A stretch of 64,000 bases of DNA from Orbilia blumenaviensis (Eukaryota > Ascomycota > Orbiliomycetes > Orbiliales > Orbiliaceae): the NCBI GenBank assembly GCA_036872755.1, contig JAVHNS010000003.1, positions 62,001 to 126,000 on the forward strand, read 5' to 3'. Of the stretch, positions 1 to 64,000 are shown in pieces (position 1 is the first letter of the stretch; every line of letters begins with the position of its first letter). The notes beneath the pieces were generated by a model. The model was given only the letters and a program-made list of their open reading frames with translations, was not told where the DNA came from and did no database searches. The translations under genes and the position numbers were made by a program.

Positions 1-403
1 GTGGTTGGATGACATAGCTGGGGGCTCTGAAACGTAAGCCGCACGGAGCCCAACCTCGAGATTTCTTTTACATTTGACTATTACATTTGGCTAGTTCATG
101 AAAGTTATTACTAGTTTCGATCATAGAATCCGAATTATCCCTTTTAAGATTATCCCATAAGATCTAATCGGCTAAGAGAGGAAGAAAGGTCACGGACCAG
201 ACGCCCTATAGATTGGTTTTTCTTAAAAATCCTATATGACATAAGAAGGAAAGGTTTTTGACATTCCGAAACACCATGGCAAAGATGAAGAAAAGTAAAC
301 AAAATGCTAGTATGCATATCCCAAGCCCAAAACTCAAGTTGTAAAAAAGTAAAAGCTACGCAAGCATGCAAGGTATCCAGAGTAAGATTTTTGTTCAAAA
401 TAC
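1..403. other. gene-free left edge
   Basis: No credible coding sequence. This is the downstream flank of the secreted-protein gene on the minus strand; overlapping small ORFs here have no domain-like features. Confidence 0.5.
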
Positions 404-1540
404 TTAGTCGACCAAGGTTCCACCGAGAGCCTCGACGGCAAGCTTGAAGTTTCTGGCTCTGTCGGCAACTGGTGTGTCGATGCAGCCCTGGATGTACTGT
501 GTCCAGGCTGCCAACGAGACTGGTGTCTTCTGGAGTGCGGGCATGACAGCAGCACAAGGTGGGTGGGTCTTGTAGAACCAAGCACCGCTGGCCCAGGTTC
601 TATCGTCACCGAGGACCAAAGCCAAGACCTTGTTCTTGACCTCATCGGTCTGTTCTCCGATGTTCTCCGGAGTGATGCCTGGCTTGATGCTATCGGTAGA
701 TTCAAAGGTTTGAGCGTACTGAACGATGAAGTTGGGGGACATCTGGTTCCGTGTTCCCTGTCCTGGGTTGCCACCTGGTCTTGCGAAGTGGTTGGTATTG
801 AATTGGAAGTCGCCGGTTTCAAACATCATGAGGGAAAGGATTGAGGCAGCCTCGCCGATAGTGTTGATTCCATACTGCTTGAAGGCTTCAGTGATGAATG
901 GGGCGGCGTGTGCAGCAGTAGCACATTCCTCTGGTGCAAGAGCTCCATTCGCGTTGTTGCGAGGACAGCTCTTTGCAGCTGGTCCGACCTTGAGAATTAT
1001 ATCCTCGGTGATTTCAATGCCACCAGTGGAAGGTTCCGATGTAGGCTGGGGGGCTGGGGTTTCGGTTGGTGTATCGGGAGCATCACCAGTCACGGTCACC
1101 AGAATTACGCTTGTAGACTTGGATGTCACTTCTTCAGTGGTTGTGATTGTGCTTGTGATTTCATCCTTGGTAGGCTGCGGATCCGGCATGGGGGCCTTGG
1201 TTGGCTTCGCCTCGGGAGTAGTTATCACCAATTCAGCTGATGTAGGCTCTGGGACGTATGTGGGGATGGTCTGCTCTGGCTCTGGCTCTGCGGTAGGAGC
1301 ATTGGATGCACCGATGGTAACGATCTTTCCATTCTGGCAAGAGGTTCCAGCAGCAACGGCGCCCATGGGAACTGCCTTTCCGAAATTGCAGAGGTAGAAA
1401 GTATTACCATCTGGACCGCAGACAATGGATCCATTTTTGGGACAAGTATCTAGAGTGTTGTAGTCCGGGGTCTGCGCTTTAGGGACCGGAATGGCATTGA
1501 TAGATGCCACAAGGGACAGGAGGAAGATATTGGAAAGCAT
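404..1540 (-). CDS. secreted protein with chitin-binding-like N-terminus and lysozyme-like C-terminal region
   Basis: Intronless, 378 residues. I start it at the ATG at 1540 because a classic signal peptide follows at once (MLSNIFLLSLVASINAIPVP); the frame is open 25 codons further upstream, but that extension is charged and would bury the signal. Mature residues about 25-75 hold a cysteine-patterned segment (CPKNGSIVCGPDGNTFYLC ... SCQNGKI) resembling small chitin-binding modules of the CBM19 kind. A Pro/Thr/Ser/Glu-rich linker of about 110 residues follows, likely O-glycosylated. The last 185 residues form a conserved fungal secreted domain (CPRNNANGALAPEEC ... FETGDFQFNTNHF ... GQGTRNQMSPNF) with a possible lysozyme-like fold. 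A cell-wall role is inferred from the architecture; catalytic activity is not shown. Confidence 0.85.
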   Translation of the reverse strand: MLSNIFLLSLVASINAIPVPKAQTPDYNTLDTCPKNGSIVCGPDGNTFYLCNFGKAVPMGAVAAGTSCQNGKIVTIGASNAPTAEPEPEQTIPTYVPEPTSAELVITTPEAKPTKAPMPDPQPTKDEITSTITTTEEVTSKSTSVILVTVTGDAPDTPTETPAPQPTSEPSTGGIEITEDIILKVGPAAKSCPRNNANGALAPEECATAAHAAPFITEAFKQYGINTIGEAASILSLMMFETGDFQFNTNHFARPGGNPGQGTRNQMSPNFIVQYAQTFESTDSIKPGITPENIGEQTDEVKNKVLALVLGDDRTWASGAWFYKTHPPCAAVMPALQKTPVSLAAWTQYIQGCIDTPVADRARNFKLAVEALGGTLVD

Positions 1541-3174
1541 CTTGTCGTGTTCTTTGTAGAAATGAGGGCGGTGTTCGTTTCTTCGTTCTATCGCGTCGTA
1601 GGAATTTGAATACAATCGATTTGATTGATGGATGGATGCTGTAGTTTTTAATAAAATATCGTGATTTCTAGACTACCCTTTGTGCACAGCACTGAGCTTT
1701 ATATGTCGATATACAGGACCAAAAAAGGTTATAGCTTCGGTATTTAGGTAGGCTGAGCTAGCTAATCGAAGGTAAGAATAATAATTTTTTTTTTAAATGA
1801 AAAAAACGAGAGTATTATCACTGGAAGACTCTTGTGCTTGAAGGAATGTGGAGTAGTCTCGAACTTGCGATACTACAAGAAGCTAAAAGGCAACTAGAAT
1901 CTGACAGAGACAAGAACCAAGACCGCTGGCGGGGGGGCTGAAGGGAAAGGAAGAGCAAGAACGTGAGAATGCTCTCAGCTGGGACGTAAGACGGTCTATA
2001 TAGGGAAGGAATGACTGAGCCTCCGGAATCGCACAGCGAAAGCAAAAAAAAAGCTTGAAACAGAGAAACAAAAGGAGAGACCAGGCGAGTGAGAAAACTC
2101 GATCGAGAGAAAGGCACAGCAGCAAAGGGGCTAACAAAGGGATCTTAAAGGCGGAAGGTGTCGACAAGCCAAGACAGAAGGCTGACCCTGATTCACCCAA
2201 TCTTCGTCCGCCAAAGCTTAGCTGGGGCGGCTTACATCCAGTTCGTGGTGGTACTTACTGTAAGTCCATGAACGGATACCGTACCTGCGTCCAACAGCAA
2301 GCTAGTATTGTTGCATTTTGGGGCTGGCTTGTTCCTCGAGAACTCCAGATGGTTGGCTGGTTGGCTGGTTGGCCCTCAACGCATGCTGGTTTGGTGGTCA
2401 GGGGTGTGTTCGAGCTGCGGCAACCAATAATAGCGTCACTCTCCGTTTCAGATTTCAGCGCCAGTGATTTTTGTCCCCTTCTCACTCCTCTGTCGATTCC
2501 CGCCTGAGGGTCACAACCTGCCGAGTGCAGGCTGACGGGTTACATTCATTCTCATCTTTTACTTTTTTTCTAGGATCTTGCGGCGTCACGGAATGGAAAG
2601 ACTTGGAAAGGAGGCGCTTCGACGGAACCATTCAACGCCTCGTGCCTCCGCATATATTTATTCCCCGCTCGGGTACATTCATGCGTTTGCGTAGCGTGTT
2701 TAGCAAAGAGGAGTTCTGCGGGCAGCTGGACCGTGGGCCATTTGGAATCATATCATGATGATCAAATTCGAACGGGCGACTATAAGTATGTACTACATAT
2801 GCTTCGGCGTCTAGAATTCTCTGAAAAAAGAAATTCCAGGAAGCGAGCGACTCTTAAACACTTTCGACATCTTGATCCAAATCCGCAAACCCTAAAATGG
2901 AAATTAAAAAGGTAAGAAAAGAAAGAAAAAATAGATATCGATACTACCAGTATCGCAAATACGATCATGGACATAGATTAGTTGTACTCGAGCTCCTGGC
3001 TCGACTAAAAGTGGTAACGCTAAAATAGGGCGAAACATCCACGCACAAACGATGCATAGAATGAAGCATTGGAAAACCGCTCAGTATTCTTCAGCATCTG
3101 ATGTAAGTACTTTGTGGTGGTAGTAGATAATTAAGTATTTAGCAAGTAAGTGCTTAGGTATGCAAGTATGCAGA
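1541..3174. other. intergenic region between divergently unrelated minus-strand genes
   Basis: Contains the promoter of the secreted-protein gene (right of 1540) and the 3' flank of the monooxygenase gene. Plus-strand ORFs near 2055-2507 and 2471-2758 are low-complexity with no recognisable domain, so I see no supported gene. A short TGGTTGGC tandem repeat lies near 2350. Confidence 0.5.
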
Positions 3175-5304
3175 CTACGCCAGTACAACAGGAGGAATAT
3201 CAACGATCCCATGCTTTAAGTAGTATGCTCTGTCCGCCTCGGGCTTTGCATCTGCTACCGTCCAACCGTTACCGAGCCACCCATGCTCACTGTCGTTGAT
3301 GTATTCGTACTCCCAGTCTTCCCACCTGGGGTTGCTCAATACCCTTTCGGCATGTAGAGAGGATCCTAGAAAGTGATTATCAGCTATGCAGCCTTGACGC
3401 AGGGGAACACCGAGACGCGAAGGAGACTTTTTTCTCTTGCTCTGTGGTCCCGACCCGTCTTGGTTTTCCCGATCGCGATCGGGTTAAGGAAAGGGGACCC
3501 GCTTACCTGGCCATAATGCAGTTACCTTGCCGTCATAGGTACCACCTTTGTACCAACTCCGACACTTCATTGAGAATACAGTTCCGGGAAAGTATGCATC
3601 GCAATACTTTTGGAAGTTGCGAACGCTTGAGACCTTCGCCTCCATTGTTTTAATGTTCTCCCTCTGGATCTTCTCAACTGCCTGGCAAACGTAATCAACT
3701 TCCCGTTCCAACACAATCGTCAGGCTTCCAGTTCCAACGGCGGAGTTTGGTCCCAAGCTCATGAAATAATTTGGAAACCCATCTGTTGCGATACTGAGGT
3801 AAGTATCTGGGTGGCTCTCCCACTTCTGTGACAGTAACTTCCCGCCACGGCCGATTATCGGGAATCTCTTCGTCCATGTTGTATCAAAGCCCGTGGCACA
3901 AATTATGGTATCGACTGATCGCGCTGTGCCGTCGACAGTAACAAGCCCATCAGGCGTAACATGTGAGATTTCAGTTGAGATAAAATTGACGTTCTCTTTA
4001 GCAATCGCTTCCAGATATCCAGGGCCCTAGAATGTGACGTCATAGTGTCAATAATAACAAATAACAATAACGATACACAACAGACACGGGGGGGGGGGAA
4101 GGAGAGGAACTGACAGGTGTCAATCGTCGGCAAGCTGGTGGGAACGGTGGTAAGAGAGACTTGAAAACTTCTGGCTTTGCCGCTAGTTTTGCCTTCATAT
4201 TCTCTGTAAAGACCTCGACGGCACCTTTCTGAAGGTCGCTCCCTCTCATTGTGATGGAATGGGCCGAGTTTAGTTCATGCTCGAGTTCTCGTCTGTATTG
4301 GTAAAAGTACTCCGGGTCATTCTTAAACTTTTCAATATCGGCTTCCGAGAAATAGACTATATTCTCACTGTTAGCTTCCTGCTCAGCGCTTTCACTAAAA
4401 ATATAATAATAGACTTACAGTCCTTCCCATCTGGATTCTTAGCTTCTGCGAACTCCCCAGCTATCGGCATGGCAATCCATGTTTTCCCACGAGCATAGTG
4501 GTCTAGCTTCTTGACTACCTTTTGCATTGTGGGGACTATCTGGATTGCGCTGGAACCGATACCAATAACAGCAACCTCCTTACCAGCGTATTCATATCCG
4601 TCCTCCCAGTTAGCGCTATGCAGAAGCTTTCCCTTGAAGTCATGAAGTCCCTTGATTTCAGGCCACTTCCAGTCGTTGAGCGAACCAAGGCAGCCAAAGA
4701 GAACATCAGCCTCGTCTTCAAAAATCTCTTGTCCAGGTGTATCCAGCTTCTGGATCTGAAGCACCCATTTGCTTCTAGCCTCGTCGAACTTGGCTTCTAG
4801 GACCTTTCTGCTGGCCTGGAGGTACCTATAGACGCCGTACTTCCTGGCGACATGCTTCCAATATTCGCCAATTTCGGCACCTGGGGCGTAGAATCTACTC
4901 CAACTCGGGTTAGGCTCGAACGATGCCTGGTACGAATGTGAAGGGATATCTATTCCAAGAATTTTGTATTAGTGTTTGACGCTCCCCAGGACAAGCCGTG
5001 TAGTCCCGATCTTGAAACTAGCAGCTCCAGAACAGATACACGCACCACAAGCGATACCGGGGTATCGATTTTCGTACCACGTTCCACCAACTTCTGGGTT
5101 CTTCTCGTAGACGACAAGGTCAAGATTTTGAATTCGTTGAGGTAGCCTGATTCCCGCGATAATACCGCTAATTCCAGCTCCAATAACGACAACCTTTATG
5201 GGACGGTGTTCGTCTACCGCTCTTTGCTCTAAAGTAACCGGTTTTTCTGCTGTTGATTGAGGCTCTGGTGTACTCGAAGCTGTTCCTGTTGGTACTTCCC
5301 CCAT
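3175..5304 (-). CDS. flavin-binding monooxygenase, type I Baeyer-Villiger class
   Basis: Five exons: 5304-5046, 4949-4419, 4356-4115, 4026-3507 and 3365-3175, giving 1743 nt or 580 residues, with every junction in phase and GT/AG borders. The N-terminal Rossmann motif (VVVIGAGISG) binds FAD. It is followed by GGTWYENRYPG and, across intron 1, ACD, which together match the [AG]GxWxxxxYPGxxxD motif. The FxGxxxHxxxW fingerprint of Baeyer-Villiger enzymes is present as FKGKLLHSANW, then the second Rossmann motif VAVIGIGSSA for NADPH. Family knowledge: these enzymes insert oxygen next to a ketone or oxidise soft nucleophiles using NADPH and O2, often in steroid, terpene or polyketide metabolism. 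The substrate cannot be told from sequence, and neighbours do not suggest a biosynthetic cluster. Confidence 0.95.
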
Positions 5305-7130
5305 CTTGGCAAAATTTCAAGCGAATGAAGCAATCTGAAAGCCGAGTATTTACTACGTATACAACAACTATTGCTCGTTTTATCAAGCAATTCTCTGAGC
5401 TGGAGTTACAGTATACTAGGTAGGAGAGGAGCTGGAGATCAGAGTCGCAGATGTCTAAAAGGTTGATCGCAAGCAATTCTCAGAAGGGTAGGTACTAGAG
5501 ACCCATTGCACCGGGACATTAGGGTTTTATAGTAAACTTGCATCCGATACCCCGACTTCACATGAGGCCGGACCCCGCATACTCCAGGATCAAAGCCCCG
5601 GATTCCAGGGCGGCCAAACTGTCGCAGTTTTGGCCTCACTTTGATTGGCCGCCGCGCACCCCTTCCCGATATTGAAAGCCGAGGGGCGCAAATACAAGGC
5701 CCAGCAGGATAACCTGCGCAACGATTGGCTTCTTTCTCACGTTTAAATCAGACCATCTGTGGGGAGTCTAGAGCCGGAAAATATCCAAATGCTCATTGAT
5801 TCATGCGATGTTGATGTCGATGTAAAATGCTTAGTCTACAGTCGATCATGGGACTTGTCGACATCGTAGCTGGATCCGCGATTTTGGGTCTGGGGTTTTC
5901 CCGTGCCGCTAAGGGATTAGGGTTTGATCTCGGCCCGACACCCGCCAAGCACGCTGGCCTTTGCACGAAAGACACAATATTTCTGGTGGAAGGGCACGTG
6001 CTGTACAGTCTGTTCTTGCCACAAGGGTTTGCATATCTACAGATGGGTGTGTGGTATTCTTAGCAAAGATGTAGCCACGTGCTTGGCTAAGCGGTCGTAC
6101 TGTTTTCGTGGTTAAGCTATGTAGAAGCTCAAGAAAGACCTTTGTATGGCCAGGAATGTTGGATTTCCGGATTTGGGCATGTTCAATGTGTTGCAGATTT
6201 TTGTGTTACCACCATGATGTACTCAACTTGAATTCGAATGAACCCAAGATCAAGGTCGGGCCCAGGCCCGAGATCGACTCGAGATGAGCATGTGAACAAA
6301 CGAGAGTAAGAACGTGCTTTGTATACTGTACCTGGGAATTAGTCGGGATCAAGAGGCAGTTGTTATTAAGTATGTAATTTGATCTCCCCGTTGCCCCACG
6401 GCAATCGAGCAGGGCCCTGTGAGAGAGTTTCATTTAACTGTTTCAACACTATAAGGGTAAACGATACGCATATTTTGAAAGAGGATAGTATTCTCGTTCA
6501 AGTCATAGCGGCGAACTCTCAGGGTCCCAGAAAATTACATATATGTAGATCCAGACCGGGGTGAGCTGCAGATACATTTTCATAATCTGTAGTAATATAT
6601 TAGAATCGATATCCTCGCATGATTGGACTGCCTGTAGGATTTAACATCTCCCAGCAATTGTGATTATTAACCGATTTTCGTTGACGAGTTTGCCATGGTA
6701 AATACAAATAAGATAGTTATATTGAAACTTCAACCGACTGCAGCGCCCGCCAGCTACATTCTTAAGAGGTATCTCCCGGATATTCAATATAACTACGAAT
6801 AAAGCCCAATAACCCAGGGACCGGTCGATCTAGCCTCGCGGAGAAAGTCATGTTATGACGTACGGGCACCCAATACCTTGGTGCCATATAACATTATAAC
6901 ACCTTCCGTAGACTCTTGATGGCAAATGCGATATCCTTTCCCGCCATACGTGCGTATATGCCTTGCCGACAGCCAAGCTTTCACTGTTATCCTTTCACCC
7001 TAAGTCTGTCGTATTATTTCCTGATCGTCGAGGTTTTGGAACCAGAGGGTGTTGGCACTAGTCCATGTCCCATCACTATCCTCTATTCGGGGTACAACTG
7101 TCCCCAGCCTCGAGCTTTTAACTGGTTCTG
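5305..7130. other. intergenic region upstream of the monooxygenase and the 7131 ORF
   Basis: Likely holds the promoters of the monooxygenase (minus) and of the small basic ORF (plus). Short ORFs at 5827-6115 and 6206-6564 show no protein-like composition. Nothing else supported. Confidence 0.5.
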
Positions 7131-7907
7131 ATGGACAGCTACAACCCAATCCAGTCCAATAGGTATGGTTCTGCTTTAGGACAACCTACTTTTCTTCTGC
7201 CTTCGCCCTCACACGAGTCTCTCCCGAGCTTATGGGAGGTTGACTCTGATGCCGACCAAGACAATCCATCCGAGATATCCCTTCGGTCAGCACGGAGGCG
7301 ACCAGACTTCTCCCACGATGTCGATAAAGATGGGGAGAATTCCAAGAAGTCCTCGATCAGACAATTGCCCTCCGAACACTCTCTCGCCGATTTAGAAGAA
7401 CTAGGTTCACCTTCACGAATGCACACTACAGAGCGGGATTTGGAAAGAAAGACTAGTAAGAAAAGCTTTAGGTTGGGAAAGGCCAAGAGAGGCGGGGAAG
7501 GTGACAGGGATAGCGAGAAGCAGAGGAGGGGGAAGAAACCAAAGTCACCCTTGTGGCAGACCCTTCGCCGCAAAGTATCGTTTAAACCCCACAAACACCG
7601 AGAGAGGGATAGCCACAAACCAAGATCGAAACATGGGTTCTCCGTCAGCTCTGACCCTGTCAGCTTTCACGATGAGCCGATTGAGGTGGACTCCAAGGGC
7701 CGAGTCCGAACGAGCCAGCATATGACCGCAGAAGTCAAATTTCACTTCTGGAGAGATAAATACGAAGGAGAGGGACGGTTGGAAAGGTTTCTGAAGCTGA
7801 TACATAAAAAAAGATTCCGAAAGCTACTTAAGACAGCAGTTGACCTTCAGGCTGCTTCGCTTAGTTCGCTACGAAGCCACTCGAGACGAAGGCGCGATCC
7901 CTACTAG
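7131..7907 (+). CDS. hypothetical basic protein
   Basis: Intronless, 258 residues, ATG at 7131, TAG at 7905-7907. No recognisable domain. The N-terminal half is Ser/Pro/Asp/Glu-rich (HESLPSLWEVDSDADQDNPS), the middle is strongly basic (RKTSKKSFRLGKAKRGGEGD), and the C-terminal 80 residues look more ordered, with VKFHFWRDKYEGEGRLERF followed by helix-prone basic sequence. Uninterrupted length and regional amphipathicity argue for a real gene; the strongly biased composition argues for caution. A nuclear or nucleic-acid-associated role would fit the charge, but this is only inference. Confidence 0.6.
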   Translation: MDSYNPIQSNRYGSALGQPTFLLPSPSHESLPSLWEVDSDADQDNPSEISLRSARRRPDFSHDVDKDGENSKKSSIRQLPSEHSLADLEELGSPSRMHTTERDLERKTSKKSFRLGKAKRGGEGDRDSEKQRRGKKPKSPLWQTLRRKVSFKPHKHRERDSHKPRSKHGFSVSSDPVSFHDEPIEVDSKGRVRTSQHMTAEVKFHFWRDKYEGEGRLERFLKLIHKKRFRKLLKTAVDLQAASLSSLRSHSRRRRDPY

Positions 7908-8672
7908 AACTCAACCCGTATTGAAACCCTACATCCGGCCTGAAATGGGCGTTCTGCTATTAATAATCCCGTGAAATTAATGCTTGTGGTCGAGGGTTTT
8001 ATTGTAACGTTCATTTTGCTTTTCCCGAAAATAATTCTCTCAAGAAAATCATATTTTGTTGGCATGTGCCACCTAGGAGTAAGGTCATTGCTAGATCCCC
8101 TTGGTTGTGCATCCCCGCTGGTGCTGAATACTCCTCAATTCAACCATTACAGTGTGGGGGTGTATCCAACAGAGAGAGAGAGGCGTATAACATCTCACCC
8201 CCTCGATTGAACTTCGTGCATACAAACACGTTAGTTTCTCTTAGAAATGTTTTATTGAAGAAAGCGCATATCGATTAATCCGGGCCATCGCTCGGAAAGA
8301 TTGGTACGATTGACCGGTTCGGCAAAATACGCATTTTTATTTTTATTTTGGACAGCGGTTCAATTACAATCGGCTGCTGGGTATTCTCACAATCCTAGCA
8401 CGAAAACGCCCCTACTGGCTAAACGGAATTTCGTCGTGCATGCCTAGGCGAGTGGTAAAACCATAGACGAATACGAGCCTCTACGGACGTCAGTCCATGG
8501 CTTTTTATTGTTTGACAATAGCAAGATGTAGCGAGTTGTGAGAAAGAGAAAATCGTTATCATTTAATTTGTCGAAACTCAATCAACTATATTAAAAGATA
8601 GTTATAGGAAAAAAGGAATTGGGATATAAGACCATAATATATATAACATTATACAAAATCAGACAGTGGCAT
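7908..8672. other. intergenic region between convergent genes
   Basis: Shared 3' flank of the convergent 7131 ORF and the MFS transporter. No supported features. Confidence 0.5.
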
Positions 8673-10253
8673 CTAGGCCTTCTGCACGTGCTCGACGGTA
8701 ACCTTGTCGTCAGCCAACTTTCCATCCTCATGAAGAGCGTTCAAAAGCTCCTTGCCGTGTCCAGTAGCGCCCTCGCCACCGATCTTAGCATCTTCACCAT
8801 CGAAATACTTAGCGATTTCCTCAAGAGGAGTGTATCGGGTTTCGATGAAGAAGAAGTAAACGACGGCCAATTCGACGGCCAGCCAGCAGTCGTAGACGAT
8901 GTAGTACTTCCAGCTAATCGAGTTGATAGCCTCTGGGTTGACGTAGTTGTTGAAGAAGAGAGCGCAGTTGACGAAGAAGAACATGACAGCAAGACCCTTA
9001 GCACGAATCTGGAATGGAAGAATTTCGACGGTGTAACCGACGAGAAGACCGGACCAGGCCAAGTTGTAGCAGGTGTAGTAGAGGTAGATCATAGCGACGA
9101 CGGCACGTCCAGCAGCATCGTTACCGGTGGTTTCACGACGTTCAGAGCAGATTGTCCATGCAATGAAGCAGACCAGCATACCAGCGGTGGAGGTAAGGAA
9201 AAGTGGGCGACGACCGAAGCGGTCAACCATGAAGGCCATGGTACCGGCAACAAGCATGTTCCAGATTTGAAGACATCCGTTGATTAAGTTCTGGTCAACT
9301 TCCTTGGTGATACCGACTTGGTTAAGAATGAGGGTGATATAGTAGGAAACCAGCGAGTTACCAGACCACTGCGAGAAGAGACCGGCACACAAGCAAATGA
9401 ACATCCTATGTCGGTTACCCTTGGTAGACCAGAGGACAGAGATCTTTTGCTTGTTGAATTCCTTCTCGAGAGCAATGGTCTCCTTGATTTCAATAAATTC
9501 GTGTCGGACGAGGTCGTCATCGGGGTTTCCATTGGCATGATACTTTGCAAGAATAGCAAGGGCCTCCTCATGACGGTCGACGGAGATCAACCAACGTGGG
9601 GATTCTGGAACGAACCAGATAAAGCAAATCATGACGCAAGCTGGACCAGCCTGGAGGATGGATGGGGTTCTCCATGCCCAGTCAGACTTGATCTTGAGGG
9701 TTCCGAAGGTGGTCCAGGCGGCAATGATGGCACCGAGATACCAAGTAGTATTGTAGATGGAGGTGATCTTGGCACGGTGCTGCATATGGGCCAATTCGGT
9801 AATGAGTAGTGGAGCAGCTCCGTGGGCGAAGGAGATACCGAAACCGATCAGGAAACGGGCGCCGATGAACATACCGAGATTCTGGGCGGCGGACTGGAGG
9901 GCGACACCGATGAACATGATGGCCAAACCAATCATGATGGCAACCCTACGACCCCTCCAATCGGACAAAAATGGAGAGAATGGAACGGCAACAATGGAAC
10001 CGACAGACATAATGGCGTTGAGGAGACCGAGCTGCGCATTAGTTGGATGGAAGTAATTTTTCCAGTAGCTCAAAGTCTGGAGACCGTTCATCATGGAACC
10101 GTCGAAACCATTGGTGGCCGACACGAGAATAACGGTAGAAAGGAGGAGGTAGAGCTTTCGGAGACCAGGTTCCTTATACCAGGTAACTTGTGGGAATTCT
10201 CGGCCACCAAGGATGTTACCTTGGTTGACCGTTGGTGCTGCCATGGCGGGCAT
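8673..10253 (-). CDS. MFS sugar transporter (lactose permease / hexose transporter-like)
   Basis: Intronless, 526 residues; ATG at 10253 (a second in-frame ATG lies at 10244). About twelve membrane segments are visible. Sugar-porter signatures: SDWRGRRVAIMIG after TM2, RFLIGFGISF in TM4, PESPRWL before the central loop, DRFGRRPLFL after TM8 and ETRYTPLEEI after TM12. Members of this family (MFS sugar porters) carry hexoses, disaccharides or quinate across the plasma membrane with protons. The VTWYKEPGLRKLY start resembles the lactose-permease-like branch of filamentous fungi. Lack of introns contrasts with the four-exon hexose transporter at 57816. The exact substrate cannot be assigned. Confidence 0.93.
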   Translation of the reverse strand: MPAMAAPTVNQGNILGGREFPQVTWYKEPGLRKLYLLLSTVILVSATNGFDGSMMNGLQTLSYWKNYFHPTNAQLGLLNAIMSVGSIVAVPFSPFLSDWRGRRVAIMIGLAIMFIGVALQSAAQNLGMFIGARFLIGFGISFAHGAAPLLITELAHMQHRAKITSIYNTTWYLGAIIAAWTTFGTLKIKSDWAWRTPSILQAGPACVMICFIWFVPESPRWLISVDRHEEALAILAKYHANGNPDDDLVRHEFIEIKETIALEKEFNKQKISVLWSTKGNRHRMFICLCAGLFSQWSGNSLVSYYITLILNQVGITKEVDQNLINGCLQIWNMLVAGTMAFMVDRFGRRPLFLTSTAGMLVCFIAWTICSERRETTGNDAAGRAVVAMIYLYYTCYNLAWSGLLVGYTVEILPFQIRAKGLAVMFFFVNCALFFNNYVNPEAINSISWKYYIVYDCWLAVELAVVYFFFIETRYTPLEEIAKYFDGEDAKIGGEGATGHGKELLNALHEDGKLADDKVTVEHVQKA

Positions 10254-13200
10254 GTTGGGCGAATGATGTTCTTCTGCGAAGACGCAGGAGACAGAACCTA
10301 TTCACAAGTTTTGGTTTGAGGGAGCAGGATATATCGATACTCTCTTCTCTTCGCTGAAGGGAAGAGTATTGTACTGACTGTTGAAGAGAACCCACTTGGC
10401 TGGGAAAAGGGAATGAGGATAACAGGGAAGGAGGGGGCGACGATGTTCTCTTTATATACAGCCATCAATAGTAAGAATGATGATCTTTCTCCTCCTTCTC
10501 CTCCTCCTCCGCATTCTGGGGACACTTGATATTGTCCCCGCTGCTGGGTATCTTTTGCCGCGTCCCTGTCTAACCGTTGCTTGGTTGCCTGTGAGTTAAC
10601 ATTGTCCGGAGTAGCTACTTTTTGCCAGTGCGTGCGCATGGGTCCAGGATCATAATCACAATGAAGCAAAGACATCAGATCGTCCGGCTAAAGAGGTTGA
10701 ACGATACGAAGGACAGGATCCCTTTGAACGGCCTCGAATTAACCGGAGAGGGTTCCAACATCAAAGTGAGGTTTAAATTCAAAAGCATTGCTAACGAATC
10801 CTGGGCGAGTCATTCAGGGCTAGCGTGCTGGGCACGGATTGGTCGAATAAGCAATGCCATGCCATGCCACCGGCCACAAGGCCAGTTTTACTAGTAAAAC
10901 TAAAATATTTTTATTTGATTTGCCCCAGCACATGTCCAATTGCAAATTTCTTTCGATTTTATTATACAAGTCGAGTTTCATCCAGGCTCTGTGCTAATAT
11001 TTGGTTTGAAGGTTTATGTGACCGGCTAATCTGCTTATAAAACCCTTTCCTAAAAACGGCAAAAGCCTTGAATGGTCCTAAGTATCAGCCGAAAAGCTTC
11101 GCGCAAGAATAAACGGGTTCGCAATTAAACGAATACATACCTCTTGAAAAAAAAAAAAATTTACAATTTGTGTCAAACCGGGAACTAACAAGCTGGCATG
11201 TTATGTACCATGGTGCGCTGCTTCTTGGTTTTCCTGGGGGATACCGAAAAGCTGAGACCCGGGGGCAGGTTTATCTACGATAGTACCTAATTACCCAAAC
11301 CTGTCCCTTCGATTCGGTGTGTTTGCACAGTATTAATTCTGCGCAAATGTAGTTATGGTATTGGTATGGTGTGTGGATCATGCACATGCACAAGGAACCC
11401 CCATTCGAGTGTGGGGACCCCGACTCGACTCCAAAAAATAAACAAGAAACCTTCTCCTTCAAAAATGCGATATTGAAATTTCTCAAGTAGCCTAGTAGAT
11501 GTACATGTACATGTACATGTACCACTAACGTTCTCCGAACATTCGCAGTCCGCCGCTGACGCACGTGGTGGGTGTAAAAGGTTTCCCATCTCGGGGAAGT
11601 GTTGGCTGTAGTTTACTCAGACCCACCCGGCCAACCGGATTAATTCTCCAATTGGGCAAGACCTCCAGAGTCTCACAAATCATGTGGCAGGGAACGAGGT
11701 CTGTAACGAATCCGAGGCCTGGGCTTCACTTTATCCAATTGAAGCGGACCCACGGGCCGAGTCGATGTCGACTCGATAGGCAAAATGGAACATCTATGGA
11801 ACATTCGTTGGCAAAATTCAACCCCACACTTAGACACGCCACACATCCATGGGCCAACCAGCGCCCGGCGGCTGCACTTATCAGGCTTATTTACCCTGGT
11901 CCTTGTGACTGAATTTATCCGCTGCATCCTGCATGACACCAGTTGAAGGTGAGAATCGCAATTGAAGGCAATAGATATCGGGAACAAATTTAGACTTTGC
12001 ATCGGAAAGAGGCCAGTCGTCGAGATCTCGGGTTCGGGGTTGCGGGGGGGAAAAATTAAAAAAATTTTAAAATTTTTTTGATTCGAAACCGAAGCCGAAC
12101 GCGAACCCAAATGGGCATGATTCCGAGTCGTATATTTGCCATCAGAGATCTGAAATCTCTGTCTAAAGCTGATGCGGCGCCGAAAGACACATAATATTTT
12201 ATCCCGACGAAAAAGCTAAAAGCTTTCGAGCTTGGCTTGGCTACCTAGCGGGATCAAACATGTTTGAAAATGGTATTGCAACAACGTCCGTTCGCTGATT
12301 AGTCACTATATCTCAGAAAATGGACCCTTGGTAAATATCTGCCACCCTTGCTCTCCATTCAGTCCAAGTTAAAAACAGGGTTTAGCCTGAATTCTCCCGA
12401 CAGAGATATCGTGGATTCAGCAGAGTTTTTCTTTCTGTTTCTCACATTGACTTAGTTGTCGGGTGGTCGCTTGACTGCTCACGAGACCATCCTATATCAA
12501 GCTCGGGAACATAAACGTCTTCGAGGACACAAAGACTAGCGTTCCCTGAAGTTGATATTACTTCCCTGCCGCATTGGGCCAGATTTTTGGTATGGGCAAC
12601 CCAGACTTTTGGAGCTTCAGCCGTTGGAACCAATACCAAATATTCAAATTCATATACAAATCAAGATAGTGATTACAACCAAAGAGGTTTGGATACGCGG
12701 TGGTCAATGCCAACCCAACCCGCATGCTGACAGTAACATTCACGCATGGACGCATACGCCAAATCAAACAGTTCGATCGATTTTCTTCTGGAAGCGGCAC
12801 GGAACTCGCGGCATTGCTTGTCTCCACTTATTATAGTGTGTCTAGATGTATATGTACATGTGCATGGGCACATTTTCGTGGCTTCCCCGCGAGCTGCGTG
12901 ACCTTGGAGAAAATACGAACTCGGAGTAGCAATTTACTCGTGTAGCTCGAATCACGCCTTACAATAAGCCTTTAGTTGTTGATACATTTCCCTTTAGATA
13001 TCATCGAAGCCTCTCGTCTTTCAAGAAGCTCGTAGATCGGGGGTAGAATAATCCGGCTACTCAAGACTTACCGGATGAAAAGCCTCCTGGCTTGCAAAGG
13101 ACAATGGATGTTATATCTTCCGCAAGCATCTATTCTATGGCTTGTGACCGTTCTCGTATCCAACGAAGGCAGTTGCTGGATGTTATGTTGAATATGATAG

Positions 13201-15536
13201 TAAATATGCTTTTTCTTTTCGTTAGGAAATCGATTCGCGGATTATCCCTGTGTATTTATTTGGCTAATAGGGAAATACTCCACTTTATATCGCGCCACGC
13301 TATTATGTCCCGATAACTAGCAGCATTTTGGGAAATGCACAATATGCATTCAGCGTGAAAGCCTGCGGGGACTTCTGCGTAGTTACTTCGAGTTATGGCC
13401 AAGAGCGAATAAAAAAATATAAAAAAAGTACCAATGTACTAATACTAGTAAACATCGGAATCTTAACATTTAGGCACGGGTACCGTCTTCTTTAGCCGTC
13501 TTAACACCATGGAAGTCCAGGTATTTCCCCGCAATATGCTCTTTAGCCGGCATCACGACACCCTATTCTGAAAGCGCCACATGTCTGCGTGTTGCATGCC
13601 TTGAAGTTCGCCTTTGGCAGTTGAGCGGCTTTTGATCGCTAGCTTTATGTAAGATATAGCGTAAAGCTTAACGAGAATGCATGTAAACATGCCTGTAGTT
13701 ACAGATGCAAAACTGTACGAACACGAGGTATTCCTGTAGACGTCAAGATAAAGATGCAACATACCGGTATACTAGTAGCATTAGCTTATCCCTAAAGATA
13801 AGCATTGCTCGACGAAGTGAGCGTAAGCTAACCACAACCTCGTGATATATACATCTTTTTTAGTACGGCCCCTGCCCGATTCATCGTCCTAGCTCGATGA
13901 GATTCAATTTAAACTCCAAGCCAAATAAAGCTTCCCAGCTCCCCGGTTCCGTCCATTTATCCGTTTTACCCAAACGATCTCGAGGAAACCATGCTAGTCA
14001 TATATGATGTCCGATGCACCGGTCGATATATTGCTTAACAGCCGATGGTCCGCAGGAGGCTGAATAGAACTGTCAGTTTACCGAGACTTGATCAATTGAA
14101 TTTAAGCCCAAGTTTAGACGGAAGGAACTCAAGTAACGCATATAATTTCTATTCGGTATATGCGCATACGTATAACAAGTTAGCTCTTAAGGCCCCGACT
14201 TAGGAAGGGAAGAACCAAGGGGAATACAATATAACCCATTTCTTCATGCCGCATGTGTCTTGGCGATTGTAAATTCCAAATGTTCAGAGGATTGGCCAAT
14301 TGGAGTATTAAATCTAGGCGAAACTCCAAAGTTCTCGGTTCGAACGTTTGAAAGCTTCAACTCTGAGAGCCTCATGATCAACATATGCGTGTAGAGTGGG
14401 GCAATAAATTACTTGCTACCGCTCCATGGTGCTAATAGGCCCATGTTGACTAGCAGCTTGCCACTTGGAAAACTTTGTCTTGCTTTACCCAGCATCCACT
14501 ACCCAGGTTTTCCTGTGCAGACTCGGATAGACTGTGGACAAGATGCTCAGCACCTAGTGCTGTGGCCAATGGAACGAGGATGGCAGGACAGTACCCCCTG
14601 TTATCGGGGTTTAGGGGTAGAGACCAGCTGATCTTAACCTGGTATATCGCGTGGAACCCGTTGGACTTTGCAGCTGCATACTGCGTGTGCAAAGGACACC
14701 TTTTATTGGTTGAAGAATCCCGGGCCTACCCAGATTTATGCATACAGGGCCCAGAACGCTTCTCAAGGCAAATCGTTTGGCTGGAATCGATAGTTCGCAA
14801 CCTTGCGTTTCTTATCTGCTATAGCCAAAGGCTACTAATATCTTCGTTATACGTACGGACCCATGTCCATGTAAAGGTGTATGCATGCCTGTGCATGCAG
14901 GCTCCACATTAAGCCAATGAAATAAGTTTATAGGAATGGTCACGGCTTTGATGGATCACCTCAACCGACTACAATCTTTGAGGCGGGGAAGCTCCGATGT
15001 GCCCATGGTGCTGAAGTGGAGTACTGATATAATACCCCAGTAAGCAAAAAATTAAGTCCCTAAATAGAGAGGACGTGTGGCAATGCATTAATGTCCTTGA
15101 CGGTGTGGATGTAGGCAGCTTCCACCGATACCTACCCCGCCATCTTCAAGTTCGCTCGGTGAATTTATACCACAATAATTATTGCACCAAAATATTGCTT
15201 GTATTACAAGACCAGGCTGACACGTATAGAGGTCTTGATCTGCAAATATTCACGTGGAGGGGCCCAAGGCTCAGGTCAAAGTATATGGACTCACTCCCAC
15301 AATGCCTAATGGGGGGACATCCTCGATTGCTTATCGATAGATAGGTATCATATTCGAGTATTTGGTCATAATTAATTGAATTCATAGGTATTTGGACTTC
15401 TGTGATCTAGAATCTATACTTTGAGGCTTAACACCGGCCTTCGGGGAGCAGTGCAAGACTTTATGGTGGATTTCAGGTTCTGGCACTCGCTATATGCATA
15501 ACTGGGTGGCTGTAGAACCTCTAGCGGTAAAATGTA
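10254..15536. other. 5.3 kb gene-poor stretch
   Basis: No ORF here looks like a gene, though several exceed 90 codons (for example 14475-14912 plus). Features seen: the transporter promoter region (10254-10700), a palindromic GTACAT tandem repeat at 11501-11522, and a G-run followed by A/T runs near 12043-12080. Composition is ordinary for the region, unlike the RIP-damaged blocks further right. Confidence 0.5.
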
Positions 15537-16545
15537 CTAAGCCGGATTTTTGATACCCATAAAATAATTGATCTCTCCTACTGGTTTCGCGAATTTCTGT
15601 CGCCCCCATCTCCACTCCCATCCAATCCTCTCCTTTTCTGGTATGGTATCCAATAATGCCAAAATTTCCTCTGGCGTACGAGTCCTAAGTGCAGACATAT
15701 ATCCATCGAACACCATGACAAAAGGGAGAATGGGGACAATATATGTGAAAAACAAGTGTCCAAAGTTCAAGAAGGGTCCATGGAACGGGCTTAAAAATGC
15801 AAGGATAGGGCCAATGGCAGTAACTTGGAGTAGCCCGGCCGGGGTTCGCGATTGTATTTCAAAGATCCTATTCGCTCGATATCAGCCTCACCGTCCAACA
15901 GTCATCCAATGAATTCGTAACCTACCCAACGGCATCGCTACCATTCACGGCATCTCGTAAAATTCTCTTCGCCCCCTCATCATCAAAGTGATGAAACGCT
16001 AGGTTGAACATGCGGAAGACTTTCTTCTCCTTCTTCCCTGTTATACCGTCATCTCCAAGCAAAATATCCTTCTTAGGTGCGTTTCCAGCATCGACTGGCT
16101 GGGTAACATAGGTAAACGCAGGGCTTTGCTCTTGAATCCTTTTCCAAGCCTCCGGATTCGGATAGAGGTCTGTTAAGACGAAATTGACGGGCTCTAGTCC
16201 CTCCTTCCTGAGCTGACCATTCAGATGCTTCTCCACAATCGGGGTCGGACCTCCGGCTCCTGCGCAAAAGTCTATAAATGTGTAAGAAGACAATGAAGGC
16301 CCCAGTTCCTTCCTGAGTACCCTTGCAAGACTAGAGGATGCAGAAGGCCCAGTCCTGAGAAACGGAAATGAGACACTCCAACAGAATGCAAGGCATTCTT
16401 GGATCTTCCCACGGAGGTATTGGGGGAACCTGCGGATGTAATAAGATGTCAGGCGGTTTCTTGCGCAGCATATCTTATCATATGCTTACCAAGTTTGATC
16501 ATCGATCTCAAAGAGATGAAGACGAGGCCCGATGACATAGTCCAT
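15537..16545 (-). CDS. SAM-dependent methyltransferase-fold protein with C-terminal membrane segments
   Basis: Three exons: 16545-16490, 16429-15926 and 15867-15537 (891 nt, 296 residues), all in phase. Exon 1 is tiny and encodes MDYVIGPRLHLFEIDDQT; the TGG codon for Trp is split by the first intron. The core motif FIDFCAGAGGPTP looks like the glycine-rich SAM-binding loop of class I methyltransferases, followed by FVLTDLYPNP and MFNLAFHHFDDEGAKRIL. The C-terminal third has hydrophobic segments (LLQVTAIGPILAFL and HLFFTYIVPILPFVMVFDG) and ends in RTRTPEEILALLD and related sequence. This layout is a conserved fungal family of unknown substrate. A retrotransposon LTR lies only 63 bp upstream of the start codon, so its promoter has probably been displaced or replaced. 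Confidence 0.9.
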
Positions 16546-16608
16546 CGTCGCGAGTTGAGAGAAATTGTAATGGGCTGGCTATGTTGCAATGTTGGAATTG
16601 GAAACGTT

Positions 16609-16613
16609 GCGAC
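16609..16613. repeat. target site duplication GCGAC, left copy of outer Copia element
   Basis: GCGAC directly precedes the TG of the left LTR; the same five bases follow the right LTR at 40250-40254. A perfect 5-bp duplication 23.6 kb apart shows that everything between entered, directly or later, through one integration event. Confidence 0.93.
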
Positions 16614-16857
16614 TGTTGAAATCTAGCTATGCGCTTGTAGATTGGTAACTTGATTATTCTCTCAAACCGCAGTATGGCTTCGGTCCTGTCTATTATATAC
16701 AAAAAGATAACTAGTATTTTTTCAATAGAGGTTTAATTTTTTGCAGAGTTTTCACTCTGATTGATGAACTTTCGCAAATATGAAACTAATAGTTATGTGC
16801 CACTAAACTCATTATATAAGGCTTGCGGTGGTAGTTAATAACCTCTATATTTTAACA
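16614..16857 (-). repeat. LTR (3' LTR) of outer Copia element
   Basis: 244 bp, begins TGTTGAAATC and ends ATTTTAACA, so it has short inverted ends. It pairs with 40006-40249. In my by-eye alignment every difference is a transition (C/T or G/A), consistent with RIP. As the downstream LTR it points at the methyltransferase gene at 16545. Confidence 0.93.
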
Positions 16858-17491
16858 CTCCCACCAAGCCAAGCTGCTTTAATCTTGTATATTAATTAAT
16901 TTTTCTACTAACTTTAATTTCATATTTTTAGATTAATTTTTAATTAATTTAAAGTGTTGATCTAAGGGGGGGCCCTCTAGAAAAGTATATAAATAATTTT
17001 CCACTAAACCGAATTCAACTTCCTTTTTTTTTTTTTATAATTTCATTAATTAGTCAATTATCAACCTTCCTAAATAATTAAATATATCTTTAATAACTGC
17101 ATATTTATTTAATCATATATTAAACATTATCAAAATCTTTAAACAGCTTAAAACAATTTTTTTACACATGCACTAACCATACAATCATCTTACTACGAAA
17201 ACAATATTACTTAAATATTCTAAGTCAGCCTTTAAGGCCCCTAATACTAAAAAAGCGAAAAAATCCACTCCATACCAAAAGCCAATTTACTAGTTAAAAT
17301 GCAAGTTTAGCAAGAAAAAACTTAAATTGTTGTTTTAAACAAAAAATTATTCTCAAATATATTTTCATAAAAATATTTCTTATAACCAGCTACGTCAACA
17401 ATTATATAACACATCTGTCAAGCAAAGTAAATAATTAAATTTGTTTTTTAATTAATTGGTTTATTAATTGTTTTTTTAACTTAGTCAATTC
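16858..17491. other. AT-rich remnant of the outer Copia interior
   Basis: 634 bp of RIP-degraded sequence between the left LTR and element A. No intact ORF. In the plus direction the frame that leads into the degenerate antisense reading frame at 24605 can be followed back into this block, so it may be the 5' part of that broken gene. The AATTC at 17487-17491 is the left target duplication of element A. Confidence 0.6.
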
Positions 17492-17821
17492 TGTCAGGCC
17501 GCGCACCCACGCGGTGGTGCGCAAAATACAACAAGGTCAACACAACGGCTAGAGCTACCCGGTCCGGGCAACACGAACACGCGGCGACCCACCCGGAGAC
17601 CCACCCGGGCAACTTCGGTCCTCGGGCCAACGTCAGATCAGTTCCCTTGATCCGGAAGCAATAGAGAGCCGCGGCCTGACGCTGTGATACGCATATCCTT
17701 CAGTATATAAAGCATAGATAGCAGTCATGTATATAGCTCCTTGTCTTTTAATCTATAACCATAACTAAGGTCATATTCTCAACCGTCGTGACACGCACAC
17801 TCTCGCACATATAACCTTACA
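17492..17821 (+). repeat. 5' LTR of element A
   Basis: 330 bp, TGTCAGGCC ... ACCTTACA. A GC-rich hairpin-forming stretch lies at its start (GCGCACC and GGTGCGC arms near 17501-17522). A TATA box (TATATAAA) is at about 17704-17711. CGG/CCG triplets occur around 17559-17610, including CGGTCCG. Confidence 0.96.
17704..17711 (+). promoter_or_regulatory. TATA box of element A LTR promoter
   Basis: TATATAAA in the LTR. A start site about 32-39 nt downstream would put the RNA 5' end close to 17743, where the self-primer candidate begins. The same box recurs in the 3' LTR. Confidence 0.75.
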
Positions 17822-17832
17822 TATTAAAAGAC
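17743..17832 (+). promoter_or_regulatory. candidate self-priming pair: LTR segment 17743-17752 with site 17823-17832
   Basis: GTCTTTTAAT (17743-17752) is perfectly complementary to ATTAAAAGAC (17823-17832), which begins two bases after the LTR end. Known precedent: Tf1 of fission yeast folds the first 11 nt of its own mRNA onto the primer-binding site, cleaves it and uses it as primer. The TATA box about 35 nt upstream makes 17743 a plausible transcript 5' end. The site does not begin with TGG as a tRNA 3'-end complement normally would. Inference, but with two independent positional coincidences. Confidence 0.7.
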
Positions 17833-17851
17833 CATCTTTCAACCTACTACC

Positions 17852-18823
17852 ATGAGCGCCTCGCAAGTACCCGCAGCGTCCACCGGAGAGGACGAGTTAA
17901 TGCAAAGCGCTCCACAGAGCCCAACGGGTCCTGGACCTTCGGGTCCTGGACCTTCGGGTCCTGGACCTTCGGGAAGCAGTGGAACGCAGCAGCTCGCCCC
18001 ACGACCCAGAGACGACAGTCTAGCTATAGCTACCCAATTCGCAAAGCTGGTTAATAGGCCAGACGAATTTACGGGTGACCGCGGCAAGACGCGAGCCTTC
18101 ATTCATCAGATGAGATTGTTCTTTAACTCCAACCGCTGGATGTTCGAAAATAACGAGGAACGCAAAATTAATTTCGCCCTCAACCAGCTGCGAGGCACTG
18201 CGGCTGAGTGGTCCGAACCTCTAGTGGCTCTGATGAACACAGGCAAAACCCCCCCAGAGCTAGCAACATGGGAGGCGTTCGAGCGAGCCGTCACGACTCA
18301 CTTCGGGGACTTGAACGAAGAAGAAGTAGCCAGACTTGCTATCCTGAAGATACGACAAGAAGGCAAAGTTACCGACTACACGACCCGCTTCAACACGCTA
18401 CGAGCCAAACTACCCCTATGGCATGAGGACACCCTACGTACCCTTTACCACAAAGGCCTTAAAGAGAAAATTCAGAAGGCTATCCTCGCTGCGACTGGCA
18501 GCATGTCGGGGGGACCCAAAGATCTACAGGAGCTCATACAGTTAGCGGTTCGCGTCGAGGGACTGCAAGACCTACATATCAAGAATCATCAAACCCGAAA
18601 TAGTTTACCTCATAACCCACAAGCCCAAGTCGTACCGCAGCAAGCCGCACCGGTATTAGATCAACCAGATCCTATGGAAATAGACGCCTTCCAGCAAAGA
18701 AGATTATCCCCCAGCGAGTATAAGCGTTACAGAGCGAGCAACCTTTGCTTCAAATGTGGAAAATCTGGCCACATGGCAAGGCAGTGCCGCAGCGGCACGC
18801 AGCACAAGGGATCAAAAAAATAA
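17852..18823 (+). CDS. gag: Gag of element A
   Basis: 323 residues. N-terminus is Pro/Gly-rich with a tandem 15-bp repeat encoding GPGPS units (17928-17975). Residues about 70-245 form the retrotransposon Gag capsid region (GDRGKTRAFIHQMRLFF, LRGTAAEWSEPL, EEEVARLAILKIRQEGKVTDY). A CCHC zinc knuckle lies at residues 299-312 (CFKCGKSGHMARQC), binding the element RNA during particle assembly. The ORF ends SKK-stop at a slippery A-run, with pol in the -1 frame. The leader from the inferred RNA start is only about 110 nt. Confidence 0.95.
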   Translation: MSASQVPAASTGEDELMQSAPQSPTGPGPSGPGPSGPGPSGSSGTQQLAPRPRDDSLAIATQFAKLVNRPDEFTGDRGKTRAFIHQMRLFFNSNRWMFENNEERKINFALNQLRGTAAEWSEPLVALMNTGKTPPELATWEAFERAVTTHFGDLNEEEVARLAILKIRQEGKVTDYTTRFNTLRAKLPLWHEDTLRTLYHKGLKEKIQKAILAATGSMSGGPKDLQELIQLAVRVEGLQDLHIKNHQTRNSLPHNPQAQVVPQQAAPVLDQPDPMEIDAFQQRRLSPSEYKRYRASNLCFKCGKSGHMARQCRSGTQHKGSKK

Positions 18824-18849
18824 TGGAGGCGACAGAACTCCCGTCGCCT
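18814..18849 (+). promoter_or_regulatory. -1 ribosomal frameshift module between gag and pol of element A
   Basis: Heptamer A_AAA_AAA (18814-18820) is in the correct phase and abuts the gag stop TAA (18821-18823). After a 6-nt spacer comes a perfect 7-bp stem, AGGCGAC (18827-18833) with GTCGCCT (18843-18849), 9-nt loop. Slipping back one base gives KK-I-M and runs into pol. The stop also overlaps an ATG in the pol frame (TAATG), so stop-restart translation is an alternative. Confidence 0.85.
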
Positions 18850-21800
18850 GGAGAAAAGGGTACCTATGTCATACGCAGCGTCACGCTGGCTGCGATATGT
18901 GGAACAAAACTACCGGAAGGATATTTCAACCATTTGGTAGTAGAAGTAACACTGTCATGGAACGGCGAGACGGTGCGAGCCAGAGCATTAATAGACTGCG
19001 GTGCACCTAGCAACTTCATAGCGACGCGGTTCGCGGCGAGGCACGGCATACCTCTAGTGAGAAGGAATGAAGTCATCCCACTCGAAGGAGTGAATGGCGC
19101 CTCACTGGGCCGCAGCGTCACGCATAAAACAGAAGACTTGGGGATGAAAATAGACAATTTTGAAGAATCTATTTCTTTTGATGTCATGGAAATTAGATCA
19201 TTCGATCTCATACTGGGACTCGCGTGGTTACGCAAAAATAACCCAGACATTAATTGGAATACGGGCCATCTTCTAATGCGACGAGCCGCAGGGCCTCGCG
19301 TTATCACCATAGGACTAGTTGAAGCGGAACAATTCGACTCCCTACTAGAAGACTCCGTACTAGTGGGAGCAACGGTCCTGAAAGAAGCTGCTTCTCAAAG
19401 CGAGTCGATGCGGCACATGCCAAAAGAATACGCCGATTTCGCAGATCTAGGAGAAAAAGAAGCAGCAGATAAGCTACCGGAACACCAGCCCTGGGACCAT
19501 AAGATCCCACTGGTGCGAGACACCGCGCCTCCCTTCGGGCCAATTTATAAGCTTTCTCCAACCGAAGATGAGGCACTAAAATTATATATAGAGGAAATGG
19601 AGTCGAAAGGCTTCATCCGCGAATCCTCTTCACCAGCAGGGGCACCTATTCTTTTCGTAAAAAAGAAGGACGGCTCACTGCGGCTCTGTGTGGACTACCG
19701 GGCACTTAATAATATAACGATAAAAAACCGGTACCCACTACCTTTAATAGACGGACTCCTCGACCAGCTGCGGGGCGCCAAAATATTCACTAAATTAGAC
19801 CTGAGAGGGGCTTATAACTTGGTGCGTATCGCAGCGGGGGAGGAGTGGAAAACAGCGTTTAGAACAAGATATGGCCTCTACGAATATTTAGTAATGCCGT
19901 TTGGATTAACGAATGCACCAGCGACCTTCCAGTCGCTGCTGAACGCGTTGTTCCGCGACTTGCTAGATACCTTCGTTATTATTTATTTAGATGACATCCT
20001 GATCTTCTCTAAGGATTACAAATCTCACGTGGAACACGTACGCACCGTGCTGCAGCGACTCAAAGCGGCATCATTATATGTCAAAGCAGAAAAGTGCGAG
20101 TTCCATAAGGAAAAAGTGGACTTCCTAGGCTTCACCGTGTCGACTCGCGGCATCTCGATGGACGAGAGCAAGGTAGAAGCTGTACACCAATGGAAAGCTC
20201 CTCAGAATATAAAACAGCTACAATCCTTCCTAGGTTTTGTAAACTTCTATCACCGGTTCCTTGCGAGGCACAGCGCCATAGCAGAACCAATTACAAGACT
20301 TTTATCAAAAGAGAAGACATGGGAATGGGGCGAGGAGCAGCAAGCCGCATTCGAACGCATCAAAAGAAAATTTACAACTGAAATAGTACTACCATACTAC
20401 GACTGGAAGCGACGCACTGCGGTCGAAACCGATGCCTCTGGATTCGGAATTGGAGCCTGCCTCTCGCAGCAGGACGAAGAGGGTCGCTGGCACCCTGTCT
20501 GTTTTTGGAGCAGAAAAATGTCAGGAGCAGAGAGGAACTACGAGGTATTTGATCAAGAAATGCTAGCGGTGGTCGAGGCACTGCGACACTGGGCGGCATA
20601 CCTGAAGGGAGCCCAGTTTCAAATCATTATTTACAGTGATCACCGAAGCTTAACTTATTTCACAACCTCAAAGCGACTCAATGCGAGACAAGTCAGATGG
20701 TCTGAGGAACTAGCAGACTATGACTTCACCATTCAATATCGTCCAGGAAAGGATAACGCGGCGGCAGACGCATTGTCTCGCCAGATAGAATACACAGAAG
20801 GACATGATAGATCACTGCCACCTCCATTGCTGAAGGCAGGGCAGCTGATCGCAGCGATACGCAGCAGGCCACTTGGTACCCTGGCACTGATATCCGCTGG
20901 ATTTTCACAAGACATCAATAATATCAAGAAAGCGTATCTCAAAGATGAGAAAGTAAAACGCATTATCAGCGCCATACAGCGAGACGACACGGCATACACG
21001 ACAGGCTATACATTAGAAGAAGACGGCACGCTGCGGTTCGAAGGCAGATTATACATACCCAATGTTTTGAAACTGCGTAAGGATGCGGTACACCGCGTAC
21101 ACGACGCTCCTCTAGCAGGCCATTTCGGTTATCGTAAAACACAAGAATTGTTCTCTAGGAATTATTACTTCCCAGGATACACCGGATTTATTTACAAATA
21201 CATTGCGGGATGCGACGTCTGCCAGCGAAACAAGACAATTAGAAGGCTGAAGAAAGGAAAACTGCTACCACTCCCGGTGCCAGACGCACCGTGGCGCAGT
21301 ATTTCCATGGATTTTATTGTCAAATTACCTCCGTCGCGAGACCCTACGCTGGGAGACGCAAGCCCGGAATTTGACACAATTTGGGTGGTAGTAGACAGGT
21401 TAACCAAATTTGCATACTTTGTACCGCTTCGCGGTGAGCCGCAAGCAGAAGAACTAGCACAAGCTTATGTGAAACACTTAATTCATAACGGTCTTCCAGA
21501 CGACTTTGTGTCTGATCGAGGACGAGTTTTCACCTCTAAGTTCATAGCGAGTCTCTGCGAGGCGACAGGTATCGCAAGGAAGCAATCCACCGCGTTTCAC
21601 CCCGAGACGGACGGTCAGACAGAAAGGGTCAACCAGATCTTGGAACAACTGATAAGGAACTATTGCAATTATAAGCAAAATGACTGGGTCGGCTTGCTTC
21701 CGCTCGCAGCGTTTGCATACAATAATACTTATCAAGTGACAATTAAGATGACCCCATTCTTTGCTAAACATGGTTACCACCCACGGTTCGAAGCGAACCA

Positions 21801-22380
21801 CCTCGTGAGAAATAAGGTGCCAGCCGCAGAGGAACGCATCGAGGAGTTGAAATTGCTACATCAGGCTTGCAAATTAGAGATGAAACAGGCTCAAAATGAC
21901 CAAGCTAGGTACAGCGACTCGAGGCGAGACGAGACACCAGAATACGAGGTCGGGCAAAAGGTTATGCTCTCTAGCAAGAATATAGACACTAAGCGACCCT
22001 CTGCAAAGCTTGAAGCCAGGTTCTTAGGTCCATATAGAATCACGGCCCGCATTGGGACGCATGCCTATGAGCTAGCATTACCTAAGAAGATGAGACAACA
22101 TAATGTTTTCCATGTGTCACTTCTAGAGCCATATATCATAAATGAAATCCACCCAGCACCCCCCGAGCCGCAGCATGTCGAGGTAGAGGGAGAGGAAGAA
22201 TGGGAAATAGAAAAGATATTAGCAGAGGATAATTTCAAGAAGGGCGCACGGAGCCGCACCGAGACGAAGCACTATTTGGTTAAATGGAAAGGTTGGTCGC
22301 TAGCAGACGCATCATGGGAGCCTGAAGAACACTTACTGCACGCTGAGGCTAAGATTAGAGATTTTAAAAGAACACTTTGA
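18823..22380 (+). CDS. pol: Pol of element A (protease, RT, RNase H, integrase, chromodomain)
   Basis: 1185 residues counted from the ATG at 18823; the frame is open back to 18745, so in a frameshift product it is fused to Gag. Protease active site DCGA at residue 58 (Cys replaces the usual Ser/Thr, as in other chromoviruses). RT carries CVDYRALNNI, FTKLDLRGAY and YLDDILIF at 388. RNase H has ETDASGFG near 537. Integrase has an HHCC zinc-binding region (CDVCQRN), and catalytic D830, D898 and E934; the last two are exactly 35 residues apart. A GPY-type module (FLGPYRITAR) and a chromodomain (EIEKILA ... YLVKWKGW ... SWEPEEHL) end the protein. The chromodomain probably guides insertion to methylated-H3K9 heterochromatin, matching its location in RIP-damaged DNA. 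Confidence 0.97.
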   Translation: MEATELPSPGEKGTYVIRSVTLAAICGTKLPEGYFNHLVVEVTLSWNGETVRARALIDCGAPSNFIATRFAARHGIPLVRRNEVIPLEGVNGASLGRSVTHKTEDLGMKIDNFEESISFDVMEIRSFDLILGLAWLRKNNPDINWNTGHLLMRRAAGPRVITIGLVEAEQFDSLLEDSVLVGATVLKEAASQSESMRHMPKEYADFADLGEKEAADKLPEHQPWDHKIPLVRDTAPPFGPIYKLSPTEDEALKLYIEEMESKGFIRESSSPAGAPILFVKKKDGSLRLCVDYRALNNITIKNRYPLPLIDGLLDQLRGAKIFTKLDLRGAYNLVRIAAGEEWKTAFRTRYGLYEYLVMPFGLTNAPATFQSLLNALFRDLLDTFVIIYLDDILIFSKDYKSHVEHVRTVLQRLKAASLYVKAEKCEFHKEKVDFLGFTVSTRGISMDESKVEAVHQWKAPQNIKQLQSFLGFVNFYHRFLARHSAIAEPITRLLSKEKTWEWGEEQQAAFERIKRKFTTEIVLPYYDWKRRTAVETDASGFGIGACLSQQDEEGRWHPVCFWSRKMSGAERNYEVFDQEMLAVVEALRHWAAYLKGAQFQIIIYSDHRSLTYFTTSKRLNARQVRWSEELADYDFTIQYRPGKDNAAADALSRQIEYTEGHDRSLPPPLLKAGQLIAAIRSRPLGTLALISAGFSQDINNIKKAYLKDEKVKRIISAIQRDDTAYTTGYTLEEDGTLRFEGRLYIPNVLKLRKDAVHRVHDAPLAGHFGYRKTQELFSRNYYFPGYTGFIYKYIAGCDVCQRNKTIRRLKKGKLLPLPVPDAPWRSISMDFIVKLPPSRDPTLGDASPEFDTIWVVVDRLTKFAYFVPLRGEPQAEELAQAYVKHLIHNGLPDDFVSDRGRVFTSKFIASLCEATGIARKQSTAFHPETDGQTERVNQILEQLIRNYCNYKQNDWVGLLPLAAFAYNNTYQVTIKMTPFFAKHGYHPRFEANHLVRNKVPAAEERIEELKLLHQACKLEMKQAQNDQARYSDSRRDETPEYEVGQKVMLSSKNIDTKRPSAKLEARFLGPYRITARIGTHAYELALPKKMRQHNVFHVSLLEPYIINEIHPAPPEPQHVEVEGEEEWEIEKILAEDNFKKGARSRTETKHYLVKWKGWSLADASWEPEEHLLHAEAKIRDFKRTL

Positions 22381-24257
22381 GAGATTTTGCGAGTCGCAAT
22401 GACCCGCGGAAAAAACTTGAAATTACTATTAAAAACTCTAGAGTCGCAGCGGGCCGATCTAGTAAAACTATCAGGAACAAGGCAAATCTAAAAAGACAAA
22501 AAACTCCCACAGAAAATTAAGAAAAAATTAACGAAAACAGACGCAGCGACACGCAGAAAATCTACTCATAATGCAACCAAACCGGACGACTTCTCCTCTT
22601 GGAGACCTTATATTTACGGGTCTTCCCGTCTCCATCCTTCTTCTTCCTCCTTCCACCACGGTGAGGACCGCGGTGACCCGCATTTCTACCGCAATAACAA
22701 AGAGCGGCCCCACTACCATCTCCTCCTCCACCTCCACCAGTTCCGCCATCTCCTCCATCCCCCGCACCGCCGTCACCCGCAGGGGGAGGAGCTCCACCAC
22801 TCCCATCTCCTCCATCACCACCCCCATCGCCACCTCCCGCAGCGCCATCCCCACCATCACCTCCATCACCTCCAATAACCGCTGGAGGACCCCCAACCCC
22901 ACAACCACAGGAAACGAAAGAACTTAGCGCGCTTTCCAACGCAGCGACACGCGAAACCAAAGAATTCGGCCCAGGAACCACGGGAAGACCTCCTCGAAGC
23001 AACAAGTGCTCCAAAGTTGCGATTTGCTGCGAGGGGGCGTTGAAGTCTGGAATATTGTCGAAGCGACCCGACGCGGCACCCACAGCAACTGGGGCAACCT
23101 CAAAGAAGGCTGCTTCCCACCAATCTCGACGAACCACCACACCAGCAGGAATCCTCATGGTCAGGGTGACCGGATGAACAAGTTGACTCATGCGAGTCGC
23201 AACGGGTCGAGCAGCGAAGCCAGCAGCTGTAGAATTGACACCCCCAAATTGACAAGGCCGAGTCGCACCGAGTCGCCTCTTGCGGCAACGAGAACAAGCG
23301 TCGTGGTCACCGGGGGAAGGGTAGCAAGCAAAGCCTGCAGTTTGACATTGGTCGCATGCGGTACGCAGCGGGGGACCGAGGTTAATACGAACCGCTTCCG
23401 CGATATCGATAGTACGCATACCAAGTTGGCCAGCCATTCTTTCGAGCGAGGAAGGGCGAGACGAGGCGAAAAGAAATTGATATACACTCTGCGAGGCAGA
23501 GCGAGACGAGGAGGGAAGAGTTGTAAGTTGTTGACTTGAAAATTTTAGAACGTTTTAGGACTGTTGATCCAGAAGAGCTGTTTATCGGAAAATTTTGGGG
23601 TGAAGAGAAGAAGAAAGGGACGAAAGGGCGCGAGACGCAGCGTTATATGTTAGATTTCAGCCTTCTTTGAGATTCTAGAAGCTGGGATTCATACAGTTTA
23701 CAGTCACATCCTCACGCTACGAGCCGCAAAATGCAAGCTTTAAGGCTACGAGCCGTAGAGCACGGTTGCTGAAGGTCGCAACCCGTAGAATGCAAGCTTC
23801 ATGATAATGCAAACTCGCGGGTCGACGCATAGCACGGCAAGTTTAATTTTATACGGTCGGCCGCCCACACCACACCAAAAATCCCTAGAATACGACGTGC
23901 CGCGGGCCGTCGCAGAACAAACCCAAGATCTTTCATACAACTTCACGGTACGCAGTCTCCCGCAGAGTCACAGTGCATAAGTGGAATCCCTAGCATGTAT
24001 AGAGTTTTGTTTTGAGTTTATAGCTAGCGTGTTGTTTTTGTTGCATATTGTTTTCATACGCTTGAGCCTAGCGGCCAAGCTCAGAGCCTCCGAAACACCC
24101 GCGCAGAGTCGCAGCGGTACGATGACACTGGTAAGCTGGAGCCTAGGACTGGCCCCCTAGAACACTCTCTAGGCTACGCAGGAGAACTACAGCTTCAACA
24201 CGGGTCGCAGCGACGAGGTCTCATTTAGTTTTTAGCAAGCAAGCTTCGAAGGCTATT
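22381..24257. repeat. dispersed GTCGCA motif field in element A 3' region
   Basis: By eye I count nine GTCGCA hexamers on the plus strand between pol and the 3' LTR (22393, 22443, 23196, 23262, 23351, 23775, 23909, 24108, 24204), many within GAGTCGCARCGG-like contexts, against about 0.5 expected by chance. They span the antisense ORF and its upstream region. Confidence 0.6.
22562..23437 (-). CDS. antisense extra ORF of element A: six-cysteine cluster protein
   Basis: 291 residues, intronless, transcribed against pol and lying wholly inside the element. A six-cysteine cluster sits at residues 28-62 with spacing C-x2-C-x6-C-x9-C-x2-C-x10-C, close to the Zn2Cys6 fungal DNA-binding pattern; basic residues RKRR follow the fifth cysteine. 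Residues 75-170 are ordinary, with a well-formed segment (VVVRRDWWEAAFFEVAPVAV) and a helical stretch ending in SFVSCGCG. About 60 residues of Gly/Asp-rich repeats follow, then LCYCGRNAGHRGPH and a very basic tail (GGRRKKKDGDGKTRKYKVSK). No known family recognised. The likely role is regulation or silencing-evasion of the element; this is inference. Codon bias of the repeats leaves room for doubt in the C-terminal half. Confidence 0.7.
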   Translation of the reverse strand: MAGQLGMRTIDIAEAVRINLGPPLRTACDQCQTAGFACYPSPGDHDACSRCRKRRLGATRPCQFGGVNSTAAGFAARPVATRMSQLVHPVTLTMRIPAGVVVRRDWWEAAFFEVAPVAVGAASGRFDNIPDFNAPSQQIATLEHLLLRGGLPVVPGPNSLVSRVAALESALSSFVSCGCGVGGPPAVIGGDGGDGGDGAAGGGDGGGDGGDGSGGAPPPAGDGGAGDGGDGGTGGGGGGDGSGAALCYCGRNAGHRGPHRGGRRKKKDGDGKTRKYKVSKRRSRPVWLHYE

Positions 24258-24269
24258 AGAGAGGGATGG
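24258..24269 (+). promoter_or_regulatory. polypurine tract of element A
   Basis: AGAGAGGGATGG immediately precedes the 3' LTR, the expected plus-strand DNA primer. One T interrupts it. Confidence 0.75.
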
Positions 24270-24599
24270 TGTCAGGCCGCGCACCCACGCGGTGGTGCGC
24301 AAAATACAACAAGGTCAACACAACGGCTAGAGCTACCCGGTCCGGGCAACACGAACACGCGGCGACCCACCCGGAGACCCACCCGGGCAACTTCGGTCCT
24401 CGGGCCAACGTCAGATCAGTTCCCTTGATCCGGAAGCAATAGAGAGCCGCGGCCTGACGCTGTGATACGCATATCCTTCAGTATATAAAGCATAGATAGC
24501 AGTCATGTATATAGCTCCTTGTCTTTTAATCTATAACCATAACTAAGGTCATATTCTCAACCGTCGTGACACGCACACTCTCGCACATATAACCTTACA
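24270..24599 (+). repeat. 3' LTR of element A
   Basis: 330 bp, read as identical to 17492-17821. Followed by target duplication AATTC (24600-24604). Confidence 0.96.
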
Positions 24600-24604
24600 A
24601 ATTC

Positions 24605-25690
24605 AAACAATAGGGTTAAAAACCATTATTATTTATTAAACTTGTTTTAAAAATAAAAATCCTTTCAACCTATATAAAAATCTTTTTAAAAAAAATAATA
24701 AAGCCTATAATAATTATACTTATAATTGCAAAATATATAATAGTATAATTATTTGGGTTTATCTTTATCCTAAATCAAAAAAATCCCATCATACTCAAAA
24801 AGTGGAAAATTTAATTGAATAATTGCCTAAGTATAATAGTAATCACCCTTTTTCTAAATACAAAAATTTAACTAATAAGGAGTTTCACCAGAAAACTTTA
24901 GCAATCCATAATTTAAAAAAAAAGTTTTTTAAAAAGATTACCCCAAAAATTACTAAAAAAATAACTAAAAAAACAACTAAAAAAATAGTTTTAAAAATCT
25001 TTAATATTAAAAAAAAGTCTAGCTCTGAATCTTCTTTTGATACCAACTTAAAATCTAATTCAGGATTTAATTCTAAATTAATTTTTAATTCTAAATCTAA
25101 CTTTAATTTTAATTTTAATTCTAGTTTTAATTCTGATTTTAAATTTAAAAATATCATTATAATTATATCCAATTCTTGTTCTAAAGTTAATACTCAATTA
25201 GAAGAGATTAAAAATCCGATTTAAAATATCATTAGTAAAAAGTTTAATTCTAAATCTAGTCTTAAAGCTTAACTGAAGAATTTTTGTTTTAAAAATAATA
25301 AAACAAAAAATAAATTTAATGGAAATCAATTATTTAAATTTCTATTAAATAAAAAGTATAATATTAAGGTTGATTTTGTTTTTGACAATAAAGAAGCTCT
25401 AATTGAGGTATCTAAAACCCCTAATCAATTAGAATCCAAAAATATTATAACTAATAATAATTTTGATTTTAATAGAAAAGAAGTCCCTAATAAAAAGAGA
25501 ACTAACACTATAAAAATCATTATATTAACTATAGTTTTTGCTTAATTAAAATCTATCAAACCAAAATAACAATTCAATAATAATTAGACTATTAATTATA
25601 ATATTTAGACTACCTATAATAACAATAATACTGACGGTAAGTTGAGTAATAACAGCACAGTCATGGTTTCTGATTTAGATTAAGTTTTTG
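24605..25690 (+). pseudogene. degenerate reading frame antisense to the outer Copia element
   Basis: One plus-strand frame can be read across about 1080 bp, interrupted only by TAA and TAG codons of the kind RIP makes. The longest open part is 24823-25224. It is Lys/Asn/Ser-rich; recognisably protein-like stretches include HHTQKVENLIE and NSNHPFSKYKNLTNKEFHQK, and a NCKIYN segment could be a damaged Cys-x2-Cys. It lies downstream of the Copia pol remnant and before its 3' LTR, on the opposite strand, the same slot used by the extra genes of elements A and B. Alternatively it is a fossil DNA transposon inserted there. Element A separates it from a possible upstream part at 17400-17491. Confidence 0.5.
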
Positions 25691-28600
25691 GCGTATATGT
25701 TTTTTGATTGGGTTTTTTTATTAATTTTTTTTATCTTGTTTTTGGTATTTTTAATTTTATATGTTTAATTTGAGGTAGCTGGAGATCTTTTTGTTTTTTT
25801 TATAATTTTGGTTGTGTAATTTGTATAATTAAATATTAAATAGGAATTAGGAGTTTTTGATTTATAATATTTTATTTTATTATAGTGATTGTAGTTTTTT
25901 TTTTATTAAGTGTTATGATTGTAGATTTTTTTAAGCAGTTTTATTAAAAACTTTTTTAATTTATAGAAAAAATATTTTTTTGGGTGAAAATAATAGTTGA
26001 TTTAGAAAAAGAGTATTGCTTATTTTTAATGAAGGTTAAAAAAGGATAGGTGAGATTGAAATAATAATTTTTTTAGTGGTTTGGTGAGTATGTTTGTTGT
26101 ATTGTCAGTTGAGGTTATGTGCTTGATTGTAAGGTATTTTTAATTATATAGATTCCTAATTATATGAAAATGAATGTTGATGTGTTTTGTTTGATTGTGA
26201 TTTTTGGGATTTGTTATTAGGTATTTAGTTGTTTTGTTGTTTATGTAAAGGTTGATTTGTATATTTGATTGTATATTTAGTGTGGTTAAGACTTGTTTAG
26301 TCTATATTATGTTTTTGGTAGTTTTAGATGTGGTTATGTATTTAGTGTGTTAGGTGTTTATGGCTATTATGGTTTGTTTTTTAGATTTTTATATTAGAAG
26401 GTTTTTTTTTAGGAATTATAAATAATTTTTGGTGGATTTATAGTTATTAATGTTTTTTGTTTAGTTTGAATTTGAATATTTTATTAGTTTAGGTTTTGTT
26501 TTTCTTTTTAGCGTTAAATAGAGATTTTTAGTTTTTTTGAGATATTTTATGATATAGTGGGTAGTTTTAGTGTGTTTTGTTTTTAATGTTGAGTTAAATT
26601 GTGAAAATTTGTTGATAATGAATGTTAGATTGGGTTTGGTGGAGATTATTAAATATATATATTGGTTGATTAATTGTTGATATTAATTTTTAGTTATTTT
26701 GGTTAAGTTTTTGTTGTAGTTTTTAAAGATATTGTTTTTTATAGGGATTTTGATGGTGTTGTAGTTGGTTATTTTATATTTTTTTAATATGGTTTTGATG
26801 TTGGTTTGTTGGTGTAATTTAATTGTTCGCTTTTTGCAGTTATGTTTAATTAAGATTTCTAGAAAAAATTTGGCTTTTTTTAAGTTAATTATTTTGTAAT
26901 TGGTTTTTAGATTTTGTTTAATCTATTCTATAGTTTTAATAATTGATACAGTTATTAATATATTATCAATGTATAATAATATTATTGTGTTCAACATTCA
27001 ATTAATAAATAAACTCTTATCATTTATACAAAATTCAAAATTCAATTTTCTTAATTTTTGATTTATATTAATATACCAAGTTTTTAATAATTATCTTAAA
27101 CCATATAAAACTTTATACAATTTTAAACAAAGTTTTTTCATACCAACTAGTATTTTATTTTTATAACCTTTCAATAATTATATATAAATTTTTTTTTTTA
27201 AATAAATATATAAAAAAATAGTTTTAATATCTAATTAATACAATTCCAAATTAAAAAACGTAATAACCATAATAAACATTCAAAACATAACTAATTTAAT
27301 TACTAATACATACGTATCCAAATCTTAACTAAATTAAAAATCTTTTTTTATTATTAATTTTGCTTTATATTTAATTATACTTCATTTTTAATTATTTATT
27401 AACCTTTTGATTTTAAAAACCTATTTGTTTGTTAGTGCTTTTGCCTATTCTAGTAATTTTACCAACAAAAACAATTTATTAATTTAATAAAACTCTAATT
27501 CTTCCTTAACAATCTACTTCCATTACTGTTAATCTTCTTTTTTCATAACCTCATCATAAAATTTTAGATTTTATTTTAAATCTACCTTATTTATTTATAC
27601 CAAATTAACTCACCTTTTTACCATTTTAATTATACAACCATATCTAATCTAAACAAATTTTATAATTAATTCTAAAAACCTAAGTTTTTTCTTTATTATA
27701 AAAGTTTTTCATTCATTTTATTAAATCTATAAATTTAAATCTTCAATTACACCTTTCTTTTTCTCTAAAAAAGTAACTTCTACTATAAATTCAAATATAA
27801 TTATCAGTATATTACTCCCACCAACTACCTATGCCAATAAATCCTCAACCAGTCTTACTAAAAACAAGCTTTCTACTAACACTACCTCATTTTACACTAA
27901 AAAATCTCCTTCCAATCTTTCAATTAAACTATCTTCTTTCAGCTTAATTATTTCAAAAAATAAATTATTAACTAGTTTTATACTTTTTGTTCCCAAATTT
28001 AATTATACATCTAATATTTAATTTTTTGAAATTATAAATCATTTAGCTTTTTAATTTTATTAAAAATCATACTCAATTGAAACTAAAATCTTCAATCCTT
28101 CTAAACCAGGAAAAATATTCTCTTCTTAATCCAAATCTTTTATTATTTTGGCTTCTACCCCATCATATACTTTATATAAGATAATACTTTTTTCAATATA
28201 ATTTAAAAATACAACTAATATAACTCTACTATTAAATTTATTATACCTCAATTCTTTTAACATTTTATACCAACAAAGGTAACCGAAAAGTTTTAAATAT
28301 AAAAAATTTAATTTTTTTTTATTTATAACTTTCCAAGAAAATATTTTATTAAATGTTTTTTTTAAAAAAAGTCTATTTTTGATATATATGACTATAACTA
28401 TAGCTTCCCTTTAAAAAATAATTAATAACTTTAACTAATAAAATATTATAATTGTAATTATTACTAATATACCAATCCACCACTCTAAAGTGCTGTTAAA
28501 ATTTTAACTATACAAAAATAACAATTCAAAACTGATACCTTCTATTCCTAATAAACCTTTGAATTTCCCACTATTATAAATTGAGTTATTGTTGTTCTTG

Positions 28601-29373
28601 AATTTTCTCACTTTTAAAGGTTTGTCTTACCATTTCATAACTACTATTTCAACTAGTAACAAACCAAAACAATTATATATTTCAATTATAAACTTAATTG
28701 TTTTAACCTAAACCTATCATAAATAATTATTAATAAAGATTACAAAATATTTAACTTCTTTTATAATAGTTAGTAGCATACCTAAGTAATCAAAATAAAT
28801 TATTTTTTAAAATTAATTACTTTTGACCATTTCTTTATTTCAATAATACTTTTTTTTTTTTTTTATCATTATACAAATTTAACATTATAGTACTTTTTTT
28901 AAGTCCACCTTTAAAATTAAGTCTATTAAAATCAATAAGTTAATTAAAGTTTAATAATTTATATAACCTAGGGTGTTATACCACCGCATAAATCTTACAA
29001 TCATAATAAATTTTTTTAAAATTGTTTCTAAATTCTCTAAATCTTCTAATATAAACAAATCAAAGTCTAAATCTTCAATTTTATTTAATTTATTAATCAA
29101 TATTTCAATTATATATAAAACCTAAATTTTATTATTTACTAAATACATTTCAATTACTAAATTACCTTTAGAATTTATAATTTGTAAAATTTTGCCAAAA
29201 ATGATTATATATCCTTCTCAAGTTAAAACTATAATTAATAACAATTTCTAAACTAATTTAAATACCCAATATACCTTTATTTTTAAATTTAATATAATTT
29301 ATGCTTCACCTTAACTATAAGCATTTATTATTAATCCATTAATCATAATTATAATTATAAAATTCTTAAACAA
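25691..29373 (-). pseudogene. RIP-destroyed Copia pol (integrase, RT, RNase H)
   Basis: No intact frame, but minus-strand translation gives successive Copia landmarks: an HPRLY-like GAG-pre-integrase block near 28,970, VLYGLR-x-LLKTWY near 27,100 (usual form LYGLKQAPRAW), LLYIDNILI near 26,970 (usual YVDDILI) and KKAKFFLEILI near 26,880. Tryptophan and glutamine codons have become stops. The plus strand switches sharply near 26,990 from C-poor (25,700-26,990) to G-poor (27,000-29,370), the strand-biased signature of C-to-T mutation in separate patches. AATAT at 29374-29378 is the left target duplication of element B. Confidence 0.82.
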
Positions 29374-29378
29374 AATAT

Positions 29379-29936
29379 TGTCACGGCCAGCCATACTAGG
29401 TATGTCTTGGCGTGTCAAACATGAGTCCGTTTTCGCAGGCTGTTTCTCACACCGAGATGATTTTTATTATAAATATCCGGCGGGAGAAAACCATACCAGA
29501 AAAGAGACGGATTGGACTGTGTTGTGCCGACAACACAACTCCCAGAACAAACCATGCAGAAAGCGTTATGTGTGGCTTGGCGCGTTATGTGCACATAACG
29601 CCCTCCGGGGCACATAACGCCCAAGTCTATAGACGATTCACATTTGTATGGACGACGCTCATGTATATAAGGACCTTTGAACGATGGCAGTCTCAGGATT
29701 CTTTCTTAGACTCCATCGGTCAACTTATCAATACTCAATACACTCTGTTTACTACCTTTACCCATTGAACCTAGTATCCCCTTACTAGGAGTTACACTAT
29801 TTGATATCTCTATATTCAACCCAGCTTACCTTGAGAGAATAATCTGAATACTTTAGATTGAGAATACGATTAGCCAAAGAACGCTAGGCTGTTTTAGGAA
29901 TTTCCTATTTGGGAAATACCCGGGACAGGTGTAACA
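29379..29936 (+). repeat. 5' LTR of element B
   Basis: 558 bp, TGTCACGGCC ... GGTGTAACA. TATA box (TATATAAG) at 29664-29671. Contains the GCGTTATGTG inverted-repeat array at 29563-29620. Small ORFs inside it are not considered genes. Confidence 0.96.
29563..29620. promoter_or_regulatory. array of four GCGTTATGTG half-sites with a perfect 20-bp palindrome
   Basis: GCGTTATGTG at 29563-29572, a perfect palindrome GCGTTATGTGCACATAACGC at 29582-29601, and an inverted copy CACATAACGC at 29611-29620, all about 45-100 bp upstream of the TATA box. The arrangement (direct plus inverted half-sites) is typical of a dimeric protein's binding region. Repeated in the 3' LTR at 38195-38252. Confidence 0.7.
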
Positions 29937-29947
29937 CTTTGACCGAT
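29715..29947 (+). promoter_or_regulatory. candidate self-priming pair: LTR segment 29715-29723 with site 29939-29947
   Basis: ATCGGTCAA (29715-29723) is perfectly complementary to TTGACCGAT (29939-29947), which starts three bases after the LTR end. The LTR segment lies about 45-50 nt past the TATA box, a plausible RNA 5' end. As in element A, the site lacks the TGG expected for a tRNA 3' end. Nine bases is weaker than the ten in A, but the two independent elements show the same geometry. Confidence 0.55.
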
Positions 29948-29976
29948 CCGACTCTCAACGGTAAGGCGAGAATCGT

Positions 29977-32900
29977 ATGTCAAGCAATAGCAGTGACGCC
30001 GAATATCACGACTTCCACGGCACTACTTACGGAATAGGAGACAATCTCTTTGATAGAGTAATACGTCTACCAGTTGCAACTCAAGATCAACAGACGCAGA
30101 CAGAAGAATCATCTGCAGAACAGGTTGAATTACCCCCTCTAGAGCTAACCACTGACAGTGAAGATTTAGAATTAGTACGAATCAGTGTTCCGTCCGGACA
30201 ATATAGAGACACTGAATACATCAGCGTTACGACTAGGATACAGCCGACGCTAGATCATTTTCGAAGACACGAACGACTACTTAGCACAGCATCAGACTTA
30301 CTCAACGCAATGGCCAGCGTAGGAGGACCCTCAAGTGGACAGATTCCACCAACTGTGGAAGATCTCATGACGAGAATAGCCACTTTGGAAGTAGAATACA
30401 AGCAAGCTGTCGCAGACAAGGAAGAAGCGCTCTTACAGAAACAATTGGAATATGAAACCCTCAAAACGGATTACGACAAGGAAAAAGTCAGAACCGGTAC
30501 TAACAAGGCACCTAAAATCGGAGACCCAATAAAGTACTCTGGCAAACCCGAGAAAATTGATCACTTTCTCCACCAACTCTCAACCCATTTTGAAGTACAG
30601 GGTGACAGATTTCCAAATGACAGACTCAAGGTCATCTTTGCAGGAATGTACTTGGAAGACCCGATCCTCCAAGCATTCATCAACTACAATAATCATTATG
30701 TCAAGAATGGAACCGCCTCTGACGCCCACATCCTCAAGATCATGACGAATTTCGAGGAATTCGTCACGTTCCTTAAACAACAATGCGGAGAAGACGATAA
30801 GGTTAACAAGGCCCGTAGGGACCTTGAAGGACTCAAACAGACTAACTCAGCTCGTGGATACTTCCACAAGTTCAACCAAATCGCCCTTCTCACCGAATGG
30901 GACGAATCCAACATCACCTACCGAGCCCGAGAAGGATTGAAACCAGAGCTGAAGGTTCAAGTCCTTCTCAGAGAACAACAACTCGGAAAACCCCTCGAAC
31001 GCATGGAAATGCAGAAGATGGTCATCGAAATCGACGACATCTACTGGCGAAATAAGCACGGTCAGGGAAAGAAGAATTTCCACGACCATGGTCCTAAGAA
31101 GGACAAGAACAAGGGGAAGGCACCCCAGAACCAGAATAATAAAGGAAATGGGAACTGGCGTAAGAATAAGGATGGAAGTTTTACTCCAAATAAAACTTTT
31201 GGCCCAGCCCCCATGGATCTCAACACAACTCGACACAATTACCCGCACAACAAGGAGCCCAAGGGACCAAAATCTAACAGCCCTATTTGCTACAATTGCA
31301 ACAAATCTGGGCATATTGCTAGAAATTGCGACGAGCCACGACAAAATAACACATTTCAACAACGCAGAAATGTCAGATTCGCGAACACCAACTCTCCACC
31401 ACCACCTACTACGAAGAAAGTTCAAATGACACACCAGTCTACTCCTCAGGAGATCGAACAACTTCAGCAGCGAATTCTTGAGCAAGCCTCAAACTGCTCA
31501 ACCACCTCCGATCAACCTATGAACACCCCCGAGTCTACCACCCAAGAAGAAGAAACTGGACTTGAAGTTGCCCCAGTCACCCATGATCCAACTCCTCAAG
31601 AATATCATTGGCTTTGGAACAATCCGACGCCTGGAGTTCATTTGAACTACGAGAGGCGCCCTAACGGAGAACTCTTCCAGGAGTACATGTCTGAAGGGAT
31701 TCACTATACCCGCCTAGTTCATATTGACCCCATACCACGAAATCCTAAGGTTCATCTACGATCCACTAATGTAGTAGAGGACCCCCTCACCAAAATGGAT
31801 TTATCACTCGCTTACGACCAAATCTCCCACAGATGGGAAGATCTTCCTATGGAACACTCAAGTGATGAAGAGGAAGCCTACAAAGAAGTTCCCTCTAGCC
31901 CTTCAACTACGTCCTACAGGAGCTGGGATGACGACGAAGCCTTTGCCCCTGAGACCTACGTTGACGACATAATCCCTATGGAACTCGAAGAAGGACAAGT
32001 CCGATGTATGGATTGTCAGAAAGGAACCCACAACTGGCGCGAAAGTTACAACCGTACAACTCAAAGTCGATCGGACCGCAGATGTCTAGACTGCTACACT
32101 ACTTTCACTGCTGGATGTGCCGGATACAGATATGCTGAAAACCGGAAATGGCCCTCCTCTAAGAAATACCAAGATGCCCTCTTCTATGCTAATAGCGACC
32201 TTTATGGAGTCGACTTTGCAGAAGATTGGGAAACCTACCATAAAGGAATCGAAGACGTCGATTCCCCTCCTACCTACGAACAAACCGATGAGATTGGATG
32301 CATTGCTTCGGAATATTGGGAAGTTGCTCCCGATTGCCACCTGTGCGAGACCCGACCCTCAGATGTGAGACTCTACGACCACGCTCTCTATCTTTGCGAT
32401 CTCTGCCACGATGGATGGAGCTTATACACTGGATATTTCAACTTCGTCCAACTTACCCCCTACGATCCCAATACCCCTTTTAATTGCAGGAAATGCCCCT
32501 GTCAATATCCCTTTCGAACCATCATTCAACTCTTAACTCACCAAGATACTTGCATCACTCAATTCGACACCGACTACGAGGAAGAAACCACAGAATACCA
32601 CAGAAAGGACAAACACTATTGTACAGCCGGTACCAAACATATCACCAAGCACGGCTTGATCAAGAAGGAGAATCGCCGATGCCGACTCTGCAGAAAACCA
32701 GCTGTCTACTCGTTTTATGGAGGATACGACCTCTGTATCAACCACACCCGAAAATATGTCACCTTCACTGGAAATCCTCATGTCCTAGAAATCAAACCAA
32801 ATGCTCGAAACGTAGGATGGCGATGCATGTACTGCCGAGACCTCACCTTTGACACCTGGCTTGACTTCAGACATCATTTCCAGGAAGATCACCCCAACCA

Positions 32901-33054
32901 CGGACAGGATGACCCTGCCTCACCTTACTACCGACTTAAAATCACCGATCTTAAACGAGGTCACCTTGAACCAAGACCCAACAGATTCCTCCACATCAAC
33001 AAGATTGAATTTGCCGACGTCTATGGAAGAATGAACATGGAAGGAAAAAACTAA
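29977..33054 (+). CDS. gag: Gag of element B with long cysteine-rich C-terminal extension
   Basis: 1025 residues, two to three times the usual Gag length. Residues about 125-170 are coiled-coil-like, 180-345 are the capsid region (GKPEKIDHFLHQLSTHFEV, FVTFLKQQCGEDD), and a CCHC knuckle lies at 438-451 (CYNCNKSGHIARNC). The following 570 residues are unlike standard Gag: an acidic stretch, then paired-cysteine units at about 677 (CMDC ... CLDC), 788 (CHLC ... CDLC), 836 (CRKCPC ... HQDTC), 901 (CRLC ... CINH) and 950 (CMYC-x12-H-x5-H, a C2H2-like finger). The tail is in frame, free of stops and well-composed, so it is presumably functional. Its role is unknown; nucleic-acid or host-protein binding is inferred. 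Confidence 0.93.
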   Translation: MSSNSSDAEYHDFHGTTYGIGDNLFDRVIRLPVATQDQQTQTEESSAEQVELPPLELTTDSEDLELVRISVPSGQYRDTEYISVTTRIQPTLDHFRRHERLLSTASDLLNAMASVGGPSSGQIPPTVEDLMTRIATLEVEYKQAVADKEEALLQKQLEYETLKTDYDKEKVRTGTNKAPKIGDPIKYSGKPEKIDHFLHQLSTHFEVQGDRFPNDRLKVIFAGMYLEDPILQAFINYNNHYVKNGTASDAHILKIMTNFEEFVTFLKQQCGEDDKVNKARRDLEGLKQTNSARGYFHKFNQIALLTEWDESNITYRAREGLKPELKVQVLLREQQLGKPLERMEMQKMVIEIDDIYWRNKHGQGKKNFHDHGPKKDKNKGKAPQNQNNKGNGNWRKNKDGSFTPNKTFGPAPMDLNTTRHNYPHNKEPKGPKSNSPICYNCNKSGHIARNCDEPRQNNTFQQRRNVRFANTNSPPPPTTKKVQMTHQSTPQEIEQLQQRILEQASNCSTTSDQPMNTPESTTQEEETGLEVAPVTHDPTPQEYHWLWNNPTPGVHLNYERRPNGELFQEYMSEGIHYTRLVHIDPIPRNPKVHLRSTNVVEDPLTKMDLSLAYDQISHRWEDLPMEHSSDEEEAYKEVPSSPSTTSYRSWDDDEAFAPETYVDDIIPMELEEGQVRCMDCQKGTHNWRESYNRTTQSRSDRRCLDCYTTFTAGCAGYRYAENRKWPSSKKYQDALFYANSDLYGVDFAEDWETYHKGIEDVDSPPTYEQTDEIGCIASEYWEVAPDCHLCETRPSDVRLYDHALYLCDLCHDGWSLYTGYFNFVQLTPYDPNTPFNCRKCPCQYPFRTIIQLLTHQDTCITQFDTDYEEETTEYHRKDKHYCTAGTKHITKHGLIKKENRRCRLCRKPAVYSFYGGYDLCINHTRKYVTFTGNPHVLEIKPNARNVGWRCMYCRDLTFDTWLDFRHHFQEDHPNHGQDDPASPYYRLKITDLKRGHLEPRPNRFLHINKIEFADVYGRMNMEGKN

Positions 33055-33084
33055 GAAAACTTCAGGACTCGATGCCGCCTGAAG
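33045..33084 (+). promoter_or_regulatory. -1 ribosomal frameshift module between gag and pol of element B
   Basis: Heptamer A_AAA_AAC (33045-33051), in phase, directly precedes the gag stop TAA (33052-33054). After an 8-nt spacer comes a perfect 7-bp stem, CTTCAGG (33060-33066) with CCTGAAG (33078-33084), 11-nt loop containing the first pol ATG. A one-base backslip reads CTA-AGA-AAA-CTT and continues without a stop into pol at 33072. Confidence 0.88.
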
Positions 33085-36000
33085 GGTCCAAGTTACGCAT
33101 CGTTAAAAATGGACCATCCAAACAACTTTCCTTACAGTCAACCAAAAATCATTTCTTTCTACCAGTCAACATTAACGGAAACTCCAGCACGTCTTTATTA
33201 GACTGTGGAGCAGAAGATTCATTCATTCACCCCGAAGTTGTCAAACAACTTAAACTACCTTACATTCAGAAACTTCAGAAAACACATGTTACCGCCTTCG
33301 ATAATAGCCCTCTTGGAACAATCACTCACGAAACCACTTTCACACTTCTTATAAATGGACACTTGGAAACAATCACGATGGATATCCTAGAGACCCCCCA
33401 CGAATTGGTTCTCGGATTCCCTTGGTTGGAAGAACATAACCCAAGTATTAACTGGAAAACTCGACACCTTGAATTCTCGAGATGCGATTGTAGAAAGATC
33501 TATTCCAAGATCCGACCGGACAATCGACCCCCAAAAGAAGCTCATCACCGACTCACCCAACATATGTCACAAAAAGAAGTTAACAACCGTCTCCGAAACA
33601 AACCTCATTCCATAAGACATGTTTTTCTCAAAATACGAGAAATTAACAAAGAAAAGAAGGAGATTCCAGATTGGATTCTCGAAGATAATAAATTGGTCTT
33701 TCAGCCCCCAGACGAAAGGGACCCCCTACCGAAAATCAATCAATTCACACATCATATCCCTCTAAAGGAAGGAACCCAACCAAAATCTCTACCTATATAC
33801 GCATGTACAGAAGAAGAAACTGCGGCTCTACGCGAATACATTGACGAAAACCTTCGCAATGGATTCATACGACCTTCTAACTCACCCGCAGGACACCCTA
33901 TACTATTCGTACCAAAACCTAATGGAAAACTGCGAATATGTATCGATTACAGAAGCTTGAACGACATTACGATCAAAGACACTGGACCCCTACCACTGAT
34001 AAGCGAGTCTTTCGATCGCTTAACAGGAGCAAATTACTTCACCAAATTGGATATTATCAATGCCTACTACAATATCAGGATAAATCCAGGAGAAGAATGG
34101 AAAACGGCTTTTCGATGCCGCTACGGTCTATTTGAATACTTGGTTATGCCATTTGGGCTAACCAATGCACCAGCTTCTTTCCAAGCTTTTATGAACCATG
34201 TGCTTCGAGAGCACATAGATGTCATTTGTGTTGTCTACCTAGATGACATTTTGATTTTCAGCAAGACGCTGGGAAAACACAAGGAAAACGTCAACGCAGT
34301 GTTGAAATCCCTCCGGGACTACGACCTACGTGTGGCGCTAGACAAGTCAGAATTTGCTGTTACTGAATGCGAATTCTTAGGAGCCATAGTCACCTCGAAT
34401 GGAATTAAGATGGACCCAAAGAAGGTTCAAGCCATTCAAGATTGGCCTCTCCCTGAGAATGTCAAAGAAGTGCAGTCATTTCTTGGACTTTGCAATTATT
34501 ATCGACGATTTATTCGGAAATACAGCTTCATGTCAGCAGCGCTTTCCGAACTCACCAAGAAACAACTGAAGTTTGAAATGACGCCCGAAAGAGTTCAAGC
34601 CTTTGAAACTCTGAAAAAATCATTTACCTCCGCCCCCATTCTCAAACTTTACGATCCGAAATTACCTATCAAGATTGAAACCGACGCCTCTACAGCAGCG
34701 CTAGGAGCCTGCTTACTCCAACTCCATAAGGACAAACAATGGTACCCCATTGCCTACATCTCTCACAAATTCGATGCTACGCAACTGCGATACGCTATTC
34801 ATGACAAGGAATTGATGGCTATTGTAGAAGCATGTCGAAAATGGCGCGTTTACCTCCAAAGCAAAGAACCTTTCACAGTTCTATCCGATCACAAGAACCT
34901 CACTTACTTCCTAACCACGAAGGAACTTAGCAGACGGCAAGTTCGATGGTGGGAACTCCTCAGCGAATATAGCATGAAGATAATACACTTTAAAGGAAAA
35001 GAGAATGCTCTCGCAGATGCGATAAGCAGGAGACCAGACCTTGTCAAAGGCGTTGAACCTGACAAAGGAGCAATTCTCAAATATGGCGATACTAAGGACC
35101 AGATTCTCATCAATAAATCCCTGAATCTGACAGAACACAATATCGAAGATGATCTTCGACAGAAAGTCCTCAAAGCCTATGAACAAGACCCTGTTGCACA
35201 ACGGATCTTGAAGAAAGAAGATACACCCCCTCACTTTGAATTAGTCGACGGAATTATTATGTTTCGAGACTCGTTCTACATCCCAACTAAGAAACTTCAA
35301 GAAGAAATCATCTCTTTACACCACGATCACCCAGCTCATGGTCATCTTGGAATTGACCGTACTCAGGAACTTATCACAAAGACTTATTTCTGGCCTCAGA
35401 TGAGAAAGCAGATCGAAGAATACATCAAAACTTGCGATCTTTGCTGCAGAAACAAGCCTAACCGACACAAACCTTACGGAACCCTTCAACCACACGACGT
35501 ACCAAGTGCACCCTTCGAAGTTATTACTTACGACTTTGTACAAGGAATGCCTCCAGCACGAGACCCCCTCACCAACAAGCTGTACGACGAAATATTGGTT
35601 ATCACGGACAAGTTGACAAAAGTTGCTATTTTTGTCCCATGGGATAGCCAATGGGGAGCCAAAGAATTACAACAAGTCTACCACAACCATGTTTTCTCTA
35701 AATATGGAATCCAACGAAAACACATTTCTGATCGCGACCCTCTTTTTACGAGCAAATATTGGCAGTCAATTATGAACCAAACTGGTACTAAATTGAACAT
35801 TGCAACCAAAGGTCACGCTCAAACGGACGGAGCCTCCGAGAGACTCATCCAAACCCTTGAAATCTACCTTCGAAACTTCCTCAACTACGCTCAAAATAAT
35901 TGGATACCCCTTCTACCCATGGCAGAATTCACCTACAACACTTCTCAACATTCAACTACTAAGTACACCCCGTACGAAGTACTGAGAGGATGGACGCCTA

Positions 36001-36632
36001 AGGCTATTCTTCCCCCTCTCACGCCGAAAGAAGTTGTCCCCGAAGCTGAAGAACATATGAAATCAATGAAGAATGCTCATAATATTCTCGTAAAAGACCT
36101 TCAGTTCTCACAAGAAAGAATGAGCCATTACTACGACAAACGACGGGAGGAAGCCCCAGATTTTAAAGAAGGAGATAAAGCATATCTGCTTGCACGAAAC
36201 TTGAAAACCAAGCGACCTAATAAAAAACTTGATTTTCAGAAATTTGGCCCATACGTAATCAAGAAGAAACTTGGAAAGCACCATTTTGAACTTGACATAC
36301 CTGGACCAACACGGATACACAAGACATTTCATGTCTCAGTCTTAGAAAGAGCCCCTCCAGGACTCAGAGAAGACCCGAACGAGATTGAAATCGAATACGA
36401 CGACTACGCGGAATACGAAGTTGAAAGAATCCTTGACGGACCTAACGGCGACAACGAATACCTTATTCGTTGGGCTGCTCCCTACGGACCAGAAGACGAT
36501 TCTTGGCAACCAGAAGAAAATATTTCGCCACAAACTATACAGGATTACCTTAGGAACAGGGACCCACCCCATCAACCTGATGCCCCTGCACCTAAACGAG
36601 GACGAGGAAGACCTAAGAAAAATAGAGATTAG
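33072..36632 (+). CDS. pol: Pol of element B (protease, RT, RNase H, integrase, chromodomain, AT-hook)
   Basis: 1186 residues from the ATG at 33072; more likely made as a Gag-Pol fusion by frameshift. Protease DCGA at residue 44. RT has CIDYRSLNDI, FTKLDIINAY and YLDDILIF at 389. RNase H has ETDAS near 538. Integrase shows the HHCC region (CDLCCRN) and catalytic D821, D887, E923, the last two 35 apart. A GPY-type module (FGPYVIKKKL) precedes a chromodomain-like segment (YEVERILDG ... EYLIRWAAPYG ... DSWQPEENI). The final residues KRGRGRPKKNRD form an AT-hook, a minor-groove binder of AT-rich DNA. The chromodomain-AT-hook pair could bias insertion into RIP-derived AT-rich heterochromatin, which is where the element sits. 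Confidence 0.97.
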   Translation: MPPEGSKLRIVKNGPSKQLSLQSTKNHFFLPVNINGNSSTSLLDCGAEDSFIHPEVVKQLKLPYIQKLQKTHVTAFDNSPLGTITHETTFTLLINGHLETITMDILETPHELVLGFPWLEEHNPSINWKTRHLEFSRCDCRKIYSKIRPDNRPPKEAHHRLTQHMSQKEVNNRLRNKPHSIRHVFLKIREINKEKKEIPDWILEDNKLVFQPPDERDPLPKINQFTHHIPLKEGTQPKSLPIYACTEEETAALREYIDENLRNGFIRPSNSPAGHPILFVPKPNGKLRICIDYRSLNDITIKDTGPLPLISESFDRLTGANYFTKLDIINAYYNIRINPGEEWKTAFRCRYGLFEYLVMPFGLTNAPASFQAFMNHVLREHIDVICVVYLDDILIFSKTLGKHKENVNAVLKSLRDYDLRVALDKSEFAVTECEFLGAIVTSNGIKMDPKKVQAIQDWPLPENVKEVQSFLGLCNYYRRFIRKYSFMSAALSELTKKQLKFEMTPERVQAFETLKKSFTSAPILKLYDPKLPIKIETDASTAALGACLLQLHKDKQWYPIAYISHKFDATQLRYAIHDKELMAIVEACRKWRVYLQSKEPFTVLSDHKNLTYFLTTKELSRRQVRWWELLSEYSMKIIHFKGKENALADAISRRPDLVKGVEPDKGAILKYGDTKDQILINKSLNLTEHNIEDDLRQKVLKAYEQDPVAQRILKKEDTPPHFELVDGIIMFRDSFYIPTKKLQEEIISLHHDHPAHGHLGIDRTQELITKTYFWPQMRKQIEEYIKTCDLCCRNKPNRHKPYGTLQPHDVPSAPFEVITYDFVQGMPPARDPLTNKLYDEILVITDKLTKVAIFVPWDSQWGAKELQQVYHNHVFSKYGIQRKHISDRDPLFTSKYWQSIMNQTGTKLNIATKGHAQTDGASERLIQTLEIYLRNFLNYAQNNWIPLLPMAEFTYNTSQHSTTKYTPYEVLRGWTPKAILPPLTPKEVVPEAEEHMKSMKNAHNILVKDLQFSQERMSHYYDKRREEAPDFKEGDKAYLLARNLKTKRPNKKLDFQKFGPYVIKKKLGKHHFELDIPGPTRIHKTFHVSVLERAPPGLREDPNEIEIEYDDYAEYEVERILDGPNGDNEYLIRWAAPYGPEDDSWQPEENISPQTIQDYLRNRDPPHQPDAPAPKRGRGRPKKNRD

Positions 36633-36986
36633 CATACTTTGTAGATTTTCGACCTACAAGGATATGGCCTCTCTACCCAACCAGTTCCTACACTTACGAA
36701 TTTTCTTTACAAACATCCACCTCCACAGACACACGGTCTGAACAGACACCTACGGTGTTGATCGTCCAACCACTCTTCGACCCTCTCCAGATACCTTATT
36801 TCCTCAACCAGCAGAACCCTGTACTCTGGCCGCGCTAACGAGCGACTGCGCAGAAGCTGTATCGATAGAGCGATACCACGAATTATTGGAGTCAACGACT
36901 CAGCGCGAATCATAGCAAGATAACAAGGCATGATTTGATTTGAAAATGAGAAGTTACGAATACATGACAGGAAACCAGCCAAAGTT
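36633..36986. other. spacer between pol and antisense gene of element B
   Basis: About 350 bp serving as 3' flank for both convergent transcripts. No ORF supported. Confidence 0.5.
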
Positions 36987-37685
36987 TCAGATAGTACTCT
37001 GAAGGAAATCCTCCATGGAAAACGCGAGATAACTCTCATCCCACCCAGCAGAAAAATCCACCGCATCCGCTGGGATGTCGCAGAAGAAGTCAAGCACCTC
37101 ATCAGGCGCTGACGAACCTTCACCAGCCCCTTCTTCAACGATCGGATCATCTCCGAATATCATATCATTTTCTATGACTCTCTGTTCTTCATGAAGAAGA
37201 GATTCTCGATACTTCCGCGCGATTACTGAAGCCTCAGTGGATTGACGTTTTAATTCAGCCGCAACAGTGTTGAACTCAGCCAGAAGCTCTGTGAGCTTTG
37301 TCTGACCTTCGATGACTTTTTGATGTGCTATTTCATACCGAGCAGAAGTTTCTTCCAATTCTTTGAACTTCTTGTCTCGAATTTCCGCAATACGATCCAC
37401 TAAAGATTTTGGATTAGAAACACCCCACAAAGCGGAGAAAAACAAAAATCACTTACAAGGAATTGCATTGCATTTTCCTACTCTGCCCTGTCTATGACAG
37501 ACTTCGCACTTGATGCTCTTTTCCAACATGACGCAAATATGACCGTTCGCGACGCAGTGTGAACACGGAACTGCAGCCTCTAAACCTTCTGACTTGAACC
37601 GCTCAAGAAAGATGGCCCTTCTTCGTTTTGCTTGGACGCGATTCTCTGATCTTTTTTTAGGTTTTTGAATGGCGCTCCGTTGCAT
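36987..37685 (-). CDS. spliced antisense gene of element B: small Zn2Cys6-like regulator
   Basis: Two exons, 37685-37457 and 37399-36987, intron 57 nt with GTAAGT donor and TTTAG acceptor; 642 nt, 213 residues, in phase. N-terminus is basic (KPKKRSENRVQAKRRR). Six cysteines at residues 41-72 follow C-x2-C-x6-C-x8-C-x2-C-x8-C, near the fungal Zn2Cys6 pattern. A roughly 80-residue helical, charged segment (DRIAEIRDKKFKELEET ...) looks like a coiled coil. The C-terminal 50 residues are acidic with bulky hydrophobics (DEVLDFFCDIPADAVDF), like an activation domain. A spliceable intron on this strand means the gene is expressed from its own antisense transcript, not from the genomic RNA. Probable transcription-factor-like protein; targets unknown, the LTR array being one candidate. 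Confidence 0.82.
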
Positions 37686-37996
37686 GATCAGAATGAAAGA
37701 TTTGATATTATTTTGTATGTATGAAAGAATATTTTGTGGTTTAAGTTTTGAAATTTAGTTATGGTGCGAATTGCAGTTATTTATGTTTGATTTTGATTAC
37801 ATAATCATGTAACGTGATCATGAAGGCTAAGCCTTCGGACACGAGAATTCTTGTACACAAATTTCTCCCAGACGGTTTTCCCGTACGGTAGAATTTTGTA
37901 GACGAATTTTGTACAAAGGCCCTTTACCCAGTTTTGTTGCATCTCCTATGTGCGAGAAGATCCCGCATGGGAATTTCCCTTTTGGGAGTTTCCCTT
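37686..37996. other. promoter region of the antisense gene, element B
   Basis: About 310 bp of AT-rich DNA between the antisense gene start and the polypurine tract. Contains imperfect inverted repeats (CATAATCATG with CGTGATCATG near 37800-37825; GGGAATTTCCC with GGGAGTTTCCC at 37969-37994). Confidence 0.5.
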
Positions 37997-38010
37997 GAAG
38001 GAGGAGATAG
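37997..38010 (+). promoter_or_regulatory. polypurine tract of element B
   Basis: GAAGGAGGAGATAG directly before the 3' LTR, the expected plus-strand DNA primer. Confidence 0.8.
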
Positions 38011-38568
38011 TGTCACGGCCAGCCATACTAGGTATGTCTTGGCGTGTCAAACATGAGTCCGTTTTCGCAGGCTGTTTCTCACACCGAGATGATTTTTATT
38101 ATAAATATCCGGCGGGAGAAAACCATACCAGAAAAGAGACGGATTGGACTGTGTTGTGCCGACAACACAACTCCCAGAACAAACCATGCAGAAAGCGTTA
38201 TGTGTGGCTTGGCGCGTTATGTGCACATAACGCCCTCCGGGGCACATAACGCCCAAGTCTATAGACGATTCACATTTGTATGGACGACGCTCATGTATAT
38301 AAGGACCTTTGAACGATGGCAGTCTCAGGATTCTTTCTTAGACTCCATCGGTCAACTTATCAATACTCAATACACTCTGTTTACTACCTTTACCCATTGA
38401 ACCTAGTATCCCCTTACTAGGAGTTACACTATTTGATATCTCTATATTCAACCCAGCTTACCTTGAGAGAATAATCTGAATACTTTAGATTGAGAATACG
38501 ATTAGCCAAAGAACGCTAGGCTGTTTTAGGAATTTCCTATTTGGGAAATACCCGGGACAGGTGTAACA
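38011..38568 (+). repeat. 3' LTR of element B
   Basis: 558 bp, read as identical to 29379-29936. Followed by AATAT (38569-38573). Confidence 0.96.
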
Positions 38569-38573
38569 AATAT

Positions 38574-39950
38574 ATCTTATTAGATTTTTCTTATCTATAA
38601 TAAAATAAATAAAAGCTTTTAAATCTAATATCTAAAAAACCAAATCAGTTAATCAATCAATAATTATTATATTAATTAATAAATTATTTATTTTATTATC
38701 ATTAAAAAAGCCTTTAAAAGAATTATTTTTTAAATTTAAAATATTATTTTAAATATTATCTGTTTCTGTAAATACCATACTCATTTAATAATTTTGTTTT
38801 GATTTTCTTAATTATTCAATTATTTTTCTGAGTTTGTATTTTCTTATAATATACTTAAATTTAATATAATAATAATAGTTCTTAATTATTTTTAACTACG
38901 TATTATTTTTAATTATTAATCATTATTTATTGTTTTTATTTCTATTTTTGTTATTTTTTCTTTGTTTGTTTTCTCTACCACCTCCTCTTCCACCTCTATT
39001 TCTGTTTTTATCTTTACCGCTGCTTTGTTTAAAATTTTCAATTAACCAATAGCTAATAAGGGTTAAATTGGCTAAAATGTTGAAAATATTATTGTCAAAA
39101 TACAATTTAATATCTACCTAAAATAATTAATCTATTATTTTTTTGGTGGTATATTCTGATTGCTTTGCTAGTTAAGTCCAAATCAACTTAATAATTATAT
39201 CATAACAGTCTTAAATTTTATTAAGTAATTTATCTCTAAAAATTTTATTGTTAATGGTATATGGTGTACTTTCTAATTATTCCTAAATAAGTCTAAATTT
39301 ACCAATTTATTATTAAATACTTTCCTTTTTTCTTATTTAAAAATTTGTAAATTGGAAGTATAAATTATTAGCTATACTGTAATTAGCTTTTAATTTGTAA
39401 GAATTATGAATTGTCTCCCAAATTGCCTTTACCGTACCATAGTAGTTCAGGGCTTACTGGGTTGTTTAACTTAAACTATTTATGAGAATCATATATGCTT
39501 CTCTAACTTGTTTTATTTAGGCTTAATGTTTGGAGTTAGATTCTTCCAACCGAATCCTTCATTTAGCGTTAACCCTTACAACTGTATTTTATACTAAATT
39601 GCCTCCTTTATTAACCGTGTATAGTTCACTACTGAGTCTGGTTTTGATTTTTATACCTAGCCGTGCTTATTCTTCAATATAGACAATTCTAAAGATAATT
39701 ATATTAATTTGTAATTCATGATTGTGTTCATCGTTAGTTACCAACTCGTACAGATTGGTAGTTTTCAACATTCTGATTATTTGAAGCTTCCAGGTCAAAT
39801 AATTGACTTTGTTTAATTGAACGCAATTTCCGTACTTGCTGTAAGTATAAATTTTATCATAATCGGTGTTCACTTAAGGCTGTAACTTCTGCATTTTTAT
39901 AAAAAAGAATTCTTAAGAAAAAAAAGTTTATATATATAATATAAAAATAT
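38574..39950 (-). pseudogene. RIP-damaged Copia gag
   Basis: The minus strand at 39667-39873 reads as the start of a Copia-type Gag (KVNYLTWKLQIIRMLKTTNL, the tryptophan/leucine pattern of the UBN2/DUF4219 region). A later fragment at 38923-39105 ends in a basic Gly/Arg/Asn-rich stretch (RNRGGRGGGRENKQRKNN), typical of the nucleocapsid region. Frames are broken elsewhere. Lies just inside the right LTR, fixing the outer element's orientation as minus. Confidence 0.75.
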
Positions 39951-39991
39951 TGATTTTATTATATATTTGCTTCATAATTTAATAAGCTAGG

Positions 39992-40005
39992 CCGGGCTTA
40001 TAATT
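39992..40005 (-). promoter_or_regulatory. probable half-tRNA primer-binding site of outer Copia element
   Basis: The minus strand adjoining the 5' LTR reads AATTATAAGCCCGG. Many Copia elements (Drosophila copia is the classic case) prime from the anticodon arm of initiator tRNA-Met, whose complement is GGTTATGAGCCC in yeast. The three differences are all G-to-A, as RIP would make. Confidence 0.65.
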
Positions 40006-40249
40006 TGTTAAAATCTAACTATACACTTATAGATTAATAACTTGATTATTCTCTCGAACCACAGTATAGCTTCGATCCTGTCTATTATATACAAGAAGAT
40101 AACTAGTATTCCTTCGACAAAGGTTTAATCTTTTGCAGAGTTTTTACTCTAACTGATGAGCTCTTGCAAATATGAAACTAGCGGTCACGTGCCACCGGAC
40201 CCACCGTATGAGGCTTGCGGTGGTGGCTAGTGACCTCTATATTTTGACA
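40006..40249 (-). repeat. LTR (5' LTR) of outer Copia element
   Basis: 244 bp, partner of 16614-16857; differences are transitions only. Followed on the plus strand by GCGAC (40250-40254), the second target duplication. Confidence 0.93.
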
Positions 40250-40254
40250 GCGAC

Positions 40255-40725
40255 CTGAGAGTTTTGAGTTGTGCTGTGCATGCGCGACAACGGTGACGAA
40301 TACACCGTCAGACAGGCCGAAGGCGCAGGACATTTGTGACGTTACGTGGCACTTGCGGAAGCACCAACCTCTGCATCTTCTAATGATTGTGTAGGCATTT
40401 GATACGGCTTTTTAGCTGGAATCACTCCATAATCGACTGAAGCTAGAGCTTAACAAGTTTCAAGCATCTCAACCAGCTCATGAGCTAATTGGTTGGGAAT
40501 TTGTGGAGCCTCCCAACGCAGTAATTAGCCACACACGCCATATATGTGGCTGGGATCTGGGTTGTAGAATGAATCTCTGCACTCCCGATTTGAGGACGGT
40601 GGATGCTTGTCGCGATCGAATTCAATTAGATATTATATTTAAATATTAATGAAAATTTCTATATAGGCAGACACTACGAAATCCCGACAATATATTTCCC
40701 TGGCCACAATACTTGAAGGCATCCT
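40255..40725. other. intergenic flank right of the nest
   Basis: Ordinary-composition sequence between the outer element and the 3' end of the ArAE-type gene. No gene seen. Confidence 0.5.
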
Positions 40726-43700
40726 TTACACGTCGTTCACCCGATTTCCCTCCCCAGAAGCGTGTTCGTGATAGTGATGGTGATATGGGAGCCCTGTGAC
40801 AAAGTACTTCTCTCCAACTGCTTCTTTCATGTGCATAACAAGGTCATCAATCCGCTGGTTGATAATATGTTAGTCGAGCGTGATATGTGATCTGGAGGTT
40901 TTCACGATTTCTTACCGAGTACAAACTGGTCACGGACATGAGCATTACTAAGAATGTGGTCCACTGCGAATATTAATGTAGGTTAGCATGGTGATATACA
41001 TATTCTTTTAAGCGGAGAAAACACTCACTTCATCATCTTTGAGCATATCTCGGGTCAGCGTGTCCACGCCGTCGGATGGGCCCGTTACTTTTCTCAACCT
41101 TCCCAATAAAGGAACAGGCAGAATTTCGGCCAATGGATATCCCGTTCTCAAACTTCCCTCTAGGACTCCGAGAATTGCCATGATACTCGCAATTGTATCT
41201 GTCTGAGCAAAATCGGTTTGGATTTCCAGCCTTCTCCTATACGTAGCGGATAGCTTTGGAGTCAAGAATGCCATGATACTTAGACTTTCAAGAATCTTGC
41301 CAAAGTAATCCGCAATGGCCGCGAGATTTGCTGACGTGAAGGGGCTGGAACTTGGTTCAAATTTAACCATCTGGATGCGAGGAGCAAGCTCTTGCATTGA
41401 GGTGTATAGCTCCGCTATGCGTTGCTGAATTTCCTCCGAGGATGTTTCTCCGGCATCCCCTCCGGAAAGAAAACTTGACATGGTATCAGAATAGAACTCT
41501 GTGAGATCCGAGAGGACAGTCGCAAGCGATTTGGCAGCGTTTCGGGTCGCCGATGGTGGCCTAGGGAATATTTGAACTATTATCGCGGCCGCAAACCCCA
41601 CGATGACCAACAAGAGCCTGCGATAAAATACACCATACCCAGGTTCAGCGTACAAAATTTGAGGAAGGTAACTAGAATTCGTTAGCAAATCCTCATAAAT
41701 GATTCATTTATGAATAGACCTACTTGGCTTCCCAGGAGTAGCCGATAACAAGCATCAGTGTTGCGACGCCCATAACACCTGGCATCATCCATTCGCGTGG
41801 AGCGAAAACACGAATCGTGATACCAAGGACGACGAAGGGCGCAAGAATTGCCATAATTCCATATGGATTGCCAGGACCAGACCCTGCCCCAATATACCAG
41901 ACAACGAGACCACATAAACCTCCAATGACAGTACCAAAAGTTCGCATAGCGATGGAGAACACAAAATCGCCGAGGAATTGAGAAATGGTCAGCTGTGCCA
42001 TAATCAATGCCCAGATAGCTAGAGAAGAGTTAGCAAGGATCACAGTGGAGGGTAGGGGAAGGGTTTCCGTACATCTATTGTCATAGCAAAACTCAGCCGT
42101 TGGACGCACCACACCCGGGATGGTCAGTGCTAATGTAACGATAACCACTCTGGCAGCGAAAACGCCTTCGTTGTTAGTAAACCAATGCAAAATACTTGTC
42201 AAAGCTTGCGCAAACCGATTTCGTTGACGACCGTCTACCTGCTTCGGTTGTGCTGCCCCTTTGCTCTTAGCCTTATTGTCTTTCTTTGACTTTGTCTTTC
42301 TGGCCTTTCCCCCCTCCTTCTCCTGCCGAGTCTCAGTTCTCTCGAGGGCATTATCATCGTGAACTGGCTCGGGACTAAGAGCCCATGAAAAAAGGCCTGT
42401 CAAAGCAAATGGCATCCATAGTCTTGTTCGAGTCCTTTTCATCTCCAAGTCAACCAGTTTCTCTAGAAGATCGATGATCACGGATGCGATCGACAAAATC
42501 CTGTGCTTGTAGTTGATTCCAATCATCAAGCCGGGTAACCTCACACCCTTTTCCTTCTCTGAGAGTTCAATCAGTTTTCCTTCTTCGTCAAAGAAATGAC
42601 TGACTGGCTCAATAACCCGGTCGACGGCATGCTGAGCAAAGTAATCACGTTCATGCTTCAGCCTGTCCAAAACCTGCGTGTGTTTTTCAACAAGATTATC
42701 CAATTGGCTTTTCTTAGGAGATCCGAACCATCGGGAAATGTTAACAGATGTCATGATGTCTGAAGAGGTAGATAAGGCGTCGTCGCAAGCCGCGAGAAGA
42801 TTACGAGAAACATCTTCGATTGCCTTGAGCCCATCTTGGCCCAACTTGAGGATCTCAGGATCTGGCCGAAGAAATTCATAAACTGTCAAGGTCGCTAGTG
42901 TCTGACTGGCCCCAGCACGCCGTTGAGCTTTCCCATGTTTGTGGCCCGTTTTCGATTTTCCTGGTTGTTCATAGCTCTCAGAGTCACCATCAGAGGGATA
43001 TTCAGCCTTGGGAGCCCCATGGAGAACCTTCGAACGGTATTCTTGGCGTAGTAAATGAAAATTTAGTAAGACAGCAGATCTAATGTAGAGGTCTTGGAAC
43101 GTGTCCTTCAGAGATTTAACGTCCTCTCCAGACCATCGGCCCCGACTGAATTCTAAACCCATAAACGTAAAACCAAGATCAATCTCCGTCCGCTCTTCAA
43201 TTATCTTCTGTTTGAGCTTTTTAACATCATCGACGGCTATGTCTTGGTCTAAATCCTGGAGTGTGGTCCTCGTGATATCCAATGCCTGCCGTACTCTTCC
43301 CAGGGATTTGGCGAGTAGGGCGAGTGTCGCGTGAGAGCATGACTCCGGGAAGCAGAAGAGTGACAGTACAACTCCAATTCCTACGGATGCGGCCAGTGGT
43401 TTGACGAAAATAAGCGGGAGGGTTCCATTAAAGTTGTTCAACAGAGGCGCAGTGGTGATATACGGGTCGATGACAATTATGCCGAAGATGCTTACAAGGG
43501 TCAGCTTTGGAAAGCTTGCTTGTATTCTTGCCATAAAGTAAATGAAGACGAGGCACATTGCTAGCATTGTGACTGTGGGACCGGTTTGTAGCAGCTCTCC
43601 GTTGAATATCTGCCGTTGAACATAAAATTTTGGATTCGGAGTTCCCGCCGCAGCCTGTCGGATGGCATTGAACTTGGAATTGTAGATATCATCATCACGA

Positions 43701-44263
43701 CGCGACATAGCCGCGAGAAACGCTAGAGTACCCCATCCCCAAGCCATGCAAATGCCGAGAAGGATCGTGGTGGCAGCAAGAAGATACAGAGGTAAGATTA
43801 TAGAAGGCGGGTTTATAAATAGACATAGCCTATCCCCGATGTCAGAAAGACTGTACCGATATACTGCGATGCTCAGACTACAAACTTACATGCCCATGAA
43901 GGCCGCTTGGCCAAAATTCTGAAGGACAGGATTGACAACTACGAAGAGGAAGGATGCCCATCCTGCGATACTGCATCGAACGAGAATTTTGAAGTCGCGT
44001 ACTGTTAGGTGCTCCGTCACCCAGTCCGGCAGCACTGGACCCTTGGACACCTTCTTCCTCGGTGTGTCATCTTGGACATCTCCGGCACGCTCGGTAGCAG
44101 TATCGTAGTTCTTGATAGTTGTTGAGTCGTCGGGTGCCGTGTTCAAAGAACCCGGCTTTTCAGATATATCGCCTTTGTCCCGGTTAGGTTCGAATCCAAG
44201 GTCGCCGCCAGACGTGGCGTTGTTGTTTGCGTCCTGGCGAGCGGAAGGAGCCTCGGCGGACAT
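40726..44263 (-). CDS. ArAE/FUSC-family multipass membrane protein (putative aromatic-acid-exporter type)
   Basis: Five exons: 44263-43890, 43829-41724, 41671-41029, 40963-40916 (only 48 nt) and 40854-40726; 3300 nt, 1099 residues, all phases consistent. I use the ATG at 44263 (MSAEAPSARQ); the codon further upstream at 44272 is GTG. An acidic, disordered N-terminus of about 90 residues precedes a first transmembrane block (DFKILVRCSIAGWASFLFVV, then helices in exon 2), a long cytosolic region with a Lys-rich low-complexity stretch (KARKTKSKKDNKAKSKGAA), and a second transmembrane block (FAARVVIVTLALTIPGVV ... TLMLVIGYSWEA). The arrangement matches the ArAE_2_N / FUSC_2 / DUF2421 fungal family. 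Transport of small organic anions is suspected for the family but not demonstrated. The His-rich C-terminus (LPYHHHYHEH) is unusual. Confidence 0.92.
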
Positions 44264-45131
44264 GGTTGGCACTCCACCCTCGCCCAGAAATATCTTCAGA
44301 TGAAAGGCCGGATGCCAATTTCTGACAAGAAAAGCTTCAAAGGGTGCGGAAAGGACGGATTGAAGTCATGGAAGCCGAAAGTATTTGGGTAAGGTTTTCT
44401 GATCTAGCGTCGCGCGTCTGAATTGATCGAATGCGAGTAATCTAACGTAGCTAATGGTTAGAGGACCAGCACAGCGTATAAGTAATCGAAAATTCCTGCC
44501 TGATGCCTGGCCAGGTATCTATTTCGAGAAACTTAAGCTTTGAAGATACTCGAACGGCAGGTCGCCAGGTTTCCAGAGCCCCGGGGAAGTCTTTGACGGA
44601 TTTGCCGATATTCATGCATGCCATCATGCGGCATATGATCGCAATTGCTCTCTTCTGATGCCGGCTCTCCCTAGGTTTTCTGTAGCCTGGAATTCGCATT
44701 AACTCTATGTGAATCCATGGAGCCGAGGCCCATTTTGGAACGAGGGTGGATGTCGGCAGGGAAGGGATCCGGAAGGACCATCTCATTGGCTAGCGGACAG
44801 CCCTGTCGGAGGATATCATGGCCGACCATGAGATTGGGAACCAGGTCTTTCCACAGCTGCAAGGCCTTCTCCCCAATTATATCTTGGTAGATCGGGGTTT
44901 AATTGCATATAATATTATATGGATGGCCTTCTTCGCGATCTCGCGACGGCACGCCGGCATAGCCCATGACGCCGACGGCGAAATCTCTCAGCTCATTTGT
45001 CCAGCTTAACCAATTGATCTTGACGACGTTTCCTCTCGCTGATTGATATGAACTACGTCCTGCGACAGTTGCGAGTAGCCTTAGTCAAAATCCACGAGAG
45101 ACAGCCAAGAGACCTCAAGGTTTAACATCCT

Positions 45132-45163
<32 letters not shown>

Positions 45164-45953
45164 GGAACTGCGCTTGGACAAAAGCCGTCAAGCTTGCCAA
45201 ATGTGGGGCTGAATCCTCTGGCGATCGACTTTTCCAGGCTCTCAAACTCTTCGCCTTGCCAATACCAATCGGTCGCCAAAGTCCTTCTTGGTATTCAGCG
45301 CATTTGGTGCCTTGGACACCACCATTTAGTCTACTCGCGTTCAATCACCTACGAAGCCAACTGTATTCCTTGATAGTGTCTACATTCCTAACCTGTTGCG
45401 TCCCCGGCATGGTTCAGCCGAGGAGGCACGGCTTTCTCATAAAAGAGGGGTGTGTATGCGGCTGCAAGTCAAACGCACACGTACTTCAGCCTCATGCCTG
45501 AGGCATGCGACTGTTGACCCCCAATGTAATTCAGCTCAAAGTTTTTCTTTCTGCCCACTTCGATTGAAGATGCCTGGATCGAACCTTTCTCATTTCTCCA
45601 AGATCTCGCCGATACCATGCTTTATCGATATCCGTTTCCTTAGCAAGGTCGCGCGCGGCTTCAAAAAGGTCGATATACTTATCTAACTATTCTCCGGGCG
45701 TATACGTACCTTCCCATCTGGCCAATTACAATTCGCTGCGGCGCATTCTAGCTGTCAATTGAACGAAAATAAATATTTGTAGCCTTGTGATACATCGACG
45801 TCACATTGTTCTCAATTATAAATTCCTCTATCGGATAGGAAGACAGGTGCAGCTGGAGGGTCGATATCGCGATATATTTTATATTCAACGAAATTTTCTT
45901 TCGTCACTTGAGATCTCGAGAGCTGGCACACCAGGGATTTCGGAGCTGGGAAG
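44264..45953. other. intergenic region between divergent genes
   Basis: Contains the upstream regions of the ArAE-type gene (minus) and the orphan membrane protein (plus). A 24-base A-run lies at 45140-45163. Small ORFs at 44451-45009 and 45256-45686 are not convincing. Confidence 0.5.
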
Positions 45954-48081
45954 ATGGCGAATGTATCGCTCATACACGATGTCTTGGTGTCGACATTGAA
46001 TACCAATGTGCCATACCTATGGCCGGAACTGTGCCTAAACTTGCCCCAAAGATACGAGGTACAAACCGAGTTCCAATATTTCAACGTCTGTACCATATAT
46101 CCCGACATCGTACAAGGCCTTAGCAGCGGCGCTTTCGATTCAAACCGGACATTTATCGACGAACTCTCAAATTATCGAATTCAACCTATACAAAATGTGC
46201 CGACGATCAGCATAGACATCACTAGCCAGACTGCCGAATTTCTAGTAAAAACATGCGACAGAATAGGTTGTAACAACGATGTTAGCGCGCGGAACAACGT
46301 CAGGTGCAACGGTTCGTTGATGCGATCGCAGAACGGGCAGAATTTGATATTAGAAGAAGTCAACTCATGCATGTCTGCGATATGCACAAATCTTCAGCCC
46401 TATGTGAAAGATGACCCTGATATCGGCGGCGTCGGAGTATGTACCCCTCTCTATACCCAGAAAGAAAGTAACTAATCAACTGAAGATGTTGGATACACAT
46501 ACTAATATGGCAACCTACAGGTTTTTATATCGTACATCCTGCAAATTCTCCTAGTCCTAATGATGACGATATATGTGCTGTTTAAATTTATTCTTCACGA
46601 GCGGCGGGTTGTGCCAGAAGATAAGCATAGTCCTTTTGATGGATCCATAGCGTTTCCAGAGTCTTTAAAGGAGTTCCAGAAGCTACAAAGGTAAGGCTGA
46701 CGCAATATGGATCCATGGGCGAAGTTAAATTACGAGGCTAACCCACTATAGTTGGTTCATCGGCTCTCTCGTCATTGCAGCTTTTATTCGACAAACACAA
46801 GAAATTACCAATATATCAGTTACGGACTTCTTATTTCTGGGCGGAATATCACTTAATGGGGTAGTTCTCATCTGCTACATGAATGCGGCTCTCCTACTAC
46901 TCGGTCGAAAGTCGTGGTATGTCTACATACTATCATGCTTCACCTTCTTCCTCTGTTCGGCCTTCTTACTGTACGCCAACCGGAGAAGAGAAACGCGGGT
47001 GGATAATGTTTTGCCGGCACTAGCATTCTGCAAGGGACAGCTTGCTACAGTACCGTCTGCGAATCAAATAACCGAATGGGTTGTACTCGTGGCGAAAGTT
47101 CCCCGAGTGATAGTCTACATTGCGTGGAGTTTCTGTTTGATAGTTCAAATGGCCTGTATCTTCTGGATGCTCGAGGGCGAGAAGAAGCTATCCCATGGGT
47201 TAAGAAAATGGATCTCCACAACGACTCTTGGACAAGTCTTCCTTTGGTTTTGGATTTTGGTTATTATGTTTTGCTTCCTCGCCATCTTCGCATTGCAGGT
47301 TACCATGCTATACAACTTTTGGGGAATCGTTGACCCTTCGCAGTGGAGTTTCGGCCAGATAATTGCCGTTACAATCTGGCTTCCCATTATCATTGACTGT
47401 AAGTTCATGAATTCTAATACCTTGGTTTAACCCTAGTTTCGAGACGGGTCTAACGGTTTAATAGATATCCATGGTCGGTTCAAGGAAAAGCAAGGGTATT
47501 TGGCCAACGGCAGGTATTCTAAGGACGAAGAAGCTGGATATGCCGTTATAATGTTAGACCCAGCACCAGGGACAGGCGGCTCTGCAGTAACAGGTGGTTC
47601 TGGAGGGTCTGGAGGGTCTGGAGGGTCTGGAGGGTCTGGGGGCTCTGCGACAACTGCAGTTCATTCGCAGCACCAGAGTGGCTACAATCCTCAACAAGCG
47701 CATAGCGACTCGAGTAGCACTGTATACAGCCACCCTCAACGTCATAGCATGCTATCAAACTACAGTTTCCCTCCTCCTCAGATCCATATCGACACGCACG
47801 GTGGTCCACCGACAATATCTCCAACAATAGTAACACAATCCCACTTCGGTTCTCCTTTACTTCCCAGCATTCCCTCATCTCCATTGTTTCCAATGCAGGG
47901 GGTCCCAGGGCCAGGAACTACCCCTCCAGGCATGACATCGTTATGGAATAGAGGCGGGGTCCCTCATGATGGTCGAACGTTTGCGCCTACGCCTCTCAGC
48001 CAGAACGTCGATCAGTCGGCAAGGGCGAGAGAATCAGGGACATCAGAGTTCACACAAAGTACTCGAACCTTCGGTGTATAG
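45954..48081 (+). CDS. orphan multipass membrane protein with cysteine-bearing ectodomain and Gly-Ser repeat tail
   Basis: Four exons: 45954-46436, 46521-46690, 46752-47398 and 47465-48081; 1917 nt, 638 residues, in phase. Residues 1-160 hold eight cysteines and N-glycosylation sites (NVS, NRT, NGS) and are probably extracytoplasmic. About seven hydrophobic segments follow: FISYILQILLVLMMTIYVLF, then near WFIGSLVIAAF, FLFLGGISLNGVVLICYM, YVYILSCFTFFLCSAFLLY, VIVYIAWSFCLIVQMACIF, FLWFWILVIMFCFLAIFAL and IIAVTIWLPIII. The C-terminal 190 residues are disordered, with a Gly-Gly-Ser tract encoded by a 9-bp minisatellite (about 47597-47648) and Ser/Pro-rich sequence. The topology resembles a fungal sensor or receptor-like family, but I recognise no named one. 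Confidence 0.85.
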
Positions 48082-48765
48082 TTGATGTTTGATGGATGGT
48101 TGGAGGGGTAGAGAAACCCGTCCCCGTCCTTTTCCTGTTTATCCTATTTGTATCATCCATATCGCTTCTTGGTGAGCGAAGTTTTGTATTTTAGCGGAGT
48201 ACAATATAACTCCATGTAACCACGGACAACTAATCGTATACCGACCCATTATATTTTTTTTCTGATGGGTTTATCTGTGTCTGTAACACCTCTTATCGGA
48301 AATCCTAAGCATAGAAATATATAGGGTATATATGTCTCTGATTCAATGTTAAGACTCGAGTATAGTATAGTGAGACAAAATGTCTTCAAGGCGTAGGAAT
48401 TCCGGAGACGCACAACTGGCACTATACCCATCCCAAGACCGACTCCCTATAGACATAAAAAACCAAGTCTATTCGATCGAGTAGAAACTTAGATACTATC
48501 TAAATCAAGACCTTATTCCCGCTTTTATAATTATTGAATAAAAATACATGATATCAAACCCGGGTCCCAGTGCTAAAACAATTGCAGAACATAAAAAGAA
48601 TCCAAATTCTCCAACTAATACAGGCATTATACCATTCAATCGCAAATTGTGGGATTGATGTGTACTCATTTCTACCTTCTCCCGGGTTGCAGCGAAAATA
48701 TCACCAGGATACCCATCCACACCCATCTGACATGTTAAGGGGTCCTTCAACTCGAGCTAAGTGAC
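48082..48765. other. intergenic region between convergent genes
   Basis: Shared 3' flank of the orphan membrane protein and the small secreted protein. Nothing supported. Confidence 0.5.
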
Positions 48766-49552
48766 CTAGTTGGTGATGTGCTGCCTAATCCCTTCCATGA
48801 TGTATCCGGCAAGGTCATCTGCAGCGGTTGTTGATACGGCAGTCGGTTCAGGCTCCCCGATCCGAGAGGGAGTCGCTGTTGCACCGGATGGGAACGGCCG
48901 AGTATCGAATTCCTTGCCGTCATAGACACATACGGCATCACCCGATGTCTTTGATTCCTCGTAGCCTGACCAATTAAAAAACCGTTTTAGTGTGATTAAT
49001 TCATTATGAGTAGTGTAATGTGGCTTGCGGATTTCGGGTGCACGGGGAAGCTAATACACGTGTATGTGGAGACATATTTTTCCCATGTGGCCATATGCAG
49101 GTGTAGACCCGGATGGATGGAGATCAAATACTTACAGGTGGCACCGAGTTTGACACCCACCGGTTGAACACCAACTAAGTCCAGTGAACAGGCACTGAGG
49201 CTTGCATCACCATTGTTGCAGTGTACGATGAACTCGGTCGAGTTCGAATCCCCAGCGCAGAAGGAACGTCTGGAAGCATCCGTCGGACAGTTCAGAGTCC
49301 CGTCCAGATCGCTATGAATAGAATCTAAATCAGCATACCATTGCAAACATCATATTATAACAGTAGTAATGTTATATATGTGTATATCCTAAGAAGTATA
49401 TAAATAAAAAAACTTCCGGCATAGGACTCTTCGGAGCGGGGCAATAGAATCTTCTATACTGACATCGTAACCCCCCCATAACCACTCTGCGAAAGAACGA
49501 GGCCACAGCTGCCAAGCAGGAAGACAACCGTCAGGCCGAATGTGTTGCGCAT
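48766..49552 (-). CDS. small secreted cysteine-rich protein
   Basis: Three exons: 49552-49464, 49311-49136 and 48965-48766; 465 nt, 154 residues. Exon 1 encodes a signal peptide (MRNTFGLTVVFLLGSCGLVL). The mature core has six cysteines in LNC, FCAGDSNSTEFIVHC, SLSACSLDLVGVQPVGVKL, GATC and SGDAVC. The C-terminal 60 residues are Thr/Pro/Glu-rich and end without a membrane anchor. It is a paralogue of the GPI protein at 62018-62800, sharing the FCAGDSxST, GVxPxGVKxGAxC and TSGDAxC motifs and a phase-2 intron right after the signal region. Function unknown; small secreted cysteine-rich proteins in fungi can be wall components or effectors, which is inference only. Confidence 0.88.
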
Positions 49553-51987
49553 TGTTGCAATTGTCACGACCAAGCTAGAACAACTATTACACGATCCAAC
49601 CAAAACGTCAACGAAGGAGTCGGAACAAGCTCGAACGGTCGGTTATTCCGATTCGGATACCCAAGATGTCGAGACAGGGAAGACGGGGACAGTGAGACCC
49701 GGGAGACGTGAAATTCGCTAACAGTATCCTGTTTCTAGAGATCGCGAGAAGGCAAAGGGGGATGTGGAGTTGCCGTTTCCACGATATCAGAGCATCAGCG
49801 AGGGCTTAAGAGGTTTGAGATTTCGATTCAGCCGCTTCTGCTGGGATTAAAATAGCAACAACCCTATGAAATCCTTCGATAGGCTTGCTTTGACCTGGGC
49901 GGGCCTTGTTTAGCATGTCATGTTACGATGACCTTGTTCGGCTTCTGGCCTGCAGTACGGAATACGTACGGTACAGTACACTACAATGCACTACGGTGGT
50001 ATGGTATGGCATGGTATGCACTATGTAGTACCAGGTTCCTTTCAAAGCAGGTACATACCATCGATCCGCTCTCCCATAGTGGTCCGGAATCCCCCCCAAT
50101 CGTTTGTCTACGGAATTAAGTAGAGTCCTATAGCTAACAATACGTACTCGTTCAGTGCTGAACAAACCGACCACTTGAGCTACTTAACCGATGTGGCTCA
50201 GCAAGCCCCAAGGAATTCAAACTCGAAAAGGGCAGGTCGTTCTGTTACATGTCTACTCGTGCAGCCCTTGGAACGGTTCCAGAAATCCGGAATGCTTCAT
50301 GATTCATTTGGTCTGAAAGGGAAGCATTCTCTGAAGCTCGAAAGAACCTCTGAAGACGACGGTAAAACTTCAGATGAACTTCGTCATGCCCGTTCGGGAC
50401 TGGACCTTCTTTGCCGTACCCAATGTGGGTCCGTAGAAGGGAAACCCGGTGTCAAATGGCCCTTCGCTCAACGGCTCTCGAACGAAGCGAAACGCCGGCA
50501 AGGGATGGGAGTTTGACGTTCTCCTCCAAGCTTCAAGAGATGCCAATTGCGCAAGCAGAGAAGCTGTCTCCCGCTGGACGAAAGCCGCTAGGGCTGGGAC
50601 TTGAATACCTGGTTTGGCCTCGAATCAGACTCCGTGACCCACTCGCGATGCGATGTCGAGCTCTCTTATCGATTGCAGTTTCGAGCTCCCAACTTGCAAC
50701 TAGTTAACTGATGGCTTGCTTGGTTGCCCGCTTGCCCGCTCGCTGGCCTGTCCCAGATGTGCCGACCGACCCCCCCAAAGCAAACAAGCCAGGCTGCCCA
50801 GAACAGACTAAACCTGTTCGATACCCAGCATTTCTTACATGCTCTCACCATCCCGCCACAACCACCTGAAAGGTCTGAAAAGTCTTATCCAGGAAACTGT
50901 TGGATGTGTTGCGGGTATCGAGGTTGAACTGGTTGAATCCTACGGCGCTCTCTGCTCCTGCTGCTGCTGATGTTCTGCAGGGCATCGATCTGGATTCCTC
51001 CATCCCTCGCCCATGCGGTATTGCTGCAGTCTCGCCGAACGTGAATCGAGGCGTCCGCTTCCATTGGTTCGTTTCTCACCAGTACGATATTTATACACAA
51101 ATGTCTTCGATTTTTAATCGCTAAGATAATTCAGAACAAGCAACAGCAGACGACGGGAAACGCAGCCTAGAAATCACGCAGTGTTTTTTTTTTTTTTTTT
51201 TTCAAGTTAGCTTCTTGGGCGTCTTGGACCTCCGTGTAGCATCCTGACCCCCAACATCTACTTCTTCGATTCAGCATTCTTTCCTCCCCCAAGAGGTTCA
51301 CTATTGCCATTCATCTTGAAACGGCGAAGACTCTAAAGAAGATATTCCGATCGAAGAGGTGGACTGTATACATGGATGGTGGTTCATAACTTGTGCGCAT
51401 TAACGGTAGCCCCGGCATCGACGTATCAGCCCTGCATGTGCGTCTTCCTCTAAACTGCGGGTTTTTAGCGTCGGTCTCCAACTTCTACCTCAACCTGTAA
51501 GTTTTTGACATCCGAGACCTATTCATATAGACCCTACTCCCCCCAACTGCAGCTCCAACCGGGCTCAGATTCCCTATTCATATCCACATCTCATTCTGGA
51601 TCTCTGGAACACAGCTTTTTAATTTCACCAGCATGAATGACTGCTAATATATCGACAGCGGACCACTTCGATAGTCTGACAGGGTAGTAGGCTGGCACTT
51701 ACCCTAGACCGACTGTATATACACTCCGATCACTTTGCAAATTTGAACTCAACATATAAACACAAGGCTCCTGCCAGAAATAATACCAGGCAATTAACTC
51801 TCTAGATCCCTAATCTCTACCCTTTCTCTCGTTATTCTCCACGCACCAACCACCCCACATAAGGCCCTCCCGAACCGACTACCGACTACCGACCCTCCTC
51901 TGGCCCGAACTACCACAACCTTCGGACGAACGTACCGAAGAAAAGAAAAACACTAACGGCAGCCACGCCCCCGTCATCTCCAACAAG
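49553..51987. other. intergenic region between divergent genes
   Basis: Upstream regions of the secreted protein (minus) and the zinc-finger gene (plus). A T-run lies at 51184-51202; TACGGTA/GGTATGG-type repeats occur at 49957-50020. ORFs at 50175-50516 and 50411-50707 lack recognisable protein character. The long 5' region of the zinc-finger gene (51300-51987) is CT-rich, as in fungal regulator genes with long leaders. Confidence 0.5.
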
Positions 51988-54982
51988 ATGTCGTGCGACT
52001 TTGTTCCTGCCGTCCAGGGCTCTTGGCAACGCTGGCCCTTCCCAGCGGGTGTCCAAGCTCCAGGCCAACATGGCATGCACCACCGTGTGCAATCCACCAA
52101 CATGCTTTTCCCATCAAATGTGGACCCCATAGCCCAGGTCCCAAAGAATGCTAACGGCCTTCGTGTCTCCCCATCGGAGGCCCGTGCAGCCCGTGCAGCC
52201 CAGCCTACCGGAAGAAGTGTGGAGGGGCTAAGGAGATTAAGCGTCTATTCGGACGGAAGCCCTGGTCTCTCGTTCTCACCGCAGCCCGTTCATTCAGCAG
52301 AGCGTCTACGGAATGCTCAGACCAACGCTCGTGGCCTCCATGCAGGATTTGAAATACTCCCAATGTTTGGTGACAAGCCGCCCCAGGCCTCAAGGTCATC
52401 GCCACGGCTTGGGTCTAACGGTGCATCAGTGTCAAGTTATAACCTAGGGTTTGGATTTGGCTCGGATATGCAATCCCACTATAGCTTCCGGCCCGATGTA
52501 GGGAGGGCTATGTGTGGCAGCGACGTTGATGAGTCTATGGCTGAATGGGAGCAGGAGCTTTTTCAATCTTATAGGAAAATGAAGTACTATGGAGAGGAGG
52601 AGATGTCCAAAGAGCAGACTGTTGAGATCGTCACCAAGTTTACTGCCGCCGCTCGGGAGGCCTGGGTCAAACTAGAGACCGCTGCCAAATCTGATCAGGT
52701 CACTCAGGGATTCAAGATGTTCTTTAAGTCTATTAGAAGCTTCGAGCATCTCACAAGACTTGGATTCCAGAACTTAGACCAAGTACTGGAAGGGAAAACA
52801 CCGACTTCACTCATACCGATATATAGTGTGCTTCATGTGGCCTATGCCATATCCCAGACAACATCGTCGTCTATCTCACAATTATCACAACCACTTGCAG
52901 TCAGCACTTTCTGTGCTGATGCTCAGAAACGTTGGAAGAAATGTCTTAAGTCCGGACCTAATAGTCTAGGGTTTTCAGAAGAAGGGGTGTTTGATGAATT
53001 GCTTGCTGTCATGACTCAGGAGATAGATGCAGCGTTAGAATGGATATCCACCCGGACTTGTATGACGGCTTGGACTAACGTCGACGAAGCGGACGATGAG
53101 GGTGAATCTCAGACATACATGCTTGGTCAGGCCCGTACCCTATGTGGCGAAAGTCACAGCTATCAACACCCTCCATCAAACTCCAGCCTCACATTGCAGG
53201 GGCCTACTAAGTGCCATCAAATGGGCCTACCGCCCGAACGGCAGCCCGGGCGGGCGCAATGGGATGTGGTGATGAGCGGCCCAACGTTCGCTCACATCCT
53301 TTCATTCCTCGAAAGTAAGCACGGACATGTACACAATCCTTGGGTTTCACCCATAGGTATTAAGCGGCAAGCTAACTCGTTATCCCTAGACCTCCCTAAA
53401 CTAGGCTCTATGATGTCTCGGCTTTCGTACCCTGTACCTCAGGCTCAACAGCTGTCTGGGCCGAACCCTCAAACGCGGCCGCAGACGGTGGGAGATTTCA
53501 AGACCTCGATTTTGAAGTTCATCATCAGTCAGATTTGGGGGAAACAGAAATTCAATTGGGTCGGCCATATAATGCGTGCAGCAATCAACATGGTGCAATA
53601 TGGCGCTATTCAGTGCCTCAGAGATTTTGAAGACTATGTTGTCGGACTGACAAAGGTAAGCACCTGGCATTTTACGCTTTATGCTTAATTCCAATACTAA
53701 CAACATCTTTCTTTCTTTTTTTTCTCTTTCAATCTAGTTTTGCGAAGAGGTGCCGAAAAGACTTGATTTTCTTGACTCATTCTTAGACATCTGTGTAACT
53801 TTCGCACCCATGTTCACTGACCTCCAGGTCCGAAAAGGTCAAGCACCTTACTGCACCGGATACAGGAATGCACGACTGAGATTGGAGAGGGCAACTATGT
53901 TGTCTCGATATCAAGCCCGCCGGCATTCAATGCAGATGAGGCTCACGGGCTCGCCACTACAGACTGCAAGAGCTAATTCTATCTCCCACATTCCACTTGA
54001 GCAGCTTAGGCTTCAGCTGCCGTTCATGGATTTTTCGTCGGAAGGAATGCCTTCGAACTCTCCACCTCAGCTATCGCCCACGGGCTCTTTCTCGTCTGGT
54101 ACCTTGTCAGAGGCTACCAGCATGGCACCGTCGGTACCCGCCGGAGGAAGCCCCTCGCTCAGTATATCAACCCTTGGGGACGCTATGGGCCCCAAAACAA
54201 CCTCCGACTCTATTTACGACTTCTTAGTCCCAACCAACCCATGGAACTCGCAGCAGGCATCCTACCAACAATCAGGACTCCAAGATACATGCCAGGGAAT
54301 TTCAGTGAGTTGGCCGCAAGCCTATGGCGCATGTGAGATCACAGCCCCCGCGACGATGGCGGATATCGTATCTAGTATCGCTACTAGTAGTGGCTGGGAT
54401 GGCACGGTTGCCGCTCCGGCCCATCCCGATTTCGCCCCCATCACTGGGTTCCCGGATGCGCATGATATCTCAGGTCTGATTGGTCAGGTCTCCGATAGCA
54501 CGGAGTCTACCGATGATGGGACCAGCTTCTCGGATACAGCCCCGAGACACGTTAAAGATGAAACGCCGCAAGATATGGAAACAGACTCTGACCCGGCTAT
54601 ATCAACTAATTCTCACACCGCGTCTCGTGGTATTCGCCCACGTCGCGCTCCCCGAAGCAAAAAGGCACCGGGCGGCCGAATTTTTATCTGCGATTTTCCT
54701 GGATGTGGTGCAGAGATCCGAGGAGCCAAGTACACGCAATCGAACAGCAACCTTCTCCGTCACCAACGTTCTTCACACGGTATGGGCGGAAGCGTCGGTA
54801 CCGAGTTTACGTGTGAGGTCGCGGGTTGTGTAGCGAAATATCGAGGAGCGAGAGCACGTGAGAATCTCAAGACACATATGAAGAATAAACATGGGATCAG
54901 GACCAAGGCGTTGAGGAAGGGTGGGCGACAGTCGGGGAGCAATATGCCGTTGGAGATTATTTCCGAGGACGAAAGCTCCTAG
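51988..54982 (+). CDS. C2H2 zinc-finger protein, putative transcriptional regulator
   Basis: Two exons, 51988-53655 and 53738-54982; 2913 nt, 970 residues. The N-terminal 190 residues are disordered. Residues about 190-600 are conserved-looking and helical (EWEQELFQSYRKMKY ... FKMFFKSIRSFEHLTRLGFQ ... DFKTSILKFIISQIWGKQKF), continuing across the intron with FCEEVPKRLDFLDSFLDICV. A Ser/Thr/Pro-rich region follows. Near the C-terminus are two C2H2 fingers: CDFPGC-x18-H-x4-H (from about residue 874) and CEVAGC-x15-H-x4-H, with basic flanks (RPRRAPRSKKAPGGR, RTKALRKGGRQ). Fungal proteins of this build are nuclear regulators; target genes are unknown. Confidence 0.92.
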
Positions 54983-57815
54983 GCGGATACCTCCTACCAC
55001 ATACACACCAGAATCCCCCCCATCGGCCACCCTTGCATGAGGCTGACCCCCACGTGCATGCACACCCCACTCACACGCCTTCGAAAGTACTCTTTTAGCG
55101 ATCTCCCCTCAATTCCAACTCTCATAAATCTAATTCGACTGTTGTTGTTGACTTTACTCTTATCTAGATTTCCCTTTTTAATATTTTTCGATGATTATCT
55201 ATCTCCTTGGCGCCTTATTTTCTCTTGTCTTTTCCTCTGTTCCTTTTGCTTGGGAAAATAAATCAAGAACTGCGGAATTGCGATGGATTCCCCATACCTT
55301 CCATAGCATCTCGAATGTCCGCGTTTCCCCTTTTGTCCTTTTTCTTGCTGCCCCCCATACTATTATATATTCATTTATTCATGCATGTCGGTATTCTGAT
55401 GATTTGAGTTGTCGCTGTTACGAGTTTCACGAGGGGAGTTTCTGCTTTTGTCACATTATCATATCATTATCATTATCATTATCATTATTGCTGCTATTAC
55501 TGCTGCTGCTAGTATACTTTCGCATTGTTCTTTCTTTTCTCACAATCTTCTATTTAATTTTCTCATTTTTTTTATACTTATGTGTGTTTTTTTGTTGATG
55601 ATACGATAAAGCAAAATACCCCTGCTGCGGTCCTCTAGACGGTTATGTTTTCTGTTGTTTTCGTTCTTCCTTAAAGGCGAGTTAAGTTAACGTTGTTTGC
55701 ATTTGCTTGCCGTCGAGGCCGAGGCACGGGGCTATATTTTATATCTCTAAAAAAAAAAGTGCACACGCACATCCACGCATGCGTATACTCAGGCTTTATA
55801 CAAAGCACTTTTGAATTTGTTTTGGGTTAACTAACATACGCATGGTATTAAACAGAGGCTCAGGTGCTTTCTGTGTAGGTACCTACCTTTTTGGCTATAT
55901 ATATTATATCGGCTTGTTGTTCGGACTGCTGTTTCAGTATATACTTACATGTATACATCATTGCGATATCGATAGATTCTGTGTTAGATAGAACCAACTA
56001 AAATATACACGCCCTTCAATGGAACAGACTCTACATTCTAGACTATGATACTGCTCTTACAGAAATGGCAGACATCAGGAGCCTTCCGCTTAGCTTAGCC
56101 TTTGTCTCTGATCTGAACGAACGAACTTTTCTGTCCAACAAAAGATGACGTCATGGTCTTCACTGAACCTTGCACTGAACCATAGTGGCCTGGCTTGCAA
56201 CGGGTATTACTAGGAAGGGAAAACTAAATAGAGGACTGCAAAGAAAGTTTTTTTGCGGTAAGTCAATGTCTGGATATATGCCTCGGCTTCGAAAAATAAG
56301 TAGGCAGCCCCGACGCCAGCAGCCAGTCTTGAAGCGATCGCTGGAATATATCATACATATTCAGTTCAGCAAGCCTAGCAATATGGCACCAGTCGGTTCA
56401 CATTACAAGCCTTGCCTAAACCTGTCAAGCTTTTTTTTTTTTTTTTTTTTTTTTTTTCAATATTGCTTTCCCCACGATGGATGCCACAATATTCCGATTC
56501 AAAGACACCCTTGTTCAGCAGTTCCGTTTCTGGATTGGGATGAGTTCAAAATTTTTCTGCATGGGGGAAGTGCTAAAGTGATGTCGCATGTCGCCGCTAT
56601 GACGTCGCAAACGGGCGATTGTTTTTCTCTGCGGCCAAAAAGAAAACTCCCAAGACTTAGACCTAGGAACGTTGCAATTGCAAAAGAAGAAAGTGAAAAG
56701 CGCAGAGGGGCACTGGCCAACAATGCAAGGTCGTCAACGATCAATGACATATCTAACCAGATAATACAATAATGTAGAGGACGCAGGATAGAAAAAGAGA
56801 AGTGAGGTCCGAGTGAGAAAGAAGGGAAGAAGAAAAAGAAGGAACATACCCCGGACACCCCGGATTGTCGTAGGCTCCCTGCGGAAGGGATCCCCTTGGC
56901 AGTCGTTATCCCATCTGAATCATTAAATCATCTGCCTTTCTAGCTTCCACCTTACTGAAACCAGGCTTTTTGTTTTTTGAATCCGAATGAGCGAAACAAT
57001 CTCGCATAGCGTCATAACGACTCAAGCAGATGAGCATGTTGTATGTACCTATGTATGTAAGTACCTATGTATGTATGTATGTATGTATGTATGCACTGGA
57101 ACCTGGGAGGGCTACCAATCCCGGATCCTGGAATGTGTATAACCATAAGATGATGATATAAATCCCCCATTCATTCGCCGTCCGTTCAGAATTTCAGGGA
57201 CCTTTTTGTCATTCAACAAGGTTGAATACCTTTTATTCTTTTTTTTTTTTCCCTTTCGAATTCGAATGATTCGATTTCAGCCCTGTCCTGGCGTGTAACA
57301 CTCCCAACCTAAACTCCAATTGTTTTCTTCTTCCCCTTTGGACCCTTTTCCCCCTCCCTTCTCGTTATAACGTTAGTGGGGACTGAAGTGACGCAGTTAC
57401 CCGTCGGGAGGCAGCAGTGATAGTCCTTTTCTTGCGGTAAGCTTATTGTCTAGCTCTTGTGTGCATTGATATCGTGCCGCTGGAGCTACAGAAAGAGTAT
57501 AGGTGCATATCGATCTGGAATATATCATGATAGTAGCCGTATCCTCGTGTGATTGTATATAAAAGACAGGAGATGCACGGCCCCAAGCTTTGTAGTTTTT
57601 GTTTTGAGTCTTTGCTTGAGCTGAGGGCTAATACTTCGTGCTTCATTTGCGCCCGTTTTAGAATTATATTATACGATAACATCCCGATTTATACTCCTCC
57701 ATCCCATTGCATTGTCGCCGTTGTATCTACCTAGCCTCTTCACCGGTGACGACCGAAAAAAAAGAGGAGGAAAAAAATCAGTTGAGAGGGAACTAGCTGC
57801 CTATAATCTATCACA
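54983..57815. other. 2.8 kb intergenic region
   Basis: The left part is 3' flank of the zinc-finger gene, including ATT/ATC-type microsatellite (55455-55490). A 27-base T-run is at 56431-56457 and a GTAT tetranucleotide repeat at about 57067-57094. The right part is the hexose-transporter promoter, pyrimidine-rich at 57240-57360. ORF 56185-56772 crosses the T-run and is spurious. Confidence 0.5.
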
Positions 57816-59698
57816 ATGGGTCTCTTTCAGAGTCAGCGATTCAGCGATATCAAAGCTGTGGCTTCGGGCCCGGTATTGGCCATCGGCTTGACCGCTAGCA
57901 TGGGAGGTATGTTCAACAAATAGAAGCACCCTTGCTTCATCGAACCACTTTCATCGAAACGCGAAAAAAACTGTGACTAATTCGGAACTTTTACTAATAT
58001 AGGCTTCTTATTCGGAGCTGATACTGGTCAGATTTCTGGGTTCCTGATTATGCGAGTATGCATATGTGCCAGTCCCCAATGGATCGTCTGACGACTCAAA
58101 ATGCATCGGTTTAGCTAACAAATAATTTAGGACTTCCTCCGTCGCTTCGCTCAATCGAAACCCGAAGAAGAAGAAAAGAACGGTGTGCCCTATGGCTTCA
58201 ACAATGTCAGGGAAGGCTTAATCGTCGGCCTTCTCTCCATCGGCTGTCTAATTGGAGCTTTAATAGCTGCTCCAGTCTCCAACCGCCTGGGTCGTCGCAT
58301 GGCAATGATTGTCCTCTGCGGCGTCTTTCTCATCGGAAATACCATTCAAATCGCCTCGGTTCGCGAATGGTACCAAGTCGCCATCGGTCGGTTTGTCTGC
58401 GGTCTTTCGGTCGGTGGATTGTCGGTATTGGTACCGGTTTACGTGTCTGAGACCGTACCCAAGCAGATTCGTGGAGCCTTGGTTGCTACATACCAGCTAT
58501 TTGTAACCATGGGTATCTTGACTTCTTACTGTGTAAATCTTGGAACCAGCCATGTTGATGATACTCCATGGTCTTGGAGGGGTGCTTTGATTGTTGGCTA
58601 CCTCTGGGCTTTGATCTTGATGGGTGGAATGTTCATCCTCCCAGAAACGCCTAGATATCTTCTCTCGCAGGGCCGCAAGGAGGACTGCATCAAAGCTCTC
58701 AAGTGGATTGCAGGAAAGAAGAACAAGAATAACCACGCTTTGATCGAATCTCAATACCAAGAAATGTCGTCGGCGGTCCACGAAGAGAAGAGCTTCGCGA
58801 AGAAGTCGTTCTTCAGTAGCTTCGACCCCAAGGATAAGATCATGTACCGCACACTTCTGGGGTTCGGACTGCAGATGTTTCAGCAGCTAACAGGCGCCAA
58901 CTACTTCTTCTATGTGAGTTTCTCCTGTCCAGCTCTATCAAATAAAAGGTATCTGACGGTGACTAATAAAATCAGTACGGCACTACCATCTTCCAATCCG
59001 TCGGCCTGACCAACCCCTATGTCACCCAAATCATCCTCGGCGGCGTCAATGTCGTTTCTACTTTCCCCGGTCTCTGGTTCATCGAACGCTATGGCCGTCG
59101 CAAGCCCCTAATCATCGGTGGACTCTGGCAATGCGCCTGGCTCATTGTATTCGCAGCCGTAGGCTCCCAAGCCGACCAAAACAGCTCAACCGTGGGCTCA
59201 ATCCTCATTCTCTCAGCTTGCATGTTCATCTTCGGTTTCGCATCAACATGGGGTCCCGGCGTATGGGTCGCCATTGGTGAGATTTTTCCACTCAGGGTTA
59301 GGTCACATAGTGCATCCTTTGCAACAGCGGGAAACTGGTCTTGGAATTTCTTGCTCGCGTTTTTCACACCATATATTACTTCATCAATTGGATATCGTTA
59401 CGGATACGTCTTTGCAGGGTGTAATCTGATTGGTGTGCTCATGGTGTTCTTCTTTTACTACGAAAGCTCGAATTTGACGTTGGAGCAGGTAGATGAGATG
59501 TACTGCGATAGAGATACAAAGCCGTGGAAGAGCAGTTCGTGGGTTCCCAAGGGATTTGCGAGTCGAAGAGAGGCGGCGGAGACGGAGAAGGAGAAGGCAG
59601 ATATTAATGCAGGACTCAGGGAGGATGCGGAACATATTGAAAACCGGCAGGGTTCGATGGATACGCACACTACCAAGGAGAGTGTGAATGCCATCTAA
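57816..59698 (+). CDS. MFS hexose transporter (HXT/RGT2-like)
   Basis: Four exons: 57816-57906, 58003-58055 (53 nt), 58131-58913 and 58976-59698; 1650 nt, 549 residues. Twelve membrane segments with sugar-porter signatures: GFLFGADTGQISGFL in TM1, NRLGRRMAM after TM2, GRFVCGLSVGGLSVLVPVY in TM4-5, PETPRYLL, the QQLTGANYFFYYG motif of TM7 (split by intron 3), ERYGRRKPL, and ESSNLTLEQVDEMY after TM12. This matches high-affinity glucose transporters of ascomycetes, at the plasma membrane. The cytosolic tail is only about 75 residues, so it is more likely a transporter than a long-tailed glucose sensor. Confidence 0.95.
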
Positions 59699-60541
59699 CC
59701 GAGCCCTCTCTCGAAAATCACGAGGCAAGGAGTTTTTCTTCTTTTCTTCCCCTAAGAGGGGATGCATATATGTGCGTGTGGCTTTTTTTCTCTACGATGC
59801 TACGAATTATATGATGCATTGTCCTTTACAGCTTTATATTATATGAAACAGAAAGATAGCAAAAAGTACCATATGGAGATAGCGCTATAGCGAGCAAGAC
59901 TACTTTTTGCAAGATCCTGTGACTGTCGGCTCCCATTTATCTTGCACATAAAAGCATAATTGTACTTTCCTCTTACAATTTTATTAATAGCATAGTAGTG
60001 TAAAATTATCTTATTCAAAAGCATTTACTGCATAAATTATATGGTATAAAAAGGGACCCCTTAAGGCCTTCGGGTGAATGACTGGAACGAATTATACTAT
60101 ACAAGAAAGCCGGCGATATCTGGTATGAAAAGCACATCTTCACCCGGGTAAACCTAATTCAATATCCCAGTACTAGTAATGCACTTCCATACTGGTTTCA
60201 TAACTTTCATATATTTATGAAACCACTTTTAATACAGATCTTGGATCTTGCGACTTGCTGAATAGTAATTCTGCCTATGGAAGTGTCGTATATTCTTCAA
60301 TCTATACATAGCCGCGATTGATCGTCAATCTATATTACAACTTCATCGGCCAGCTACTCCTTCCATAGGAAAAAAATATCACACGTGCCGGTCACGAGAG
60401 ATAGAATTAACACCCACGTTCCATCCATACATGCGCCACAACTTCAGCATACAAACCAAAACTCTAGACCTAGACAAAACAATTGATCTATACTCCAAAG
60501 TCTAAATTATAGAAAAGGAAGAAACCTAGAAGAACAAAGAA
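59699..60541. other. intergenic region
   Basis: 3' flank of the hexose transporter. No supported feature. Confidence 0.5.
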
Positions 60542-60994
60542 ATGCCCTGGTCAAGCCCCGCCCCGCTCCTCTTAATGCACCCCAACCCCCCCTTCCAAAC
60601 CTTACACATCCAACATTCCGCATGCCAGCACATAACCCCACTCACTCCATCCCAAATCACTTCTCTAAACCTACCAAGATGTCTAACAAGGTCCAGATTG
60701 GTCCTACATACTTCTTCGCAATGCGCCGAATGCTTTGCGAGTGATCTGGATGCGGCGGGGTATGTGGTTGAGTATAAACCTTGTGCTAGAAGCAACAACA
60801 ATAGCAGCAACAATGTTAACATTAAGAATGGCGATAATATAATTGAAAAGAGTAAGGATGTGGGTGGGTGTGAAGAGGAGGTTGTGAGAGGGTATGCTAG
60901 GGATTATGGTGGGAAATGCTGGATTTGCGTGTTCAAAGATAAGATTGGGGAGTTTTCGAACAGTAAGGAGTTTGAATTGCTGGAGAAGCTGTAG
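60542..60994 (+). CDS. doubtful small ORF, 150 residues
   Basis: Continuous ATG-to-stop frame. Seven Cys residues and an Asn-rich tract (SNNNSSNNVNIKN). The C-terminal part (YARDYGGKCWICVFKDKIGE) looks protein-like, and CWIC could be a metal-binding pair, but no family is recognised and there is no signal peptide. May be a real small gene or a chance frame. Confidence 0.35.
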   Translation: MPWSSPAPLLLMHPNPPFQTLHIQHSACQHITPLTPSQITSLNLPRCLTRSRLVLHTSSQCAECFASDLDAAGYVVEYKPCARSNNNSSNNVNIKNGDNIIEKSKDVGGCEEEVVRGYARDYGGKCWICVFKDKIGEFSNSKEFELLEKL

Positions 60995-62017
60995 ACTAGT
61001 GCTATAGTACATATTAATGTTTCCCGTAGATTCAGACCGCGCGGTATGTTGATATCGATATCACGAAATCTTTGGTATTATGGGTGTCCCGCCAATGAGT
61101 ATCCCCTAGGGCCACAATTTGTGCACATGCACCACCCATCCATTCAGATACGACACGAACTTCCCGTAGATAACTTTAGATATATGTCAAAAAAACAAAG
61201 GAAAATTATCTCTCGCGGAATCTCGAAAGTGTCGCTTAGTTAGCGAAAACTCGCGAATATAGGAGATCGTCGTGTATATCTCGCCAATATGCGGTTTTGA
61301 GTTCTGCGCGGAATGTGTGATATCACAGCCCACACAGACCGAGACCAGCGACAGCAGAATGGCATCGTGTGCACCCCGCTTTTGATTCACTCGCAACGCT
61401 TGATCTCAACAGTAGATTCAGTAAAAGATTATAGTCACATTCGTATGGGTTCTGTTACGTTTTCGACAATATATCTTTTTATACTTTTTTGGTTTCAAAA
61501 TTCGTTTTGCACAGGAAAAAGAAAAAAGATTCTGGGGAGTTGCCCCCATCATCTGCTCAATTTCCCCCAGAATATTTTAGCCGCCATAATAGTAGTAATA
61601 ATTAAAAATTACAAAAGCCCAAAAAACATTGCGAGGAAAGTTTGGAACCATAAGTAAGAGTATTGAAAATAAGGATTGTGATAATAATAATAATAATAAT
61701 CTAAAGGAGCGTGGAGTCATCAACCGTATATCGTGACATAAGAATTAAGTGGTGTAGTAGAGGTATAGCCGGACCAGGTAGAAAAATCAAACACCAAAAA
61801 AAAAGAAAAAAAAAATTGTTTCGGTTCACAAAAGACGAGATAAACTGTGTGGGTAATAGGTGGGTGTTTCAAAACAGAAATACAGAAACCAAACCGAAGA
61901 AACAGAGAGAGAACCTTCCGAAAGGGTGGGTTCAAGGAAGGTTGTTTATTTGATTTATTTAAGTCATGTCATCATCAACAGGTGACAAAAGTTCAGTGTT
62001 GTAAAACAAAAAACATT
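60995..62017. other. intergenic region
   Basis: 3' flank of the GPI protein gene on the right. Contains an AAT microsatellite (61680-61702) and purine-rich low-complexity sequence near 61795-61820. No gene seen. Confidence 0.5.
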
Positions 62018-62800
62018 TTACAAGAACATGAAGCCGATCAAAGCGACAGCACCAAGGACGAGGCTGTCCTTAGCAAGGAGAGCGCCCGCACTGTTTGGAG
62101 ACTGGGTTGGGACTGGGAGACCAGTGGTGTAGCTCGAGGTGGTGTTGGTTGGTGGTGGAACGTAGGTATTAGTTGGAACTGGGACAGTGGTAGTGGTATC
62201 ACAGCTTGTGATAGTGGTGGTACCAGTGACTGTGGTGAGGGTGGTCGGGGGTGGGTAGTAAGTAGTAGAAGTATTAGTCCAAGAGAGAGTAGGATAGATG
62301 GAGCTGCTGGTGGTTGGCTCGTAAGTGGGCTCAGCAGATGTAGAAGTCTCTCCGTAAGTTGGCTCTGGAACAGAGGAGGAAGAGGAAGAAGATGAACCGT
62401 ATCCGGGGACTGGGAAAGTCGTTCCATCATTGGCATAGACGATGCCGTTGAAGGAGCAATCAGCATCTCCAGAAGTCTCGGAGGTCTGCCAGCAAGCGGC
62501 TCCGACTTTGACACCGATTGGTGGGACACCGGCGAGGTTGTCATTGCAGTTTCCTGGCTGTCCTACTTCGCCGTTGCAGCGAATGATGATGTTGGTGGAG
62601 AGAGAGTCTCCAGCACAAAACCTCTTGTTCAGAGCATCACCTAAACACTGGAAGGTTCCGGAGGTCTCATTACTGGAAGAAGTCTGTTAGCATCTATTAT
62701 ATCTATATGTAGATTATTGTAATATAATTTAATTTACTTACAAGACAAGTTCAGCATTGACGGCAGCGGCCGCAGCGAGAGCAACGATTGTGAACTTCAT
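62018..62800 (-). CDS. GPI-anchored cysteine-rich cell-surface protein
   Basis: Two exons, 62800-62742 and 62672-62018; 714 nt, 237 residues. Signal peptide MKFTIVALAAAAAVNA. The mature N-terminal domain has six cysteines (FQC, RFCAGDSLSTNIIIRC, NCNDNLAGVPPIGVKVGAAC, SGDADC). A Ser/Thr/Pro/Tyr-rich stalk follows, and a hydrophobic C-terminus (LVLGAVALIGFMFL) after a small-residue site (NSAGA) looks like a GPI-anchor signal. It is the anchored paralogue of 48766-49552; both have a phase-2 intron just after the signal region. Probably attached to the plasma membrane or wall; function unknown. Confidence 0.88.
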
Positions 62801-63918
62801 TATAAAATGAGTAGGGGGATGGATGGATGGATGGATGTATCGGTAGGTGATTTATGTAATAGGATAGTCGATTTAGACTGAGGAGGGTGCTGACAATGAT
62901 GTATCAAAGTATTTATTTCGACTTGATGGAGAGAAATTTCTTTCTTCCTTTTTATTTTATCTTATTTTATTTTTTTCTTTTCTTGTCGAGTCGGAAACTT
63001 TAAAAGCAGCAGAGTTTTTTGAGAATTTGAAGGTGTGGCTAAAAGAAGGCCTTTTGGGGTGTGTGTTGTGGATGAGGTTGGATTGGATTTTTGTGTTGTC
63101 GACGTTATAAAACGAGTGGACTGGATATATCGAGATTGATATCGGAGACTTCAAACGAAGCAGCGAGTGACTAAAGCTATTTTTGATCGAATGATGCTTT
63201 TTGGGAAGGGGAAAGAAAGACCGAGGGAAAGGTACAGAGAGGGGCGTCTTCATTTATAGTTTATACAATATACTACAGAAACTAGAAGGAGGACCCTGCT
63301 GCACAGATACATGACAGCGCTGTTTCCCTCGATGTAACCAAATGCGACGGGCCATACGAAAGAAAAAGGAAGAAACTGATATCAAGCGGACACTATAACT
63401 TCGTAGACCTGTAAAGTGTATGGCTGGATGGTATCGTGCTTCTCCGGGAGGCAATTATCGTCATACATGTATTTCTTTTATTTTTTCTTCCCGCGGCTGC
63501 AGACGGTGGAACTCGAACTGTTGTGACAGAGTCCTGACTACACAGTACGTACAGGCTATTGCCCTGCCATGGTCGCCCCCGGCACAACCGAATCCCAACA
63601 TTAAACATTTAGCGCGACCGCATTCTGTCTGTTGGCATGGTTGAAGTAGCATCCGGAATGATTTCCATCTGTGGGCTTTTGGCTGTTGATGCTATTTTTG
63701 ACTAAACCGGGACAGGCCAGGCCCTTTATTTGCTCGATTACTGATATATGATATGATACCTCACAGGCCACCAATTTTCACCGAGGTCATGAGGTACCTC
63801 TCGCCACCCCATTCGAAATCGGCCGAACTGAATCAATGTGACGACATGGCACCTACTAATAAACCCAAAGTCCAAGCTGGTGGGAAAACGGCCTTCCGCT
63901 CACGTTACCGTGCACTGA

Positions 63919-63957
<39 letters not shown>

Positions 63958-64000
63958 TATCAGCCCCCCCAAAATTCCCGTTCGTTCGTTCATTTATTCT
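62801..64000. other. right edge, gene-free
   Basis: Promoter of the GPI protein (62801-63250, with GGAT repeats) and sequence with no credible gene. A 34-base A-run lies at 63922-63955. Confidence 0.5.

Follow-up and report, generated by a model that had tools for sequence, protein, structure and literature searches.

The stretch of DNA analysed here (the window) comprises 64,000 nucleotides of Orbilia blumenaviensis, C3:62001-126000, and the genome searched with it has 42.46 Mb in 23 contigs. Positions 29379-38568 are occupied by element B, a Ty3/gypsy chromovirus with RNase H, an integrase placed after the reverse transcriptase (RT), a chromodomain, LTRs of the form TG...CA and a 5-bp target duplication. 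Its 5' LTR (29379-29936, plus strand) and 3' LTR (38011-38568, plus strand), of 558 bp each, are identical, and between them lie gag (29977-33054, plus strand; 1025 aa) and pol (33072-36632, plus strand; 1186 aa), the latter encoding protease, RT, RNase H, integrase and chromodomain. The gag product is unusually long; its CCHC knuckle corresponds to residues 437-453, and the extension that follows (window 31336-33054) is long and contains several further CxxC pairs. Between pol and the 3' LTR, the window sequence reads as a two-exon gene on the minus strand (37685-36987). An earlier note on this DNA had placed it opposite to pol: the strand is right, but the gene does not overlap pol, which ends at 36632.

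Exon 1 (37457-37685, minus strand) encodes a basic N-terminus and a Cys6 motif (residues 1-76, as described from the sequence, an AF2 model and VIA), and exon 2 (36987-37399, minus strand, stop included) a helical, coiled-coil-like segment followed by an acidic tail. The intron of 57 nt (37400-37456, minus strand) has the form GTAAGT...CTAAT...TTTAG, with signals that are readable on the minus strand only. The spliced reading frame has 642 nt, giving 213 aa plus the stop codon, and if read without splicing a stop falls inside the intron. Residues 1-40 have a net charge of +8, residues 41-72 follow the pattern C-x2-C-x6-C-x8-C-x2-C-x8-C, and residues 151-213 have a net charge of -17 with no Lys or Arg. 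On re-reading the sequence, the coordinates, the frame, the two exons, the intron, the product length and the Cys6 spacing are all as the earlier note had given them, and the charges agree with its basic N-terminus and acidic tail. The coiled coil that it also described, in residues 73-158, is plausible and not proven, as a simple heptad score was equalled or beaten by 26 of 500 shuffles. By eye, a TATA-like CATAAATAAC (37776-37785, minus strand), about 95 nt before the antisense ATG, is a candidate promoter. This presumed promoter region separates the antisense gene from the 3' LTR and also holds a 15-base palindrome with 7-base arms, GAAGGCTAAGCCTTC (37822-37836), altered in about 6 of the mutated relics described below.

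Element B is young and recently active. The genome contains 12 intact copies of the gene together with pol, and all 12 antisense genes are 99% identical and free of stops. The 20 LTRs fetched from 10 other copies are all letter-identical to that of the window, and 5-bp target duplications are present in every one of the 11 copies read at both flanks (the 10 fetched and that of the window; 12 exist). The 200-bp flanks of the same 11 copies have 1 to 19% GC. Beside the intact copies we found 62 places with relics of exon 2, leaving out matches at E above 1, and every one of them has stops. The GC content of 20 fetched relic stretches is 3 to 25% (15 of them at 3 to 9%), the highest value belonging to relic L039, which includes part of an intact copy. 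These low-GC relics are products of extreme repeat-induced point mutation (RIP). Usual RIP is CpA-biased; in relics L033-L052 and L077-L096, whose GC goes down to 2 to 9%, nearly all C and G have apparently gone irrespective of the neighbouring base, which places them beyond usual RIP. Genome-wide, 22 unmutated and near-identical elements (12 of B and 10 of element A, see below) coexist with these heavily mutated relatives, as if RIP had been inactive ever since the burst that produced them (loss of sex being one possible cause). Relics L034, L035, L041, L042, L045, L047, L050, L051 and L052 differ from the rest in having a second type of LTR, in which a block at about 38055-38151 is changed; it is paired with an ordinary pol, which suggests recombination between elements during reverse transcription.

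The relics are also informative about the intron, which is 55-57 nt long in 17 of the 20 read; small insertions lengthen it to 58, 62 and 67 nt in L036, L039 and L048. In all 20, the six bases at its start and the three at its end depart from the intact copy by RIP-type changes only. The genomic RNA of a retroelement contains an antisense intron only in unspliceable form, so the survival of this intron through retrotransposition is best explained if it belongs to the other strand. The claim that it is spliceable only from the antisense strand is in agreement with these data.

Fully mutated relics retain the purine/pyrimidine pattern and, in this sense, differences other than C>T or G>A report divergence that preceded RIP, plus later random change. 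We sampled 40 of the 62 relic places (20 with flanks and 20 gene-only) and counted each distinct difference once, as synonymous or not, allowing for the pre-RIP letter at the site. In codons 41-213, the differences common to at least two relics were 16 synonymous and 19 nonsynonymous where 6.8 and 28.2 were expected (omega about 0.29, P 0.0005), and all differences taken together were 29 synonymous and 44 nonsynonymous (omega 0.42, P 0.0003). The five other frames, including those of the opposite strand, gave no significant signal in the same relics (P 0.15 to 1.0). As a control, pol in the 20 long relics gave an omega of 0.17 (all) and 0.06 (shared). No constraint was seen on residues 1-40 (omega 1.6 for all and 0.8 for shared differences), and the Cys core has 20 differences at 16 sites with the six Cys codons untouched. 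L092 and L093 are identical across the gene, and the result is unchanged with one of them removed. Three relics whose gene version has diverged, L038, L040 and L046, contribute most of the signal, so that few independent lineages underlie it: of the 26 differences common to at least two of the three, 12 are synonymous (4.9 expected, P 0.001). Without them, the shared differences are synonymous in 5 of 10 cases (2.1 expected, P 0.035) and all differences in 8 of 29 (6.5 expected, P 0.30). Thus dN/dS across copies, named in the earlier note as a check, came out in favour of a selected frame in codons 41-213, mostly through one diverged relic clade.

The gene is tightly linked to pol. Among 29 B-family pol loci (12 intact and 17 mutated, a sample in which 39 of 267 candidates were scored), 28 have the antisense gene 360 to 1454 bp downstream and in antisense orientation, and the single locus without it nearby is C9:1901321. 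A second case is found in the same window, in element A (17492-24599), another young chromovirus with LTRs of 330 bp (17492-17821 and 24270-24599, plus strand) and a pol with chromodomain (18745-22380, plus strand) that is about 42% identical to that of element B. Between its pol and 3' LTR, element A has an antisense ORF (22562-23437, minus strand) of 291 aa with the pattern C-x2-C-x6-C-x9-C-x2-C-x10-C, a Gly/Asp-rich middle and a basic end. Comparison of pol and ORF coordinates places it in 10 of 10 intact copies, so that a Cys6 ORF, which the earlier note had proposed to look for in related elements, is present in a second family. An antisense Cys6 gene thus accompanies 22 of 22 intact pol frames of the two families, and as an additional ORF it is present in most copies scored of both B (28/29) and A (10/10 intact). 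A two-row alignment of the A and B cores, at 28% identity, has in common five of the six Cys, two Gly, two Arg, one Leu and one Ala. For the element A gene, the selection test had 3 usable differences in 6 relic pieces. A third Ty3-like open frame, of 1947 aa, lies on another contig (C7), with no antisense Cys6 ORF and no direct repeat in the 4.2 kb read 3' of pol (L103, C7:1117000-1121200), and may be a lone or domesticated element. Other open matches are an RT in a 1051-aa frame (C6:654654) and an integrase in a 436-aa frame (C1:1717772). The 3' region of element A (window 22391-24211, minus strand) also contains TGCGACTC five times in one orientation, out of a whole-window total of 6 against 1.3 expected, with further near copies. 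TGCGACTC is a possible family-specific motif of element A, and its 10-base form is not element-restricted genome-wide. The repeated GCTGCGACTC of element A was rejected as an element-private motif, with 74 occurrences in the genome against 68 for the reversed control.

Whether the Cys6 domain is a Zn2Cys6 zinc cluster depends on the measure used. The Zn2Cys6 family (PF00172) has the spacing C-x2-C-x6-C-x5-12-C-x2-C-x6-8-C; that of element B, 2-6-8-2-8, falls inside this range, and in element A, 2-6-9-2-10, the last gap is outside it. With the Pfam Zn_clus gathering score at 21 bits, neither reaches the cut-off: the whole element B protein gave no Zn_clus match, its exon 1 scored 13.0 bits, its core 14.6 and the first half of the core alone 16.7, and the whole element A protein was without match while its core scored 7.5 bits. 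A classical zinc cluster has a basic DNA-contact loop between Cys2 and Cys3. This loop is missing in both proteins, where the residues are VANGHI in B and QTAGFA in A, and element A has a basic stretch, RKRR, after Cys5. In two comparisons the first half of the element B core was similar to the later half of a classical domain; in one of them the second half was weakly similar to the earlier half. When a single-sequence AF2 model of exon 1 was submitted to VIA, all seven entries listed were fungal Zn2Cys6 domains at low Z, HAP1, Pho7 and GAL4 among them. The description of the product as a miniature Zn2Cys6 factor agrees with the spacing and, tentatively, with the low-Z VIA neighbours of exon 1, but not with the Pfam score or the basic loop. 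In a database of 5.8 billion proteins we found no homologue of the 213-aa protein (0 of 247 candidates, E up to 10) nor of residues 1-180 of the element A protein (0 of 1388 candidates), and pol as search control gave 6458 relatives among 8000 scored, the nearest 66% identical (P0001). Scans of viral_contigs with the antisense protein and with a pol alignment returned no relatives, and a PDB sequence search with the whole B protein, the B core and the first 103 residues of the element A protein gave only weak matches to other proteins. Host Zn_clus sequences are common in the genome (58 matches).

We also found a symmetric array in the U3 region of both LTRs, at 38195-38252 in the 3' LTR and at 29563-29620 (C3:91563-91620) in the 5' LTR. 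It is composed of four copies of one 10-mer, in the arrangement GCGTTATGTG-9-GCGTTATGTG|CACATAACGC-9-CACATAACGC, and is followed, 43 bp further on, by TATATAAGG (38296-38304, plus strand), the TATA box of the LTR promoter. None of 500 shuffles gave four copies of an 8-mer or 10-mer. Genome-wide, the pair pattern of the array occurs 48 times, always within the 24 LTRs of the 12 intact copies. With up to 3 mismatches, its 20-bp palindrome is found in the same 24 LTRs and in two more places with three mismatches (reversed control, 0). As an exact pattern, this 20-bp centre is confined to element B LTRs in the 42-Mb genome. Outside them the half-site is no more frequent than by chance (40 against 48). 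Both results speak against a host factor in wide use. In relic LTRs, in purine/pyrimidine terms, all 40 array positions are retained in 16 of the 19 examined, against a background from 200 shuffles with a maximum of 34 and a mean of 30.3. L048 has a small insertion in the array and scores 30. L040 and L046 also score 30, which is chance level; their exon 1 is strongly divergent (35 transversions in 229 bases), and they have in common a different U3 (92.6% mutually identical over 296 bp, flanks included), together with an ordinary pol. Exon 1 and U3 thus changed together, but as this is one event and the two are DNA neighbours, linkage alone could explain it. The half-sites had 0 of 640 cells changed, but against the LTR background this is no significant excess of conservation (P 0.38 and 0.11). 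CGG/CCG triplets are not enriched in the U3 of element B (P 0.27), and in that of element A 18 against 11.9 expected (P 0.02) is a hint only.

Taking together the gene, the selection specific to its frame, the close association with pol and an array restricted to these LTRs, we infer that element B may well encode, in antisense, a dimeric zinc-cluster protein that regulates the element's LTR, a reading which from sequence features has about an even chance of being right and is the simplest account that uses all parts. Transcription of the gene would start in the 3' LTR or at a promoter lying between this LTR and the gene, and the transcript would be spliced; the 213-residue product would enter the nucleus through its basic N-terminus and dimerise by the helix of exon 2; and its zinc-cluster-like Cys6 domain, holding zinc, would bind the four-site U3 array upstream of the TATA box. 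The acidic tail would then activate gag-pol transcription or, less likely, tune it or protect it from silencing, activation being favoured by the acidic tail and by the position of the sites. The array of the 3' LTR also stands upstream of the antisense ATG, at a distance of about 510 bp, so that the protein could act on its own gene too. The proposal of the earlier note, that an element carrying its own DNA-binding regulator could control its LTR, is supported in part, with expression and binding as its conjectural steps. In a broader and more tentative form, fungal chromoviruses would possess a self-contained circuit, made of an antisense, spliced gene for a zinc-cluster protein of a new, half-swapped type and a private LTR array of its binding sites, that drives or shields only the element's own promoter and is both inherited and exchanged as one module, two or more families of this genome having developed or acquired it.

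A rather unlikely alternative is an accessory role of the protein in the nucleus, during replication or integration: it would act as a nucleic-acid chaperone, bring the pre-integration complex into the nucleus or assist in target choice, with the Cys6 as a structural or RNA-binding zinc module and the array bound by a host factor. Selection and tight pol linkage require just some benefit to the element, the classical DNA-contact loop is missing, and all 11 insertions read lie in DNA of very low GC; however, a chromodomain can account for insertion in AT-rich DNA, the structural neighbours listed are DNA-binding domains, and the genomic distribution of the array centre and half-site speaks against the host factor. 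By analogy with VANC of the Arabidopsis VANDAL elements, the protein might instead bind its own element and remove or block heterochromatin in a sequence-specific manner. The persistence of 12 unmutated copies where RIP has riddled at least 62 relic places of the same genome, the AT-rich surroundings of the 11 copies read and a repeated, element-private array like the VANC targets (PMC5735166) would fit, but an array just before the TATA box is in the ordinary position of activator sites and the tail has the acidic character of an activation domain; we consider anti-silencing improbable. Retroelement antisense transcripts have been proposed to pair with genomic RNA, feed RNA interference and limit copy number (reviewed in PMC7264820); that the RNA and not the protein matters here is very improbable, as selection is on the protein frame and not seen in other frames, and neither the intron nor the Cys codons are needed for such a role. 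That the gene is a functionless remnant of a host gene captured once, for which no support was found even with host Zn_clus sequences so common, is hardly credible and already disfavoured by the selection test, given also the 28 of 29 pol loci with the gene, the fact that, the 12 elements apart, the genome has no stop-free match with an E value below 1, and the separate version of the second family.

The regulator of its own LTR that we favour has partial counterparts in several known systems. With Zn2Cys6 factors of the Gal4/HAP1/PUT3 type, the element B protein has in common six Cys at allowed spacings, a basic flank, a coiled-coil-like linker and an acidic tail; unlike them, it stays below the Pfam cut-off, lacks the basic loop between Cys2 and Cys3, seems to have its halves swapped and is carried by a retroelement on the antisense strand. 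HBZ of HTLV-1, a bZIP protein that antagonises Tax, is also the product of a spliced antisense retroelement gene and a dimerising nuclear regulator affecting its own LTR, alike in outline only and with no suggestion of common ancestry. VANC differs in belonging to a DNA transposon of a plant and in acting against methylation, and is not known to be a zinc cluster. It is likewise an element-encoded protein with repeated target motifs, often tandem repeats, that vary between related elements (PMC5735166).

LTR retrotransposons of plants, and of one fungal family, have long been known to carry extra antisense genes, none with a settled function (PMC7264820). Both the element A and the element B genes lie where the aORF-3R and brtn-like genes do, between pol and the 3' LTR. 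The aORF-3R genes (maize Grande gene23, rice RIRE2, Silene Retand and PvRetro13) have the same position and strand, Grande and RIRE2 being the examples given in the earlier note, and for the Grande gene there are reports of a location in the nucleus and of an antisense promoter; they belong to plant elements, and the sections available of that review describe no Cys6 domain for them (PMC7264820). The nearest precedent in fungi is brtn of Botrytis cinerea Boty-like elements (BcGypsy1), also an extra antisense gene between pol and 3' LTR in a gypsy element with chromodomain (PMC8365987, PMC7264820, PMC4227169). Compared by description only, it differs in that the portions of these sources at hand describe no zinc cluster or LTR site for it. 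A BRTN relative is mentioned in a Monilinia paper, and additional ORFs of unknown function in fungal chromoviruses are named in a figure legend (PMC2864245). As the protein search gave no relatives of the 213-aa protein, BRTN, if in that database, is not a close relative. We found no zinc-cluster or Zn2Cys6 antisense gene of a fungal retrotransposon in the open-licence literature; an antisense gene at this position is known from Botrytis, and the apparent zinc-cluster-like domain with its candidate LTR site would be the new part. Because one element combines a plausible domain type, frame-specific selection and a candidate binding site, the function becomes directly testable. If the proposal is true, its compact regulator form may be usable as a private switch, and fungal LTR retrotransposons would join VANDAL elements and complex retroviruses as carriers of their own sequence-specific regulator.
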